This document shows positions 1-64,000 of a stretch of 64,000 nucleotides of DNA, one piece after another; within the stretch, counting starts at the first letter, position 1, and each line of letters opens with the position of its first letter. This DNA is from Natrinema sp. SYSU A 869. GTDB taxonomy: Archaea > Halobacteriota > Halobacteria > Halobacteriales > Natrialbaceae. The stretch spans positions 1,550,001 through 1,614,000 of the forward strand of contig NZ_CP082249.1 in NCBI RefSeq assembly GCF_019879105.1. The letters are read 5' to 3'. The notes below the pieces were generated by a model, which saw only the letters and a list, made by a program, of their open reading frames with translations, was not told the DNA's origin and did not search any database. A program made the position numbers and the translations under genes.

Positions 1-1004
1 CCGGTCTCGAGGGCTTCGATGGCCCGCTCGGCAGCGTACTTACCGCCGTAGGCGGCCCCGGCGATACCACCGCCGGTCGTGGGGTTGACGTGGCCTGCAG
101 CGTCGCCGATGGCCATGTAGCCCGGGTGGACCGCGGAGTCGTAGGGTCGACGGGTGGGCAGCGCCGCGCCGAGTTTGTCCTCAACCTCCGCGCCGTCGAA
201 CTCAGGGCGGTTCTCGAGGTCACGTTTGAGGTCGTCGACCAGTTGCATCGGCTCCTCGGTCATCTGGAAGCCGAGGCCGGCGTTGATCTCGGTATCGGTG
301 CGCGGGAAGTACCAGAGGTAGCCCGCTGCGCGCTCGGTCGGCTTGAAGACGAGCGCGTCGTCCCACTCGACGGGCTCTTCGACGTGGACGATCTCACGAT
401 AGGCCGAACAGAAGTGGCTGTAGTCGACGTTGGTGTCGAAGGTAGAGTCCGAGAAGTCGACGTTGTCCTGTAGCACGGAGAGCGAGCCTGCGGCGTCGAT
501 GACGATATCGGACTCGTACGTGATCGGGTCGCCCTTCCGGATCGCTTCGACGCCCGTGACGCGACCGTCGTCGTTCTGGACGACGTTTTTCACGACGGTG
601 TCGTAGTGGAAGTCAACGCCAGTGTCACCCGCACCGTCGATGATCCGCCGGCCGTACTCCCAGCGATCGATGACGGCGAGTTCGCCGGGCACCGGAATCT
701 CGAGGACGGTGTCCTCTTGGGGGATCTCGAAGCGGCCGTGATCGACGCCCGTGTTGGTAAAGGCCGGCTCGAGTTTCGACTTCGGGATCGCCTCGGGGAA
801 GGCGTCGGCACCCTTCAGGGCGTCGCCACAGGCGATGTGGCCCGCTTCCTCCTCGTCCTTTCGCTCGAGGATGATGACATCGTACCCCTCCTGTGCGATG
901 GTCGCTGCGGCGTAGCACCCTGCGGTTCCTGCCCCAACGACAACCGCGTCCGGCGACTGCGTCTTCGCGGTCGCGGTGGTAGCCGACTGCTCCTGCGTAC
1001 TCAT
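1..1004 (-). CDS. Geranylgeranyl reductase family flavoprotein (partial, C terminus beyond window)
   Basis: FAD-dependent reductase that saturates geranylgeranyl chains of archaeal ether lipids or related isoprenoids. About 334 codons are visible. The N terminus has a dinucleotide-binding motif VVVGAGTAGC at residues 21-30, followed by a CGDALKG segment typical of the family. A second FAD motif, GDAAGHVNPTTGGGI, lies close to the window edge. The start is the ATG complementing 1002-1004, giving MSTQEQSATT. Family members are about 400-460 residues, so roughly a quarter is missing. It is divergent from the ferredoxin gene, a plausible electron donor, though that link is inferred from position only. 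Confidence 0.88.
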   Translation of the reverse strand, partial: MSTQEQSATTATAKTQSPDAVVVGAGTAGCYAAATIAQEGYDVIILERKDEEEAGHIACGDALKGADAFPEAIPKSKLEPAFTNTGVDHGRFEIPQEDTVLEIPVPGELAVIDRWEYGRRIIDGAGDTGVDFHYDTVVKNVVQNDDGRVTGVEAIRKGDPITYESDIVIDAAGSLSVLQDNVDFSDSTFDTNVDYSHFCSAYREIVHVEEPVEWDDALVFKPTERAAGYLWYFPRTDTEINAGLGFQMTEEPMQLVDDLKRDLENRPEFDGAEVEDKLGAALPTRRPYDSAVHPGYMAIGDAAGHVNPTTGGGIAGAAYGGKYAAERAIEALET

Positions 1005-1203
1005 ACCAACAGTGTGAACACCGCGGCAAGAAAACGTTTTATAGTCGGTTCGTCGGAGTGTCGGCCGCGAAATCACGTGCCGGGGCCGATCGATGAGTCG
1101 CTACTCGAATACCGATGTCACGGGCGAGAACCGACGCAAACCGCTGGCTCGATCAGCCGCGGTGAAATAAAGAGTTTTGGTGAGGTCTTCCGTATCGGGC
1201 CGT

Positions 1204-1539
1204 ATGACAGAGTACACTATCGAGTTCGTCGGGACGGGTGAGACGATCACCTGCACCGACAAGGAGACGATCCTGAGTCGGTGTCTCGAGGCGGGCATCG
1301 CCCAGGAGTACTCCTGCCGAGTCGGGATGTGTCTGGCGTGTTCGGCCGAAATCGTCAAGGGGGAGGTTACCCAGCCCGCGGCCCGCGGGCTGACGGACGA
1401 AGAGGCCGAGAACTACGCGCTGACCTGTATGGCTCGCCCGCAGTCGGACCTGCAACTCGACCGCGGGAAGTACCCGCCGAGCATCGAGGGCGATCTCGAG
1501 GCCGACGGTGCGACTGACGGTGCGGTCGCCGACGACTGA
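1204..1539 (+). CDS. Plant-type [2Fe-2S] ferredoxin
   Basis: Small soluble electron carrier of 111 residues. The four cluster ligands are visible as C38-x4-C43-x2-C46 (CRVGMCLAC) and C75 (ALTCMA), the plant/cyanobacterial ferredoxin pattern. The start at 1204 (MTEYTIEFVG) is chosen over an upstream GTG at 1177 because the beta-grasp fold begins there. A TATA-like AT-rich stretch (GAAATAAAG, about 1163-1171) lies 33-41 bases before it, suggesting a leaderless or nearly leaderless mRNA. It lacks the long N-terminal insertion of the main halophilic ferredoxins, so it is probably a secondary, specialised ferredoxin. Confidence 0.9.
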   Translation: MTEYTIEFVGTGETITCTDKETILSRCLEAGIAQEYSCRVGMCLACSAEIVKGEVTQPAARGLTDEEAENYALTCMARPQSDLQLDRGKYPPSIEGDLEADGATDGAVADD

Positions 1540-1623
1540 GACGGTCTGCTGTCGCCGGTACCGACGCACACGCAGGACGGGTCGCCGGGTGCGCCGGCAC
1601 TGACTGACAGGAGGCCGTCTGCG

Positions 1624-2807
1624 TCAGTCCGCGACCGCACAGTTGTTCGGCCCGAGTTCGAGTTCGAACGCCGTTTCTTCGTCGACGTCCTCGCGGCCGA
1701 GATTCGCTGCCACGATGCGCTCGTGGTTGGACGGCCGCGGCGGGAGGTCGCTCGTCGCGTGAGCGACGAACGCGGCTTCGTCCATCGAGAGCGCCGTGAG
1801 CCGGTCGCGCAGAGTCTCGAGTCGGGCAGCATAGGTCCCGTTCTCACGTGGTTCGGCAGCGTCGCTGTAGTGGCCCGGTGCAATCGTCGCGTCGGCGGAG
1901 TGCTCGAGAACGCGGTTCTGAAGCGTCTCGTACAGTTGCTCGGCGGCAGTGGCCGCACCGTCATCGCCGCGCTCTAGGTCCGGCCGGCCGACGCCCTCAA
2001 AAAGAGCGTATCACCGGTGAATAGGGTCTCGGCGTCGCCGTCCTCGAGGCGAAGTGAGACCGATTCGCTCGTGTGGCCCGGCGTCGCCACGACGGTCAGC
2101 GTGGCGTCGCCGATTTGCAGTTCCGCGGCGTCGCCGACGGTCGTCGCGTCGAACGCGAGGCCGCGATCCGTCGCGCCGCCGGGGACGACCGCTGCCGCGT
2201 CGGTCCGCTCCGCGAGCGTGCGGACACCACTGACGTGGTCGGCGTGGACGTGGGTGTCGATGGCGTATTTGATTTCTGTGTCCCGCTCGTCGGCATCTGC
2301 CTCGTACTGGTCGGCGAACGCTCGAAGCGGATCGATCACCGCCGCCTCGCCGCCGCTGTAGATCGCGTAGGCGAGACAGCCACTCGAGGGGCGGTCGTAC
2401 TGCAGGACCGTCGCGGGCGCGTCGACCTCGAGTTCGCGGGCCGCGTACAGGTCGGCCCAGGCGTCCATCCCGCCGGCGAGGTTGGCTGCGTCGACGTTCG
2501 CGTCTCGGAGGAGGTCGACCGCGTGGGCGCTCGCTTCGCCGCGGCCACAGACCGCGAGAATCGGTTCCTCGAGGTCAGCCACGAGGTCGGTCACGCCGCC
2601 GGTGGCCTGGGCCTGAACGAACTTCATGTGGGGAATCTGGATGGCCTCGACGCCCTCGCCCGTGAGGTGCCAGCGCTCGAACTCGTCGCGGTCGCGGACG
2701 TCGAGGACGGTCAGTGAATCGCCGGACTGCAGTCGCTCGGCCAGCGTCTCGGGAGCGATCGAGGGAGTCTCGTCGGCTGGGTCGTCGGCGTCGCTCCGGT
2801 TGGTCAT
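1624..2807 (-). pseudogene. Rhodanese / metallo-beta-lactamase sulfur-metabolism hydrolase, frameshifted
   Basis: Fusion of an N-terminal rhodanese domain (about residues 15-125, active-site Cys87 in VCGRGEAS) and a metallo-beta-lactamase domain (about 130-390, zinc motif THVHADH at 195-201), as in persulfide-dioxygenase-like proteins. The reading frame stops at 1974 just after FTGDTLF. One extra T in the T5 run (plus-strand A5 at 1999-2003) would restore LFFEGVGRPDLE and a continuous frame through IAPGHYSD and GPNNCAVAD to a TGA at 1624, giving about 394 residues, as expected for the family. The downstream sequence is clearly coding in the other frame. It is either a recent frameshift mutation or a homopolymer sequencing error. 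Confidence 0.85.
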
Positions 2808-2896
2808 ACCCGTCGGTACGCGCTCGAGGCAGGTAACGGGCGCGGCCAGGGTGGACTGCCACCAACGTTCAACACGCTGCGCAGTGTCGTCTCGGT

Positions 2897-3529
2897 ATGG
2901 ACGCCGCCGAATTCCAGGAGTCGATCGAGGAGTCGATGGCTGTCGAACTCGATCGTCTCGGCTCGTCGAAACTCCTCGTTGCGCTCACCGACGCCGATCT
3001 GACGGAGGAACGGATCCTCTGGACCGCTGCGGAGAGCGAACGGGCTGCGATGGAGACCCTCGAGGCGTGGGCCGACGATGAAGATCACGAGGACGCGCGC
3101 CAGGTATTCGCCGAGTATCGCGATCAGGAACGCGACCACTACGACCGGATTACGGCCATGCTCGCGGACGGCGAGTTCGACACCGGAGACGCCGGGCCGA
3201 TGCACGCAACGCTTCGCTCGCTCGAGACGACGACGGCTCGGCTGGGCGGGCTCGTCGGGCGAGCGCTGGTCGCCGATCAGATGCACCTCCAACTGATCAG
3301 TTTCTTCGTCAACGAAGGCGACGAGAAACACGCCGACTGCTTCCGAGAACTGCGAACCGAGACGGCCGCCCAGGGCGACCGAGCGGCTGAGTTACTCGCG
3401 GACGTCTGTGCGGAGAGCGAAGACTGGGAGCGGGTGCGGGCGGTCGCCGAGGACGTGATCGAGACTGCGTACGACGCGTACGCCGACTCGCTGGATGACC
3501 TCGGTCTCGATCCGAAGCCGATCTGTTGA
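2897..3529 (+). CDS. Ferritin-like / rubrerythrin-family protein
   Basis: A 210-residue, strongly acidic, mostly helical protein. Regularly spaced Glu and His residues (ESERAAME, YRDQERDHYDRI, FFVNEGDEKHADCF) resemble the EExxH metal-ligand pattern of rubrerythrin and ferritin-like four-helix bundles. No rubredoxin-like C-terminal cysteine motif is present. The ATG at 2897 is preceded by a short divergent promoter region shared with the rhodanese gene. The function is inferred as di-iron oxidative-stress defence; the exact substrate is unknown. Confidence 0.6.
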   Translation: MDAAEFQESIEESMAVELDRLGSSKLLVALTDADLTEERILWTAAESERAAMETLEAWADDEDHEDARQVFAEYRDQERDHYDRITAMLADGEFDTGDAGPMHATLRSLETTTARLGGLVGRALVADQMHLQLISFFVNEGDEKHADCFRELRTETAAQGDRAAELLADVCAESEDWERVRAVAEDVIETAYDAYADSLDDLGLDPKPIC

Positions 3530-3655
3530 GAGGAGACCTTGATTCGAATCGGCGACCGAAGCCGCGGCTGTCGGGTCGCCGCCGTTGATCGGAGAGAAAC
3601 GAACACGACCGGGAACAGGACTGGGACTCGAATCGCCGACGCGCAGTTCGCTCGA

Positions 3656-4828
3656 CTACTCGACGAAGTCGATGTCTTCGCCCTGTGCGGGTGCTTCGGG
3701 CTGGACGGGTTCCTCGCCGTCCGGTCGGCCGTAGATCTGGGGCGATTCGACGCCCGTGACGACGATCATCGTCCGCATGCTGCCCTCGAGGCTCTCGTCG
3801 ATCGAGGTGCCCCAGATGATGCGGGCGTCAGGATCGATCCGGTCGTAGATCTCTTCGACGACGCCTTCGGCCTCTTCGATGGCCATGTCGTTGCCGCCGG
3901 TGACGTTGACGAGGGCGGAACTCGCACCCGAAATGTCGACATCGAGCAGCGGCGAGCGCAGCGCGGTCTTGACCGAGTCCTCGGCCTTGGCTTCGGAGTC
4001 GGATTCGCCCAGACCGATCATGGCGACACCACCGCGTTCCATGACGGTGCGAACGTCAGCGAAGTCCAGGTTGACGAGACCGGGCTTCGTAATGAGTTCC
4101 GTGATGCCCTTGACCGAGCGCATCAGCACTTCGTCGGAGACCTTGAACGCCTGACGGACGGGAAGTTTGCCGACCGAATCGAGCAGGCGGTCGTTGGGGA
4201 CAACGATCACTGTATCAGAAACGTCACGCAGGCGCTCGAGACCGGCTTCAGCGTTCGTTCGTCGAACCTCGCCCTCCGCCGTGAAGGGCGTCGTGACGAT
4301 CGAGATCGTCAGCGCGCCGGCCTCGCGGGCGGCCTTGGCGACGACCGGTGCGGAGCCCGTCCCGGTACCGCCGCCGAGCCCGGCCGTGACGAAGACCATG
4401 TCCGAGCCGTCGATGGCATCGTAGATGTCCTGCTGACTCTCGAGGGCGGCTTCCTCGCCCACTTGCGGGAGCGAACCGGCCCCACGGCCGCCGGTCTTCT
4501 CCTCGCCCATGAGGATCTTGGTGTCGGCCTCGATCTCCACGAGGTGTTGGACGTCAGTGTTGGCGGCGACGAGTTTCGCGCCGTGGATGCCCTCCTCGTG
4601 CATGCGGTTGACCGTGTTACCGCCGGCACCGCCACAGCCGACAACCGTGATGTCGGTCTGGAGGTCCTGCAGAACGTCTTCGAGTTCGTCGTCGGTCATC
4701 GTCCCAGTTGTTCGGCCGTCCGACCCGTCGCTGCCGGACGGCTGTCCGTCCCGTGGCGCGCCGTCGTCGGGGACCGCGGCCTCCCCGTTTTCGGCCTCGT
4801 CGATTGCGTCGTCGATTAGAGAGTCCAT
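3656..4828 (-). CDS. ftsZ1: Cell division GTPase FtsZ1
   Basis: Tubulin-superfamily GTPase that polymerises into the archaeal division ring. It has 390 residues: an acidic N-terminal tail (1-55), nucleotide motif VGCGGAGGN at 63-71, tubulin signature GGGTGTGSA at 152-160, and the T7 catalytic loop NLDFAD at 253-258. An acidic C-terminal tail ends in EDIDFVE. The NTDVQHL and [18 protein letters not shown] segments match what I recall of FtsZ1 and not FtsZ2. It lies 160 bases downstream of dtdA in the same direction, with its own AT-rich promoter region, so it is probably transcribed independently. Confidence 0.95.
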
Positions 4829-4988
4829 TCTTGGCCCTGTCTAAACAATGGAGCATAATTACCTTTCCCCTACACGTCAGCCACCTGTATGACACGTTAA
4901 TAGATTCTTACGTATGCGATCGGAGAGAGACGTCGTATTCACTGGAGTGAGCCGAGTAATAATAAATTACTGTCGGTCGCTGAGCCGA
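4829..4988 (-). promoter_or_regulatory. AT-rich intergenic promoter region of ftsZ1
   Basis: This 160-base gap between dtdA and ftsZ1 is much more AT-rich than its surroundings. It holds TATA-like stretches in the ftsZ1 direction (around 4855-4862 and 4895-4903) and a perfect 5-base inverted repeat GTAAT/ATTAC at 4956-4970 just after the dtdA stop. The inverted repeat could be a terminator for dtdA or an operator; neither is shown. Confidence 0.4.
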
Positions 4989-6341
4989 TCAGAACGGGAA
5001 CCGACGTGTCCGCTCGGTCCGAACTCTCTCGGGACTGACCGTTTCCCCGTCGACGGTGACCGGGTCGCCGTCGGCAAGCGCGCCGAACTTCGGCCCTTCC
5101 GGCACGCCGACCTGCTGTGCCAGTGCGGGATCGAAGGCCGTCTCTTCGGCGATGACGGCGTCGTCTTCGACTCGCACCGCGTCGAACTTCGCCTCGAGAA
5201 CCGCGGCCAGTTCCTCGACGATCGTTTGTCGTGACTCGCTTGCGCCGGTCCTTTCCTCGTTCCCGGTCTGGGGGACCGCCACCCGCGAACCGACCCGGCT
5301 GCCGCCGTTATCGGTCGCGAACGCAACAGTGTGTTCCTCGACGGCCGTCCGGACGCGCTCGGGATCGATCCCCTGTGCGGTACCCACGAGATCCGCCGGG
5401 AGGTCGACGACGGTGAACGATTCCGTGAGCCGCTCGCCGAAACGGATGCCGTCGTCGACGGCTCCGAGGTCGGACTCGACCGCGTCAACAACCTCGAGCG
5501 GACGGTCGTCGACCTCCCGCAGCCAGGTCTCGCTGACGACCCGACAGTCACTATCCTCGAGAGTCTCCTTGAGGACCGGCCACTCACCGTCGAGCAGTGC
5601 GATATCGGCGTTACTGGCCTCGAAGGATCGCTCTATGACGTCGCGATGTGCTGTCGGGTGATCCATTGCCTCGAGCGCCCAGTCGGGGGCGATGTGGCCG
5701 ACTGCCCACGACGTGTTGCGGACGATCCGCTCGAATCGGGGCGCGTAGTGGTTGCCGCCGAAACCGACGACCTGTCTGTTGCGGTGGGGACTGACGTCTC
5801 GGAGCGCGAGGATGGCACACGCGACGGCGTCTGCACCGGCGGGGTCGTCCCACTGCTCGTCGTCGCTGCCGAGTTCGGCAAAGAGCGATGGACAGCCGAC
5901 CTCGGTGGGGCCGTGGTGGGTCCCCTCCATGCCGACCTCATACCCGTCGAGCGCGTACTCGTTGAAGGCCGCGAGCAGGCGGGCCAAGGCGTTCGGCGCG
6001 GCCTCGGCGAGCGCATCCGGCTCGCCGCCGAACTCGGCCGGGCCGAAGTTTCCCGTGAAGTGGCCCGTCAGCAGCGGCCCGGTGTCGCCTGAGTGTCGCG
6101 AGGCGAAGACGAGCAGGTCGGGGTCGCAATCGAAGGCATCGGCCGGGCGCTCGAGTTCGATATGCAAACCGTCGAACGAGCGCAGTTCGGCCCCCTCGGT
6201 CCGGTAGTAGGTACCGCCGCCGTCGGCGGCCGGCCGGGCGTCGTCAGTCCGTTCCGTCCAATCCGCGCGCTCGCGGAGCTGGTCGCAGATGTGCTCCGAG
6301 GCGCGGTCGGCGCGGCTATCGACGATTGCGAGCGTGGTCAT
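4989..6341 (-). CDS. dtdA: D-aminoacyl-tRNA deacylase (GEK1/DtdA type)
   Basis: Hydrolyses D-aminoacyl-tRNA to recycle tRNA and prevent D-residue misincorporation. The 450-residue protein contains hallmark segments FASRHSGD, HFTGNFG, GMEGTHHGPTEVG and GFGGNHYAPRF, with the conserved His and Glu residues of the archaeal zinc-dependent family. After about residue 285 there is a longer, less conserved haloarchaeal C-terminal region. The start ATG complements 6339-6341. It is divergent from the PAS-domain regulator. Confidence 0.93.
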   Translation of the reverse strand: MTTLAIVDSRADRASEHICDQLRERADWTERTDDARPAADGGGTYYRTEGAELRSFDGLHIELERPADAFDCDPDLLVFASRHSGDTGPLLTGHFTGNFGPAEFGGEPDALAEAAPNALARLLAAFNEYALDGYEVGMEGTHHGPTEVGCPSLFAELGSDDEQWDDPAGADAVACAILALRDVSPHRNRQVVGFGGNHYAPRFERIVRNTSWAVGHIAPDWALEAMDHPTAHRDVIERSFEASNADIALLDGEWPVLKETLEDSDCRVVSETWLREVDDRPLEVVDAVESDLGAVDDGIRFGERLTESFTVVDLPADLVGTAQGIDPERVRTAVEEHTVAFATDNGGSRVGSRVAVPQTGNEERTGASESRQTIVEELAAVLEAKFDAVRVEDDAVIAEETAFDPALAQQVGVPEGPKFGALADGDPVTVDGETVSPERVRTERTRRFPF

Positions 6342-6499
6342 ATCCGTGCTCGGACGTTGCGGCCGTTAACATCGCCGGTTTCGGACGGCGATTATGGCAC
6401 CAGTGACCCCACATCGATCGTAAAAATCCGTGGCGAGGGCGGCCCCTGCTTTTTCGAACGTGGGAAGATAACACATATCACTGTGATTGGGTGGCCCAA

Positions 6500-8944
6500 A
6501 TGAGCGATCATCCGTCCGATCGAACGGATTCGCCGAATGAAACGAATCGTACCGCAGCGCACGGCGACCGGTCGATCGACGCTCAGTTCGACGTCCACGA
6601 GTTCAGTACGCTCGTCAGTGAGTACGCCGTCGCGCTGTTCGGGCCTGACGGACGCGTCACCGTGTGGAACGAAGGAGCGCGTCGGCTCACGGGATACGAC
6701 GCGGAGACGATCACGAACGCTCACTACCGGACGTTCTTCCCGGCGGATGCACGCGAATCCGGCCGGCCGGAACGACTACTCGAGCGAGCGCGATCGGACG
6801 GGACGGCGGAAAGCGAGGGATGGCACGTCCGGAACGACGACGATCGAATCCGGGTCCGTGAGGTGATCGCGACGATTTGCGAGGACAGCGAGATCGGCGT
6901 CCCAGTCGATCGGACGGACGATCTTGAGGGGTACGTCTGGTTCGTCCACGACCGTACCGAAGACCACGATCGCGAACGGGAACTCCGTGAGGAGAAGGCC
7001 TTCGCCGAGAGCGTCTTCGAGGCCCAACCGGACGTCGTCTACGCCTTCGACGCGGACGAGAACCATCTCCAGTGGAACGATCGGGTACCGGCGGTGACGG
7101 GCTACACCGACGCGGAGTTAGCCGAGATGAAGCCCCTCGAGTTCATCGCCCCGGACCACCGAGAGCGAATCGCCGCAGTGATCCAACGGGTTCTCGAGGA
7201 GGACGCGTACGTCACCGCCGAAGCGGACCTCATCACGAAAGACGGGCGTCGAATCCCCTACGAGTTCAACAGTGCCCAGATCACGGGCGAAGACGGGACC
7301 GTTCTGGGGTTTACCGGTATCGGCCGCGATATCAGCGAGCGACAGGCCCGCGAGCGAGCACTTCGCGAGGAGAAAGCGTTCACGGAGAGCGTTCTCGAGG
7401 CACAGCCAGACATCCTCTACGCGTACGACACCGAGTGGAACCTGATCGAGTGGAACGAACAGTTCCAACGCACGACCGAGTACGAATCGGGCGAACTCGC
7501 CGGCATGCATCCGCTCAAATTCATCGCACCGGAGGACCGAGACCACATCAGCGACGCGATCGGCCGCATCCTCGAAGAAGGCGAGCGCGTGACCGCCGAG
7601 GGACGGATCCTCACCGCAGACGGCTCTCGGATCCCCTATGAGTTCAACAGCGCCCGAATCACTGACGACGACGGCACTGTCCTGGGGTTTACCGGCGTCG
7701 GCCGCGACATCCGCGAGCGCAAGGCCCGCGAACGGGAACTCGAGCGCCTCGAGCGGCTCAATGCGATCGTTCGGACGATCGACGAGACCATGGTCGCGTC
7801 CGAAACCCGCGACGAGATCGAGACGGCGGTCGTCGAAGAGTTCGCGGCCGCCGACGCGTACCGGTTCGCGGCCATCGGGCGGGCGGATCCCGCCGCGATG
7901 ACCGAGGGATACTCGTGGGAGCCGACGACCTGGGCGGGGATTGACGCGATCGTAGTCGAGGACATGCTCTCGTCGTTCGTCGATCCACCGGCCGATGCAC
8001 CCGGCGTGTCGCCGTTCGAGTCGCGGTCGGCCCAGCGGTATCAGCACCTCCACGAGAGTACGATCAACAAGTGGCAGGCCGACGCCCGCGAGCGGGGCTA
8101 CGGATCGGTCGCAGTCGTGCCGATCGTCGCGACCGATCGCCCCTTCGGCGCGCTCGTGGTGGCCGCCGACGACCCGTCGGCGTTCGCCGATCGGGAACGG
8201 GAGGTCCTCCAAGAGTTCGGCGGCACGATCGGCCACGCGATCAACGCGATGGCGGTTCGACGACTCCTCTACATTGACACTGCCGTCGAACTCGAGTTCG
8301 AGTCGACCGACCGTGGGGACGTCTGTATCGATCTCTCCGCCGAAGCCGGCTGTTATCTCTCGGTCGATCACGTCCTTCCGCTGACTGACAACGTGTTCGT
8401 CTACTACCTCACCATCGCCGATATCGATCCGGAGGTGGTCCGTGATCTCGCCGATGACAACCCCGCGATCTCGGAGCTGCGTCTCATCGACGCTGCTGCC
8501 GATGAGAGCTACTGGGAGATCGTCGCCCACGAGTCGACGATCACCGAACTTCTCGGAGAGTACGGTGCACGGCTACAGTCGAAAGTCGTTCGCGACGGTG
8601 CCGCGGAGCTGACGGTCCAGGTGAGCCCCGACGTGGACCTCCGCGAACTCGTCGGCGCGATCACGTCGACGTACCCCGATACAAGACTCGTCTCGAAGCA
8701 AACCATCGACCGACCGATCCAGACGCACGGCGACTTTCGCCGTACCATCGAGTCCATGTTGACCGAGAAACAGCGCCTGGCTCTCGAGACGGCCTACCAC
8801 GGGGGCTACTTCGAGTGGCCGACGCGAAACAGCGACGCGAGCGAAATCGCCGATCGGCTCGGCATCGCCCGACAGACCTTCCATCAGCACCTCCGAGTGG
8901 CACAGGCAAAGCTCCTCTCGGCGTACTTCGACGTGAACGAGTAA
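6500..8944 (+). CDS. Multi-PAS, GAF, bacterio-opsin-activator-type HTH regulator
   Basis: Predicted cytoplasmic sensor-transcription factor of 814 residues. Order: PAS (about 30-145), PAS (about 165-285), PAS (about 290-410), GAF (about 425-580), a BAT-specific domain (about 585-740), and a C-terminal HTH_10 (about 755-812; KQRLALETAYHGGYF, then the recognition helix in SEIADRLGIARQTFHQHL). The second and third PAS domains are close duplicates. The start at 6500 (MSDHPSD) is preferred to the GTG at 6491; an AT-rich TATA-like stretch (GATAACACAT, about 6466-6475) lies ahead. There is no histidine kinase domain, so signals probably reach DNA binding directly. Confidence 0.88.
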   Translation: MSDHPSDRTDSPNETNRTAAHGDRSIDAQFDVHEFSTLVSEYAVALFGPDGRVTVWNEGARRLTGYDAETITNAHYRTFFPADARESGRPERLLERARSDGTAESEGWHVRNDDDRIRVREVIATICEDSEIGVPVDRTDDLEGYVWFVHDRTEDHDRERELREEKAFAESVFEAQPDVVYAFDADENHLQWNDRVPAVTGYTDAELAEMKPLEFIAPDHRERIAAVIQRVLEEDAYVTAEADLITKDGRRIPYEFNSAQITGEDGTVLGFTGIGRDISERQARERALREEKAFTESVLEAQPDILYAYDTEWNLIEWNEQFQRTTEYESGELAGMHPLKFIAPEDRDHISDAIGRILEEGERVTAEGRILTADGSRIPYEFNSARITDDDGTVLGFTGVGRDIRERKARERELERLERLNAIVRTIDETMVASETRDEIETAVVEEFAAADAYRFAAIGRADPAAMTEGYSWEPTTWAGIDAIVVEDMLSSFVDPPADAPGVSPFESRSAQRYQHLHESTINKWQADARERGYGSVAVVPIVATDRPFGALVVAADDPSAFADREREVLQEFGGTIGHAINAMAVRRLLYIDTAVELEFESTDRGDVCIDLSAEAGCYLSVDHVLPLTDNVFVYYLTIADIDPEVVRDLADDNPAISELRLIDAAADESYWEIVAHESTITELLGEYGARLQSKVVRDGAAELTVQVSPDVDLRELVGAITSTYPDTRLVSKQTIDRPIQTHGDFRRTIESMLTEKQRLALETAYHGGYFEWPTRNSDASEIADRLGIARQTFHQHLRVAQAKLLSAYFDVNE

Positions 8945-9018
8945 CGGACACCCACCACTCGGCGATACCAGAGCATGCTGGTACACTCCTTTCCCCCACT
9001 CACTGCCTCTATCTGGCA

Positions 9019-10362
9019 ATGAGTTCTCCCCCGGACAGCGAGACGGTGACAACTGCGTTGGACGTCCTCGCAGAGCCGCGGCGGCGATACCTCCTTGCCA
9101 CACTGCTCGAATACGAGGACACGTCCACAAGCGACCCCCAATTGAGGGCAGGTCCGATGCCGATCGCCACGCTCGCGACTGAGGTCGCGACCAGCGAACA
9201 TGACTGTCCAATCGTCACCGATGACCAGTGCGAGCAGACCCACATCACCCTGGTACACGCCCATGTCCCGCGACTGGTCGATATCGGCGTTCTGGCTCGG
9301 ATCGACAATGGCGACGCCACGACGGTTGCACTCGCCGACCACCCAATCCTCGAGACCGAATGGGTCCGGACGCTCCTCGACGACCCGACGGGTGACGCGT
9401 TCACTGCCGATGAGGCGACGCTGAACCGAACGCTCGAGGTACTTCGCAGCCCGCGCCGTCGAGCCGTCTGTGCCGCGCTCGCGACGCGCCGCGGAACCAT
9501 CTCCGTCTCCGATCTCGCCGCGGCGGTCGTCGCTCGAGAGGAGGGCGACGGCACGCGACTGATCGACGTCACCAAGGACGAGTGGACGGCCGTCGCGACG
9601 GCGCTCGCCCACGAGCATCTCCCCGCGCTGTCCGATGCGGGGCTCGTCGAGTACGACGAAACGGGGAAGCAAGCCGCAATCGCGACCGACGCGCCACAGT
9701 GGGAGAGCGACTGGCTGCTCGAGGGGCCACTCGCCGACGTCGCCGACCTCGTCGAGGAGTTTCGGGAGCCATCCGTCACGTCGCCCGCTGACGCCGTCGC
9801 CTCGAACGCAGCGGCGAGCGAAACACCCGATAACGGCGGCCACGGCAGTGAGCACGTACCCATGGACACCTGCGAGACGATCAAGGGAACGGAGAACGTC
9901 TTCACCCGGGGACACGAAATTGCCGACGGTGCCGACGAGGAACTGGTCGTGACGATTCCGGACGGCAGTCGGATCGGACGGAAGTGTCTCGAGCGCTGGC
10001 GCACTGCGGCCGAGCGGGGCGTCGACGTCTACGTCGGGTCGCGATCGCCGCGAGTCCGCGATACCGTTCGATCAGCGGTTCCGGACGCCACCGTCTGCGA
10101 GCCCCAGTTTGACTGGCTCAACTTTCCGATCGAAGAGGCACATCACGGGCACGTCGTCTTCGCCGATCGCGAGCGAGCACTGCTCGTGACGAGCGAGGAG
10201 TCCGAGTCCGACGAGGAGCTACGGGTCGGTGCGCTCGCCGGCGACGGCCAGGGAAACGCACTAGTTTCGATCCTCTGTGATCACCTCGGACCGCGCCTCG
10301 ACCGGCTCACGACCGCTCGCGACGAACGCGATGTCCAGGACGGAACGCCGCACCCGATGTGA
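9019..10362 (+). CDS. Double winged-helix (DUF7344-type) regulator with C-terminal sensor-like domain
   Basis: A 447-residue protein with two DUF7344-type winged-helix units, each starting with an ALDVLAEPRRRYLL or LEVLRSPRRRAV signature and ending with HVPRLVDIGVL or HLPALSDAGLV (about residues 8-125 and 135-245). A C-terminal region (about 295-440) reads LVVTIPDGSRIG, CLERWRTAAERGVDVYV and VFADRERALLVTS; this resembles effector or phospholipase-D-like domains of TrmB-type haloarchaeal regulators, though tentatively. The start at 9019 (MSSPPDSET) is chosen because the first wing domain begins there; an in-frame upstream start overlaps the preceding gene. Ligand and target are unknown. Confidence 0.72.
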   Translation: MSSPPDSETVTTALDVLAEPRRRYLLATLLEYEDTSTSDPQLRAGPMPIATLATEVATSEHDCPIVTDDQCEQTHITLVHAHVPRLVDIGVLARIDNGDATTVALADHPILETEWVRTLLDDPTGDAFTADEATLNRTLEVLRSPRRRAVCAALATRRGTISVSDLAAAVVAREEGDGTRLIDVTKDEWTAVATALAHEHLPALSDAGLVEYDETGKQAAIATDAPQWESDWLLEGPLADVADLVEEFREPSVTSPADAVASNAAASETPDNGGHGSEHVPMDTCETIKGTENVFTRGHEIADGADEELVVTIPDGSRIGRKCLERWRTAAERGVDVYVGSRSPRVRDTVRSAVPDATVCEPQFDWLNFPIEEAHHGHVVFADRERALLVTSEESESDEELRVGALAGDGQGNALVSILCDHLGPRLDRLTTARDERDVQDGTPHPM

Positions 10363-11348
10363 GCCGCCGCGGCGACCGTCGATGATCTCTCGAACGCGAT
10401 CGAATCAGGAAACGAGAAAGAGATAAATCCGGCGTAGCCGGCGACGAGGATCGCGCCATCGATCCGGGAGAGTCGACGGCCGTATCCCATCATCCCGACC
10501 AGCACGAGGGTAAAGCCGATCATGATCGGGAGTTCGATCCGAAGCGTCGAGGGCTCGATCTCGATCGGGGTGATCAGCGCCATGATCCCGAGCACCGCGA
10601 AGACGTTGTAGATGTTCGATCCGACGACGTTGCCGATCGCGAACTCCGTCTCGCCGCGGACAGCACCGACGACCGAGGCCGCGAGTTCCGGCAGCGACGT
10701 GCCGAGTGCGAGCACCGTCAACCCGATGATGAAATCCGATACCCCGAGTGCCGACAGGAGCCCGGTCCCGCCAGCCACGAGCCACCGGGACCCGACGAGG
10801 AGAGCGACCAATCCGCCGACGACGAGCGCTACGTCCCGCAATGAGATGCCGTCTCCGGCATCGGGATTCTCGGCTGCCGGTGCGGGATCCGCGTTGACGT
10901 AGTACACCAGAAAGGCCGTGAATCCGGTGAGGACGAGCAGGAAGATCGCTCCCTCGAGGCGGCCGATCCGGCCGTTCGCACCCAGCCCAATCAGGAGGAT
11001 CGCCGCAAGCACCATTGTGGGAACGTGTCGCCGCATGACCCGGTCCGCGATCGGGAGCGGTTTGATCAGCGCGGCGACGCCGAGCACCAGCCCGATGTTC
11101 GCGATGTTCGAGCCGACGACCGCGCCGAAGCCGATATCGGTCGAGACGTTCAGTGCACCGATCGTCGCGACGAACAGTTCCGGCGCGGTCGTTGCGAACG
11201 CGACCACCGTCACGCCGACGGTCGTCGCCCGCAGACCGATTCCGAGCGCCAGTCGGCCTGCACCCGCGACCAGCAACTCCGCACCACCGTACAGCGCGGC
11301 GATTCCGGCCGCCAACAGGAGAATAAAGAGCGGGGTTCCGGAGAGCAT
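10281..11348 (-). CDS. CaCA-family sodium/calcium (or related cation) antiporter
   Basis: Integral membrane exchanger of the CaCA/YrbG group. Two inverted homologous halves are visible, each with an alpha-repeat: [12 protein letters not shown] then [13 protein letters not shown] near residues 50-90, and [13 protein letters not shown] then [13 protein letters not shown] near 215-250. About ten membrane segments are apparent. The open frame ends at 10281, overlapping the convergent regulator by 82 bases with a non-hydrophobic tail. One extra base in the A3 run at 10425-10427 would instead end the protein as GFYLFLVS at 10405, a more typical hydrophobic end without overlap. The true C terminus is therefore doubtful. 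Confidence 0.88.
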
Positions 11349-11430
11349 GAGAGCGGCTACTCAAGTCGGGACTAAAAGCGACCCGAAAGAAACTCTCGAT
11401 CGAGAGACGACTCCCGCCGAAGCCAGACCC

Positions 11431-11437
11431 ATTATAT
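11431..11437 (+). promoter_or_regulatory. TATA box of aroE
   Basis: ATTATAT at 11431-11437 sits about 30-36 bases before the aroE ATG in otherwise GC-rich DNA, the spacing expected for a nearly leaderless haloarchaeal transcript. Confidence 0.5.
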
Positions 11438-11466
11438 CCCCGCCGAGACGAGTGACGGAGAGAGCA

Positions 11467-12276
11467 ATGGCTATGGACGTATACGGTCTGCTCGGCAACC
11501 CGGTCGGCCACTCCCTGTCGCCACCGATGCACGAAGCGGCCTACGACGAACTCGGACTCGAGGCGCGCTACGCGACTTTCGAACCCGATCGCGACGACAT
11601 CGAAGACGCGATCCACGGAGCCGACGCGCTCGGGATCGCGGGGCTGAACGTGACGATTCCGTTCAAGCAAGCGGCCCTCGAGATCGTCGCGCCCGAAGAC
11701 CTGGCGAGCAGAATCGGCGCGGTCAACACGATCGACTTCTCCGGCTCGGGGCCGCCGACGGGGTACAACACCGACGCCGTCGGCGTGTTGCGCGCGCTGC
11801 GCGACCACGACATCGCGCTCGAGGGCGAGCGGGCCGTCGTCGTCGGTGCCGGCGGTGCCGGCCGAGCAGTCGCCTTCGGCCTCGCAGACGCCGGCACAAC
11901 GGTTGCGATCGCCAACCGAACCGAATCGAAAGCTCACGACCTAGCCGACGAGGTGCCCCGCGCGACCGGCCACGGGCTCGCCGACCTCGAGCAACTGCTG
12001 CCGGACGCTGACATCCTGATCAACGCAACCAGTGTGGGGATGGAAGAGGACGCAACACCGGTGCCCGCCGACGCGCTCCACGGCGATCTGGCCGTGCTCG
12101 ACGCGGTCTACCAGCCACTCGAGACGCGACTGCTGCGCGATGCGGCCGACGCCGGGGCGACGACCGTCGACGGCGCGTGGATGCTCCTCTATCAGGGGGT
12201 CGAGGCCTTCGAGATCTGGACCGATCGGGACGCGCCGGTCGATGTCATGAACGAGGCGCTGCGATCGCGACTGTAG
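11467..12276 (+). CDS. aroE: Shikimate dehydrogenase
   Basis: NADP-dependent reduction of 3-dehydroshikimate to shikimate, the fifth common step of aromatic biosynthesis. The 269-residue protein has the substrate motif GHSLSP near residue 14-19, catalytic Lys67 in NVTIPFKQA, an AVNTI segment, the dinucleotide loop [12 protein letters not shown] near 120-131 and [10 protein letters not shown] after it. The C-terminal [17 protein letters not shown] is typical. The ATG at 11467 is used; an ATG two codons later (11473) is equally possible. AroD, dehydroquinate synthase II and ADTH synthase are also in the window. Confidence 0.95.
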
Positions 12277-12312
12277 GAGCGGTGACTCGGTGGCCTCCTG
12301 TCAGTATCAGGC

Positions 12313-12321
12313 GAATTTAAG
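12313..12321 (+). promoter_or_regulatory. TATA-like box of the helix-hairpin-helix gene
   Basis: AATTTAAGT lies 26-34 bases before the ATG at 12347, consistent with a near-leaderless transcript. Confidence 0.4.
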
Positions 12322-12346
12322 TGTTGGAACCGACTACCACGAGATA

Positions 12347-13020
12347 ATGGCAATTCTCCAAAAGCTGAAGTCCCTGTTGGGGTTCGACGAGTCGGACTCG
12401 GAGCGCGGAGGTGCTCGAGAGGTCGGGGTAACGGTTGAACGGGAAGGGTCGACGGACGACGGGCGCGACACCGGCGTTGACGCCGATCGAGACGAAACGG
12501 CGGCCGGTGATGGGGCCGCCGAACCGCCCCGATCGGCCGCAACCGGCTCGAGCGCGGCGGAGTCGGCGGAGCCGACGGACGCCCGGAGGAGGCCGCCGAG
12601 CCGTCGGAGCCGTCGCCTATCGAGGAGGCCGAACCCGACGCTGACGTCGACGCGACCGCTGAGTCCGAACCCGCGGAGACGGGTGTGGCTCCGGACGCGG
12701 AACCCGAGACGGAGCCGGAACTCGAGGCAGAGCCGGAACCGGACGCGGAAACGACCGATACCGAATCCGAGAAGTCTGATTCCGAACCGGCAGCCGACGA
12801 CACAGCCGATACCGAACCCGAACCAGTGTCCGACGAGACCAGCCAGGAGACGGTCGACGTGATCAAAGGGATCGGCCCGGCCTACGCCGACCGTCTAGCC
12901 GGTGCGGGCGTCGACACTGTCGGCGAACTCGCCGGCGCGGACGCTGCCGAACTGGCCGAGCAGACCGACATCTCCGAAAAACGAATTCAGGGTTGGATCG
13001 ACCGCGCCGAAGTCAGGTAA
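12347..13020 (+). pseudogene. Acidic helix-hairpin-helix DNA-binding-like protein, frameshifted
   Basis: The 5' frame encodes a conserved start, MAILQKLKSLLGFDESD, then REVGVTVER. The 3' end encodes a helix-hairpin-helix domain ([18 protein letters not shown], then [13 protein letters not shown]) after a long Glu/Pro/Thr-rich linker. The two lie in different frames. One added C in the CCC run at 12582-12584 joins them as TDAPEEAAEPSEPSP and gives a 224-residue acidic protein. The codons after the junction read as acidic coding sequence only in the shifted frame. It is probably intact in life or recently broken. Such proteins are common in haloarchaea, but their function is not known to me. 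Confidence 0.75.
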
Positions 13021-13178
13021 CGCTGCAACCACCGGCCCCAAGTCCGACTCACAGACCCCATCTCTTCTCAGTTCGTTTTCATGTCGTCGACGATCTCGGC
13101 GTTCAACTCGCCGTCTGCAGCGTCGTCGTCACCCCAGAAATCGCAAGAGGATTACTCGCTCGTCTCGTCTCGAGACCT

Positions 13179-14762
13179 ATGAGCGACCCCCGCGTCGTGA
13201 CGACGCTGGATTCGTTTCGCGCCGCCGCTCGCGACCGCGACAGGGACACGTCGACCACGGGCGAGGCCGCGCCGACGACACGCACCGGCCGCCGAGTCCC
13301 CGTTGAAGTTCGCGTGACCGTCGATGACCCGTTTCTTGCCTATCGCCGGGCACGCGCCAGGCCCGACGGGTCCGTCTTCCTCGAGACGACCGGCGGCCAG
13401 CCCGGCTGGGGATACTTCGGTGTCGACCCCATCGACCGGCTCACCGTCGGCCCCGACGCAGTACAGCGAACCCGCGACGCCGACCGGTCGCCGACGCTGG
13501 CTGCACTCGAGGGGCTGCTTGCGGGCGAGTCGATCGCCCGCGGTGACTGTGACGTGCCCTACCCCTGCGGTGCCGTCGGCTGGCTCTCCTACGATATCGC
13601 CCGCGAACTCGAGGCGTTGCCCGACTCGGCCGTCGACGACCGGGGACTGCCCCGTCTCGAAGTCGCGGTCTACGACCGGCTCGTCGCCTGGGAGGAGCCG
13701 ACCGACGGCGACGTGACGCTGCGGATTACGGCCTGTCCGCGGGTCGGCGCTGGTGACGAGGAGCCCACCGACGCCGATCTCGAGGCGGCCTACGAGCACG
13801 GCCGCGAGCGAGCGCTCGATCTCGCGCGAGCCGTCCGCGACGGTGATCCCGAGATCGGCGAGCCGCCGGTCTCGAGTCCGGAAGCAACCTTCGAGAGCGA
13901 CTGCGGCCGAGAGGTCTTCGCCGACCGCGTGCGCCGAGTCAAGGAGTACGTCCACGACGGAGACACCTTCCAGGCGAACGTCTCACAGCGACTGGTCGCA
14001 CTCGCCGCGGTCCACCCCGTCGCCGCGTACGACGCCCTGCGGCGGGTCAATCCAGCTCCCTACTCCTGTCTGCTCGAGTTCCGATCGGCCGACCTGGTGA
14101 GCGCGAGTCCCGAGTTGCTGCTCGAGCGCGAGGCGGAGTTCGTCCGGACGGAGCCCATCGCCGGGACCCGGCCGCGCGGCGACACGGCCACGGAAGACGA
14201 CGCGCTCGAGGAGGATCTGCTGACGGACGAAAAGGAGCGCGCGGAACACGCGATGCTGGTCGATCTAGAGCGCAACGACCTCGGGAAGGTCTGTGAGTAC
14301 GGCTCGGTCGAGGTCGACGAGTACCGCCGGATCGATCGCTACTCCGAGGTGATGCATCTGGTCTCGAACGTGACTGGGCGACTACGATCGGACGAGACGC
14401 TCGCCGACGCCATCGCGGCGACCATTCCCGGCGGCACGATCACTGGTGCGCCGAAGCCGCGGACGATGGAGATCATCGACGAACTCGAGGCAACCCGGCG
14501 TGGGCCGTACACGGGCAGCATCGGGATTTTCGGCTTCGACGGCCGCGCAACCCTCAACATTGTCATTCGGACGCTGGTCCGCCACGCCGACGAGTACCAT
14601 CTGCGGGTGGGTGCGGGCATCGTCCACGACTCCGATCCGACCCGCGAGTACGACGAGACCCTCGACAAGGCCCGCGCGCTTATCACGGCGGTCGACGAGG
14701 CGCTGGGCGAGCGGGCCGAACTCGGGCTCGAGGCGGAAAGCGGAGGTGATGAGTGTGAGTAA
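13179..14762 (+). CDS. pabB: Aminodeoxychorismate synthase component I
   Basis: Chorismate-binding subunit that aminates chorismate on the way to p-aminobenzoate. A 527-residue protein of the anthranilate/PABA synthase I family, with [49 protein letters not shown], and [20 protein letters not shown] followed by [14 protein letters not shown]. The ATG at 13179 ([10 protein letters not shown]) is chosen because conservation begins there. It overlaps pabA by 14 bases, and pabC follows. This company with a class IV aminotransferase favours PABA rather than tryptophan synthesis, although the two enzyme types are hard to separate by sequence. Confidence 0.88.
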
Positions 14763-15555
14763 CGAGCATAGCGCCCGCGAACGAGCGAACGCAAGTGAGC
14801 GGCCCAACGACCGACCGGAGGGAGGGAGGCAGGGTTTTCATCAACGTTTTGCCAGGGAACGAGCGTCAGCGAGTGACCGCAGCAAAAGGTTGCTTGTCGT
14901 CGACAACTACGACTCGTTCGCCTACAACCTCGTCCAGTACGTCGGCGAAGTCGCGGACGAGGTGCTCGTCCGGCGAAACGACGAAATCGATCTCGCAGGT
15001 GTTCGCGACCTCGAGCCGACCGGAATCGTCGTCTCGCCGGGACCCGGAACCCCGCAAGAGGCAGGCGTCTCCGTTCCCCTGTTCGCCGAAACCGAGTTCC
15101 CAATTCTGGGCGTCTGTCTCGGCCATCAAGCGCTGTGTGCGGCGAACGGTGCACCGGTCGTCCACGCATCCGAAGTTGTCCACGGAAAGCCGTCGACGGT
15201 CAGCCACGATGGCGAGGGCCTGTTCGACGGGCTCCCGTCGACGTTTCAGGTCGGTCGCTACCACTCGCTGGCGGTCAACCGCGCAGATCTGCCAGCCCCG
15301 CTTGAGGAGACCGCCCGAACGACCGACGAGCGCGGCGTCCTGATGGCGGTTCGCCATCGCGAGAAACCCCACGTCGGCGTGCAGTTCCACCCCGAAAGCA
15401 TCCTCACGCGCGGCCACGAGGACGCTGCACGCGGGGACGGTATCTCGCTCGAACTGGGTAAGCAACTGATCGCGAACTTCTGTCAGTTCGCCGCGGCGAC
15501 CGATCGAAACGCGGCGGCACATGACGAACGGAGCAAGGAGGCCCGGGATGAGTAA
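14749..15555 (+). CDS. pabA: Aminodeoxychorismate synthase glutamine amidotransferase subunit
   Basis: Class I glutamine amidotransferase supplying ammonia to PabB. The core starts at [17 protein letters not shown] (about residue 47), with oxyanion motif SPGPGTP, nucleophile Cys in GVCLGHQA, and the His-Glu pair in FHPES. The ATG at 14749 has GGAGG upstream and overlaps pabB. The first 46 residues ([20 protein letters not shown]) have no counterpart in the family and look like translated AGCGAG-type intergenic repeat; initiation at the in-frame TTG at 14893 is an alternative. The gene overlaps pabC by 8 bases. Confidence 0.9.
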
Positions 15556-16420
15556 CGATTTGCGCTACCATGTCGACGGCGACCTCGTGCCCGCCGGCGA
15601 GGCCACCGTCAGCGTCGACGATCGGGGCTTCCGGTACGGCGACGCCGCCTTCGAGACGCTGCGCGCCTACGGCGGGACGATCTTCGCGTGGGACGCCCAC
15701 CTCGAGCGCCTCGAGCGAACCTGCGAGACACTCTCGCTCGAGCACGGACTGTCGGCCGCGGCTCTCCGAGAGCGGATCGATGAGACGCTTGCGGCGAACG
15801 ACCTCGCGGACGCCTACGTCCGCCTCTCGATTACTCGCGGCGTTCAACCGGGGAAACTCACGCCCCAGCCAGCGGTCGATCCGACAGTCGTCGTTTACGT
15901 CAAACCACTTCCGCGGGGCGGCCTCGAGGGCGACCCGGTCTGGGACGGCCCGGTGACGGTCGAGACGGTCGAGACGCGACGGATCCCCGACGAGGCGGTC
16001 CCGGCCGCGGCGAAGACCCACAACTACCTGAACGGGATTCTCGCACGCACTGAACTCGGAGACGATGCGGACGAAGCGCTCATGTGCGACCTCGAGGGGC
16101 AAGTCACGGAGGGGGCTACGAGCAACCTGTGGTTCGTCCGCGATGGTACGCTCCACACGCCGACAACCGACGGACCCGTGCTACCAGGAATCACCCGCGA
16201 CATCGTGCTCGAACTGGCTCGCGACGCCGGAATCTCGGTCCGCGAGGGACGGTACGAGCGGGCAGACGTACTCGAGGCCGACGAGGCGTTTCTCACGAAT
16301 CGAACCTGGGAACTGCGTCCGATCGCGACGCTCGACGGGCAGGAAATCGGTGGCGGCCCCGTAACGGATCGACTGTCACATCTGTACGATGCTCGCGTCG
16401 AGGAGTCGTGTTACCGGTAG
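15548..16420 (+). CDS. pabC: Class IV aminotransferase, probable aminodeoxychorismate lyase
   Basis: PLP enzyme of fold type IV, 290 residues, with FRYGDAAFETLRAYGG near the N terminus, the lysine-bearing segment AAKTHNYLNGILA, then DEALMCDLEGQVTEGATSNLWFV and TPTTDGPVLPGITRD. It probably converts aminodeoxychorismate to p-aminobenzoate and pyruvate, given its translational overlap with pabA; branched-chain aminotransferase activity is the alternative for this fold. The ATG at 15548 overlaps the pabA stop. Confidence 0.82.
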   Translation: MSNDLRYHVDGDLVPAGEATVSVDDRGFRYGDAAFETLRAYGGTIFAWDAHLERLERTCETLSLEHGLSAAALRERIDETLAANDLADAYVRLSITRGVQPGKLTPQPAVDPTVVVYVKPLPRGGLEGDPVWDGPVTVETVETRRIPDEAVPAAAKTHNYLNGILARTELGDDADEALMCDLEGQVTEGATSNLWFVRDGTLHTPTTDGPVLPGITRDIVLELARDAGISVREGRYERADVLEADEAFLTNRTWELRPIATLDGQEIGGGPVTDRLSHLYDARVEESCYR

Positions 16421-16432
16421 GAACGAGAGCGA

Positions 16433-16828
16433 TCACTGACCCCGTCGACGCAGCCAGAGCAGGGACCCGCCACTGAGGTACGTCCACAGGAACGCGATCA
16501 TCGCGCGGTAGATCGACTTGGTGAGCAAGGTTCCGGCGAGCAGATAGCCGCCCGCGAACAGGCCGGTGGCGATAGCCGATGCGACGATCGTCCACAGGGC
16601 GTCTCGCGACCACGACTGACCTCGTGGCCCGTACTCTTCGTGTGCGGAGGGGACGAGCACACCGATCGTGACGAGCAGGAGAAAGCCGGCTGCAAACTCG
16701 CCCCAGTACCACGCGCTGCCCATGCCAACCACCATTGCGATCGGGACCGCCGTGAGCAGGACCGGTAGGGATCCGGAGCGGAGATCGTCACGGAACCGGT
16801 CGCGAAGGGCCGGCTGGGTGGAGGACAT
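16433..16828 (-). CDS. Small four-helix membrane protein of unknown function
   Basis: A 131-residue protein with four hydrophobic segments (about 20-38, 43-60, 77-98, 107-125), a charged N terminus and a C-terminal LRRRGQ. No recognised motif. It is convergent with pabC with a 12-base gap. Conserved in haloarchaea is my guess from its appearance; function unknown. Confidence 0.65.
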   Translation of the reverse strand: MSSTQPALRDRFRDDLRSGSLPVLLTAVPIAMVVGMGSAWYWGEFAAGFLLLVTIGVLVPSAHEEYGPRGQSWSRDALWTIVASAIATGLFAGGYLLAGTLLTKSIYRAMIAFLWTYLSGGSLLWLRRRGQ

Positions 16829-16932
16829 CTATACCGAGTGACACGAACGGGAGGATAAAAATCTATTCAGTGACTGAACGGTTTCGATTCCGGTTCTGCG
16901 CCGTGAGATTCGACGCGATAGCGATGAGCTAC

Positions 16933-18042
16933 TCAGTCGTCGGACTCGGCGACCGGTCGGTTCACCTCGCCAGATTCCGCCGGCGCGTCCACGAGTTCCC
17001 GTTCCGTCCCCGAAAGCTCGAGCACAAACTCGCTCCCGAATGCCGACGCCGGCGTCTGGAAGCCGGCCGGGATCCCGTCGTCACCCTCGAGCACCCGCTC
17101 GGCGGCCGTCACCGCCGATTCGGCGGTGAGCGCGTAGGGGTTCGGCGTTCGGAGCCGGGCCTGTGCCTGCCGATCGGTGGCCTCGTCGATGACTTCGCCC
17201 CAGACGACGGCACTGCCGGTCGCGAGTTCCCGTTCCTCCGGGCCGTCGAGACGGGCGTCGATCAGTCGGTTCAGGAGCCCCTTGACGGGCCGGCGCTCGA
17301 GGAGCCATGCGAGAGAATCGACAGCCGAGAGGGCTCGGCTCGCCAACGGTGGCGCGGCGGCGTAGACCTCGACCGATTCGATGCCGGTGCTGTGGGCCGC
17401 GGTGACGACGTCGCCCCACGGAATCGTGACGGCGTGTTCGGGGCCGTCGCCGAAGTCGACCTCGCGGGTTCGGAACGCGGTCGGCACCTGAATGAGCCGC
17501 CCGTTTCGACGAATGACGCCGCCGCTTCCGAGTTGGTCGACGAGCGTCCGGGCGGTTCCCCGCGAAAGGCCACCACCGCCTTTGATCCCGAGCGTCAGCC
17601 GATCTGCGTCGGGAAGCCGGTCGTTGAGAAACGCTGCCAGACAGTCCGACGGCACGACGTCGAAGCCGACGCCGGGGAGCAGCGTGATCTCCGCCTCGCG
17701 AGCCGCGGGATCTCGCTGGCGGAGCCGCTCGAAGACGGAGAACTCGCCAGTGATGTCCAGATAGTCCGTGTTCGTCTCGAGACAGGCCTCGACCAGCGGT
17801 TCGGCCGTCTCGGCGAACGGTCCGGCACAGTTCAAAACCGCATCGAAGGGAGCAACGCGAGCGTCGAGCGCCGCCGACTCGAGGGCGAAGGTCTGCCCTT
17901 CGACACCGAGGTCGTCGGCTTGCGCGGCGACCGCGCGGCCGTCGCGGCCGGCGACAACGGGGGAGCCACCCCGTGCGACGGCCTCGCGCGCGATCAGCCG
18001 CCCCGTGTAGCCGTAGGAGCCGTAGATGAGAAGCGAGTCCAT
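16933..18042 (-). CDS. Saccharopine-dehydrogenase-like NAD(P)-binding oxidoreductase
   Basis: A 369-residue protein with an N-terminal Rossmann fold (IYGSYGYTGRLIAREAVARG at residues 5-24), NCAGPFAETAEPLVEACL and YLDITGEFSVFE, matching the family of saccharopine dehydrogenase-like or trans-acting enoyl-reductase proteins. PGVGFDVVPSDCLA is another family hallmark. Substrate unknown; in archaea this family has been linked to lipid metabolism only by inference. Start is the ATG complementing 18040-18042. Confidence 0.8.
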   Translation of the reverse strand: MDSLLIYGSYGYTGRLIAREAVARGGSPVVAGRDGRAVAAQADDLGVEGQTFALESAALDARVAPFDAVLNCAGPFAETAEPLVEACLETNTDYLDITGEFSVFERLRQRDPAAREAEITLLPGVGFDVVPSDCLAAFLNDRLPDADRLTLGIKGGGGLSRGTARTLVDQLGSGGVIRRNGRLIQVPTAFRTREVDFGDGPEHAVTIPWGDVVTAAHSTGIESVEVYAAAPPLASRALSAVDSLAWLLERRPVKGLLNRLIDARLDGPEERELATGSAVVWGEVIDEATDRQAQARLRTPNPYALTAESAVTAAERVLEGDDGIPAGFQTPASAFGSEFVLELSGTERELVDAPAESGEVNRPVAESDD

Positions 18043-18138
18043 AGACGGCGTTTGGGAGAGAGGGGGTTAAAACTCAGTCAGACAGTTGCTCGCTGCTGGT
18101 CGTAACGTTCAGGACGGCCGACCGATAAGCGGCGGGTG

Positions 18139-18606
18139 ATGGACGCAGGACGGATTACGGCGCTCGCGGACGTCCCCGACGACTCGACGTTTCTCTTTCG
18201 TGTCGCCGACGAATCGGGCGAGGAACAGGAAGCGATTCTCGTCGCCGACGGGGTGACAGCAACGGACGGCGGCGAACCGACAGATTCGGAGACGGACGCT
18301 GACAGCGATGGAATTGCCTGTTGGCTGAACTACTGTCAACATCTCACGCATATCAAACTGGACAAGGGCTCGGGTGCGCCGATGCGCGACGGTGAACTCA
18401 TCTGTACGAACCATGGCGCGTACTTCGAGGCCGACTCCGGGCACTGTACCTTCGGCCCCTGTGAGGGGGCGTATCTCACCGATCTCGAGGTAACCGTCTC
18501 GGACGGCGGCGTCTACTTGACCGACGAAGAGTACGAGTTCGTCGGACCCGGCCCGCTCGAGAGCGACGAGCTCGATCGGGCCTCAACCTCGAACGTGGAG
18601 TTCTAG
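18139..18606 (+). CDS. Rieske-type [2Fe-2S] protein
   Basis: A 155-residue soluble electron-transfer or oxygenase-ferredoxin-like protein. The Rieske ligands are visible as C66-Q-H68 (NYCQHLTH) and C89-x2-H92 (ICTNHGAYF), 23 residues apart. It has a haloarchaeal acidic insertion at about 40-58. ATG at 18139 is preferred to the adjacent GTG. No membrane anchor is seen, so it is not the cytochrome bc Rieske subunit. Its stop overlaps the convergent regulator's stop on a CTAG. Confidence 0.82.
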   Translation: MDAGRITALADVPDDSTFLFRVADESGEEQEAILVADGVTATDGGEPTDSETDADSDGIACWLNYCQHLTHIKLDKGSGAPMRDGELICTNHGAYFEADSGHCTFGPCEGAYLTDLEVTVSDGGVYLTDEEYEFVGPGPLESDELDRASTSNVEF

Positions 18607-18971
18607 ACTGCATCCGGAGCGACCAAGTCCCGTTCCTGATCGTACTCGATCAGGCCCGCGTCGACGAGCCGCGGCAGGTGATCGTGATAGAGTGAGAGAT
18701 ACACCTCTCTGACCCGTTCGGCCGAGATGTTCGCCACGCTGTGGCCCGTTTCACGAACGGCGACCTCCTCGGCCGCGTCCGGCAGCGTTAGTTCCTCGTC
18801 GTAGGTACGCATGACCGCCAGCAACAGCCGGCGGCGCTGGTCGGCGAGGAGAGCGAAGGCATCGTCGAGTGACTCGGCCGACGCGTCAGCCCCGTCGTGC
18901 TCGTCGAGCCAGTCAAGGACTGTCTGTACGGACTCGACGCAGTCACACTCCGGGTGGGATCTGGAAGTCAT
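18603..18971 (-). CDS. DUF7344-type winged-helix transcriptional regulator
   Basis: A 122-residue single-domain regulator. ALLADQRRRLLLAVM begins the wing-helix, and YLSLYHDHLPRLVDAGLIEYD closes it, the same pattern as both domains of the larger regulator at 9.0 kb. An N-terminal CDC pair is unexplained. A TATA-like stretch lies upstream on the minus strand near 19085-19098. Target unknown. Confidence 0.78.
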   Translation of the reverse strand: MTSRSHPECDCVESVQTVLDWLDEHDGADASAESLDDAFALLADQRRRLLLAVMRTYDEELTLPDAAEEVAVRETGHSVANISAERVREVYLSLYHDHLPRLVDAGLIEYDQERDLVAPDAV

Positions 18972-19160
18972 ATGTGCTCCGTAGGTCTCGAGTCGAACGG
19001 TCGTGACGGCGAACGGACGACAGTCGCCGTCGGTCGGATATGGAGCGCCGTTCGCTCGAGGGTTCGTATCGGGTTCTCGCTTGCACCGTAAATATTAGTA
19101 TCGGATCGGAATCGGAATTATAGAGGGGGCTGATAGTCCGCCGTCGATGACTGTCGGTGG

Positions 19161-19451
19161 TCACTCGATGGTGAACGTCGGCTCGTCGATCGACTCGCTC
19201 TTACAGTCGGGACACCGCGAGGGGAGGTTCAGCAGGTCGTCGTAGTCGTCGAATCCGCAGTCCCGACAGGTCGGCGGCGCGACGAGCAGCCGTTCGTCCG
19301 TTCCGTCGACTGACCGGGAGACGTGTTCAACGTGGCGGACCACTGCGTGTGGCGTGAGATCGAGTTGCGTCGCGAGTTCGCTCGGCGTCGCCGGTTCGAC
19401 ACGGAGGGTGTCGGCGAGTTTTTGTCGCGTCGTTTCGTCGGCCTCGCGCAT
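19161..19451 (-). CDS. HTH domain fused to zinc ribbon, predicted transcriptional regulator
   Basis: A 96-residue protein starting MREADETTRQKL. An N-terminal ArsR-like HTH (ATPSELATQLDLTPHAVVRHVEHV) is joined to a C-terminal rubredoxin-like zinc ribbon with CRDCG and CPDC pairs. This HTH plus Zn-ribbon arrangement is a known archaeal family (COG3357-like, from memory). The start complementing 19449-19451 is chosen because upstream in-frame sequence lacks conservation. Target unknown. Confidence 0.78.
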   Translation of the reverse strand: MREADETTRQKLADTLRVEPATPSELATQLDLTPHAVVRHVEHVSRSVDGTDERLLVAPPTCRDCGFDDYDDLLNLPSRCPDCKSESIDEPTFTIE

Positions 19452-19587
19452 ACGTTGGCTCACGAGGGTCTCGCATTTATACTCCCGGCTGTCGGTCGGC
19501 GCAGTGATTCGACTGCCCGATCGAGTCGACGGTTTCGAGTCCGGTGAAAGGGCAAGTAACTTACCGCCCCCAAGTGAAGTCCGGTCC

Positions 19588-20562
19588 ATGAAGGCCGTCG
19601 TCCTTGCAGGCGGGTACGCGACGCGAATGTGGCCGATTACCAAACATCGGCCCAAGATGTTCCTCCCGATCGGTGAGTCGACCGTCATCGATCGCATCTT
19701 CGCGGAGCTCGAGGCTGACGACCGAATCGAGGAGGTCTACGTCAGCACGAACGAGCGGTTCGCGCCCGACTTCGAGGCCCACCTCGCCGACAGCGAGTTC
19801 GACAAGCCAACACTCTCGGTCGAGGACACGACCGAAGAAAACGACAAGTTTGGCGTCGTCGGTGCCCTCGCCCAGCTGATTGATCGCGAGAACGTCGACG
19901 ACGACCTGCTGATCATCGCCGGCGACAACCTGATCAGCTTCGACATCGCCGAGTTCCTCGACGACTTCCAGGAACGAGACGCACCTACGCTCGCCGCCTA
20001 CGACGTCGGCTCCCGCGAGAAAGCTACGTCCTACGGGCTGGTCGAACTCGAGGGCGACCGCGTCGTCGACTTTCAGGAGAAACCCGACGATCCCAAGAGC
20101 ACGCTCGTCTCGATCGCCTGCTATGCATTCCCACAGGACTCGCTTTCCCTCCTCCCGACCTACCTCGAGGACGGGAACAACCCCGACGAACCGGGCTGGT
20201 TCGTCCAGTGGCTCCAGAACCGCGAGGACACCTACGCCTACACCTTCGAGGGCGCGTGGTTCGACATCGGCACCCCCGAGAGCTACCTTGACGCCGTCGC
20301 CTGGCACTTGGACGGCGACTCCCTGGTCGCCGACTCGGCGACGCTAGAAGACGCCGCGATCGGCGAGAACGTCCACGTCATGGACGGCGCGACCCTCGAG
20401 GGAACCGCCCTCGAGCACACGATCATTTTCCCGGATGCGACGGTGCAAAACGGCGATATCCGGCGCTCGATCATCGATCAAGGGACGCATATCGAGGACC
20501 TGGATCTCGCGGGGGCGCTCATCGGCGCGCATACGACGATCACGAACGGAACGGACACGTAG
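19588..20562 (+). CDS. Sugar-1-phosphate nucleotidyltransferase
   Basis: Nucleotidyltransferase activating a sugar-1-phosphate to an NDP-sugar, likely for surface glycan or N-glycosylation precursors. The 324-residue protein starts MKAVVLAGGYATRMWPITKH, containing the GG-x-G/A-TR nucleotide motif, with PKMFLPIG, the metal Asp in IIAGDNLI, and FQEKPDDPKS. The C-terminal part (from about 250) has hexapeptide-like left-handed beta-helix repeats (ATLEDAAIGENVHVMDGATL). The sugar and nucleotide are not decided by sequence alone; glucose-1-phosphate uridylyl- or thymidylyltransferase are the nearest possibilities. Confidence 0.87.
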   Translation: MKAVVLAGGYATRMWPITKHRPKMFLPIGESTVIDRIFAELEADDRIEEVYVSTNERFAPDFEAHLADSEFDKPTLSVEDTTEENDKFGVVGALAQLIDRENVDDDLLIIAGDNLISFDIAEFLDDFQERDAPTLAAYDVGSREKATSYGLVELEGDRVVDFQEKPDDPKSTLVSIACYAFPQDSLSLLPTYLEDGNNPDEPGWFVQWLQNREDTYAYTFEGAWFDIGTPESYLDAVAWHLDGDSLVADSATLEDAAIGENVHVMDGATLEGTALEHTIIFPDATVQNGDIRRSIIDQGTHIEDLDLAGALIGAHTTITNGTDT

Positions 20563-20724
20563 ACTGGTTCCCGGTTCCTCACGATCACCGTGTTCTCGAG
20601 GGGAGTGACAACTGCTCTTCCTCATGCGTACCATAGTACAGCGTTATTCGTTAGTCAGCCAGTCGTGAGCCGAACCGGTCGACACAGCTATGAGTCTCCC
20701 ATATGATATGTATGAACAACGCGT

Positions 20725-21477
20725 ATGACCACCGACCAGACGGTGCAGATGGTCCTCGAGCGCTACGCCGACGGCGTTCCCTGCGAGGAACTCGCGGCCG
20801 AGTTCCGTGAGTACCGGCGCTGGACCGGTGACGAGCCGTCCTTGCTCCTCGCCGAGGCCGCCGCGTCGACTACCGGCCAGCGCTTTCTCGGCGGCATCGA
20901 GCCCACCGTCACCCGATTTCACGACGCGTTCATTGCGACCGACCGCATCAACTCGTTTCGGGACCTCGCTGCGCTCGACCGCGAGGACGACGAACTCGTG
21001 GCCGCCTTCGGTGCCGAGCGAAAGCGCCACGTTCTGCTCGAGGCCGCCCGCGTCCTCGCCGACCGGCCGGAACCCGACGACCTAGATGCGCTGCTCGCAT
21101 GGGCGAAGACAGCGGATCACTACCGGTACGACGAGGACCCCATCGGCTCGATCGCCGGCGTCGGCCCCTCGACGTTCCAGTATCTGCGCCAGCTTGCCGG
21201 CGTCGAGACAATCAGACCCGTGGCGGCGGTCGTCGACCTGATCGACGCCGTCGACGACGACCTTGCGTCGTCGCCGCTCGATACTGCGACGGCCCTGGGG
21301 ACGATCGCGTCCGGCGAGTGGCTAGCGATCAAATCGTCGTACACGCCACTCGAGATCGACCGCCTCGCGTGGTGGATCGGGGCGGACGCGGACGACCGCG
21401 AGGCGATCAGCGACATCCACCGGCGTGGCATCGGTTCGACGGTTGCTCGGTCGCGAGCGACTGACTCAGGCCGTTAA
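20725..21477 (+). CDS. Haloarchaeal protein with helix-hairpin-helix-like motif, function unknown
   Basis: A 250-residue acidic protein, mostly helical. The segment IGSIAGVGPSTFQYLRQLAGVETIRP resembles a helix-hairpin-helix hairpin of DNA glycosylase type, but the glycosylase catalytic Lys/Asp pattern is not obvious. Start ATG at 20725 follows an AT-rich segment (CATATGATATGTATG, 20700-20714). Its 3' end overlaps the convergent DUF892 gene by 12 bases. Confidence 0.6.
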   Translation: MTTDQTVQMVLERYADGVPCEELAAEFREYRRWTGDEPSLLLAEAAASTTGQRFLGGIEPTVTRFHDAFIATDRINSFRDLAALDREDDELVAAFGAERKRHVLLEAARVLADRPEPDDLDALLAWAKTADHYRYDEDPIGSIAGVGPSTFQYLRQLAGVETIRPVAAVVDLIDAVDDDLASSPLDTATALGTIASGEWLAIKSSYTPLEIDRLAWWIGADADDREAISDIHRRGIGSTVARSRATDSGR

Positions 21478-21930
21478 TTCCCTGACTTCCGCGAGTCCGT
21501 TCTCGGCTTCCGCCTTCGTCGTCTCGAGTGGGTCGACGATTTCCTCGGGCAAGTTCATCCGATCGGCGAGCGTCAACAGCGTCTCGAGTTTCGTGATCTC
21601 GAGGCGTTCGATCCCACGCCCAAGTTCCGTCTCGACGATGTCGCCGAGCACCGGATCATTCAGATCGTCAATTATCTCCTCGCGGTCGGTTCGCAGTCCC
21701 TCGAGTGCCGGGTTCTTGACCGGTGCGGGTTCGGCTTCGATCGCGTCGAAGAGCGGTTCGATCCGGCCGATTTGCTCGGTCGTGGCCTCGCTGTGAGCCA
21801 TAAAGAACTCCTCGAGCTCCTCGTCGGTCGCGGCCTCCGCCAGCCCCGACTGGAGCTCCTCGAGTTCGCGCTCGATGTGGTAGAGTTCCCGCAGCTCTCG
21901 GACGAATAGGTCTCGGTCGGTCTCGATCAT
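21466..21930 (-). CDS. DUF892 (YciE/YciF-like) ferritin-like protein
   Basis: A 154-residue helical protein starting MIETDRDLFVRELRELYHIE. The HIERELEELQSGL and FFMAHSEATTEQIGRIEPLF segments place Glu and His residues as in DUF892 stress proteins with a ferritin-like fold. This family is induced by osmotic or other stress in bacteria; in haloarchaea the role is unknown. An upstream in-frame start would add 28 unconserved residues. Confidence 0.72.
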   Translation of the reverse strand: MIETDRDLFVRELRELYHIERELEELQSGLAEAATDEELEEFFMAHSEATTEQIGRIEPLFDAIEAEPAPVKNPALEGLRTDREEIIDDLNDPVLGDIVETELGRGIERLEITKLETLLTLADRMNLPEEIVDPLETTKAEAENGLAEVRELTA

Positions 21931-22111
21931 AGCTGGACTGTCGACGCACGGGCGCATAGCGGTTGGCCCGTCACTCGAAACGTCTCCCAACGCCAACTCG
22001 AGTCGTGCATCCATACCCAGTGTCAGAGAACGGTTCTCATCCCGTATGTGCGAGCCACCGAATCACTCAGTATAGATGTGTTACATATCATGCCGAACTG
22101 GCCAATCGGCT

Positions 22112-22307
22112 GCGGTGGCGCACGCTGTGCTGCGGTGAGTCAGTGACGAACCGCAGCCCGAAGCCGTGCGAGGGATGAGCGAGCGGTGCGAGGGGTGAAC
22201 GAAGTGAACCCCTCGGAAAGCGAACGGTGACCGACGGGAACCGTGAGCAGCGATCGAATCGGTTGGGGAGGGCGTGGCGATTCCCTGTTGCTACGGTAGC
22301 AGGACAC
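22112..22307 (+). repeat. Dispersed repeat, copy A
   Basis: Starts TGCGGTGGCG-CACGCTGTG and continues through GGTGCGAGG, CCTCGGAAAGCGAACGG, CGACGGGAACCGTGAGCAGC and GGGGAGGGCGTGGC to GTAGCAGGACAC. Copies B (43076-43220) and C (43899-44046, minus) share the same ordered blocks. Copy A carries an extra internal stretch of about 40-50 bases. Confidence 0.75.
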
Positions 22308-22465
22308 TTCTCTTCACTCACTTCCACTAGAATCCACTGCTCCAGTCACACCGCTACGGACTACTTCGTCGAACTGGCCGTCGAAACTATATCCGTAAGG
22401 CAAATTCTATACGACCCTTGTACTCTACAATCGCCCGCGTCCGCTCACTTGCGGTACGATAACCG

Positions 22466-22588
22466 TTACTCCAGCTGCGCATCCGTGATCCGCAGTTGCC
22501 CCCGCGTCCCCTCCCACTCGCGCTCGTACTCAAGGCCGATCCGCCGATCCATATGAGGCCAGTCAACCACGAACGTCTCAGAACCACC
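22466..22588 (-). pseudogene. Duplicated 3' fragment of the diphthine-ammonia ligase gene
   Basis: About 41 codons homologous to the C terminus of the neighbouring gene: ETFVVDWPHMDRRIGLEY, then EREWEGTRGQLRITDAQLE and TAA. The intact gene reads ETFVVDGPHMDQRIDLEY and EREWEGTRGRLRITDARLE. The glycine-to-tryptophan change and loss of everything upstream mark it as a remnant. The matching 3' flanks (GCTCACTYGCGGTACRATA at 22443-22461 and 22721-22739) show that the duplication included DNA beyond the stop codon. Confidence 0.85.
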
Positions 22589-22741
22589 TTTTTCCGCTCG
22601 GGTTCGGTCACTTCGCTCCCTCACCCATCGCGCAAAAATCTGGACCAAAAAACTCCGCTCGTTCACTGGCTCACGGCCGATGGCCGTTCGCCGTTTCGCG
22701 GCGCTTCGCGCCGCGCCCCCGCTCACTCGCGGTACAATAGC

Positions 22742-22825
22742 TATAGTAGCCACTGAAAGTCATTGCACATCTGATCGCACGACAGCGTTGCGATCAGTAT
22801 GTAAATCGTTTCAGTGGCTACTATA
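22742..22825. mobile_element. 84-base MITE with perfect 17-base terminal inverted repeats
   Basis: Left end TATAGTAGCCACTGAAA (22742-22758) and right end (22809-22825) are perfect inverted repeats. The centre holds a second palindrome, CTGATCGCA / TGCGATCAG (22771-22779 and 22789-22797), with a 9-base loop. There is no coding capacity, so it would need a transposase in trans. I cannot assign the parental IS family from sequence alone. Confidence 0.85.
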
Positions 22826-23548
22826 TTCTAACCGCGCATCCGTGATCCGCAGTCGCCCCCGTGTCCCTTCCCACTCGCGTTCGTACTCGAGGTCGATCCG
22901 CTGATCCATGTGCGGCCCGTCAACCACGAACGTCTCGAACTCACCGCCCTCACCCAGAATGTGGACGCCGTACTCCTCGTGGAGGTCCTCGAGGTCTTCG
23001 ATCGCATCCCGATCGAGCGTTCGCCCGAGCCACGACTCGTCTAACCCGTGGGCTGCGACCTGAATAATCTCGATTTCGAACCCGGCCTCGAGCATGGCGT
23101 CGGCCAGTTCGCGGGGCTCTTCCTGCCAGAGCGGGGCGAAGAGCTCGCACTCGAGGCGGTCACACATCCCCTGAATGCGGCTCGTCTGATACTCGCTCTC
23201 GACGGCCCCTGCGGTGACGCCGGCGATGCCGCCCGGGAGTTCGCGATCGAGGTCCTCGAGTGCAGCCTCAAGGGGCTCGAGTTCGTCGTCGCCCTGTGTG
23301 CCCGAATCGGTAGCCGCGTCGGCCTCGAAGTCCTCGGGTTCGACGTCGACCAGTTCGATACCGATACTCTCGGCCGCCAGCGCGGCCAGCTCCGTCGCGG
23401 GGACGTGATACATGTACGAGTCGCCCGCGGGGTGAACGGTGACCAGCCGCTCGACCGACAGGTCCTGCTCGAGGGCCTGATACAGCGCCCACGAGGAGTC
23501 CTTGCCGCCCGAAAAGAGGCTCACCCATGCGCCGTCTGCGTCGCTCAT
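22811..23548 (-). CDS. Diphthine--ammonia ligase (ATP-PP-loop, Dph6 family)
   Basis: Catalyses the final amidation of diphthamide on elongation factor 2. The 245-residue protein has the PP-loop SLFSGGKDSSWALY at residues 10-23, then VHPAGDSYMYH, GAVESEYQTSRIQGMC, FAPLWQEEPRELADAMLEAGFEI and EYGVHILGEGGEFETFVVDG, all hallmarks of the Dph6/MJ0570 family. The last four residues (YSSH) and the TGA stop are encoded by the terminal repeat of the adjacent MITE; the duplicated fragment shows the ancestral end as ...DAxLE plus stop. Start complements 23546-23548. Confidence 0.92.
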   Translation of the reverse strand: MSDADGAWVSLFSGGKDSSWALYQALEQDLSVERLVTVHPAGDSYMYHVPATELAALAAESIGIELVDVEPEDFEADAATDSGTQGDDELEPLEAALEDLDRELPGGIAGVTAGAVESEYQTSRIQGMCDRLECELFAPLWQEEPRELADAMLEAGFEIEIIQVAAHGLDESWLGRTLDRDAIEDLEDLHEEYGVHILGEGGEFETFVVDGPHMDQRIDLEYEREWEGTRGRLRITDARLEYSSH

Positions 23549-23597
23549 AGTCGGTGGTCGCTCGGCGCGGGTAAATGAATACCGAGTCGGGGCCGGG

Positions 23598-24926
23598 TCA
23601 GCGGTCCTGGTCACCGGCGTCGGAGCCCGCGTTCGCACCGGCTCCGCCGTCGGTGAGTTCGGGGTCGCGCCGATCCGGGACCGGTTCGGACTCGGAATCT
23701 GCGGCCGCGTCGGACGGGGGCCCGGGTTCGCGGTCGACATCCGTTTTGGCCGCCGTCCCACCGTTGGCGAGTTCCGTCTCCGAACCGCCGTCACTCCGTT
23801 CGGCGGCCTCGCTCGAGCCGCTGAGCGAGGACGCGACCTGCGCTCCGACGAGGCTGATGACGATCGCAGTAACGACGAACAGGGCGAGGCGTTCGCCGGC
23901 GACCATCACGAACCGCTCGTTCGAGAAGATGAGGAACTCGTTGGCCGGGACGACGAACGGATCGATCACGCCCTGTTGCTCGAGGAAGTACGCGGAGAAC
24001 CCGCGAACGACCAGACTCACCGCGACGACGATAAACGGGAGGTTGAGAAAGGAGGTTCGGACCGGATCGTCACCGATCGCCTCATCGAGCAGTCGGCCGG
24101 CACTGGCGGTCAGCGCGGCCATCGCCAGCCAGGGAATGCTGTCGAAGGCGAACCGCGTCGCCGGGATCACTACGCCCGGCGTCTCCCCGAGGTTCGAGAC
24201 GCCGAGCGCGCCGACGAACAGGCCGACGAACGTCAGTCCCGCAGCGACCACGTAGGTGACGACCGATACCTGTCCGGAGTACAGCGATTCCCGCGTCTGG
24301 TGGGCGAATCTGGTCAGGAGTTCGTCGACGTTGAACCCCTTGTAGAGCAGGAAGACGCCGATGACGGTCGTAATCGCGGCCGCCCCCTCTGCGGCGCCGA
24401 TTCGCATCGCGAGCACCGGAAAGACGAGTAGGGCCAACCCGATTGGGACGAGGACGGTCTGGCGCAACTCCTCGTCGGCGAGGAACTGTTTGAGCAGGTA
24501 GTAGGTCGATTCGATGTCGCGAGCCTGCCGGACGACGACCCGATCAACGGAGTCGACCCGGACGCGGCTCTCGACGATCGGAATCAGCCGTTCGTCCTCT
24601 GCACTATCGGTCACTACGACCGCCGAATCCGGGTCGTACTCGGCAATAAGATCGTCCAGTTGCTTGGCGACTGCCCGATCCGCCGACACCATCGATTCGT
24701 GGTCCCCTGAGACGACCGCAACGACGACCTCCTCGTTCTCGTCGCGTAAGTTCTGGGCAACCCGAAGCGACTCGAGTAAGGTATTCACGCCTGAGTCCTC
24801 CGGATCCGCGAGGCCGACGTCTGTCACGAGCGCGCGGACTGCCTCCCAGCCAACGACGGGCGAGCGGAGGCCGGTCTTGCGGCCCACGTCGTCGGTCCGG
24901 TCGAGGCAGACGACCAGCGTTGTCAC
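23598..24926 (-). CDS. DUF373 family membrane protein
   Basis: A 442-residue protein starting at GTG (complement of 24924-24926) with TTLVVCLDRTDDVGRK. The cytosolic N-terminal half (LRVAQNLRDENEEVVVAVVSGD, DDLIAEYDPDSAVVVTDSAEDE) is typical of DUF373, an archaeal family. It is followed by about seven to eight membrane segments (175-370) and an acidic low-complexity tail (from about 375). Function unknown. Confidence 0.85.
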   Translation of the reverse strand: MTTLVVCLDRTDDVGRKTGLRSPVVGWEAVRALVTDVGLADPEDSGVNTLLESLRVAQNLRDENEEVVVAVVSGDHESMVSADRAVAKQLDDLIAEYDPDSAVVVTDSAEDERLIPIVESRVRVDSVDRVVVRQARDIESTYYLLKQFLADEELRQTVLVPIGLALLVFPVLAMRIGAAEGAAAITTVIGVFLLYKGFNVDELLTRFAHQTRESLYSGQVSVVTYVVAAGLTFVGLFVGALGVSNLGETPGVVIPATRFAFDSIPWLAMAALTASAGRLLDEAIGDDPVRTSFLNLPFIVVAVSLVVRGFSAYFLEQQGVIDPFVVPANEFLIFSNERFVMVAGERLALFVVTAIVISLVGAQVASSLSGSSEAAERSDGGSETELANGGTAAKTDVDREPGPPSDAAADSESEPVPDRRDPELTDGGAGANAGSDAGDQDR

Positions 24927-25087
24927 GGATAGGCGTTGAGTCCCGTGCAACGATAAAACCACGTACTCGTTCGTCGCGAACGACTCGCGCCTGCTCCCTC
25001 GCTTCGGCCGTTCGTCGGGAAAACGGATTCCGCCTCGACCGACTTCTCGATTAAACACACTTATTTGTCTTCACTGAAGCCATTGAA

Positions 25088-28000
25088 TTGTTCATACATA
25101 TACCGAAACAAAACCGACGGACGTTCATACGGGCAATCGGTGCGGGAAGCGTCGCCCTGTCGACGGGGGCAGTCGAGACTGCGGCAGCAGCGACGACGAT
25201 TACGGTCAACAGGGCCGGATACGACATCTGGAACGACACCGATGAGTTCCACTACTACTACGAGGAGGTCGACGGCGACTTCGACATCACGGTCAGGGTC
25301 GATGAGCTCGAGAATACCGACGGATACGCCAAGGCCGGGCTGATGGTTCGCCAGTCGCTTGCGGAGAACGAGGAACACGCGATGATTCGGAAGACGCCTG
25401 AATACGACACCTCGTTCCAGTGGCGCTCGGACACCGGTGACCAGACGGAGAGCACGACATCGGACAGTGGCGAGGGCCAGAGCGAGGTTTCGGGCGGAGC
25501 GATCACGGCCGACTGGCAGCGTCTCGTCCGGAACGAAGATACGATTCGAGCATACGGCTCGAACGACGGCGACGACTGGACGCTCATCGGTGAGATCTCG
25601 CCATCGGCAGGGACGATTGACTTCGCCGACAGCGCCTACGTCGGCCTCGCGGTGACGAGCCATAACGGGGGACGCTCTGTACCGCCAGGTTCTCGAATCT
25701 CTCGGGACTCTCGCCGGCAGAGAATACCGACATCGGAGATGTCGAGACCAGCGGTCGCGTCTCTACCAGCGACGGCGATACCGGTGGTGGCAGCGATCCC
25801 GATCCGGTCGTCTCGACGGGGTCGGCCTCGAACGTCACCGGCACGTCTGCCAGCCTCGGCGGTGCCATCGACGATCTGGGCGGAGCCGACTCGGCGACGG
25901 CGTCCTTCGAATACCGCGCGAACGGCGCGCAGTCGTGGACTGCCACACCGTCCCAGACGTTCTCATCGAGTAGCGCGTTCAGCTATCAGCTCGGCAATCT
26001 CGAGGCCGACACGTCCTACGAGTTCCGCGCAGTCCTCGAGGCCAGTGACGGCGACGAAGACAGGGGGTCGACCAATATGTTCGAGACCGCGGTAGACGAG
26101 ACGGACGGGTTCGTTGTCGAGGGTGCTGGCACCGACATCTGGAATCACTCCGATGAGGGCCACTACTACTTCACCGACGTCAGCGGCGACTTCGACGTCG
26201 TCGTCGCGGTCGACGCCCTCGAGGAAACCGACGCGTACGCCAAGGCCGGACTGCTGTTCCGCGAGACGCTCGATGCCGATTCGAAGACCGTTATGGTCCG
26301 ACGGACGCCGGAGAACGAGACATCCGTCCAGTGGCGGTCCGAAACCGGCAGCGACTCGACGAGTCTGACGGCCGACGCCGGCGAGAGCGGAAGCGAGATT
26401 TCCGGCGGAACGATGGACGTGACCTACCAGCGACTCGTTCGGGCCGATGGGACGCTCCTCGCGTATGGGTCGACGGACGGCGAGGACTGGACGCTCATGG
26501 CGACTCTCTCGACGGACGTGATCGACCTCCTCGAGAGCGGCTTCCTCGGACTCGCAGTTACCAGCCACAACACAGGGACCCTCTGTGCAGCCGAGTTCTC
26601 GGACCTGAGCGGCATCTCGCCGACCCACAACCAGGACATCGGCAACGTCGCGGTCGCCGGCAGCGTCTCCGGGGACGACGGTGCACCCGTCGACACGAAC
26701 CCGGTTGTCGCGACGGGCTCGCCCACGGAGATCACCGAGACGGCGGCGACACTCTCCGGCCGACTCGAATCGCTAGGACGGGCATCCTCGGCAACAGTCA
26801 GCTTCGAGTACCGCGAAGCCGAGGCGGATTCGTGGACGGTCACGAGCGCCCAGACGCGGTCTACATCCGGATCATTCAGTGATGACATCACTGAACTCTC
26901 GAGCGAGGCCGACTACGAGTTCCGTGCCGTCGTCACCGCCAGCGATGACGGCACTGATACCGGCGCAGTCGCCACGTTCACTACCGGCGAACCGGACACA
27001 GGTCCCGTCGTTACGACCGGCGAACCGATCAGTACCGACGGCACGTCGGCGACGCTGAACGGTCGGCTCGAGCGACTCGGTGGCCGGGCGTCTTCGGTGG
27101 ACGTCTTCTTCGAGTACCGACCCGTTGCCGACGAAGACGAAGCCGCCGACGAGTGGGAGACCTCGAGTGCGGAACAGCTGACAGAACCCGGTGCGTTCGA
27201 CGGGACCGTCGTCGGTCTCTCGAGCGAGACCGACTACGAGTTCCGCGCGGTCGCCGAGGCCGACGATAGTGATGTCGACACTGGTGAGAGCAGCTCGTTC
27301 ACCACCGGAGCGGGCGTCAGTGATGGCGGCTCATACTACGACTATACCGACGGATTCACGACGCCGGCACCGTGGCTCGAAGACGAGGACGTCGACGTCT
27401 ACAGGGTTCAGGAAGCGACCCGGAGCGCGGTCGAAGGCCCGTTCCAGGCGAGCGGCCCGCGTGTGGTCGTTTTCGAGACCAGCGGTACCATCGACCTCGG
27501 CGGCGACACGTTACACGTCTCCGAAGACAAGTGTTGGGTCGCCGGCCAGACGGCCCCCTCCCCGGGGATAACATTCATCAACGGCATGGTGGCAGTCGAT
27601 GCAAACGACTGTGTCGTCCAGCACATCCGTTCGCGAATCGGCCCCGGTTCCGACGGGAACATTCAGGGCAACGACGCGTTCAATACCCAAGACGAAACGA
27701 CGAACAACGTTGTCGATCACGTGACGGCATCGTGGGGAACCGACGAGTGCATGTCCGTCGGATACGACACGAACAGGACGACTTACACGAACAACCTGAT
27801 CTACGAGGGGCTGTACGACCCCTACGGCGATGGCTCCGATCACAACTACTGTTCGCTCATCGGTGACGGTGCCACGAACGTGGCACTGTTGGGCAACGTC
27901 TGGGCGAAAGCCCGGAACCGGATCCCGCGACTCAAGAGCGAGACGAGCACCGTCGTCGCGAACAACCTCACCTACTTCTTCGACGAGGCCAGCAACGTCG

Positions 28001-28482
28001 ATAGCTCGGCCTCCGCGAGTTTCGTCGGCAATACGTACACCGGCGTCACGGCACCCGGCGAGTCCATCGTCGAGGGCAGCGGGACGGTCTACGGTGCGGA
28101 TAATACGACTGCGGACCCGCCCCTCGATTCGGACGTAGATTTCATCGAACAGAGCACGACCAGTTCCCGGCTACTGTGGCCCGACGGACTGGAGACGATG
28201 CCCTCGAGCGAAGTCGAGAGCCACAACCTCCAGTACGCCGGCGCGCGGCCGGCCGACCGGACGGCGAACGACGAACGGATCATCCAAGAGATCGCCGACC
28301 GCGCCGGCAACGATCGACTCGACTCGGAGTACGACTACTGAATCCCTAATCCCGACGCAGTCGGCGGCTACCCCGACCTCCCTGAGAACGGTCACCCGCT
28401 GTCCGTCCCCGATTCGGGCCTGCGCGAGTGGCTCGAGCAATGGGCACTGGCGGTCGAGGAACCGGGAGCCAGTCCGCCCTGA
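25088..28482 (+). pseudogene. Large Tat-exported pectate lyase (PL1-like) with binding modules, broken by frameshift and stop
   Basis: Tat signal NRRTFIRAIGAGSVAL at the N terminus (TTG start at 25088), then two concanavalin-like DUF1349-type modules (YDIWNDTDEFHYYYEEVDG and DIWNHSDEGHYYFTDVSG), three fibronectin-III-like modules (SYEFRAVL, DYEFRAVV, DYEFRAVA), and a C-terminal parallel beta-helix pectate-lyase domain (VVFETSGTIDLGG, NNVVDHVTASWGTDECMSV, VWAKARNRIPRLK). One base is missing in the G5 run at 25667-25671; adding a G joins the frames through GTLCTARFSNLSGLSP. At 28339-28341 an in-frame TGA interrupts a frame that continues as IPNPDAVGGYPDLP to TGA at 28480. The restored protein is about 1,130 residues; it would degrade pectin-like polysaccharide outside the cell. 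Confidence 0.82.
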
Positions 28483-28555
28483 GCGCGGAGCGACCTAGGT
28501 GGCGGTCGACACCACGTGGTTACGCGGGCATTCGATCTTCGGTTCCGATTCGAGC

Positions 28556-29560
28556 TCAGCTCCGCAGTCGGAACCCGCGTCCGTCGCCGAGGCCAGCGAT
28601 CCCAGCACCGAAGGCGTACGCGACCTGCTGGGCACCCGCGCCGATGCGGGCCATCAGTGGTCGCTCGGGTTCGAACTCCTCGACGGCCACCTCGTCGGTG
28701 TCGAGTCGGTCGGCAAGTTCGTCCTCGATCTCTCGTCGCGTCCCGAGGTGGTCGACGAGGTCCATCTCGGAGGCTTCCTCGCCGAGATAGATCCGTGCCT
28801 CAGTGTCGCGGACGAACTCCGGTTCGAGATCTCGGCCGTCGCTGACCCGCTCGACGAACGTGTCGTAGTAGTCGTCGATCAAGCCCTGGAGGTACTCGCG
28901 TTCCTCGTCCTCGAGGTCCTTCAACGGGGTACCGGCGTCCTTGAATTCGCCGGCGGCGAGCCGTTCGTAGGAGAGACCGACCTTCTCGGCGAGATCGCTG
29001 GCGTTGACACGGGAGCCGATGACGCCGATCGAGCCAACGATGCTCCCCTCGCGGGCCCAGAGTTCGTCACAGCCACTGGCGATCCAGTAGCCGCCACTGG
29101 CACAGACGTCGGTCGCGTACGCGACGGTTGGGCCATCGAACCGCTCGGCAGCGAGGCGGATATCGTCGCTGGGGACGACCTCGCCGCCGGGCGTGTTCAG
29201 CTTCAGGAGGAGCGCCCGGACGTTCTCGTCGTCGTTCGCGCGATCGATCTGGTCGACGACGTCGTCGGCCGGCGTCGCGCCCGGACTCGTCGGGAGCGGG
29301 CCGCCGCCGCCGTCTCGACTGATCGGGCCCTCGACGGTGACTTCGGCGACGTCATAGGCCGGAAACAGTGAGTCGGCGGCGTTGCTTGCGAACCGCAGGC
29401 CGACGATGACGACCACGAGCGCGACCAACACGCCCAACAGATCCGTCAGCGTCTCCGGGTAGATGATGAAGAGGGCGATGGCGACCGCCGCGGACGCGAG
29501 TCCGCCGAGGACGACCGTCAGGAGTCGATCGAGACCGCCGCTACTGACCACGGATAGCAC
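28556..29560 (-). CDS. Signal peptide peptidase SppA-like membrane protease
   Basis: Membrane serine protease of family S49, 334 residues. Two N-terminal membrane segments (about 14-35, 38-57), then LLLKLNTPGGEVVPSDDI, catalytic Ser in DVCASGGYWIASG, GSIGVIGSRVNASDLAEKVG and the catalytic Lys in AGEFKDAGTPLKDL. YLGEEASEMDLVDHLG is the usual end of the S49 core. Start is GTG complementing 29558-29560. Confidence 0.9.
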   Translation of the reverse strand: MLSVVSSGGLDRLLTVVLGGLASAAVAIALFIIYPETLTDLLGVLVALVVVIVGLRFASNAADSLFPAYDVAEVTVEGPISRDGGGGPLPTSPGATPADDVVDQIDRANDDENVRALLLKLNTPGGEVVPSDDIRLAAERFDGPTVAYATDVCASGGYWIASGCDELWAREGSIVGSIGVIGSRVNASDLAEKVGLSYERLAAGEFKDAGTPLKDLEDEEREYLQGLIDDYYDTFVERVSDGRDLEPEFVRDTEARIYLGEEASEMDLVDHLGTRREIEDELADRLDTDEVAVEEFEPERPLMARIGAGAQQVAYAFGAGIAGLGDGRGFRLRS

Positions 29561-29655
29561 CTCGAGTCATATCGATACCTAGGAGCGATTCCCGTTAAGC
29601 GTTGACGTTCCAAGACGGCAAATCATAGCCGTCTATTGGTTTTACGTAACAGTAG

Positions 29656-29668
29656 TTGTATATATATA
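29656..29668 (+). promoter_or_regulatory. TATA box of the small membrane protein gene at 29.7 kb
   Basis: An uninterrupted alternating AT run (TTGTATATATATA) lies 17-29 bases before the ATG at 29685, one of the strongest TATA-like boxes in the window. Confidence 0.55.
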
Positions 29669-29684
29669 GTAACAAGAGTTGGTG

Positions 29685-30008
29685 ATGCAATTGATGGACA
29701 AGCGGACTACACAAACGATCGGCGTATTGGGCGGGATACTCACACTCGGGTCGTATGCCGTCGTCACCGGACGAGCCGTCGAAATCACGACGGAGCCGGT
29801 CTATCTACTCGTCACGACTGCCCTCGGACTGACCGGTGCCGTCATCGAGCAGATGCGGAACAGCACGATACTGGGAGTGATATGGGCAGCCGTGACCGGC
29901 GGTTGTATCGCCGTCCTCGTCACCAGCGGGACGTGGTTCGAAGTCCTCTTTGCGTTTTTCTCAGGTGGCACCCTCGTCATGATCGGGTGGCACGCGCTCG
30001 ATCCATGA
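29685..30008 (+). CDS. Small three- to four-helix membrane protein of unknown function
   Basis: A 107-residue protein starting MQLMDKRTTQTIG. Hydrophobic segments at about 11-27, 38-54, 63-82 and 84-101. No charged catalytic pattern. The ATG at 29694 is equally compatible with the TATA box position. Codon choice and AT-rich flanks differ slightly from neighbours. Function unknown. Confidence 0.6.
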   Translation: MQLMDKRTTQTIGVLGGILTLGSYAVVTGRAVEITTEPVYLLVTTALGLTGAVIEQMRNSTILGVIWAAVTGGCIAVLVTSGTWFEVLFAFFSGGTLVMIGWHALDP

Positions 30009-30090
30009 CGTCGGACTCGCCCGACGGCAGCCTCCTCGCGGCAATCACCTATACAGCAGTCGTGTCAGGTGAACGCGAGTCCGGCTCGAT

Positions 30091-31458
30091 CTAGGGGTGC
30101 CAGAAGTCGGACATCGACCCACCGTCGGTCTGGGCCGACCGCGTCGGATCCCCGTCCGCGGCCGGCCCCGTCTCGGTCGATTCCGTTCCGTCATCCGCGA
30201 TTTCGGGCTCGATCTCGGTCTCGAGTTCGGTATCGGTCTCGGCTGCAGTGTCCGACTCGGATCGACTGTCGAGCCACGCCCGCACGAGGTTCACACCGTC
30301 TTGGAAGAACGGCACCGGATCGTCAGCGACCGCGTAGTCGAACCGGGGATGACGGACGAGCGACGTCGCGACCTCGCGTGCGGCCGCTCCGAGTGACGGC
30401 CGTTCGACGAGCGGGTACTCCTTGGTCGCCACGCTGTGCAGGTAACTGAGTTCACCCCGCAACAGATGGCCGCCAATCCCAGCCTCGTAGGTCGGCTCCG
30501 ACCTGATCGGTTCGTCCATCGCCTGCTGCCAGTAGTAGTACGGGAAGTCAGCACCCGCCCGAACCGAGAACGGCAACGACGACCAGAACCGCGGATTGAT
30601 CTCCATCAGCTTGAACTCGCCGTCCGCAGGGTCGCGCAGGAACTCGACCATCGCAAGCCCGTGCCACTCGAGTTCGCTCAGGAGCGCGCGACCGGCGGTC
30701 TCGAGCTCCGGGATGTGAACCGATTCTCGGTAAGCGCTGGGCCCGCCGCAGTATTCCCAGCCACGGCGCTGACAGTGCTGGAAGGTCGCGACCGGGTCGC
30801 CGTGATCGTAGAGCGCGAAGAAGCCGTACTCCCGCGAGTCGGGGATCCGCTCCTGGACGAGCGGGGTATGCCCACGTTTCTCGACGACCGCCTGCGGGTT
30901 CGGCCGCGTCCCCGGCCGCTGGTACTCAGTCGACCCGATCTCGGCATCGTCGAACCGCGCCCCGAGATAGGTGGGCGATGCCACGGTGTAGCGCGGCTTC
31001 ACGATCGTCTCGCGGCTCCAGTCGTCCCACTGATCGAGCAGTTCGGTCTTCGGAGCGCCGACACCGGCCGCGTCGGCAGCCGCAAAGAGTTCGACGCGAT
31101 CCTGGACGTGTCGAAGGGTCTCGAAGTCAGGCCATGGCGTCGCGATCTCGTCGGCAAACGCCGCCTTGCGCTTTGCGAGAACGTAGACATCTTCCTCACG
31201 GACTGGAATAATCGTCCGAACGGTTGGGCGTTCGGCGAGCGAGAGCAGCGCATCCCCGTATGCAGCGAGATCCGTTTCCGGATCCGGTAGCGTAACGAAC
31301 TCGTCGCGGTAGGCCGAGCTAGCCGCCGGCGTCGACCGTGACTCGGAGCCCACAATGGTCCGGACGCCCCGCGGGTGCAGTGAGCGGAGACAGGCAACGG
31401 TGCTCGGTGCATCGATCCCGGGCACGAGCACGCTCGCGTCGTCCCTGTGACGTTGCAT
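30091..31458 (-). CDS. ATP-grasp carboxylate-amine ligase-like protein
   Basis: A 455-residue ATP-grasp protein. The N-terminal preATP-grasp domain has VACLRSLHPRGVRTIVGSES; the ATP-binding core has ETIVKPRYTV, LVQERIPDSREYGFFALY and the metal ligands in FKLMEINPRFWSSLP. A low-complexity acidic tail follows residue 400. The start complementing 31456-31458 is preferred because a TATA-like TCTATAAC (around 31488-31496) would place the transcript start near 31465; an earlier ATG at 31485 is too close to it. Substrate unknown; similar haloarchaeal proteins sit with surface polymer genes. Confidence 0.82.
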   Translation of the reverse strand: MQRHRDDASVLVPGIDAPSTVACLRSLHPRGVRTIVGSESRSTPAASSAYRDEFVTLPDPETDLAAYGDALLSLAERPTVRTIIPVREEDVYVLAKRKAAFADEIATPWPDFETLRHVQDRVELFAAADAAGVGAPKTELLDQWDDWSRETIVKPRYTVASPTYLGARFDDAEIGSTEYQRPGTRPNPQAVVEKRGHTPLVQERIPDSREYGFFALYDHGDPVATFQHCQRRGWEYCGGPSAYRESVHIPELETAGRALLSELEWHGLAMVEFLRDPADGEFKLMEINPRFWSSLPFSVRAGADFPYYYWQQAMDEPIRSEPTYEAGIGGHLLRGELSYLHSVATKEYPLVERPSLGAAAREVATSLVRHPRFDYAVADDPVPFFQDGVNLVRAWLDSRSESDTAAETDTELETEIEPEIADDGTESTETGPAADGDPTRSAQTDGGSMSDFWHP

Positions 31459-31548
31459 GCCCGAAACTAGGGGGTCTTGTTGCATTGTTATAGATCGGAT
31501 AACCCGAGACATCGATCGCCGCTCCGGTTTTGCTCGGGATACGCAACG

Positions 31549-31983
31549 TTAGGTATCGAATACCTGCCGTTCGATGGCTGTATCCCTGTACGCCGTACAC
31601 CCCTGAATCCGACCGTCTCGAACCTCGAACACGTGAGCGAACGCGATATCGAAGTCTCGGTCGTCAATCGTTCCGACGTAGGCCCCCGTTACGATCATCG
31701 TCTCGCCCGCGTCGATGAACCGCTCCGGAAGCGCCTGAAGATGATCAGCTCGCTGGCCCGGCACCGTCACCACGCTCTCGAGGACCGCATCGATTCCCGT
31801 CTCCGTTCGCCCGTCGAGATCACCGGTCGTGGCGTCGGTCCAAGTAACGTCGTCTCCCAGTATCGCTGCCAGTTCGTCCGTCCCGTCCCGATCCGTGACG
31901 ACGCGATTGAACGCGGCGTAGAACTCGGTAAGGCGTTCCCGCGTTGTCGTTTGCTCGACCGACCGCTGTCTGTTCGTTGTCAT
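31549..31983 (-). CDS. SnoaL/NTF2-like small protein
   Basis: A 144-residue protein with the NTF2-like pattern LTEFYAAFNRVVTDRDGTDELAAILGDDVTW, later VTGAYVGTIDDRDFDIAFAHVFEVRDGRI. Such cone-shaped domains act as polyketide-cyclase-like enzymes or ligand binders; the role is unknown here. Start ATG complements 31981-31983. Confidence 0.78.
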   Translation of the reverse strand: MTTNRQRSVEQTTTRERLTEFYAAFNRVVTDRDGTDELAAILGDDVTWTDATTGDLDGRTETGIDAVLESVVTVPGQRADHLQALPERFIDAGETMIVTGAYVGTIDDRDFDIAFAHVFEVRDGRIQGCTAYRDTAIERQVFDT

Positions 31984-32196
31984 GACGGTGTTCGTTTCCG
32001 TTGAAAACGTGAACGGACAAAAGAGTACGATTCAGTCACACGCGGTGAGAACGTCACAAATTTCATCATATCACTTCGGCCGGACACAGAAGTGACGTGC
32101 TCGCCCACTCCAGAATTCCACAGGAGAACCGCTGCTACGCGGGTGCTTGAAAACCCCGAAAATTCGGGGAGAAAAATCGCGGTAGACGGAATCGAC

Positions 32197-33078
32197 TTAG
32201 AGCAGTCCGGTCTTCTGGAGTTTCATCAGGTCCTCGGTGTCGAGGGTTTCGCCTTCCTTGAACTTCTGATAGATCTCCTCGGCCTCCTCTTTGGCCTCCT
32301 CTTTCTTCTTGTCGCGCTCGGTCTTGCGCTCCTCCTCTTCTTCCTTGTCCAGTTCGCGCAGGCGCTTCTGGACACGAACGAAGTCCTCGTGGTGGCGGTC
32401 GGCAGCCTCCTGAGCCTCGACGAACTTCTCGTGCATCTCGTCGGCCTCGTCACGGATGTCGTCGGCCTCGCGATAGGCCTCGATCATCTGGTTGTGATGT
32501 TCCTGGGCCTTGTCCGCGAGCTCCGTGACCTTCTGGTGGTGCTGGGAGGCCTCCGATCGCACTTCTTCGGCTTCCTCGACGAGTTCCTCGAGGTCCTCGT
32601 TCTGATCGAGCTTCTGTTTGCGCTCCTCGTGCTCCTCGCGCTTGTTCTCGATCTTCTCGATGAGCTCCTTCTCGTCTTCGCTCGAGAGGACTTCGGTCTG
32701 CTGTTTGAACTCGAGTTCTTCGATCTCCTCTTCGAGTTCCTCCAAGTCCTTGCCCTCGTCGAGCTCCATGTCCGACTTGAGCTGCTCGACCTTGTCGAAC
32801 AGCTCGTTGGCTTCGGCGTTGAGCTCGTTGCGGCTCTCCTTGTGTTCTTGGACCTGCTCGTTGAGCTCGTCGCGTTTCTCGCGGTGCTCTTGAGCCTCGT
32901 CGACTTTCTCGCGGGTCTTCGCGTTGAGATCGTCACGCTTGGAGGCCCGGTCGGAAGCCATCTGGTTCAGCTCGTTTCGCCGGTCTCGCAGTTGACCAGC
33001 CATCTTGATGAGCTGTCCTTTCGATTTGTTTTCTAGGTCGTCCTCTGTCAGTTCGATGTTCTTCGATTCGTCTACCAT
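32197..33078 (-). CDS. Long archaeal coiled-coil protein
   Basis: A 293-residue protein that is almost wholly charged coiled coil (residues 20-275), rich in Glu, Lys and Arg with heptad spacing, comparable to the archaeal COG1340 group. It starts MVDESKNIELTEDDLENKSKG and ends DLMKLQKTGLL. The ATG complementing 33076-33078 is chosen; an upstream in-frame ATG at 33147 adds a stretch unlike the rest. No signal peptide or membrane segment. It may be structural or scaffold-like; in some haloarchaea, as I recall, it sits beside a phosphoserine phosphatase gene. Confidence 0.82.
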   Translation of the reverse strand: MVDESKNIELTEDDLENKSKGQLIKMAGQLRDRRNELNQMASDRASKRDDLNAKTREKVDEAQEHREKRDELNEQVQEHKESRNELNAEANELFDKVEQLKSDMELDEGKDLEELEEEIEELEFKQQTEVLSSEDEKELIEKIENKREEHEERKQKLDQNEDLEELVEEAEEVRSEASQHHQKVTELADKAQEHHNQMIEAYREADDIRDEADEMHEKFVEAQEAADRHHEDFVRVQKRLRELDKEEEEERKTERDKKKEEAKEEAEEIYQKFKEGETLDTEDLMKLQKTGLL

Positions 33079-33681
33079 GTTAGTCAAACCTCTGTGCCAT
33101 ACCCGCACCGGAGAACCGGTCGGACGGCGGTCCAAGTCGTTCGCCAACGGCTGGGCGAGTAACTCAGTGATAGCCGTCTGACCGTTCGGAGCGATAGCTC
33201 ACGATCTGCGAAACCTCGGTGAATAAGATTTCCTGTCATCGATCGTCGAGCTATACGCGCCCCGGTGGCGTTCTGGTGACTGATACTACTGCCCCCTATA
33301 ATTTAAATGTATCGGTGGTCATGCCCCTGAAAACCGTTAGCAGGGCCCTTGTTCTGCCGTGTCGGGTCATACCATGGGGAAGAGAACGCATATAAGTAAT
33401 GCTGGGTACGGGCTGTTCGGTCATTGACTGCGAGGGTGACGGTGATCCGCTCGGTGTCATGGAAATCTGTCTCGGATCGAGCCGGCACTCGACCCGTTGA
33501 AGAAGGGACCAATTCGTGACGCGACTCGAGGGAGGCCACTGAGCGTGACTCCCAGTAGCGGGCATCCGTCCGCCTCGCGGGTAACAGCTATCCATCTGCC
33601 TCGCGGATAACAAGTATACATCTACCTCGCGGGTAACAGTCCCCACAGCGTCCGAAAACCCGTTTCGGCAGTTCAACACAT
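33079..33681. other. 603-base gene-poor region with short repeats and an orphan TATA box
   Basis: No convincing gene was found; a 127-codon minus-strand frame here has no family features. Near 33389-33398 lies GCATATAAGT, a good TATA-like box on the plus strand without a suitable gene behind it. Near the right end three imperfect repeats occur (33563-33644). Confidence 0.5.
33563..33644. repeat. Three imperfect tandem repeats, 26-30 bases
   Basis: Three consecutive units begin at 33563, 33593 and 33619, each CATCYRYCTCGCGGRTAACA-like (CCTCGCGGGTAACAG, CCTCGCGGATAACAA, CCTCGCGGGTAACAG as cores). They lie in the 3' region of the convergent-free gap just after the cetZ stop codon. Confidence 0.65.
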
Positions 33682-34764
33682 CTAGAACAGGTTCTCGAGC
33701 CTGTCGTCGGCGAACTCCTCGGCGTGGTCCGTCGCTTCTGCCTCTTGGGCGTCTTTCGCATCGCGAGCGCGTTCCATGAACGCCTCGATCCGGTCGGACC
33801 GTTCCGCGCCGCCGAGCAAGACGAGTGCGCCGAGACGGTCGCTGTCCAGCGGGAAGTCACCGCCGCGAACCTGCATGCTCCCGGTTTCATCCTCGAGCCA
33901 ACGGCGGGCCCGCTCGACGCCCTTGCGCGGGATCGCGTCGGGTTGACCCGCGATGACGAGCAGCGCCGAGTCGGCCGTCGTCGCGTCCGGCAGGCTCGTT
34001 CCCGTCAATAGCGCCTGTCTCGAGACGGTCATGGCGGTTGTAATGTTCTCACTGCTGTCCTCGCTGGCGACCTCGGTCGCATAGCCCAACGCCGCGACGC
34101 CACCCGATCGGAGGGTGTTGATAACCTCGCTCGAGTCGACCACACTTTCGCCGACGCCGTCGACTGCCTCGCCGGAGGCGAAGAGCAGGCCGACCCGCTT
34201 GGCAATCCGTTCGTTGATCGTTTCGAATGCGCTCTCGATGCTCTCGCCCTGTTCGTGCCAGGCGTCGTTGTCGATCAGCAGCGTCGAATCGGCCTCTCGG
34301 AGGAGCGTCTTCAGGGAGCGACCGGCGTTGGCCTGATAGAGTGCCCCTTCGTTCCGTCCCGGAAGGATGCCGAGCGCGTAGACCGGGATATCGTAGATTT
34401 GCTGGAGGTGGTGGACGAGCACGGGTGCGCCACCGCTGCCGGTGCCGCCGCCAAGACCGGCGACGACAACGATGGCCTCCGATTTCGACGTGACGCGACC
34501 ATCAAGGTCGTTCAGTACTTGCTGGATGTCCGCCTGCATCACTTCCGTGCCGAGTTCGTTGTCGGCACCGACGCCGTGTCCGTTCACACGGTCGGCACCG
34601 ATCAACTGCGTCTCGACGGACTGGAGGGGTTGGAGGTCGGCTTCCGCGGAGTTGACAGCTAACGCACCTTGTACGGCCTCGAAACCCATGTTCGCGTCGA
34701 ACCGGGCGAGCCGCTCGGTGACGTTTCCGCCGGCCTGACCGACCCCGATCAGGGCTACCTTCAT
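33682..34764 (-). CDS. cetZ: CetZ-family tubulin-like cytoskeletal GTPase
   Basis: CetZ proteins control cell shape and motility in haloarchaea. The 360-residue protein starts MKVALIGVGQAGGNVTERLA, with nucleotide motif GVGQAGGN at 7-14 and tubulin signature GGGTGSGG at 105-112. LGILPGRNEGALYQANAGRSLKTLL is characteristic of CetZ. The C-terminal domain ends in an acidic tail. It lacks FtsZ's N-terminal extension. Which CetZ subgroup it belongs to cannot be settled here. Confidence 0.92.
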   Translation of the reverse strand: MKVALIGVGQAGGNVTERLARFDANMGFEAVQGALAVNSAEADLQPLQSVETQLIGADRVNGHGVGADNELGTEVMQADIQQVLNDLDGRVTSKSEAIVVVAGLGGGTGSGGAPVLVHHLQQIYDIPVYALGILPGRNEGALYQANAGRSLKTLLREADSTLLIDNDAWHEQGESIESAFETINERIAKRVGLLFASGEAVDGVGESVVDSSEVINTLRSGGVAALGYATEVASEDSSENITTAMTVSRQALLTGTSLPDATTADSALLVIAGQPDAIPRKGVERARRWLEDETGSMQVRGGDFPLDSDRLGALVLLGGAERSDRIEAFMERARDAKDAQEAEATDHAEEFADDRLENLF

Positions 34765-34932
34765 ACTAGTCACGTCTCTGTAAGCCCTGTTGAACGTTTC
34801 GGTGAGTTGATACGCTATTCGTCGGATCGAGCGGGGCGTCCGACTGCCAGTCCTCGAATGGTGGCGACACTGCCCGCGTACCGGCTGGCGAAGGTCACAA
34901 TACCTTTCAGCCGTATCCCCGTCCGTTCGAGT

Positions 34933-35358
34933 ATGTTCTACGAACAGCGGATGACCGTCCCCGACTCGTCTGCCGAACTCCGGGCCGAGTACGAGGACGA
35001 CCTCGTAGCGATCATCGAGCAACGCGGCGCTGGAGACGTCGCAGCCGAAACCGACCTCGAGCAGGAGACGCTCGAGGCGCTGGCTGCGGGCGAGTCGCCC
35101 GAACTGATGTTCGAGCAAGCGGCCCAAATCCAGTCGCTCGAAGACGGGGAACCGGATCCGGAGACGATAGTGACGATGGCACTCGAGCACTTGCTACTGG
35201 GAATGTCGACGGCGGTACTCGACGTCGACGCGGTCGAGAGCCACCTCGAGATCGATCTGGACGCGAAGGAGGTTCACCAGAAGATCGAGGGGCGAGCGCC
35301 GATGTCGTTCGGGGAGTTCGTCCACATCCAGTACGTGATCGCGGACAGCGCGCCGTAG
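34933..35358 (+). CDS. Haloarchaeal protein of unknown function (DUF5791-like)
   Basis: A 141-residue acidic helical protein starting MFYEQRMTVPDSSAELRAEY. It contains ETLEALAAGESPELMFEQAAQIQSL-type repeats and a conserved-looking MALEHLLLGMSTAVLDVDAV, ending APMSFGEFVHIQYVIADSAP. The DUF5791 assignment is from memory. It is divergent from cetZ with a 168-base gap and could share its promoter region. Function unknown. Confidence 0.7.
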   Translation: MFYEQRMTVPDSSAELRAEYEDDLVAIIEQRGAGDVAAETDLEQETLEALAAGESPELMFEQAAQIQSLEDGEPDPETIVTMALEHLLLGMSTAVLDVDAVESHLEIDLDAKEVHQKIEGRAPMSFGEFVHIQYVIADSAP

Positions 35359-35423
35359 ACGAGACGCTGCGGATCGCCGAATCCACCCCCGACGTTTATC
35401 CTCTATAGCGGTGTCCGTATGCC

Positions 35424-36689
35424 ATGTCCGATTCGGAGCGAAGCGAGAACCGGCGACGGGAGGTCGACGCGATTCTGGATCGCAAACCCGGCACTGTGTC
35501 CGTCACCGATCTCGAGGATCGATATCGGGTCGTCGGCGCGGCCGACCAGGGTACCTACGCGAACTGGCTCACGCCCGTCGAAGACCACTACGTTTGTCAC
35601 CGCAACGAGACGCTCGAGCCCGATGCCGACTCGTGGACGGTCGCGCTCACCGGCGCGGTCGAGCGGGACAGCACTCTCGGGATGGACGCGATTCGAGACG
35701 AGTATCCCACGGTCGCCGTCGCGCACACAATGGAGTGTGCGGGCAACGGTCGCGGCTACTTCGAGCCCGAAACGGGCAGCGTCCAGTGGGAGTACGGGGC
35801 TGTCAGCACCGCGTTCTGGACCGGCACACCGCTGCGCTCGATCCTCGCCGATCACGGCGCGGCGACTGACGACGACATGTGGCTCACCGCGGTCGGCGGC
35901 GACCGCCCCGAGGTCGAAGGCGAGAACGATTTGTTCGCCCGCTCGATTCCGCTGTCGAAGGTCCTCGAGGATTGCATTCTCGCCTACGAAATCAACGGCC
36001 AGCCGCTCCCGCCCGAACACGGCCATCCGGTCCGGTTGCTCGTTCCCGGCTGGTACGGTGTCAACAGCGTCAAATGGGTCACCGAACTCCGCGTGATGGA
36101 GAAAATGGTCCATGGCCCGGAGTGGGTGGACCGCGACGGCGACGACTACACTCGGTGGCAGCAGTCCTCCTACCGAATCCATCCCGAGGGCGTCGAACCC
36201 GAATCGAACGCGACGATTTCGACGTACGACACCTGGGAGCAGTGGGAGTCCGACGAGATCGATCAGCCATACACGTACGACGAGAACGTCAAGTCCACTA
36301 TCGGCTATCCCGAAGACGGCGCGACCGTCTCCCCGCGGGAGGACGGCACGATCGAGGTCGTTGGCGTCGCCTGGGCCGGCGACGACGACGTGACAGCGAT
36401 CGAGGTTTCGACCGACGGCGGAGAGAGCTGGGACGACGGCTCGTTCTTCGGGCCGAACTACGACTGCGCGTGGCGACTGTTTCGCTACCTGTGGGAGCCG
36501 TCGACTGGCTCGTACACCCTCTACTCCCGTGCGACTGACGAGCACGGCCGCCGCCAGCCCGCCCGAATCTCGCGGCCCGGCGAGGGCAGCGAGGATTCCG
36601 AGGACGCGGCCGACGACTATCCCTGGAACGAGGGCGGCTACGCGGAAAACGCGTTCCGCCCCCACGCAGTCGAGGTCACCGTGGAGTGA
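35424..36689 (+). CDS. Sulfite-oxidase-family molybdopterin oxidoreductase
   Basis: A 421-residue molybdenum enzyme. The Mo-cofactor domain has YVCHRNETL near residue 56-64, Cys105 in HTMECAGNGRGYF (the Mo-coordinating cysteine), GAVSTAFWTGTPLRSIL, and PGWYGVNSVKWVTEL. A C-terminal Mo-co dimerisation domain (about 295-415) has GVAWAGDDDVTAIEVSTDGG and WRLFRYLWEPSTGSYTLYSR. There is no haem domain and no Tat signal, so it is probably cytoplasmic. The substrate may be sulfite or another oxyanion. Confidence 0.88.
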   Translation: MSDSERSENRRREVDAILDRKPGTVSVTDLEDRYRVVGAADQGTYANWLTPVEDHYVCHRNETLEPDADSWTVALTGAVERDSTLGMDAIRDEYPTVAVAHTMECAGNGRGYFEPETGSVQWEYGAVSTAFWTGTPLRSILADHGAATDDDMWLTAVGGDRPEVEGENDLFARSIPLSKVLEDCILAYEINGQPLPPEHGHPVRLLVPGWYGVNSVKWVTELRVMEKMVHGPEWVDRDGDDYTRWQQSSYRIHPEGVEPESNATISTYDTWEQWESDEIDQPYTYDENVKSTIGYPEDGATVSPREDGTIEVVGVAWAGDDDVTAIEVSTDGGESWDDGSFFGPNYDCAWRLFRYLWEPSTGSYTLYSRATDEHGRRQPARISRPGEGSEDSEDAADDYPWNEGGYAENAFRPHAVEVTVE

Positions 36690-36824
36690 CCGCAATGATG
36701 CCCGACACGGCACCCCTCCCGATCGGCAGCTCCACCACTCGGGAGAGATCGAGAGAGATAGAGAGTTGACGATACTCGAGAAAACGCGGCGAACAATCCG
36801 GAAATGAGTCCTCGAGCGGTGAAA

Positions 36825-36834
36825 TTATGTATAA
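36825..36834 (+). promoter_or_regulatory. TATA-like box of the SDR gene
   Basis: TTATGTATAA lies 19-28 bases before the ATG at 36853, indicating leaderless transcription. Confidence 0.45.
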
Positions 36835-36852
36835 CCGACCACGAGTACGGCT

Positions 36853-37752
36853 ATGAACGTTGCAGTTCTCGGCTGTGGGCACGTCGGGATCGAACTCGGC
36901 CGACAGCTCGCGGCGCGAGGGCACGAGCCGATCGGCGTTCGCCGATCCGGGGAGGGGGTCGAGCGGATCGAGGATGCCGGCTTCGAAGGAGTACAGGCGG
37001 ACGTTACCGACCGCGAGGCGCTCGCAGCGGTTCCGGATGTCGACGCGATCGTCTTCGCCGCGAGCAGCGGCGGCCGGGGTGCCGAGGCCGCTCGAGAAGT
37101 CTATGTAGAGGGATTACGGACGGCGATCGAGGCGTTCGGGGAGCGCGAGAACCCGCCCAACAGACTCGTGTACACGTCCTCCACGGGGGTCCACGGCGAC
37201 CACAACGGCGACTGGGTCGACGCGGAGACGCCGATCGAGCCCACCACCGACAAGACCGAGGTGCTCGCCGAGGCCGAGCGGATTGCGCTCGAACTGCCCG
37301 ACGAGTACGGTTTCGATGGCACCGTGGCACGCTATGCAGGGCTGTACGGCCCCGGCCGATATCGACTCGAGCGCTATCTCGAAGGGCCCGTGACGGAGGG
37401 GTACCTGAACATGGTCCACCGGGACGACGCCGCCGGAGCGGTCCGCTACCTGCTCACGGAGGGCTTCGCGAGCGGCGAGGTCGTCCAGGTCGTCGACGAC
37501 GAACCAGCCTCGAAGTGGGAGTTTGCGGACTGGCTGGCAGCAGAATGTGGCGTCGCACAGCCGCCGAAGCAGACGAAGGCCGAACGGCTCACGGATGACG
37601 ACATCTCCGAGGCGGGGCGGCGACGGATCCTGACGAGCAAGCGCTGCTCGAACGAGAAACTTCGGGCGCTCGGCTACGAGTTCGCCTTTCCCACGTTCCG
37701 TGAGGGATACCGCGATGCGATCGAGTCCTACCGTAACGAGTCTGTCAACTGA
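36853..37752 (+). CDS. NAD(P)-dependent epimerase/dehydratase-like (extended SDR) protein
   Basis: A 299-residue protein with N-terminal Rossmann motif VLGCGHVGIELG at residues 5-16, YTSSTGVHGD (the catalytic Ser/Thr region, where SDRs normally have S then YxxxK), and VARYAGLYGPGR. The usual YxxxK is not evident, so classical epimerase activity is uncertain; it resembles the SDR_a5/YeeZ-like group. FRVE-type end FPTFREGYRDAIESY. It has its own promoter. Confidence 0.8.
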   Translation: MNVAVLGCGHVGIELGRQLAARGHEPIGVRRSGEGVERIEDAGFEGVQADVTDREALAAVPDVDAIVFAASSGGRGAEAAREVYVEGLRTAIEAFGERENPPNRLVYTSSTGVHGDHNGDWVDAETPIEPTTDKTEVLAEAERIALELPDEYGFDGTVARYAGLYGPGRYRLERYLEGPVTEGYLNMVHRDDAAGAVRYLLTEGFASGEVVQVVDDEPASKWEFADWLAAECGVAQPPKQTKAERLTDDDISEAGRRRILTSKRCSNEKLRALGYEFAFPTFREGYRDAIESYRNESVN

Positions 37753-37817
37753 TTATTCTCACCGACACCGGGTGAAATAAGGGGAAATTTCTTGGTGGTT
37801 CGATTTGATCACCCGAT

Positions 37818-39008
37818 ATGAGCTATCGGAGCGCCCCGACCGGCGGTGTCGTCGTCGGGGCGAACCCGCTGGTAACCGAGTCGCTGGGCGACTCGGTCCG
37901 GTCCCTCGAGCCGCTCGTTCTCTCACTTCTCGTTCTCGTCGTCGTCGGTCTCGTCCTCGGTGGGTGGTGGGTGATTCGCTGGTTCCGTCGGCCGCCGGGC
38001 GTGCGCCTCCAACGCATGCTCGCTAATCACGACGATGTAGCGGTGTTGATGCATCCGAACCCCGATCCCGACGCGATGTCGTGTGCGATGGGCGTCGCGC
38101 GAATCGCTGACTCGGTCGATACCGATGCGACCCTGCAGTACTCCGGCGAGATCCGCCACCAAGAGAACCGCGCGTTCCGCACCGTCCTCGATCTGGACAT
38201 GGAGTCCATCGAGGCGAGCTCTCAGCTCGATTCGGACGCGGTGGTGCTAGTCGATCACAACACACCGCGGGGGTTTACCGGGGCCCAAACCGTCGAGCCC
38301 ATCGCGGTCGTCGACCACCACCCCGGTAACGGGGCCGGCACGAAGTTCACCGACGTGCGGACCGACTACGGCGCGGCGTCGACGATCCTTGTCGAGTACT
38401 TAAACGACGTTGGCGCGACGATGACCGACGAGGACGGCTCGAGCGGCTTTCAGGTCTCACAGGAGCTCGCGACGGGACTGCTCTACGGTATCCAGTCGGA
38501 TACGAACCACCTGACCAACGGCTGCTCGCGGGCCGAGTTCGACGCCTGCGCCGCGCTGTTTTCGGGGATCGACGAGGATCTGCTCGACCGGATCGCCAAC
38601 CCACAGGTCAGCGACGATGTCTTACAGGTCAAGGCGACAGCGATCACCGAAAAGCGAATCGAGGGCCCCTTCGCCGTCTGCGACGTCGGCGAGATCGGTA
38701 ACGTCGACGCGATCCCCCAGGCCGCGGACGAACTCATGCACCTCGAGGGGGTTACAGCGGTCGTCGTCTACGGCGAACACGACGGAACGCTCCACCTCTC
38801 CGGCCGGTCACGCGACGACCGGGTGCACATGGGGGAGACGCTGCGCCACGCAATCAGCGACATCCCGATGGCCAGCGCCGGCGGCCACGCGCGGATGGGC
38901 GGCGGCCAGCTCTCGGTCGATCACATGAATGGAATCGGTCCCTCCGATGGGATCAGCCGCGCGGAGTTCGAGGAGCGACTCTTTTCGTCGATGGCGGGCG
39001 AACGCTAG
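37818..39008 (+). CDS. Membrane-anchored DHH/DHHA1 phosphoesterase
   Basis: A 396-residue protein with one N-terminal membrane segment (about 30-56), then a DHH domain (VLMHPNPDPDAMSCAMGVA, VVLVDHNTPRG, VVDHHPGN) and a DHHA1 domain with GGHARMGGGQLSV. DHH proteins of this kind hydrolyse nanoRNA, cyclic dinucleotides or pAp with Mn2+. Its stop codon shares a CTAG with the convergent kinase gene. Confidence 0.87.
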   Translation: MSYRSAPTGGVVVGANPLVTESLGDSVRSLEPLVLSLLVLVVVGLVLGGWWVIRWFRRPPGVRLQRMLANHDDVAVLMHPNPDPDAMSCAMGVARIADSVDTDATLQYSGEIRHQENRAFRTVLDLDMESIEASSQLDSDAVVLVDHNTPRGFTGAQTVEPIAVVDHHPGNGAGTKFTDVRTDYGAASTILVEYLNDVGATMTDEDGSSGFQVSQELATGLLYGIQSDTNHLTNGCSRAEFDACAALFSGIDEDLLDRIANPQVSDDVLQVKATAITEKRIEGPFAVCDVGEIGNVDAIPQAADELMHLEGVTAVVVYGEHDGTLHLSGRSRDDRVHMGETLRHAISDIPMASAGGHARMGGGQLSVDHMNGIGPSDGISRAEFEERLFSSMAGER

Positions 39009-40081
39009 TCGATCCGCTCGAGTAGCGAGCGTACCGCCGCCGGATCGGCGGTCTCGCCGGTTCCAACGAAGTATGCCGCACAGGCGTTCCCGAGCGCGAG
39101 CGCCGTCTCAAGGGGCCAGTCGCGAGCCAGCCCGCAGGCCAGCCCCGCCGAGAATCGATCGCCGGCACCGGTCGTACGCTGTGGCTCGCCGATCGAAACC
39201 ATCTCACGGGACTGGATTCCGTCCCGCGTTGCCCCGACGGCTGCGTCGGATCCGTGGGAGACGACCCCGGTGAGGCCAATCGCGGAGCGAAGCGCCGCGG
39301 CTCGGTCTCGAGTGCACTCTCGAGACGAGTACGCAGTCGGGTCCTCGCCGTCGTCCGCTCCGTCGTCGTCTGGGACGCCGGCGGCCGCCGTGGCGGCCGC
39401 GAGTTCCATTGGATTCACACTCAGAAATACCGCGAGCGGTGTGTCAGCCGAATCGGCCTGCGACAGCGCGTCGAACAGGTCCGCGAGTGCCATCGGATCG
39501 ACGGCGTCGATCGGCCCGGGATCGACGACCACCGGAAGTGGCTCTGCGGGCGGTGACGATGCCAGCCGGTCGAAGACGGCCGTGAGACCGCGGATCGATA
39601 CCCAATTCGTACAGCACAGCGCGTCCGCGCCGACGATCCGATCCCAGTCGACGACTGCGAGCAGGTCCGCGAGTCCCCAGTCCTCGGCCGGTCCCGGTTC
39701 GGAGAACTGGAGTTCGTCCGATCCGAAGTCGACGACGCGAACCGTCGCAGGCGTCCCCATCGAGTGCGTTTCGAAGGGGAACCCGGACAGCACCGGATGC
39801 TCGAGGTGGCCGATGAGCGTCGCCGCCTCGCCGAGCGCGTCGATCTGTCTGGCCGCGTTGACAGCCTGTCCGCCCGGCCGCGCGTCGATCGGCTCGAGCG
39901 AGAACGCGCGGCCGCCGGCCGCAAGCTGATCGGCGAACGCATCGGCTGCCTTGAGGCGGTCGCCGCCCGCCCCCGAAAGCGCGTACCAGCGGTCGACACT
40001 GCCGTCGGGCAATGCGACGAGATGCCGAGCGTCACCGCTCTCGAGGTCACTGAGGCAGTTGCGAAGGTCGTCGTCGCTCAC
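39005..40081 (-). CDS. PfkB-family sugar kinase
   Basis: Ribokinase-fold kinase of 358 residues. N-terminal glycine-rich ARPGGQAVNAARQIDALG, an acidic haloarchaeal insertion (about 262-276), and the C-terminal catalytic GAGDRFSAGLACGLA with the general-base Asp. The GTG at 40079-40081 is the best start because conserved sequence begins just after and upstream codons belong to noncoding DNA. The sugar is unknown. Confidence 0.85.
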   Translation of the reverse strand: MSDDDLRNCLSDLESGDARHLVALPDGSVDRWYALSGAGGDRLKAADAFADQLAAGGRAFSLEPIDARPGGQAVNAARQIDALGEAATLIGHLEHPVLSGFPFETHSMGTPATVRVVDFGSDELQFSEPGPAEDWGLADLLAVVDWDRIVGADALCCTNWVSIRGLTAVFDRLASSPPAEPLPVVVDPGPIDAVDPMALADLFDALSQADSADTPLAVFLSVNPMELAAATAAAGVPDDDGADDGEDPTAYSSRECTRDRAAALRSAIGLTGVVSHGSDAAVGATRDGIQSREMVSIGEPQRTTGAGDRFSAGLACGLARDWPLETALALGNACAAYFVGTGETADPAAVRSLLERID

Positions 40082-40179
40082 AATTGGACTGCGACGCTCG
40101 TCGGGAAAAAGAAACGGCTGGCACGACGACTCGAAACGACTCGAACCACGACCGCGCGAGCAGATACCGGCGCTACCGC

Positions 40180-40350
40180 CTAGCGAATCTCCTTCCACTC
40201 CGCCTCGCAGTCGGGGCAGATGCGGACCGTCTTGATCTCGTCCGGGTCGTTTTCGGTCTTCAGTGGCTTCTCGCAATCGCCACAGACGAGCCGATCGTAG
40301 GTGTCCTTCTCGAGGTCGCCGGCGCGGAGCGCCTTCCGGACTGATTTCAT
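40180..40350 (-). CDS. HVO_0758-family small zinc-finger protein
   Basis: A 56-residue protein, MKSVRKALRAGDLEKDTYDR at the start, with two CxxC knuckles (CGDC, CPDC) forming one zinc-finger, ending AEWKEIR. It matches my recollection of the conserved haloarchaeal HVO_0758 micro-protein. Its function is not established. Confidence 0.88.
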   Translation of the reverse strand: MKSVRKALRAGDLEKDTYDRLVCGDCEKPLKTENDPDEIKTVRICPDCEAEWKEIR

Positions 40351-40741
40351 GTTCACTCTGTAAGCAGGAGGGGAAGAAAAAGACCGGTGCTTTATCCGGT
40401 CTCGACTCGGCCCCGCGTTCGGTCGCGATTACGCGCCCCTTCGAGCACGAGTCGGAAAGAGTGAGGCCATCAGAAGACAGCGAGGGAGTGACCGAGACGG
40501 CGAGCGGACGGCAACGACAGACCGGCCGGACCGGCGTGTTCGGAACGCTGTGTTCCATGGTCTTTCTGGTCAACCCCGGTCGCGTGATCTCCACACCGTT
40601 GCTCGAGCCGTTCCGGACGACCGGCGGCGCGAGCGCCGCCACCGGTCGCCTTCCGAGGAGCGTGAACAGCTAACGGCCCACCCGACAGTATATCTGGCCG
40701 CATCCGTGGTCGTTTTACCGGTCCGCTCGAAGACCCCACCG
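40351..40741. other. 391-base intergenic region with a strong hairpin
   Basis: No gene was seen. It contains a GC hairpin GGCGGCGC-GA-GCGCCGCC (40623-40640), a possible terminator or structured RNA element, and a TATA-like AGTATATC (40686-40693) about 50 bases before the glycosyltransferase ATG. Confidence 0.5.
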
Positions 40742-41890
40742 ATGGAGTACGTCCAGGAGCGGATCGCCACGCTCCACGAGTTCGGCAATGGGGACGAGGG
40801 TCCGGGTAGCGGTCTGGCCCGCGAAGCCGCCGCTGCGGTCGCCGAGACGGCCGTCGTCGTCCCGATGACCGGCCGCGAGTACGAGAGCCCCGCCGCCGAG
40901 CGCGTTCTCGGGGAACTCGAGCGCCTCGAGCCGGCACCCGCTGCAGTCTTCGTCCCCGTCCGGGCCGAACCCGGCCGAATCGGGCCGTTTCGAGAGTGGC
41001 TCGGCTCGTTCGCACTGCCGACCCGGGTCCTCTGGTGTAATGCGCCCGGCGTCGACGCCGTGCTCGCCGACGCGGGACTGGGCGGCGAGTTCGGGAAAGG
41101 ACGAGACGTCTGGCTCGCGCTCGGTCCCGCCGCGGACGTCGCCGACGCGGTCGTCGTCCACGACGCCGACGCCCGCAGCTACGAGGCCGCACACGTCCAC
41201 CGCCTGCTCGCGCCGTTGACGATGGACTTTGACTTTTCTAAGGGGTACTACGCGCGCGTCGAGCGCGGTCGGCTCTACGGGCGGCTCTTCCGACTGTTCT
41301 ACGAACCGTTGCTACGATCCCTCGCGGACGCCCACGACGCACCGATCATCGACTATCTCGGCGCGTTCCGGTACGCGCTGGCCGGTGAGTTCGCCGCGAG
41401 TTCCCACCTCGCGCGGCGGCTTCGCGCACCGCGTGCGTGGGGGCTCGAGGTCGGCACGCTCGGGGACGCTTACGATGTCGCCGGCTTCGGCGGCTCCGCA
41501 CAGGTCGACCTCGGTCGCCACGAGCACGACCACCGCGCGGTCGCGGGCGACACTGGCCTCGAGGGGATGAGTCGAGAAGTCGCGGCGACGCTGCTGGGCG
41601 TGCTTGAAGAACACGGCGTCGATCCCGAGTACGAGACCCTGTCCAAGCGATATCGGGCCACCGGCAAGGAGTTGATCGACCAGTATCGTGCGGACGCGGC
41701 GTTCAACGGACTGGAGTACGATCCGGCAGCCGAACGGGATCAGGTGTCTCGCTATGCCGAGTCGATCGCACCGCCGGGGCTGGACACGCGCCTCCCGCGA
41801 TGGATCGACGCCCCGTTTACGCCAGCCGACGTCCTGGCCGCGGCCCGGCCCTGGCGGGAACGACGCGTCGGCTCGCGCTCGCAAGACTAA
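40742..41890 (+). CDS. Glucosyl-3-phosphoglycerate synthase-like glycosyltransferase
   Basis: GT-A fold glycosyltransferase of 382 residues. An N-terminal nucleotide-sugar region, the metal-binding DxD-type VVHDADARSYEAAHVHRLL, then FDFSKGYYARVERGRLYGR and the acceptor-side YPLL/YEPLLRSLAD resemble GT81 synthases of glucosylglycerate, a compatible solute. In haloarchaea the acceptor may differ. Start at 40742 (MEYVQERIATLHEFG) is the first ATG after the TATA box. Confidence 0.75.
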   Translation: MEYVQERIATLHEFGNGDEGPGSGLAREAAAAVAETAVVVPMTGREYESPAAERVLGELERLEPAPAAVFVPVRAEPGRIGPFREWLGSFALPTRVLWCNAPGVDAVLADAGLGGEFGKGRDVWLALGPAADVADAVVVHDADARSYEAAHVHRLLAPLTMDFDFSKGYYARVERGRLYGRLFRLFYEPLLRSLADAHDAPIIDYLGAFRYALAGEFAASSHLARRLRAPRAWGLEVGTLGDAYDVAGFGGSAQVDLGRHEHDHRAVAGDTGLEGMSREVAATLLGVLEEHGVDPEYETLSKRYRATGKELIDQYRADAAFNGLEYDPAAERDQVSRYAESIAPPGLDTRLPRWIDAPFTPADVLAAARPWRERRVGSRSQD

Positions 41891-41916
41891 TCCCCCTCTC
41901 GGCCGTTGGGCCGCGT

Positions 41917-42414
41917 ATGGACGCGACCGCCGACGAACTGGCCGGCGTGGTCGATCTCTTCGGCGGATTGGCCCGCGCGGAGCTCGAGCGGGCGCTCACC
42001 GAAGCCGCCTACCGTGCCGACGGACGAGCGGTTGACGATGCGGCCCTCGAGACGGCGATCGACGAGGCAGTCGAGTCGTTCGCACTCGTTCGGTACGAGC
42101 CCGCCGACGAGGACACTGGGTCGATCGCGGACGACGAGGCACTGCTGGTCGCCGGCCCAACGGCCTTTCCGACGGTGCCGGAGCACGCGGAGGACGTCCC
42201 ACACATTCTCGACATCGAGCGGCGACGGCTCGATCGCGAGGCACTGGGCGAAACGGCCCGCGAACGCGTGCTCGAGGCCGTCGACGAGGCCGCCGCTGCG
42301 GACGATACGGAGCGGCTCCGATCCCTAATCGACGTCAGCTATGATGTCGAGACATGGGCACCGGTCGATCTCACGGACGAACGGGCGCAACTGGAGGACA
42401 CGCTCGGGGAATGA
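41917..42414 (+). CDS. Haloarchaeal protein of unknown function (DUF7109-like)
   Basis: A 165-residue acidic helical protein starting MDATADELAGVVDLFGGLAR. The N-terminal half has Ala/Glu-rich helices (AELERALTEAAYRA), the centre GPTAFPTVPEHAEDVPHILD, and the C-terminal half RERVLEAVDEA. The DUF number is from memory. It overlaps the Nudix gene start by the ATGA motif, so the two are translationally coupled. Confidence 0.68.
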   Translation: MDATADELAGVVDLFGGLARAELERALTEAAYRADGRAVDDAALETAIDEAVESFALVRYEPADEDTGSIADDEALLVAGPTAFPTVPEHAEDVPHILDIERRRLDREALGETARERVLEAVDEAAAADDTERLRSLIDVSYDVETWAPVDLTDERAQLEDTLGE

Positions 42415-43004
42415 CAGGCCAGAGATTGACGCTCGGGCCGGTCGCGAGCTACGAACCGACGGAAATTGGCGATCAGGAGTACGACGCGGCAGTTCTCGCG
42501 CCGATCGTCGACCGCGACGGTGAGGATCACCTGCTCTTTACCCGGCGGGCCGACCACCTCGGCGAACACCCCGGCCAGATGAGTTTTCCGGGCGGTGGGG
42601 CCGAACCCGAAGACGAGACGATCCTCGAGACCGCGCTTCGGGAGGCCAACGAGGAGATCGGTCTCGAGCGCAGCGAGGCCGAAGTTGTCGGGCAACTCGA
42701 CGACATTCGGACCGTCACCGAGTACGCCGTCACGCCGTTCGTCGCCCACGTCCCCGATCGAGAGTACGTCCGCGACGAGAGCGAGGTCGCCGAGATCGTC
42801 GTCCTCCCGCTGTCAGACCTACTCGATCCGGACAACTACGAGTACGAGCGCCGCTCCCATCCCTACTACGGCGAGATCGTCATCCACTACTTCCGCGTGA
42901 ACGGCTACACCGTCTGGGGCGCGACCGGCCGGATTCTGGTGCAGTTGCTCGAGTTGGCGACGGATTTCGAAGCGCCCGAGACGGTCGATCGGTCGAACTT
43001 TTGA
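42411..43004 (+). CDS. Nudix hydrolase, probable CoA pyrophosphatase
   Basis: A 197-residue Nudix protein. The Nudix box is visible as GGGAEPEDETILETALREAN followed by EEIGL, preceded by HLGEHPGQMSFPGG; the LLFTRRADHLGEHPGQMSFP stretch is the signature of NudL-type CoA pyrophosphatases. ATG at 42411 overlaps the previous stop. Confidence 0.88.
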   Translation: MTGQRLTLGPVASYEPTEIGDQEYDAAVLAPIVDRDGEDHLLFTRRADHLGEHPGQMSFPGGGAEPEDETILETALREANEEIGLERSEAEVVGQLDDIRTVTEYAVTPFVAHVPDREYVRDESEVAEIVVLPLSDLLDPDNYEYERRSHPYYGEIVIHYFRVNGYTVWGATGRILVQLLELATDFEAPETVDRSNF

Positions 43005-43075
43005 AAGATAACAGAGATCTGCCTCTCGTTCAGCGCAGTCAATTTCTGTTTCACTCCAGACTAACAGGTCCACGT

Positions 43076-43220
43076 GCGGTGGCGCGCTGTGCCGTGGTGA
43101 GCGGTGCGAGGCGCGACGGGAGGAGCACCTCGGAATGTGAACGGCGACTGACGGGAGCCGTGAGCAGCGAGCGAATCGGCTGGGGAGGGCGTGGCTCCCC
43201 TGGTAGCCAACTGAGCAGGA
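43076..43220 (+). repeat. Dispersed repeat, copy B
   Basis: Same block order as copy A: GCGGTGGCGCGCTGTG, GGTGCGAGGCGCGACGGG, AGGAGCACCTCGGAA, GACGGGAGCCGTGAGCAGCG, GCGAATCGGCTGGGGAGGG and CGTGGC, ending GAGCAGGA. It lies in the 300-base gap after the Nudix gene and faces copy C across the methyltransferase-like gene. Confidence 0.82.
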
Positions 43221-43305
43221 CGCTATCGTCACTGATCAGGATCATGAGTAGAGACGCGGACACCACCGGTCACAAATAGACGGCGAAACCCACCGCTAAC
43301 GGCTG

Positions 43306-43776
43306 TTATAGCCCCTCGAGCGACCGCAGCTTCTGCTCGACATCCGGTGGCGCGGCGCTGGGGCCGTCGCGCACGCGGTGATCGGGAATCAGGAGCGGGG
43401 CCGGGTTCTCGTCAAGCGCGGTTCGGACAAGGATGATGTCGTCCTCGTCCTGGTGATCGATCCCGGAGGTCATCCGGGCGAGGGTCTCGACGGTGACCTG
43501 ATCGCCGTAAGGGATCGTCTGGACGCCCTCAAGGACCGCCCGCTGGTCGGTCGGCATGGTCATCGCGACCTGCACGTCGTCGAAGGTGATCTCCTCGAGA
43601 CCGTCGAGGTATTCGAAGATCTCATCGAGGACGGCGTGGTCGTCCTCGGCGTTGTCGTCGGGGATCTCGGGGAACGAGACGCTCAGGACTCGCCCGCTGG
43701 CGGCACCGAGCTGGACGTACCGGTCGAGATACGGCGATTCCCGTGCGTAGATTCCAGCGTCCGTAACGTCCTCCAT
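43306..43776 (-). CDS. O6-alkylguanine-DNA alkyltransferase-like protein without the active-site cysteine
   Basis: A 156-residue protein with the AGT/ATL DNA-binding fold: QTIPYGDQVTVETLARM corresponds to the helix-turn-helix, and VRTALDENPAPLLIPDHRVR to the ALANNPIPILIPCHRV region. The methyl-accepting Cys of PCHR is Asp132 (IPDHRV). It therefore probably recognises alkylated DNA without repairing it, like ATL proteins, or has another role. It lies between inverted repeats B and C. Start complements 43774-43776. Confidence 0.8.
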   Translation of the reverse strand: MEDVTDAGIYARESPYLDRYVQLGAASGRVLSVSFPEIPDDNAEDDHAVLDEIFEYLDGLEEITFDDVQVAMTMPTDQRAVLEGVQTIPYGDQVTVETLARMTSGIDHQDEDDIILVRTALDENPAPLLIPDHRVRDGPSAAPPDVEQKLRSLEGL

Positions 43777-43898
43777 AGCTGTCCGTAGACCATCAGGGCT
43801 TGAATAGCCGCCGGTCCTTGCGCTTGATCTCGCTTCCATCGCAGCAGCCTCGAGTTTTTCCACACTGTGCCCACAGTTCCTGACGAATCCTCGAGTGC

Positions 43899-44046
43899 CC
43901 TGCTCATACTCACAATAGGGAAATAGCCACGCTCTCCCCAGCCGATTCGCTCGCTGCTCACGGCTCCCGTCGGTCGCCGTTCGCGTTCCGAGGCGCTCCT
44001 CCCGTCGCGCCTCGCACTCATCGCGTCTCAGCGCACGCCACCGCAC
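43899..44046 (-). repeat. Dispersed repeat, copy C
   Basis: Reverse-strand copy of the B repeat: on the minus strand it reads GCGGTGGCGTGCGCTG, GTGCGAGGCGCGACGGG, AGGAGCGCCTCGGAACGCG, CGACGGGAGCCGTGAGCAGC, GCGAATCGGCTGGGGAGAG and CGTGGC, ending GAGCAGGG. It separates the methyltransferase-like gene from the trp operon promoter. Confidence 0.82.
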
Positions 44047-44116
44047 GTGTCAGGCCGTTAGCCCGTCAGCCGATATCGTTTCCATCGTTCCGTGTGTCGC
44101 CATGACGCAAGCCTTA

Positions 44117-44142
44117 TGTACATATGAGTACGTCGATGTACA
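44117..44142 (+). promoter_or_regulatory. Two TRP-box-like hexamers before trpC
   Basis: TGTACA occurs at 44117-44122 and 44137-44142, spaced 20 bases (two helical turns), and the pair forms a larger inverted repeat TGTACAT/ATGTACA. The second hexamer ends 3 bases before the trpC ATG. TGTACA is the published TRP box of Methanothermobacter TrpY. A repressor here is inferred. Confidence 0.55.
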
Positions 44143-44145
44143 ATA

Positions 44146-44967
44146 ATGAACTCCGATACGGAGCTCGCCCCTGCGGTGCAGTCGATACTCGAGGCCGCTC
44201 GGGAGCGTTCGGGCGGTGAGGGCGTCATTGACGTTGACGCACGCTCGCTGCCCGACGCGCTGGCCGACGCCGAGGCCGACGGGCGAGTCCCAGTGATCGC
44301 GGAGGTGAAACCGACGAGTCCGACGGCTGAGGGGACTCGAGACGACGATCCCGTCGAACTGGCACAATCGATGGTCGACGGCGGTGCGACGGCGATCTCG
44401 GTGCTCACGGAGCCGACCCACTTCGGCGGCTCACCTGAGGCGCTGACCCGCATTCGGGAGGCCGTCGACGTCCCGGTCCTGCGCAAGGACTTCGTCATCG
44501 AGGAGGTGGGGATGGACGTCGTCGAGGCGGACCTCTTGCTATTGATCGTCAGATTCGTCGACGATCTCGAGGAACTCGTCACGGCCGCCCGCAAACGGGG
44601 CTTCCAGCCCCTCGTGGAGGTCCACGACCGCGCGGAACTCGAGACAGCGCTCGAGGCAGGGGCCGACATCATCGGCGTGAACAACCGTGATCTGGCGAAA
44701 CTCGAGGTCGACCTCGAAACCTTCGAGTCAGTGGCCCCCCACGTGCCGGACGACGTAACGCTGATCGCCGAGAGCGGCGTCAGCTCGCTGGCGGACGTGC
44801 AACGGATGCGCGCGGCGGGTGCCGATGCCCTCCTGGTCGGCAGCGCCATCATGGACCACGGCGCGGGCGACAGCGACGTGACGGAGAACACCCGACGACT
44901 CACGCGAGCGGAATCCGCGGGCGCTGCGGACTCGACGGAATCCACGACGGAGACTGAGACAACATGA
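44146..44967 (+). CDS. trpC: Indole-3-glycerol-phosphate synthase
   Basis: Ring closure of carboxyphenylaminodeoxyribulose phosphate to indole-3-glycerol phosphate in tryptophan synthesis. The 273-residue TIM barrel has [11 protein letters not shown] (phosphate and catalytic Lys), [22 protein letters not shown] (catalytic Lys and Glu), GVNNRDL and IAESGVSS. An acidic, Ser/Thr-rich C-terminal tail (from about 250) is a haloarchaeal extra. First gene of the trpCBA operon; the stop overlaps the ATG of a 10-codon mini-ORF. Confidence 0.95.
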
Positions 44968-44996
44968 GCGAGCACGACGGAGACATCCAGACATGA
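44964..44996 (+). CDS. Ten-codon mini-ORF linking trpC and trpB
   Basis: ATG at 44964 overlaps the trpC stop as ATGA, and its own TGA (44994-44996) overlaps the trpB ATG as ATGA. It would encode [10 protein letters not shown]. Whether it is translated, or is only a remnant of an earlier start, cannot be told from sequence. It could serve re-initiation and translational coupling. Confidence 0.4.
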
Positions 44997-46261
44997 GCAC
45001 GGAACGCGAACGCGACGGCGAGAGTGAATCCGGACGGACGGGCACGTTCGGTGACTACGGCGGCCAGTACGTCCCCGAGGCGCTGATGCCAGCCGTCCAG
45101 GAACTCGAGGACGCCTACCAGCGATACGTCCTGGAGAACGAGGACGGCTTCATGGACGAGTTCCGCGAGCGACTGCGCGATTTCGGCGGGCGGCCGACGC
45201 CGCTCCAGCGCGCGGATCGGCTGAGCGAGCGCTACGACCGCGAGGTATACCTCAAGCGGGAGGACCTCGTCCACGGCGGGGCACACAAACTGAACAACGC
45301 GCTCGGACAGGTCCTGCTCGCGAAATATATGGGCAAGGAGCGGATCATCGCCGAGACCGGCGCGGGCCAACACGGCACCGCGACGGCGATGGCCGCGGCC
45401 CACCTCGACATGCCCTGCGAGATCTACATGGGTCGGACGGACGTCAACCGCCAGCGGCCCAACGTCTACCGAATGCGGATGAACGGGGCCGAGGTGAACC
45501 CTGTTGAGGCAGGTAGCGGGACGCTGAAGGAGGCGATCAACGAGACGATGCGCGACTGGGCGACCACCGTCGAGCGGACCCACTACGTGATCGGCTCTGT
45601 CGTCGGCCCGCACCCGTTCCCGAAGATGGTCCGGGACTTCCAGGCAGTCATCGGCGACGAAGTCCGGAAACAGATTCAGGAGAAGGCCGGACGACTGCCC
45701 GACAGCGTCGTCGCCTGTGCCGGCGGTGGCTCGAACACGATGGGAGCCTTCCACGCCTTCGTTCCCGATGAAGCGGTCGACCTCTACGCCGTTGAGGCCG
45801 GCGGCTCGAGCCTCGAGATCGACGAGGAGGAAGGTCTCGCGCCCAACTCCGCGACGCTCTCGACGGGCACCGACGGCGTCCTCCACGGCGCGATGACGAA
45901 GCTCCTCCAGAGTACTGACGGCCAGATCATGGAGTCCCACAGCGTCAGCGCGGGTCTGGACTACGCCGGCGTCGGCCCCGAACTCTCACATCTCGTCGAG
46001 ACCGGTCGAGTCACGCCGGCGAGCGTCGACGACGAGGACGCGCTCAACGGCTTCCACCGGCTCTCGCGGCTCGAGGGGATCATTCCCGCACTCGAGTCGA
46101 GTCATGCGCTCGGCTATCTGGAAGAGGAACACGAGACTCTCGGCGATCTCGTTGTCGTCAACGTCTCCGGGCGCGGCGACAAGGACTTAGAGACCGTGTT
46201 AGAGGAGACCGAGACGCGCGATCTCGTAGCCGCACCGGACGTGGAGGTGTTCGACGGATGA
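44993..46261 (+). CDS. trpB: Tryptophan synthase beta subunit
   Basis: PLP enzyme joining indole and serine to form tryptophan; partner of TrpA. The 422-residue protein has the PLP Lys99 in [14 protein letters not shown], the ETGAGQHG substrate loop, and the phosphate-binding [21 protein letters not shown] precedes the lysine as expected for TrpB1. It overlaps trpA by ATGA. Confidence 0.96.
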
Positions 46262-47319
46262 GCCGCGAGATTCGAGCGGAGCGAGAATCTCGGGACGGCG
46301 AGCGGGGAGCGGCTACGAGGTGCGACCAGCGGGAGCACCTCGAGAAACGAACGGAGAACGAAGTGAACCGTGAGCAGCGACCCGCGAGCCGCGAGGTTCG
46401 TGCCGACGGCGGCGAACCGACCGCATACGACAGCGATGTCGAAGCGGCTATCCGCGAGGACCAGCCCGCGTTGATCACCTACATCACCGCTGGAGATCCC
46501 TCGCTCAAGGACACGAAGGCGTACGTCGAGGCCCTCGACCGGGGTGGCTCGGACCTGATCGAACTCGGGCTTCCGTTCTCGGAACCGATCGCGGAAGGGT
46601 CGACGATTCAGGCTGCAATCAACCGCGCGCTCGATGCCGGGACGACCCCCGAGGGCTTCTTCGAGTTGGTCGCGGACCTCGAGACTGAGGCGCCGCTGCT
46701 GGTGATGACGTACTACAATATGATTCTCCAGTATGGTGACGAACCTGACGTTCGGCCCTTCGTCGAACGCGCGGCCGAAGCGGGTCTTTCGGGGATTATC
46801 GTCCCCGACCTGCCCGCCGAAGAGGCGGGCCCGCTGCGCGAGGCCTGCGACGACAACGGGCTCGATCTCGTCTTCATTATCGCGCCGACGACCGAGGGTG
46901 AGCGTCTGGATCAGATCATGTCGCAGGTCTCAGGCTTTGCCTACGTGCAGGCCCGCCTCGGGACGACCGGTGCGCGCGCGAACGTTTCGGGTGCGACCCA
47001 CGACAGCCTCGCGCGGCTTTCGGAGTACGACGTTCCCAAGGCGGTCGGCTTCGGCGTTAGCAAGGGTGACCACGCAGCCGAAATCATCGAGGCCGGCGCG
47101 GACGGCGTTATCGTCGGCAGCGCCTTGGTCGATATCATCGCTGAGCACAGCTCAGCAGGCTCTGGGACGGAGTCCCAGAACATCGCCTCGAGCGACGATC
47201 CCAGCGATGCGGTCGACGCACTCGAGGCCAAAGCTCAGGAACTCAAACGTGGCGCACGTCGCGGCGCGGATACCGTCACGGTCGATCCGGAAGAACGACC
47301 GGAACCAGAACAGCCATAA
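46258..47319 (+). CDS. trpA: Tryptophan synthase alpha subunit with repeat-derived N-terminal extension
   Basis: Cleaves indole-3-glycerol phosphate to indole and glyceraldehyde 3-phosphate. The core begins near residue 58 ([20 protein letters not shown]) and has catalytic Glu102 in [12 protein letters not shown] and the catalytic Asp in VPDLPAEE. The TIM barrel is complete with [10 protein letters not shown] and [13 protein letters not shown]. The first ~57 residues ([20 protein letters not shown]) have no place in the family and match the translated dispersed repeat of copies A-C (REERLGTRTATDGSREQRAN) in the same frame. A further Ser/Glu-rich tail follows about residue 300. Confidence 0.94.
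46310..46392 (+). repeat. In-frame degenerate copy (D) of the dispersed repeat inside trpA
   Basis: Shares blocks with copies A-C in the same order: CGAGGTGCGACCAGCGGGAG, GAGCACCTCGAG, GAACGAAGTGAAC and CCGTGAGCAGCGA. It is shorter than B or C and has diverged, but translation in the trpA frame preserves the REQR-type peptide of the repeat. Confidence 0.6.
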
Positions 47320-47343
47320 CTGCAAGCTTGCTACACTCCCGCA

Positions 47344-48138
47344 ATGACCACAGGAATTGACGCACGACTCGACCGAATCGGGACAGACGGATCGTACGTG
47401 ATCGTCCCAATGGATCACGGCATCACAATGGGTGCTGTCCAGGGACTGAAAGACATCGAATCGACAATTGACGGCGTAACCAGCGGCGGGGCGGACGCGG
47501 TTCTCACACAGAAGGGGATCGCACCGCGCGTCCACGACAACAAGAACGGCAAGGGCTACATCGTCCACCTCAACGGTTCGACCACGATCGGGCCGGACGA
47601 GGAAGACAAGCGGCTTACCGGCACCGTCGAGGAGGCAGTTCGGGTCGGTGCCGACGCCGTCTCCTTCCACATCAACGTCGGCTCGGATCACGAGCCAGAC
47701 CAGATTAGCCAGCTCTCTGAGGTCACCGAGACGGCCCAGCGCTTTGGCATTCCGGTCCTCGCGATGGCCTACGCTCGTGGTCCCGGCGTCGACTCGGCGG
47801 ACCCCGAGGCGCTCGGCCACGCAGTCCGCCTCGCCGAGGAACTCGGTGCCGACATCGTCAAGACGGGCTACAGCGGCGACGCTGAGAGCTTCGCACACGT
47901 CGTCGAGTCGACACGGCTCCCGGTCGTGATCGCCGGCGGCTCGAAGGGGACCGATCGTGATACGATCGAGATGGTTCGCGGCGTGATGGACGCCGGCGGT
48001 GCCGGCATCTCCATGGGCCGATCGATCTTCCAGCACGAGAATCCGGAAGCTATCGCACGAGCGGTCGCTGGCGTCGTCCACGAGGATCTCTCGACTGACG
48101 AGGCGCTAGCCGAAGCAGGACTGGCGCTCGAGGCCTAA
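47344..48138 (+). CDS. 2-amino-3,7-dideoxy-D-threo-hept-6-ulosonate (ADTH) synthase
   Basis: Class I aldolase-type enzyme making the archaeal precursor of 3-dehydroquinate from aspartate semialdehyde and a deoxyketohexose phosphate. The 264-residue protein has VPMDHGITMGAVQGLKD, VHLNGSTTIGPD, SFHINVGSDHE, the Schiff-base Lys in DIVKTGYSGDAESF, VVIAGGSKG and GISMGRSIFQHENP. It follows trpA by 24 bases, so it is probably cotranscribed with trpCBA and feeds the same pathway. T5 at 48146-48150 shortly after the stop is a plausible terminator. Confidence 0.93.
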   Translation: MTTGIDARLDRIGTDGSYVIVPMDHGITMGAVQGLKDIESTIDGVTSGGADAVLTQKGIAPRVHDNKNGKGYIVHLNGSTTIGPDEEDKRLTGTVEEAVRVGADAVSFHINVGSDHEPDQISQLSEVTETAQRFGIPVLAMAYARGPGVDSADPEALGHAVRLAEELGADIVKTGYSGDAESFAHVVESTRLPVVIAGGSKGTDRDTIEMVRGVMDAGGAGISMGRSIFQHENPEAIARAVAGVVHEDLSTDEALAEAGLALEA

Positions 48139-48145
48139 CTCTTCG

Positions 48146-48150
48146 TTTTT
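48146..48150 (+). terminator. T-run after the trp/ADTH operon
   Basis: A TTTTT run lies 8 bases after the ADTH synthase stop, in otherwise GC-rich DNA, as expected for archaeal U-tract termination. No hairpin is needed or obvious. Confidence 0.4.
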
Positions 48151-48214
48151 CCCACACCCACAGCGTTCGACCATCCCATAGCACCGGCTCCCGGCGCTCG
48201 AGACACGCAACACC

Positions 48215-49168
48215 TCAGTGGCAGTGCGTATCGAGGTGGACGTCCCGATCGGCATAGCGGGGACTCAGTTCGACGGTGGCGTGATCGACGCCGTGGCAGG
48301 CGAGTTCGTCGTGGACGCAACCGACGACTGACTCGGCCTCAGCCATCGTCTCGACGCCGGTCTCGACGTGGACCGTCGCGACCGTGATCTGGCTGCAGAT
48401 CTGCCACGCGTGGAAGTCGTCAACTTGGTCGACACCCTCGAGTTCGGTAAGATGAGCGCAGATCTCGTCGCTCTCGAGGGGCGTCTTGAGGAAGAAGATC
48501 GCACCGCTGCCACGCAACACCCTGATCGCCGACCAGGTCACCACGGCCGCGATCAGCGCGGCGGTGATCGGATCGACGGCGCGGAATCCGGTCGCCTCGA
48601 CGACGAGCACGGAGACGATGACGGCAACCGAGCCGCCAGCGTCGCCCAGCAGATGGTAGAACGCTCCCTTCTCGTTGAGGCTCATCGCGTCGCCGTGGAG
48701 GACGTAGACCGAGCCGAGGTTGACCAGCAGGCCGCCCGTCGCGATGGCAATCGTCGGCCCGGTGCCGATGGCGACAGGCTCCAAGAACCGCTGATAGGAC
48801 TCCCAGAGAATGAAGCCAACCATCGGCAGGAGGAGTAATCCGTTCAGGAAGGCAGAGAACGGCTCGAGGCGGTGGAGGCCATACGACCAGCGGTCGCCGT
48901 CGCCGTAGCGTTCGGCGACGTGGGCGGCGGCGAAGGCCATCACGTACGCGAGCGCGTCGAACAGCATGTGGACGGCATCACTGATGAGCGCGACCGAGCC
49001 GAAGGCCAGCCCACCTGCGAGTTCGACGAGGAAGCCAATGACGTTGATCAGCGAGACGGCAGCGAGTTTGCGGCTGCTCGTCGTGTCCCCGCCGTGGTCG
49101 TGCCCGTGACCGTGGCCGTCGTGTGCGTGCGAGTCGCCATGAGAGCGCGCCGACTCGTTCCGACTCAT
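48215..49168 (-). CDS. Cation diffusion facilitator (probable zinc exporter)
   Basis: A 317-residue CDF transporter with a His-rich cytosolic N terminus (HGDSHAHDGHGHGHDHG at 10-26), six membrane segments, metal-site residues in ISDAVHMLFDALA and GDAGGSVAVIVSVL, and a C-terminal cytosolic metal-binding domain (HAWQICSQITVATVHVE, ending HLDTHCH). Probably exports Zn2+ or a similar divalent ion against the proton gradient. AT-rich region upstream at 49170-49270 is shared with the divergent SprT gene. Confidence 0.92.
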   Translation of the reverse strand: MSRNESARSHGDSHAHDGHGHGHDHGGDTTSSRKLAAVSLINVIGFLVELAGGLAFGSVALISDAVHMLFDALAYVMAFAAAHVAERYGDGDRWSYGLHRLEPFSAFLNGLLLLPMVGFILWESYQRFLEPVAIGTGPTIAIATGGLLVNLGSVYVLHGDAMSLNEKGAFYHLLGDAGGSVAVIVSVLVVEATGFRAVDPITAALIAAVVTWSAIRVLRGSGAIFFLKTPLESDEICAHLTELEGVDQVDDFHAWQICSQITVATVHVETGVETMAEAESVVGCVHDELACHGVDHATVELSPRYADRDVHLDTHCH

Positions 49169-49349
49169 CGTAGGTCGAACTCGGGGCTCAGTCTTATTAA
49201 TTCAGCTGCTATTAAACGGTGTTTTCTATGCTAATCTTGGCAAAATTTCGCGCATGAATTATTAAAACGTCGCGGCGTATCGGCGTTCATCACCCGCCCC
49301 CAGCGATCCGATCGGAAGCGTTTCGTCGGCACCCGCCCTTCTCGAGGCC

Positions 49350-49922
49350 GTGACCGACGGCGAGGAGCTTACGCTCGCGGACGAAATCGTCGCCCGCGTG
49401 CGGATTCACGCCCGCGAGGTCGTCGACGAGTACGATATCGGGGTTGACTTCGCGGCCCTCGAGTGGGAGGTGTCGCCACGAGCGCGGCGACGGGCGGGGA
49501 GTTGTCGCTGGCAGGCCGACCGCGAGGTGGCGACGGTCGTCCTCGCCCGGCGCGCGTACGAGCGGTACGACTGGCCCGAGTTCGCGGGGGTCGTCCGCCA
49601 CGAACTCGTCCACGCCTGGGAGTTCCAGCAGTTCGGCGAGTCGGGCCACGGCGACCGCTTTCGCGAGCGGGCCGCGGCGCTCGAGGCACCGCGCTACTGC
49701 GAGGCCTTTGCGAAGCCGCGGTACGTCCTGCGGTGTCTCACGGGCGGCTGCGACTGGCAGGCCAAACGCCACCGTGCGTCGAAGCCGGTGAAATCGCCCG
49801 ACCAGTACCGCTGTGGGGCTTGCGGCGGCACGTACGAGGTCGAACACACGGACAGCGGGCGAACGTGGACGACCGCGAGCGGCTACGGCGGCGCGAAGGC
49901 GGCGCTCGGCGATGAGTGGTAG
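49350..49922 (+). CDS. SprT-like zinc metalloprotease-domain protein
   Basis: A 190-residue protein with HELVH at 84-88 (RHELVHAWEFQQFG), the third ligand region GHGDRFRERAA, and a C-terminal zinc ribbon (CLTGGCDW ... YRCGACGGTYEV). SprT/Spartan-type domains in eukaryotes cut DNA-protein crosslinks; that role is only an analogy here. The GTG at 49350 (MTDGEELTLADE) is chosen; there is no good ATG upstream. Confidence 0.82.
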   Translation: MTDGEELTLADEIVARVRIHAREVVDEYDIGVDFAALEWEVSPRARRRAGSCRWQADREVATVVLARRAYERYDWPEFAGVVRHELVHAWEFQQFGESGHGDRFRERAAALEAPRYCEAFAKPRYVLRCLTGGCDWQAKRHRASKPVKSPDQYRCGACGGTYEVEHTDSGRTWTTASGYGGAKAALGDEW

Positions 49923-50016
49923 GAAATCGGTATCGAGGTCGCCCCGTCGAAGCGGCTCGCACTGCCCGCACAGAGAGGAGGATCTCAACGTGTCGTCGCT
50001 ACCAAAGCGGACTCAC

Positions 50017-50040
50017 CCGTGCTCGACTAGTCGAGCACGG
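50017..50040. promoter_or_regulatory. Perfect 24-base palindrome upstream of the 50.1 kb gene
   Basis: Half-site CCGTGCTCGACT, centred on CTAG, is repeated in perfect inverse. It lies between the SprT stop and the next start, 35 bases before the latter. It could terminate sprT transcription or bind a dimeric regulator. Confidence 0.55.
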
Positions 50041-50057
50041 AAGGCTTATTCGCCTGA

Positions 50058-50078
50058 CCATACCTGTTTCAGGTATGG
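50058..50078. promoter_or_regulatory. 9-base inverted repeat across the start codon
   Basis: CCATACCTG, TTT, CAGGTATGG forms a perfect stem with a 3-base loop, and the ATG at 50075 lies within the right arm. It could mask the start in mRNA or bind a repressor at the initiation site. Confidence 0.5.
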
Positions 50079-50617
50079 GAATACTCGATTTAATGCTGGG
50101 CAACTCCGACCCTGGTGAACAGGGTGTCGCAGCGAAGTCGTACACACTCCCGAAGGAGACCCACGATTTCGTCTACCCCGTTGCAGTCCGCCGCGAGGAA
50201 CTCGAGGCATTCGCCGAGTTGCTCGAGGCGGAAGCGGACGCCCCAGCGCTCGAGGTCGAGTCCGACGACTTGCAGGCAGCCTTCGAGGGATTGACGGGCG
50301 CGGACGATCCCGACGTCGATCCCGATGAGTTGGCCGAGCGGATGCGACGGCCGCGACGCGCGGCCGAACCGGTGATCGAGAGCTGGCGCGAGGATTTCGA
50401 GCGGGATATCGACGTGGTCTACGCCCGGGTCGGGACCTACGACGCGCTGGTCGCGTTCATCAAACTCTGTAAGCAACGCGACGACGACGAGGACGACGCG
50501 TTCGAACTGCCCGAGAGCTTCCCGGATGCAGCAGCCCTGCTCAAGCGACTCGAGGAAGGGACGGACACGCAGTATCGGGCCGTGGTTCACACGGATCTGC
50601 TGCCGGATGAACAGTAA
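50075..50617 (+). CDS. Conserved haloarchaeal protein of unknown function
   Basis: A 180-residue acidic, mostly helical protein starting MGILDLMLGNSDPGEQG and ending TDLLPDEQ. Its centre has VYARVGTYDALVAFIKLCKQ and it has no cysteine motif or membrane segment. No family recognised. Two inverted repeats sit at its 5' end, the second spanning the start codon. Confidence 0.65.
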   Translation: MGILDLMLGNSDPGEQGVAAKSYTLPKETHDFVYPVAVRREELEAFAELLEAEADAPALEVESDDLQAAFEGLTGADDPDVDPDELAERMRRPRRAAEPVIESWREDFERDIDVVYARVGTYDALVAFIKLCKQRDDDEDDAFELPESFPDAAALLKRLEEGTDTQYRAVVHTDLLPDEQ

Positions 50618-50629
50618 CGCTGACTCGGC

Positions 50630-51322
50630 TCAGACGATCGTCTCGAACGCCTCGAGCGACGTGAGTTCGTAGGTCGGGTCGTGCTCGCCGGGGCCGTCGT
50701 CACGGCCGGTATCGAGCCAGGCCGAGTCGAGTCCCATCGCGTTGGCACCCGCGATATCGGCGTGCAACGAGTCGCCGATGTGGATCGCTGCATCGGGCAT
50801 GACCGCGAGTTCGTCGAGCGCGTATTCGAACGGGACCGTGCTGGGTTTGGGGTCTATCCCAGCGCTCGGGTCGGTGAACACCCGCACGTCGAAGGCGTCC
50901 GCGATGCCCAGTGCCTGCAGTTTCTGCGTCTGTGTCTTTCGACCGCCGTTCGTGATGAGGCCGAGTCCGACACGGCTTTGGTCGCGAGCATGCTCGATCG
51001 CCGCTTTCGCACCCGGGCGAAACTCGACAGCGGTCGGATCCTGCACCGCGAGATACTCCCCGGCGAGCGTCGGCGCGATATCGGCGTCGACGCCGGCGCG
51101 CTGTGCGACTTCGGTAAAGAGGTGCTCGTAGAACTCCCGATCCGTCTTGGCGGTCGGCAGGTCCGGGACGGCGGCTCGCAGTTCCGCAGGCGTGCAGAAC
51201 TGCTCGCAGCCGGCGTGTTCAAAGCTCGACTCGAGCAGCTCCGTGGCGTCCTGGGTCGACTCGCAGAGGGTAGCATCGAGATCGAAACAGATCGCATCGT
51301 AGGCAGCCATCTGACTTGTCAT
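50630..51322 (-). CDS. HAD-superfamily hydrolase
   Basis: A 230-residue HAD phosphatase. Motif I is DLDATLCE (nucleophile Asp, acid Asp), motif II in LGLITNGG, motif III Lys in GIDPKPSTVPFEYAL, and motif IV GDSLHADIAGANAMG. A helical cap is inserted after motif I. The substrate is unknown. Start complements 51320-51322. Confidence 0.86.
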   Translation of the reverse strand: MTSQMAAYDAICFDLDATLCESTQDATELLESSFEHAGCEQFCTPAELRAAVPDLPTAKTDREFYEHLFTEVAQRAGVDADIAPTLAGEYLAVQDPTAVEFRPGAKAAIEHARDQSRVGLGLITNGGRKTQTQKLQALGIADAFDVRVFTDPSAGIDPKPSTVPFEYALDELAVMPDAAIHIGDSLHADIAGANAMGLDSAWLDTGRDDGPGEHDPTYELTSLEAFETIV

Positions 51323-51403
51323 ACGAGCGGGGGCGTTCTCAACGTTTCGCCGACGAGGTGGCTGCGTCTCGATCTACTCCGGTATCATCGCCGAGAACAT
51401 CCC

Positions 51404-51511
51404 GAAAGCCCCGACACCGCTCACGGGCTGCTACTCGCTGCGCTCCTCGGCTCACTTCGTTCGCCTGTGGTGCTTACTTCGTTTCGCGCCGTGAGCGGTG
51501 TCGCCCCTTTC
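51404..51511. repeat. Long inverted repeat (108 bases) in divergent promoter region
   Basis: CGACACCGCTCACGG at 51412-51426 and its perfect inverse at 51489-51503 are flanked by GAAAG/CTTTC after a 3-base mismatch, giving outer arms of about 23 bases. The interior has AGCGAG-type low complexity and no ORF. It may be a small inverted-repeat element. The rest of the 310-base gap (51323-51632) between the HAD gene and the next gene shows nothing further. Confidence 0.6.
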
Positions 51512-51632
51512 ATTCCCACCCGACGATGGTTTGACTGGGCTATCGAAACTCGTCGGTTGGTTGGACCGGTTGCGACTCGAGTTCCACCGACGATTCCGCA
51601 GCAGTTATTTTTGCTGACACGCCGCTTGGTGT

Positions 51633-52499
51633 ATGGAGGTCGTCAAGCGAGTGCACGTCGTGCCGCTGGGCTACGAGTTCGATCGGATTCTCGAGCCGAT
51701 CCGGAACCAGCGGGCGGACTTGGTCTATCTGCTCGAGGACGAGAGCGTGGGCAGTGGGCAGCAGGGTGGGGAACAGGGTGAAACCGACGGTGGGACCGGC
51801 GAGCGAACCGCGACGGCGATGGCCGACTACCACGACGAGTTGCGGGCGGAACTCGAGTCGATCGTCCCCGAGGTGCGGACCCGGGAGTGCGATCTCACGG
51901 ACGTGTATGCGGTGCTCGGCGACGTGACGACGCTTGCTGACGTCCACGCGGACGATCAGGTGTACGTCAACGTCTCCGGAGCAGGCACGATCCCGGCGAT
52001 CGGCGCGACAATCGCGTGCATGGACGTCTCGACGGACGCCCACGCCTACTACGTCGAGCCGTCGGCGTACGCCCACGATGGGACAACCGAGCCCATTTCC
52101 GTCGGCCTCGACGAGATTGAACAGGTTCCGACCTACCCAATCGAGTCGCCGACGCGCGATCAGGTCGCAATCATGGAGTTTCTCTCAGATCCGGCCGCGT
52201 GGGAGGGTTACCACGACGACCGGACGGCCCCGCCGAAGAAGAAAGACCTCATCGAGTACGCTCGAGAGCGGAATCTCGACTTCATGGCCGATCGACGCTC
52301 GCCCGATGAGCGCTCCGGCGAAGACAAGGGGGCGTTTCGGGTGCTCGATACGCACGTCCTCGAGCCGCTAGCCGAGGACGGCTACGTCACGATCGAGTCG
52401 GTGGGCCGTCGGCGCGTCGTCGAGTTGACCGAGCGGGGCGAAAACGCCTACCGGGCGTTCCGACACAAGCTCATGGACGACGCCAGCGAGCGACAGTAG
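51633..52499 (+). CDS. CARF-like domain plus winged-helix regulator (HFX_2341/DUF6293 type)
   Basis: A 288-residue protein. The N-terminal half (RVHVVPLGYEFDRILEPI, VYVNVSGAGTIPAIGATIA) has the Rossmann-like CARF/DUF6293 pattern; the C-terminal half (about 195-280) has a winged helix with DTHVLEPLAEDGYVTIESVG and RRVVELTERGENAYRAF. CARF domains bind cyclic oligoadenylates or other nucleotides. No CRISPR or cas gene is in the window, so it is more likely a general transcription regulator. The assignment rests on memory of the family. Confidence 0.7.
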   Translation: MEVVKRVHVVPLGYEFDRILEPIRNQRADLVYLLEDESVGSGQQGGEQGETDGGTGERTATAMADYHDELRAELESIVPEVRTRECDLTDVYAVLGDVTTLADVHADDQVYVNVSGAGTIPAIGATIACMDVSTDAHAYYVEPSAYAHDGTTEPISVGLDEIEQVPTYPIESPTRDQVAIMEFLSDPAAWEGYHDDRTAPPKKKDLIEYARERNLDFMADRRSPDERSGEDKGAFRVLDTHVLEPLAEDGYVTIESVGRRRVVELTERGENAYRAFRHKLMDDASERQ

Positions 52500-52536
52500 G
52501 GATCATCGAGGGGAGTCCAAGGGGAGTCGACGCGGT

Positions 52537-53121
52537 TCAGTCCGCGTCGTGGACCAGGGTGTACAGTTTCGTTCCCAGCCGAGCCAGCTCGAGGTCAGCC
52601 TCGAGGCGCTCGATGTGGTCGCGAAGCGCCGCCGCGTCGAGCCCCGGAAACTCGTGGTCAGTGCGGGAGTCGAGGTGGCTGCTCGCACGAGCGAGCAGGA
52701 AGGGCGCGGCGTCAGCGAGGTGCGAGCCCGGGAGCTCGGGGCCAGCGTTGCGACCACGCTCGACCGCAGCCAGGACTTCCTGGGCTACGACCAGCGTCCG
52801 GCGCAGCGAGCGAATCTCGTCCGGATCGGCGGGCGGACCCAGATACGTCGCCAGCACTTCGTCGGCCGCGGCAACCCGTTCCGGATCGACATCGAACGGC
52901 TCTTTGAGCCGCTCGGGATCGGGTTCGCCGACATCGGTGCGGCGAGCAGCGAGGCGAACGGCACCGAGCATGGCGGCGGTTCGGCCATACTCGAGCGTCG
53001 CCATCTCGCCCGCGTGGTCGAACACCGCTCGAGCGACATCGGCGATGGGTTCCACCCCGAGTCGGCGGGTGGCGCAGTCGATGGTCGATTCGGCGTCCGG
53101 CTCGAGGTGGCGCTGACCCAT
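52537..53121 (-). CDS. Haloarchaeal helical protein of unknown function
   Basis: A 194-residue acidic, entirely helical protein starting MGQRHLEPDAESTIDCATRR. VFDHAGEMATLEYGRTAAMLGAVRL is the best conserved-looking section. The start at 53121 is favoured; the upstream in-frame ORF covers an AT-rich promoter region (53130-53205) unsuited to coding. No family recognised. Confidence 0.62.
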   Translation of the reverse strand: MGQRHLEPDAESTIDCATRRLGVEPIADVARAVFDHAGEMATLEYGRTAAMLGAVRLAARRTDVGEPDPERLKEPFDVDPERVAAADEVLATYLGPPADPDEIRSLRRTLVVAQEVLAAVERGRNAGPELPGSHLADAAPFLLARASSHLDSRTDHEFPGLDAAALRDHIERLEADLELARLGTKLYTLVHDAD

Positions 53122-53206
53122 ATGGAATCGATCGTCCGGACCGGTATTATCAACTTCCGAGAAAGTATTCGAACTATCGTTACTATCGTGAGTATTCTTA
53201 CTATTG

Positions 53207-53239
53207 GGAACGATTGCGATCGTTCCGATCACGGTGATC
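53207..53239. promoter_or_regulatory. Two adjacent palindromes in a divergent promoter region
   Basis: GGAACGAT-TGCG-ATCGTTCC (53207-53226) is followed directly by GATCAC-G-GTGATC (53227-53239), between the 53.1 kb gene and the dehydroquinate synthase II gene. Operator function is possible; chance is not excluded. Confidence 0.35.
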
Positions 53240-53346
53240 AACGGGAGAGCAGGTGACTCGCGTCCGTTTTCACAGAGTCGAATGATCGACCCGTCACTCC
53301 TGCCCGATTCGCCACGTTCAAGCCGGTTCCCTTCGACGGTCGATTT

Positions 53347-54540
53347 ATGACGCGAGCTGTCTGGGTAAAAGCCGACGATACCGTCGGCGACTGGGACGAC
53401 CGTCGGGCGCGGATCACCGCCGCGCTCGAGGCGGGTGCAGACTGGGTACTGGTCGACGAAGACGACGTCGCGCGCGTCCGAGAACTGGGCGACATCAACG
53501 TCGCGGCGTTTCGGACCGACGGAGACGTGACCTTAGTCGATGACATCGACGACGCCGAGAGCGAAGACGGAGACGCCACCACGCAGGCGGACGCCATTGT
53601 CGTCGGGAAAGACGGCGAGGGCGACGCGACGATCGACCTGCCAGAGGACTTCTCCGGCTCGGCGGACCTCTCGACGTTGCGCCGCGACGGCGACTTCGAC
53701 CGGGGCGCGTACGTCCGCATCCTCGGCAAAGAGTACGAGCACTTCGCCGAGACCGCCGCCGAGGAAGCCGACCACACAATCGTCGTCGGCGAGGACTGGA
53801 CGATCATCCCCCTCGAGAACCTGATCGCTCGCATCGGCGAGGAGACCGACCTCGTCGCAGGCGTGACCAGCGCCGAGGAGGCCAAGACGGCGTTTGAAAC
53901 CCTCGAGATCGGGTCCGACGCCGTCTTGATCGACTCGGACGATCCCGACGAGATCCGAAAGACGGTCGAAGTACGCGACGAGGCCGAGCGCGAACGTCTC
54001 GACCTCGAGTACGCCGACGTGCTCGACATCGAACGGGCCGGCAGCGCCGACCGGGTCTGCGTTGACACCGGCAACCTACTCGAGCACGATGAGGGAATGC
54101 TCGTCGGATCGATGAGCCGCGGACTGGTCTTCGTCCACGGCGAGACCGCCGAATCGCCCTACGTCGCCTCCCGTCCCTTCCGGGTCAATGCGGGTGCAGT
54201 CCACGCCTACGTCCGAACCCCCGATGGCGGTACGAAATACCTCTCGGAACTCCAGAGCGGCGACGCGGTCCAGGTCGTCGACCTTGAGGGTAACACTCGC
54301 GAGGCCATCGTTGGCCGCGTCAAGATTGAGCAACGCCCGATGTTCCGAATCGCCCTCGAAACCGAGAGTGGGGATCGAGTCGAGACCCTGCTCCAGAACG
54401 CCGAGACGATCAAGGTCGCGTCCGCGGAGGGGCGCAAGGCGGTGACGGACCTCGAGTCGGGTGACGAGATCCTCCTGTACTCCGAAGAGACGGCCCGACA
54501 CTTCGGCGAGGCTGTCGAAGAGAGTATCATCGAAAAGTAA
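53347..54540 (+). CDS. 3-dehydroquinate synthase II
   Basis: NAD-dependent archaeal enzyme that converts ADTH to 3-dehydroquinate, the second step of the archaeal shikimate route. The 397-residue protein has VWVKADDTVGDWDDRR at the N terminus, IPLENLIARIG, GSMSRGLVFVHGETAESPYVASRPFRVNAGAVHAY-like sequence (about 257-291), and KYLSELQSGDAVQVVD. It follows the regulated-looking divergent region at 53.2 kb and lies about 5 kb from ADTH synthase. Confidence 0.93.
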   Translation: MTRAVWVKADDTVGDWDDRRARITAALEAGADWVLVDEDDVARVRELGDINVAAFRTDGDVTLVDDIDDAESEDGDATTQADAIVVGKDGEGDATIDLPEDFSGSADLSTLRRDGDFDRGAYVRILGKEYEHFAETAAEEADHTIVVGEDWTIIPLENLIARIGEETDLVAGVTSAEEAKTAFETLEIGSDAVLIDSDDPDEIRKTVEVRDEAERERLDLEYADVLDIERAGSADRVCVDTGNLLEHDEGMLVGSMSRGLVFVHGETAESPYVASRPFRVNAGAVHAYVRTPDGGTKYLSELQSGDAVQVVDLEGNTREAIVGRVKIEQRPMFRIALETESGDRVETLLQNAETIKVASAEGRKAVTDLESGDEILLYSEETARHFGEAVEESIIEK

Positions 54541-54569
54541 CGGTCACCGGTCGATTCAGCGGGTCACTT

Positions 54570-55007
54570 CTAGACGTCGCTCGTCTCCGCCTCGGGCTCT
54601 ACCGGTTCGAGTCGCGTCGTACACCAGTGGCAGAACTCGAGGTCGTCATCGATCCCCTTCCCGCACTCGGGACAGGTTGGACCCTCCGTGTCGTCGGCCC
54701 CACGGGGTGGGTAGCCGAGCGCACGAAAGGTCGCATCGATCGCGGCGAACAAGGCGATAAACGAGAGGAAGAACTGTGCCATCGCGTCGGTCTCTTCGGC
54801 CATGATGTCCGCGTACGCGTTGATTTCGTTGACGTTCGTTATCGGACCGGCAGCGGCCAGCTGATCGATCGGGAGAAAGAACGCACTGACCGACAGGAAG
54901 AGACCGGCAAAAAGGGCGGCGCGGAGCCAGTCCCGGACGAGGACGTGGCCCGCACCGGGCATGATCACCGAAAGGCCGGCGGCGAGAAGCGCACGGAGCC
55001 ATGTCAT
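54570..55007 (-). CDS. Membrane protein with C-terminal zinc ribbon
   Basis: A 145-residue protein starting MTWLRALLAAGLSVIMPGAG, with membrane segments at about 4-20, 25-43 and 78-100, then a zinc ribbon with CPECGKG and CHWCTTRLEP. The start complements 55005-55007; an upstream start adds 13 residues. Family assignment (DUF7575-like) is from memory. Function unknown. Confidence 0.7.
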   Translation of the reverse strand: MTWLRALLAAGLSVIMPGAGHVLVRDWLRAALFAGLFLSVSAFFLPIDQLAAAGPITNVNEINAYADIMAEETDAMAQFFLSFIALFAAIDATFRALGYPPRGADDTEGPTCPECGKGIDDDLEFCHWCTTRLEPVEPEAETSDV

Positions 55008-55068
55008 TGTACGTGGGGATGGTAGGGACTGCCCTGCCCTTAACATTCCGATTCTCGTTGTTTTCAGC

Positions 55069-55743
55069 TCACTCGAGTCGTGCCACCAGCTCCGCGAGCG
55101 TCTCGAGGTCGTACTGCCCCGGCGCGGTCGCCTCGGACGGGTCGACAGGCGCGTAGCCGATTTTCGATCCGTATACCGGAGCCACGGCGCGCGTGTGGCT
55201 TCCCACTTCGCCCATCGCCATCGTCGCGACGGCGTCGCCGTGGGCGGTCAGTTGCTCGGTCGCCGAGAGCAAGGCGAGCGTCTCAGCCGTCGATTCGGCC
55301 GTGACGGCCAGTTTCGCGACGTCGGCGTACTTGCCTGCCTCTGTCAAGGTGCGGACCATCTCTTTGCGGGGCGGTGTCCCCTCGAAATCGTGCGCCGACG
55401 CGACAATCGAGACGTCGCGGTCGCGGGCTGTCTCGAGCACTGCGTCCGTCTCCTCCCCGAGGATCGACTCGAGTTCGACGTCGATAGCCACAACGGCATC
55501 GAACGCAGTCGCCTCGGCGAGCGCCTCGAGACGACCGTCGTCTTCAGCCTCCCCACCCTCCCATCTGGCCCGGTTCGTTGCGAGAATCGGCAACTGTCCA
55601 TCGTAGTCCTCGAGCGCGGCCAGCGGCTCGTCGGCAAGGTCCATTCGAAATTCGATCGCGTCGGCGTGCTCGCGAGCCGCGGGTTCGTCGGAGAGGGCCG
55701 CTGTCGATGCTGCGAGTACGAACGAGTCGAACTGTAGTCCCAT
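55069..55743 (-). CDS. aroD: 3-dehydroquinate dehydratase, type I
   Basis: Schiff-base dehydratase, third step of the shikimate pathway. The 224-residue TIM barrel shows catalytic His118 (IVASAHDFEG) and Lys144 (DVAKLAVTA), EFRMDLAD near the N terminus, and the YGSKIGYAPVDPSEATAPGQ C-terminal signature. Start complements 55741-55743. It lies near dehydroquinate synthase II, but transcription is in the opposite direction. Confidence 0.94.
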   Translation of the reverse strand: MGLQFDSFVLAASTAALSDEPAAREHADAIEFRMDLADEPLAALEDYDGQLPILATNRARWEGGEAEDDGRLEALAEATAFDAVVAIDVELESILGEETDAVLETARDRDVSIVASAHDFEGTPPRKEMVRTLTEAGKYADVAKLAVTAESTAETLALLSATEQLTAHGDAVATMAMGEVGSHTRAVAPVYGSKIGYAPVDPSEATAPGQYDLETLAELVARLE

Positions 55744-55815
55744 TGCTCTCAACTGCGAACGAGCGCGGCAAAAACGATATCGTTCCGGCGAGTTTCAACG
55801 AGATACGGCCCGGCG

Positions 55816-56796
55816 TTATGCCATCCCGATGGTCTCCTCGGCCTCGAGGAGCTCGTGGTAGCGGTTTCGGATGGTGACTTCGGAGATGTCGGCGACATCG
55901 GAGACGGCGGCCTGGGTGGTCTTCTCGTTCGTGAGTAGTGCGGCAGCGTAGACTGCGGCGGCCGCGAGGCCGACCGGCGACTTGCCGCTGTGGACGCCCT
56001 TCTCCTTGGCGTTCTGGAGCAGGCTACGGGCGCGGTGCTCGGCTTCGTCGGAGAGCTCGAGTCCGGAGGCAAAGCGGGGGACGTAGCTCTCGGGGTCGGC
56101 GGGCTGGACCTCGAGACCGAGTTCACGGACCACGTAGCGGTAGGTACGGGCGATCTCGTTTTTCTCAACACGGGAGACGTCCGCGATCTCGTCGAGCGAG
56201 CGGGGGACGCCAGCCTGTCGGGCGGCGGCGTAGACGCAAGCCGTCGAGACGCCTTCGATAGAACGGCCCGGGAGGAGGTCCTCGTCGAGCGCGCGGCGGT
56301 AGATGACGCTGGCCGTTTCGCGGACGTTCGTCGGCAGGCCGAGCGCGGAGGCCATCCGGTCGATCTCGCCAAGCGCCTGTTTCAGGTTGCGTTCCTTGGA
56401 GTCTCGGGTGCGGAAGCGCTCGTTCCACTTTCGAAGGCGCTGCATCTTCTCGCGCTGGCGCGAGCCTAGGGAGTTCCCGTAGGCGTCCTTGTTGCGCCAG
56501 TCGATGTTCGTCGAGAGTCCCTTGTCGTGCATCGTGTTCGTCGTGGGTGCGCCCACACGGGACTTCTCGTTCTTCTCGGCGGCGTCGAAGGCTCGCCACT
56601 CGGGACCGCGGTCGACCGAGTCCTCCTCGACGACCAGTCCACAGTCCTCACAGACGGTCTCGCCGTGTTCGTCGTCAACGACGAGGTTGCCGGCACACTC
56701 GGGGCAGGCGAGATCTTCGTCCTCGCTCTCGGTTTCCTGTTCGTTCGTTTCGGGTTCGCTACGTCGTACTCTCGTATTCGATGGTGCGTTAGTCAT
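55816..56796 (-). CDS. tfb: Transcription initiation factor TFB
   Basis: Archaeal TFIIB homologue that recruits RNA polymerase to TBP-bound promoters. The 326-residue protein has an N-terminal zinc ribbon (C31, C34, C49, C52: CPECAGN, CEDCGLV), the B-finger region (SVDRGPEWRAFDAAEKNEKS), and two cyclin-like repeats (about 125-205 and 220-315) ending with an HTH. Haloarchaea carry several tfb paralogues; this one cannot be assigned a number here. Start complements 56794-56796. Confidence 0.95.
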   Translation of the reverse strand: MTNAPSNTRVRRSEPETNEQETESEDEDLACPECAGNLVVDDEHGETVCEDCGLVVEEDSVDRGPEWRAFDAAEKNEKSRVGAPTTNTMHDKGLSTNIDWRNKDAYGNSLGSRQREKMQRLRKWNERFRTRDSKERNLKQALGEIDRMASALGLPTNVRETASVIYRRALDEDLLPGRSIEGVSTACVYAAARQAGVPRSLDEIADVSRVEKNEIARTYRYVVRELGLEVQPADPESYVPRFASGLELSDEAEHRARSLLQNAKEKGVHSGKSPVGLAAAAVYAAALLTNEKTTQAAVSDVADISEVTIRNRYHELLEAEETIGMA

Positions 56797-57015
56797 ACGA
56801 TGGCAATTGCTGCCCGGCCGAACCGATCGCAAAAGCCCGGACGGTTCCGTTACCTCCCACGTTCAGAGACTCGAGGGTTAAGGGTTTCGGAATCTCGGTC
56901 ACATATCCCGCGAAAACCGGTAATTCGAAAGAAATGGCATGATAGATGGAAACATTGAAACTGCGAAGCCAGTCGGAAACACAGCCCCCAAATCGACTCC
57001 CGCCAAACAGCCGGT

Positions 57016-57540
57016 ATGGAGCTCGCAGTCGGTAGCACGAACCCGGTCAAGATCGACGCGGTCGAACGAACGCTCGAGCGCTACGAGCCGACCGTGACTG
57101 CCGTCGACGTCGATTCCGGCGTGGCCGAACAGCCGTGGTCGATCGAGGAAACCGTCACCGGTGCGGAGAACCGGGCCCGGCAAGCGCTCGCGGTGACCGA
57201 CGCTGACTACGGGGTCGGCCTCGAGGGCGGGGTCGCTCGGCTCGACGGGACGCCGGGACTGTTCCTGATCATGTGGGGCGCTGTGACGGACGGCAATCGA
57301 CTAGAGTGCGGCGGTGGACCGACGCTTCGACTTCCCGACGGCGTCGCGGAGCGGGTCGACGATGGGGCAGAACTGGGACCGGTAATGGACGACCTCCTTG
57401 GAACCGAGGCCATCGCCGAGGCCGAGGGCGCTGCGGGCGTACTTACGGATGGGCTGACGAACCGAACGCGAGCGCTCGGCGAGGCAGTTGCGTCTTCGTT
57501 CGGGCCGTTCGTAACGAACTATTACGACATCGATGACTGA
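57016..57540 (+). CDS. Inosine/xanthosine triphosphatase (YjjX/DUF84 family)
   Basis: House-cleaning NTPase hydrolysing ITP or XTP. The 174-residue protein starts MELAVGSTNPVKIDAVERTL and has SGVAEQPWSIEETVTGAENRA and GVGLEGGVARL, the DUF84 hallmarks. Start ATG at 57016; the upstream region is shared with the divergent tfb gene. Confidence 0.88.
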   Translation: MELAVGSTNPVKIDAVERTLERYEPTVTAVDVDSGVAEQPWSIEETVTGAENRARQALAVTDADYGVGLEGGVARLDGTPGLFLIMWGAVTDGNRLECGGGPTLRLPDGVAERVDDGAELGPVMDDLLGTEAIAEAEGAAGVLTDGLTNRTRALGEAVASSFGPFVTNYYDIDD

Positions 57541-57651
57541 CTATCATCGGTGATGGCGGGTCTGACATCGAGAGTGGCGCTCAATACGGGCAATCGAATC
57601 CCGTCGTCTAGAAACGATACCGAACAAACGACACTCACGGAGCGGTATATA

Positions 57652-57748
57652 TTAACCGGGCGTACCAACGAAAGCTTTCCATCCTGTTATTCATCTCTTA
57701 CTTCCGGATCAAACCGCGCGACTGCGGCAGGTTAACCGCGCGTACCAA
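57652..57748 (+). repeat. Pair of 17-base direct repeats, 80 bases apart
   Basis: TTAACCGGGCGTACCAA at 57652-57668 and TTAACCGCGCGTACCAA at 57732-57748 differ at one position and are spaced exactly 80 bases. The first follows a TATA-like GGTATATATTA. Both lie upstream of the 57.8 kb small gene. Confidence 0.6.
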
Positions 57749-57782
57749 ACCCCCTAAGGGCGTTCCTGTTGTCTAATCGTGT

Positions 57783-58016
57783 ATGAGCACTGCAATGGCC
57801 CCCGACCTCACGAGCAAACAACAGCGGATTCTGGAGTACCTCCGGAACAACGCGGCGACGAAGACGTACTTCAAATCCCGCCTCATCGGCAAGGAGCTCG
57901 GCATGACGGCGAAGGAGGTCGGCTCGAACATCACCGCCCTTCAGGAGGGCGATTACAATGTCGAGATCGAAAAATGGGGTTACTCCTCGAGTACGACCTG
58001 GAAAGTCGATATTTAA
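57783..58016 (+). CDS. Small winged-helix-like protein (DUF7123-like)
   Basis: A 77-residue protein starting MSTAMAPDLTSKQQRILEYL, with a helix-turn-helix-like core SRLIGKELGMTAKEVGSNITAL and a C-terminal wing ending TTWKVDI. Probably a small DNA-binding regulator. The DUF number is from memory. Confidence 0.72.
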   Translation: MSTAMAPDLTSKQQRILEYLRNNAATKTYFKSRLIGKELGMTAKEVGSNITALQEGDYNVEIEKWGYSSSTTWKVDI

Positions 58017-58131
58017 CTCGCAGACGGCGACTCGGTGGGCTTTTCTCGCATTTTACCGATTGTCACGAGCAACCGGCGACGGCCGTCGTGACGCCGAACC
58101 CTCTTTTAGCGCGAGCCCTCAGTATCGGTAC

Positions 58132-58797
58132 ATGACGACGGTACTGTTCGACATGGACGGGGTCATTCTCGAGGGGCCGCGGACCGATCCACAGGTGTAC
58201 GCCGATGCTGCTGACGCGGCGCTCGTCGATCTGGGGGTCGAACCGACGCCGGACCAGCGTCGCGATTTCAGAAATCACGATCACGAACGGATCAAGACAC
58301 ACTGTCGTGATCTCGAGATCGATCCCGCACGGTTCTGGGAGTTGAAAGAGACATACGCCTCGAGTGGCACCCACGACCGACTTCGGTCAGGGGAGCGTGG
58401 CATCTACGACGATATCGATGCGGTTCGCGACCTCGGTGAGCGGACGACGATCGGCCTCGTGACCAACAACAGGCACGAAACAGCCGCGTTCGTCGCTGAC
58501 TACGTCGGATTCGACTTCGACATCGTCCGCGGGCGAGACCCAACGTTTGAGGGCTACGAGCGGCGCAAACCCGATCCGTACTATATCGACGACGCGCTCA
58601 ACGACCTCGGCGTCACCGATGGAATCTACGTCGGCGACTCCCCAAAAGACGTAACGGCCGGGCGAGCGGCCGGCCTCGAGACCGCGTTCCTCCGACGGCC
58701 GCACAACCGTAACCGGGAGCGACCGTCGAACGCGACACACGAACTCGAATCGCTGACCGAATTGCCGTCGCTCGTCGCGTCGACCGACTCATCGTGA
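58132..58797 (+). CDS. HAD-superfamily phosphatase
   Basis: A 221-residue phosphatase with DMDGVILEGP (motif I), GLVTNNR (motif II), KPDPYYIDDAL (motif III) and VGDSPKDVTAGRAAG (motif IV), the phosphoglycolate-phosphatase-like pattern. A TATA-like CTTTTAGCG lies at 58102-58110, about 25 bases before the start. Substrate unknown. Confidence 0.86.
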   Translation: MTTVLFDMDGVILEGPRTDPQVYADAADAALVDLGVEPTPDQRRDFRNHDHERIKTHCRDLEIDPARFWELKETYASSGTHDRLRSGERGIYDDIDAVRDLGERTTIGLVTNNRHETAAFVADYVGFDFDIVRGRDPTFEGYERRKPDPYYIDDALNDLGVTDGIYVGDSPKDVTAGRAAGLETAFLRRPHNRNRERPSNATHELESLTELPSLVASTDSS

Positions 58798-58833
58798 TGG
58801 AGTAATACTGACGTACTGCCGATTAGCTCCCTT

Positions 58834-59451
58834 TTAGCCCTGATACGTAAGGAACTGATCTGCATCCCGCGCGAGCGCCCGGGCCCGATCGCCGAAGGAA
58901 TCCGCGTGGCGGACCACCAGGACCAGCACCGTCTCCGGCCGTTCGACCGCGTAACCGTCCGTCCGCGAGAGCAGGCTCGCTTCCTCGAGTTCGCCGGCGT
59001 ACTTGCTCACCGTCGGCGGCGAGACGTCGAGCGCCTTAGCGAGATCGCCGGCAGTGGCGTCCGAGTGCGAGAGCAGTTCGATCAGCATGCCCCGGGGTGT
59101 CTCCCGGCGAAGGTACCCCAGGGCTCGCTTTTCGAACTCGTCGAATCGGCCGGCGGTGACGAACCGCTTGTAGTCGCCGTCGCGATAGCGCTCGATCGCG
59201 TCGACGTCCTCGAGTCGACGCAAGTGGTGTTGGGTCTCGCCGGTTCCGAGTTGCAGGTCGTCGCGGATCTTGGAAAAGTGTGCGCCGGGCGTCGTCGAGA
59301 GATAGCCCGCGATCGCATCACGTGCATCGCTTTCACCCGTATCAGCCGCCGCTGCATCGGCACGTCCGACCAGCGGGGAGGCGGCACCGAGAGCGGCGAA
59401 TCGGCGCAGGGTCGCTCGTTTGTCGTCGTCGACCCCATCGGGCGATGTCAT
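58834..59451 (-). CDS. Winged-helix regulator with two HTH domains
   Basis: A 205-residue protein. An N-terminal hydrophobic-Ala segment (residues 14-38) is followed by one wing-helix (HFSKIRDDLQLGTGETQHHLRRLEDVDAIERY) and a second MarR/ArsR-like one (ATAGDLAKALDVSPPTVSKYAGELEEASLLSR). Related two-wing regulators occur across haloarchaea. TAACTAG-type motifs overlap its start and recur 85 bases upstream, suggesting autoregulation. Start complements 59449-59451. Confidence 0.75.
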   Translation of the reverse strand: MTSPDGVDDDKRATLRRFAALGAASPLVGRADAAAADTGESDARDAIAGYLSTTPGAHFSKIRDDLQLGTGETQHHLRRLEDVDAIERYRDGDYKRFVTAGRFDEFEKRALGYLRRETPRGMLIELLSHSDATAGDLAKALDVSPPTVSKYAGELEEASLLSRTDGYAVERPETVLVLVVRHADSFGDRARALARDADQFLTYQG

Positions 59452-59642
59452 AACTAGCTACCACCTACAAGGGGGCGACCCGTAAACAGGTTTCGCTCCG
59501 CTTTGGTCACCGAATACTACTAGTTAGTAATCTAATAACTAGCTCCGAGCCCGATTAGCACTGTCTTTCGTTCGCAGAGGAAAACGAATACTACCGGGAA
59601 ATGCGTTCCGTCCCGCTGACGACCGGTAGCGAGACCGGCTGA

Positions 59643-60821
59643 TTAGTCGCTCGAGGACGGTTCGTCCTCGTCGGCCGCCATCTCGGTGCCGCCATCTGCC
59701 TGGCTCTGGAAGTCCTGATCCATCTCTTCGATGACTTCGTCGGGATCCGAAATATTTGCCGGATCCTTGCCTTCCTTGATCGCCTGGGCCTCCTGTTCCA
59801 TCGCTTCGACGTCCATGTCCGCTTCCTGATCGATCTCGCCGATGATCTCGGCGATGTCGTCCAGCCCGATCAGTTCGCGGGTCTCGTCGTCGAACTCGCG
59901 GCTCTCGAGGTCCGCCCCGTCTCCCTCGACGTCGCTGCCGGAGAGGTGCTTTCCGTAGCGGCCAACCAGCGAGGTGAGTTCCTGAGGCATGACGAACGTC
60001 GTCGACTCACCCTGCCCGATGTCGCCGAGCGTCTCCATCCCCTTGTCGATGATGGCGCGTTCGCCCATCGACTCGGCGGAGCGGGCACGCAACACGGTCG
60101 AGATCGAGTCACCCTGCGCTTCCAGGATCTGGCTCTGCTTTTCACCCTGGGCGCGGATGATCTCGCTCTGTTTGTCACCCTCCGCTTTCTCGACGGCGCT
60201 GCGGCGTTCACCCTGTGCCTCGAGGATCATGGCGCGGCGTTTCCGCTCGGCGGAGGTCTGTTGCTCCATCGCGCGCTGGACGTCCTTCGAGGGGTTGACC
60301 TCGCGGACCTCGACCGACTCGACGCGGATCCCCCACTCGTCGGTGGGTTCGTCGAGTTCGGTGCGGATGCGGGCGTTGATCTCCTGGCGCTTGTTCAGCG
60401 TGTCGTCGAGCTCCATGTCACCCAGCACGGCACGCAGAGTCGTCTGAGCGAGGTTCGAAACGGCCTTCTTGTAGTCGTCAACCTGCAGGAACGCCTTCTT
60501 AGCGTCCATCACCTTGATGTAGACGACCGCGTCGGCCGTCACTGGCGAGTTGTCGCGCGTGATCGCTTCCTGTCGGGGCACGTCCAGCGTCTGGGTACGC
60601 ATATCGAACGCGTACGTGTTCGAGACGAATGGTGGGACGAAGTTGATCCCCGGCTCGAGGAGCTTGCGGTACTCCCCGAAGACGGTCAGGGCGCGTTTCT
60701 CGTAGGCGTCGACGATCTCGATCGCGCTGAGTAGTGCGGCGACGACGACGACGAGGACAAGCGCACCGACGAGTAGCAGGGCACCGCCGGTGGTTTGCAT
60801 CGGTAACAGTTGGGCAATCAT
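59643..60821 (-). CDS. SPFH/stomatin-like membrane scaffold protein
   Basis: A 392-residue protein with an N-terminal membrane helix (about 13-34) and an SPFH domain (YEKRALTVFGEYRKLLEPGINFVPPF, DVPRQEAITRDNSPVTADAVVYIKV). A long Glu/Ala/Gln-rich coiled coil follows (EKAEGDKQSEIIRAQGEKQS), then an acidic tail. It probably organises membrane microdomains. It lies 72 bases downstream of nfeD and forms the usual SPFH-NfeD pair. An in-frame Met seven residues on is an alternative start. Confidence 0.9.
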   Translation of the reverse strand: MIAQLLPMQTTGGALLLVGALVLVVVVAALLSAIEIVDAYEKRALTVFGEYRKLLEPGINFVPPFVSNTYAFDMRTQTLDVPRQEAITRDNSPVTADAVVYIKVMDAKKAFLQVDDYKKAVSNLAQTTLRAVLGDMELDDTLNKRQEINARIRTELDEPTDEWGIRVESVEVREVNPSKDVQRAMEQQTSAERKRRAMILEAQGERRSAVEKAEGDKQSEIIRAQGEKQSQILEAQGDSISTVLRARSAESMGERAIIDKGMETLGDIGQGESTTFVMPQELTSLVGRYGKHLSGSDVEGDGADLESREFDDETRELIGLDDIAEIIGEIDQEADMDVEAMEQEAQAIKEGKDPANISDPDEVIEEMDQDFQSQADGGTEMAADEDEPSSSD

Positions 60822-60893
60822 ATTTCGAGGTTACGGCGGCGGGGAGAAAAGCGTTCCCTTATTTTGTCAACATGTGCGATTCGATCGCACGCT

Positions 60894-61508
60894 TCAACTC
60901 GATTTCTCGGTTTCCGTTTCGGTCTCCGGTTCCGATTCGGGTCCGGTCATCGATTCGCCGCCGTCTGCGGCCTCTTGCTCGTCCCGCTCGGACGACGCGG
61001 CCTTGTCACGTGCGAGCGCGCGGTCGATCTCGTCCTCGCCGATCGCGTTGACGGATTCGACCGTGAGGACGTTCCCGCCGCCGGGATCGATGACGATGAC
61101 CTCCTCGCCTTTCTCGATCGTCCCGTCGGTCGTCCGCGCACTGTAGTAGGGAGCGAACCCACCATCGGCGAGTTTGACTTCGCCGCTGCGAGTCGTCACG
61201 GTCTCGGTGACGTAGCCAGTCACACCGGACAGCGAGTCCGAGTCCGTCGTCCGAGCGGTGCCTTTCCCGCCGTAGAAGTCGAACTCGTTGTATACGTACG
61301 CAGCCGCGAGCCCGATCATGAGGGTCAGTCCCGCCAGAATGATCGGGCTAAGCGGGGTCGGGAAGAGCACACCGATCAACCCCGCGCCGACCAGAGCAAT
61401 CCCGATGACAATGAGGTGCGCTCCCGGTGAGATGGCCTCGAGCACCATTAACACGAGACCCACTACCAAGAGCAGGAGCGGCACGTTCCCCACGAGGGAT
61501 TCGACCAT
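60894..61508 (-). CDS. NfeD-like membrane protein
   Basis: A 204-residue protein with three membrane segments (about 8-26, 30-52, 55-72), a GLGGRGxA-like loop, and a C-terminal OB-fold (about 90-160: GVTGYVTETVTTRSGEVKLADG, GEEVIVIDPGGGNVLTVES). The acidic tail is haloarchaeal. NfeD proteins partner with SPFH proteins, and the SPFH gene follows directly. Confidence 0.86.
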   Translation of the reverse strand: MVESLVGNVPLLLLVVGLVLMVLEAISPGAHLIVIGIALVGAGLIGVLFPTPLSPIILAGLTLMIGLAAAYVYNEFDFYGGKGTARTTDSDSLSGVTGYVTETVTTRSGEVKLADGGFAPYYSARTTDGTIEKGEEVIVIDPGGGNVLTVESVNAIGEDEIDRALARDKAASSERDEQEAADGGESMTGPESEPETETETEKSS

Positions 61509-61785
61509 ATGTAGAGCTATAGTCTCGCGCGAATTAAATGTTTGTCAGTGCCACAGCGCCGGTCGGATCGGAAGCCCGTGAGACGAGTGCGCTGTCACCC
61601 CAGCGAACTCTCCGGCGGCAAGTGGTCGGTGATCGATCGGCCGGCGATCGCTGGCAGCGGCGCTCGTCAACAGCGGCGTTCGAGGCGAGGGCGACGAACG
61701 ATCGGTGACCGAAAGACGATACCCGACCGAAACGTTCGGGGAAAATTTTTGGTCTCGCAGACGAGAATTCGACCAAGCGCCCTGC

Positions 61786-62874
61786 ATGAACCTTCGCTTG
61801 CGGATCGGTGCCGTCCTCGGCGTATTCGTCGCGATCACCGCCGCGTTCGTCCTCGCACTGCTGTGGGCGTACGGCGTCCTGTTACCGGGACTCGTCGGCG
61901 GTACGATCGTCTACCTCCAGTACGGAGCCATCGAGTTCGACCTCGTCCGGTTGCCGGTATCGCTGGTCACGGCACTGGTATTGATCGGCGGTTTCCTCGC
62001 GGCACAGACGTATTACGGCTACCAACGCGTTCTCGCGGGGACCCACGGTAGCACCGGTGGCGAAGCCCACGCCGTCGCTCGAACGGTTCGACGACTGGCG
62101 ATGCGAACCGATATCCCGGAACCGGACGTTCGCGTCGTCGCCGACAACACGGCGAGTTGTTACACCGTCGGCCGGCTCACCGACGCGACGGTCGTCATCA
62201 CGACGGGGGTAGTCGAGTCCCTCGACGCCGACGAACTCGAGGCGGTACTGGCCCACGAGATCGCTCACGTCGCCAATCGGGACGTGACGCTGATGACGAT
62301 CACGACGCTGTTTCTCGAGGTCGCCGATCGAGCGTATCACGCGGCGCGGCTCGCGCGCCGCGCGCTGGCTGATCCCCGCGAGCTATCGGACGGCGGCCGG
62401 GTTGCACTGTACTGGTTTCTCCCGCTGGTCGCGCTGACCTACGTCTTCGTCGCGCCCATCCTGTGGGTGTTTCCCGCCATCGCCGACTGGGCGGCGCGAA
62501 CGCTCTCGCAGACCCGGGAGTTCGCCGCCGACGCCGCGGCCGCCCGGATTACCGGGAACCCGATGGCCCTCGCGAGCGCGCTGGTGACCCTCGCCGAGAC
62601 GACTGGAACGCCGGAGACGGACCTCCGAGCCGCGAAGACCCGCGCGCTGTGTATCGTCCCGAACGATCCCGTGACGGGCGAGGATACGACGTCGCTGCCC
62701 CGGATCCGGCGACCGACGGCCGACACGCGTCGCCGCGAGCGAGTGACCTCGTGGCTCGAGGCCACCACGCCGTCGGGACCAGTCGGCGGTGACGGCTCCG
62801 CGACCCACCCGCCCGTCGACGCCCGCGTACAGCAGTTGTACGAGATGGCGGCCGAACTGGAGGGACGAGCGTGA
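61786..62874 (+). CDS. HtpX-like M48 membrane metalloprotease
   Basis: A 362-residue protein with N-terminal membrane segments (about 7-30, 32-48, 56-75), zinc motif H157-E158-IA-H161 (LAHEIAHVANRDVTLM), another membrane region around 205-232, and the third ligand Glu in TREFAADAAAARITG. Probably degrades misfolded membrane proteins. The ATG at 61786 is chosen; upstream in-frame sequence is not protease-like. It overlaps the next gene by GTGA. Confidence 0.88.
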   Translation: MNLRLRIGAVLGVFVAITAAFVLALLWAYGVLLPGLVGGTIVYLQYGAIEFDLVRLPVSLVTALVLIGGFLAAQTYYGYQRVLAGTHGSTGGEAHAVARTVRRLAMRTDIPEPDVRVVADNTASCYTVGRLTDATVVITTGVVESLDADELEAVLAHEIAHVANRDVTLMTITTLFLEVADRAYHAARLARRALADPRELSDGGRVALYWFLPLVALTYVFVAPILWVFPAIADWAARTLSQTREFAADAAAARITGNPMALASALVTLAETTGTPETDLRAAKTRALCIVPNDPVTGEDTTSLPRIRRPTADTRRRERVTSWLEATTPSGPVGGDGSATHPPVDARVQQLYEMAAELEGRA

Positions 62875-64000
62875 CTGGGACGCGTCGACTCCTGTTCGTC
62901 GTCGGCTGCCTGTGCTGTTTGCTCGCAGTCACGAGTGCCCTTCCTGCGGCTGATCCGCGACTCGACGGTCCCGGCGACAACGGCGGAGAGCCGATCGCTG
63001 GCGACTGGGAATCGATAGATGAGACGCCCGAGTTCGACACGGACCCGCCCGACGACACGACCGAACGGAACGATGATCGCGACGAATCGGATGAAAGTGA
63101 GATCGAGATCAGCGGTGATATCGAACCTGGAAGCGAGGTGACCGTCGATATCGGCCACATCGGCCACTTCAGTACCAAAACGATCGCAGTGAACGGCGAA
63201 AACGTCACGGAAGCCGAGACGCTCGGGAGCACCAAGGTCACCGTTCCGTACGCCGAGGAGATGACCGTCACGGTCCCCGAGGACAACCGCTCGCGGACCG
63301 TCGATGTACCGACCGACGCGACCATTGAGACCCACGGTGGAGCGGCTCCGGCCCGTGATCTCGACATCTCGGCGTCGGTCGGAGAGACACCAATGTCCAA
63401 CGCGACGGTGACCCTCGACGGGAAAGCCGTCGCGACGACCGACGGAGACGGCGAAACCGCGGTGACGATGCCGGAAACCGCCGGACCAGTCGATCTGCAC
63501 GTCGAGCGCGGCCCGGTGACGGGCGACCGGACCGTCGACGTCGCCGAACCGACGGTCGAGTTCATCTCACCGCTTTTGTTCCCCGGCTCGCCCGCTCCCG
63601 TGCAGGTGTCCGCCGACGGGCAGGAGGTTTCGGACGCGACGGTCTCCCTCGAGAGCGGCGGGACGGCGACAACCGGCAGCGACGGGCGGACCCACGTCTG
63701 GCTGCCGATCGGCGACGAGGCGACCGTCACGATCGAGGTTGGCGAAGAGAGCGCGACGGCGACCGTCGGAAACCTCTATCTCCGGCTGACGACGGTCGTA
63801 GTGTTCGTCCCCGGCTTCGTCATCGGCGGCGTCATGACCTATCTCCGGCTGGTCGCGAACAGTGAGCGACGGCGCGGAAACGCGGCGACCGGTCTGTTCG
63901 TCGCGCTCGCGGACGTCTTCGACGCCCTCGCCGACGCGCTCAGTGGACTCTTCAGCGGGGTCGGTGAGTTCAGTTGGCCGTCGATACCGCTCCCGACGAT
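62871..64000 (+). CDS. Secreted/membrane beta-sandwich protein (partial, runs off the window)
   Basis: Starts at GTG 62871 overlapping the htpX stop. A signal peptide (LLFVVGCLCCLLAVTSALPAA) is followed by several beta-strand repeats of carboxypeptidase-regulatory or surface-protein style (DLDISASVGETPMSNATVTLDG; VSADGQEVSDATVSLESGG). A membrane segment (LTTVVVFVPGFVIGGVMTYL) appears near residue 305 and the frame remains open to the end. Function unknown; coupling to htpX suggests a shared role at the membrane surface. Confidence 0.78.
   Translation, partial: MTGTRRLLFVVGCLCCLLAVTSALPAADPRLDGPGDNGGEPIAGDWESIDETPEFDTDPPDDTTERNDDRDESDESEIEISGDIEPGSEVTVDIGHIGHFSTKTIAVNGENVTEAETLGSTKVTVPYAEEMTVTVPEDNRSRTVDVPTDATIETHGGAAPARDLDISASVGETPMSNATVTLDGKAVATTDGDGETAVTMPETAGPVDLHVERGPVTGDRTVDVAEPTVEFISPLLFPGSPAPVQVSADGQEVSDATVSLESGGTATTGSDGRTHVWLPIGDEATVTIEVGEESATATVGNLYLRLTTVVVFVPGFVIGGVMTYLRLVANSERRRGNAATGLFVALADVFDALADALSGLFSGVGEFSWPSIPLPT

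Follow-up and report, generated by a model that had tools for sequence, protein, structure and literature searches.

A phased TGTACA array before trpC as a candidate TrpY operator of haloarchaeal trp promoters

Introduction

In Methanothermobacter, TrpY binds the trp promoter at TGTACA, the TRP box. The TrpY/TRP-box system of M. thermautotrophicus is the work of Xie and Reeve (summarised in PMC6737238). The TrpY homologue of Thermococcus kodakarensis neither binds the trp promoter specifically nor regulates trp (PMC6737238), so homology alone is no proof of function. In Hbt. salinarum the two trp operons are induced when aromatic amino acids are missing, and it was LrpA2, not TrpY, that was singled out in the arrays of that study (PMC4162585). 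For Hfx. volcanii, the passage of PMC13147458 that cites Large et al. 2007 describes the trpCBA promoter as not tightly regulated. The operator is known for few of the archaeal repressors that sense amino acids. The single open-access paper that we found mentioning haloarchaeal TrpY homologues states that these were not examined.

Here we describe a candidate operator in the trp promoters of haloarchaea. We found no report of it in the open-access literature. A first-pass annotation of this DNA had called TrpY-like control in haloarchaea unrecognised, which is supported as far as the open-access literature goes.

Results

A three-unit array fills the trpC promoter

Positions 44100-44148 of the window (the whole stretch of DNA analysed, 64,000 nucleotides from Natrinema sp. 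SYSU A 869) read ccatgacgcaagcctTATGTACATATGAGTACGTCGATGTACAATAATG. They hold two TGTACA hexamers 20 bp apart, start to start, with 3 bases between the second and the trpC ATG. The first-pass annotation had correctly placed this pair two helical turns apart and directly before the ATG, though its count was incomplete, as it overlooked a third, central GTAC (44128-44131, as AGTACG) at the exact midpoint between the two hexamers. Since this third GTAC lies exactly midway, the element consists of three GTAC units at 10-bp steps (Table 1), which fill the promoter from the TATA box down to the ATG of trpC.

Table 1. Features of the trpC promoter and operon, in positions of the window.
Feature	Position	Strand	Remarks
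BRE-like element CGCAA	44106..44110	+	-40..-36 from ATG; strongly conserved over 27 genera
TATA box TTAT	44114..44117	+	29-32 bp before start codon; near-invariant over 27 genera
TRP-box-like unit 1, TGTACA	44117..44122	.	Overlaps end of TATA box; kept across order
Unit 2, AGTACG	44127..44132	.	At an exact 10-bp step from both other units; GTnC conserved order-wide
Unit 3, TGTACA	44137..44142	.	Directly before predicted leaderless start; conserved
Entire conserved promoter-operator block (putative)	44106..44145	+	98% mean identity, 29 congeners
trpC, indole-3-glycerol phosphate synthase, first gene of operon	44146..44967	+	NF041303, 431 bits, cut-off 380
trpB	44993..46261	+	TIGR00263, 600 bits
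trpA	46258..47319	+	TIGR00262, 241 bits
2-amino-3,7-dideoxy-D-threo-hept-6-ulosonate synthase (ADH synthase), co-directional	47344..48138	+	TIGR01949, 357 bits

The last gene of the putative operon encodes the enzyme for step one of the archaeal aromatic pathway, and its orthologue in Hbt. salinarum is co-transcribed with trpCBA (PMC4162585).

The haloarchaeal consensus is CGAAA for the BRE and TTWT for the TATA box, and 72% of the protein-coding transcripts of Hfx. volcanii are leaderless (PMC4983044). From the distance between the TATA box and the ATG the trpC mRNA is likewise predicted to be leaderless. For bacterial trp operons control at the level of the RNA is common, and the block could in principle belong to an attenuator, a T-box or a leader peptide. 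This would seem highly improbable, because the predicted transcript has no leader to fold, and between 43600 and 45400 no Rfam family scored over threshold (there was one chance match); on these two grounds we rejected an RNA leader or attenuation. The short reading frames of the block also contain no tryptophan codons, and units that are palindromic and lie in helical register would suit a site on DNA.

Single TGTACA hexamers show no excess in the window, with 4 counted against 2.6 +/- 1.8 in shuffles, and the two not accounted for by the array sit within predicted reading frames. The base composition gives an expectation of about one per 10 kb, making the hexamer rarer than the one per several kilobases that the first-pass annotation had estimated. 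While the lack of excess would be in keeping with two hexamers having come together by chance, their arrangement is not: the 5.67-Mb genome contains a single mismatch-free TGTACA-N14-TGTACA, the one before trpC, and most congeneric genomes have exactly one GTAC-N6-GTAC-N6-GTAC, which in every case precedes trpC. The near-invariance of the hexamers in 29 species rules out chance, the probability of which we regard as negligible.

The block is conserved beyond what a core promoter requires

Across the 29 species of the genus, identity is 98% in the 40 bp that directly precede trpC, against 39% in the 40 bp upstream of these. Four control genes from the same species reach 41-76% over their last 40 bp, and between -28 and -1 they reach 45-70%, against 99% for trpC. 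As the boxes overlap the TATA box and extend to the start site, and as BRE and TATA box lie within the block, it might be argued that this is merely an unusually conserved core promoter, made up of BRE, TATA box and initiator, with no specific regulator. The control promoters, however, keep their TATA region while their spacer has diverged, and the 10-bp register of GTAC units is found in two trp promoters with differing TATA distances and in methanogens (see below). We therefore consider a plain core promoter very unlikely, and as the sole cause it is ruled out by the control genes.

The pattern before trpC is present in most families of the order, so that what the first-pass annotation had proposed to compare, the trpCBA promoters of relatives, turned out to carry conserved boxes both among the congeners and well outside the genus. 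In nearly all of 27 genera the distance from the boxes to the ATG is fixed. The information in their trpC promoters peaks at -29..-24, -18..-15 and -9..-4, with BRE and TATA box conserved upstream. Taken together it is well supported by these comparisons that 44106-44145 would act as the core promoter of a leaderless trpCBA-ADH-synthase operon with an operator built in.

Within the genus the near-identity also extends into the first trpC codons (44146-44157, ATGAACTCCGAT), beyond what the protein requires. These codons are perhaps part of the initiation region.

The same units recur at other trp genes

This genome has a second operon, trpD, trpF, trpE and trpG, in which trpD was assigned by a family model and the other three genes from their translations. 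Its promoter, CTTAAGTnGATGTACnnATTTGnnCATTACAAGACAA...GTACATTGGTG, is also conserved and carries GTAC at 0 and 30 bp, with an additional unit at 10 bp in many other genera; boxes before other trp genes, which the first-pass annotation had proposed to look for, are present. Between the trpD boxes the sequence ACAAGAC is conserved across the order and has no counterpart in the trpC promoter. This stretch could be where transcription begins, or a site for another protein.

We scanned 61 genomes with a site profile built from 26 box sites, 24 from trpC and 2 from trpD (G044, G059), using sequence only. Every match with E<0.1 fell at trpC, trpD or trpB, and among the annotated matches no other gene family was seen to recur. 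Seven of the matches were outside the training set: trpD of G055, G036 and G042, a second trpD of G015, and trpB of G044, G046 and G059. The last three genomes (L382, L383, L384; families f9, f11) have the array and a promoter between trpC and trpB, and their trpC has no boxes. The presence of the array before trpB where trpC lacks it suggests that the operator follows trp function rather than the position of one gene, and trpC may escape this control in these three genomes. A wider aromatic regulon was considered and rejected, as the profile gave no recurrent site before non-trp genes; for the aro genes that Hbt. salinarum induces, another mode of control or weaker sites are probable. Two congeners have a second trpD on another contig (G015:C3:107132 and G027:C27:118715; L385, L386), with a weak box match at the extra trpD of G015 and none at that of G027.

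Nearly all haloarchaeal genomes carry a single TrpY-family gene

The genome contains one gene of the TrpY type, for which the first-pass annotation had proposed a search. It lies outside the window (G000:C3:2285366-2285866), on C3 as are both trp operons, at a distance of about 691 kb to trpC and of 1.24 Mb to trpD, and its product of 167 aa matches NF053754 TrpY_fam (NCBIfam) over residues 2-164 with 235.9 bits (cut-off 180). The ACT domain scores 19.8 bits, under the Pfam cut-off of 27; around a conserved VDRR the protein can be aligned with TrpY of methanogens. A TrpY_fam gene is present in single copy in 58 of 61 relatives, including all 47 genomes of good quality (47/47), and Hfx. volcanii also carries one. 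The haloarchaeal proteins are closest to TrpY of Methanosarcinia (47% identity to Methanococcoides; likewise in a tree) and about 34% identical to those of Methanobacteriaceae.

Autoregulation of trpY through TRP boxes was sought in 50 haloarchaeal trpY promoters and not found, there being no conserved box array in them, while the TATA region is kept. In many congeners one GTAC is kept about 16 bp upstream of trpY; in others it is GTAG, and it is too weak for a TRP box.

Methanogen trp promoters with boxes in the same register

Methanogens were gathered by a scan for McrA, with an approximate query used only as a probe, and then tested for TrpY. Three Methanobacteriaceae have trpY and trpE (best match TrpE-arch; full-length matches) in divergent orientation, and the gap between the two genes contains GTAC boxes 20 bp apart. 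Among the TrpY-positive methanogens with a readable trpE promoter (n=7), GTAC boxes are spaced by 10, 20 or 30 bp; no such boxes were found near trpE in any of 7 TrpY-negative genomes. In the trpD promoters of Methanosarcinia, GTAC and ATAC units form arrays with a step of 10 bp. Taking the four promoter sets together, there are 103 GTAC pairs with no more than 45 bp between their members, and 92 of them are spaced by a multiple of 10 bp, compared with about 1 in shuffles.

A prediction set beforehand, that box-less Methanosarcinia would be without TrpY, was strictly true in 2 of 8. Of the others, four have the most diverged TrpY and two a typical one (in one of these trpD is internal). TrpY scores higher in the box-carrying Methanosarcinia (Mann-Whitney p = 0.0009), a difference that is confounded by phylogeny. 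No boxes were found in the TrpY clades of Methanoliparum, Archaeoglobi and CSMAG, and membership of the TrpY family therefore does not imply a TGTACA operator. In Methanoliparum (G072, L412) trpY is divergent from trpC with no GTAC box between them. The Methanoliparum TrpY clade probably reads another operator.

A real operator could instead be read by a regulator of the feast/famine type (Lrp/AsnC), for example by LrpA2, oligomerising on phased sites. Phased sites do suit multimers of the Lrp type, and Lrp family members were present in 12 of 12 genomes tested, with 1 to 10 Lrp-like genes each. In Hbt. salinarum, moreover, LrpA2 shows a 14.9-fold induction when aromatic amino acids are missing (PMC4162585). 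We nevertheless think a reader of this kind unlikely. TGTACA is the TRP box of TrpY itself, and the same array lies between the divergent trpY and trpE of Methanobacteriaceae. Two reduced haloarchaeal genomes of about 1 Mb that are 70-78% complete (G037, G053; L094, L096) have one detected Lrp gene each, yet they keep TrpY, the trp genes and the boxes. Nor did the profile scan find a recurrent operator before other genes.

Discussion

Comparison gives good support to the phased array as the operator of haloarchaeal trp promoters, and TrpY is its probable binder. We consider it likely that TrpY with tryptophan binds the arrays and represses both trpCBA-ADH synthase and trpDFEG; the conserved boxes, the second trp operon, the TrpY gene and the cross-check in methanogens all support the first-pass suggestion of TrpY-like control in haloarchaea. 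That tryptophan acts as the co-repressor and that repression is by occlusion is what we infer. TrpY, with its putative HTH and ACT domains, would bind the boxes cooperatively once tryptophan occupies the ACT domain. Bound along one face of the helix, the protein would cover the start site and the last part of the TATA box and would exclude TBP/TFB or RNA polymerase; initiation would be blocked and trpCBA-ADH synthase repressed. The same TrpY would repress trpDFEG through the phased boxes of that operon. The induction of both trp operons in Hbt. salinarum speaks for this reading. Against it stand the behaviour of the T. kodakarensis homologue, the prominence of LrpA2 in the Hbt. salinarum arrays, the description of the Hfx. 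volcanii trpCBA promoter as not tightly regulated, the low identity to the Methanobacteriaceae proteins, the lack of conserved boxes at trpY itself and those box-less Methanosarcinia that have TrpY.

These findings offer a precise and testable candidate operator for a gene that the genetic model Hfx. volcanii also carries; in this species trp genes serve as selection markers and a tryptophan-inducible promoter is the standard tool. The arrays of two to three boxes also form a natural series in which cooperative repression at archaeal promoters could be studied.

The distribution points to TrpY as a widespread regulator of trp among Methanobacteria, Methanosarcinia and Haloarchaea; a regulatory switch common to archaea as distant as haloarchaea and methanogens appears to be at work. 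More tentatively, and with rather less confidence than we place in the repression of the two operons, TrpY proteins from Methanobacteria to Haloarchaea might read one code of TGTACA-like arrays at 10-bp steps, with dimers assembling like a filament over the TATA box and the start; the haloarchaeal trpY would then have lost its self-repression and its linkage to trp, turning a local switch into a regulon of two operons.

The haloarchaeal system probably works like the TRP-box system of Methanothermobacter with altered wiring. As in M. thermautotrophicus, TGTACA boxes lie in a trp promoter in helical register, the genome has a TrpY-family gene, and the (here putative) targets are the trp biosynthesis genes. 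In contrast to M. thermautotrophicus, the haloarchaeal trpY lies apart from the trp genes and is itself without conserved boxes, the putative operator is on two separate operons, trpCBA and trpDFEG, and the 10-bp arrays fill the space from the TATA box to the start of a transcript predicted to be leaderless. The arrays before trpD in Methanosarcinia are similar in having GTAC or ATAC units at 10-bp steps before a trp operon, and the likeness extends to a 16-base match, TGTACATACTTGTACA, with a haloarchaeal trpD promoter (G040 against G078/G092). Unlike haloarchaea, Methanosarcinia have a single trp operon headed by trpD, and their boxes are further from the start codon because a leader is present. 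TrpY control of trp is perhaps ancestral, with Thermococcales being a case of replacement. Tar (TK0271) of T. kodakarensis likewise brings archaeal trp genes under the control of aromatic amino acids; it is an activator encoded in the aro operon, where it replaces TrpY (PMC6737238), unlike the candidate repressor of haloarchaea.
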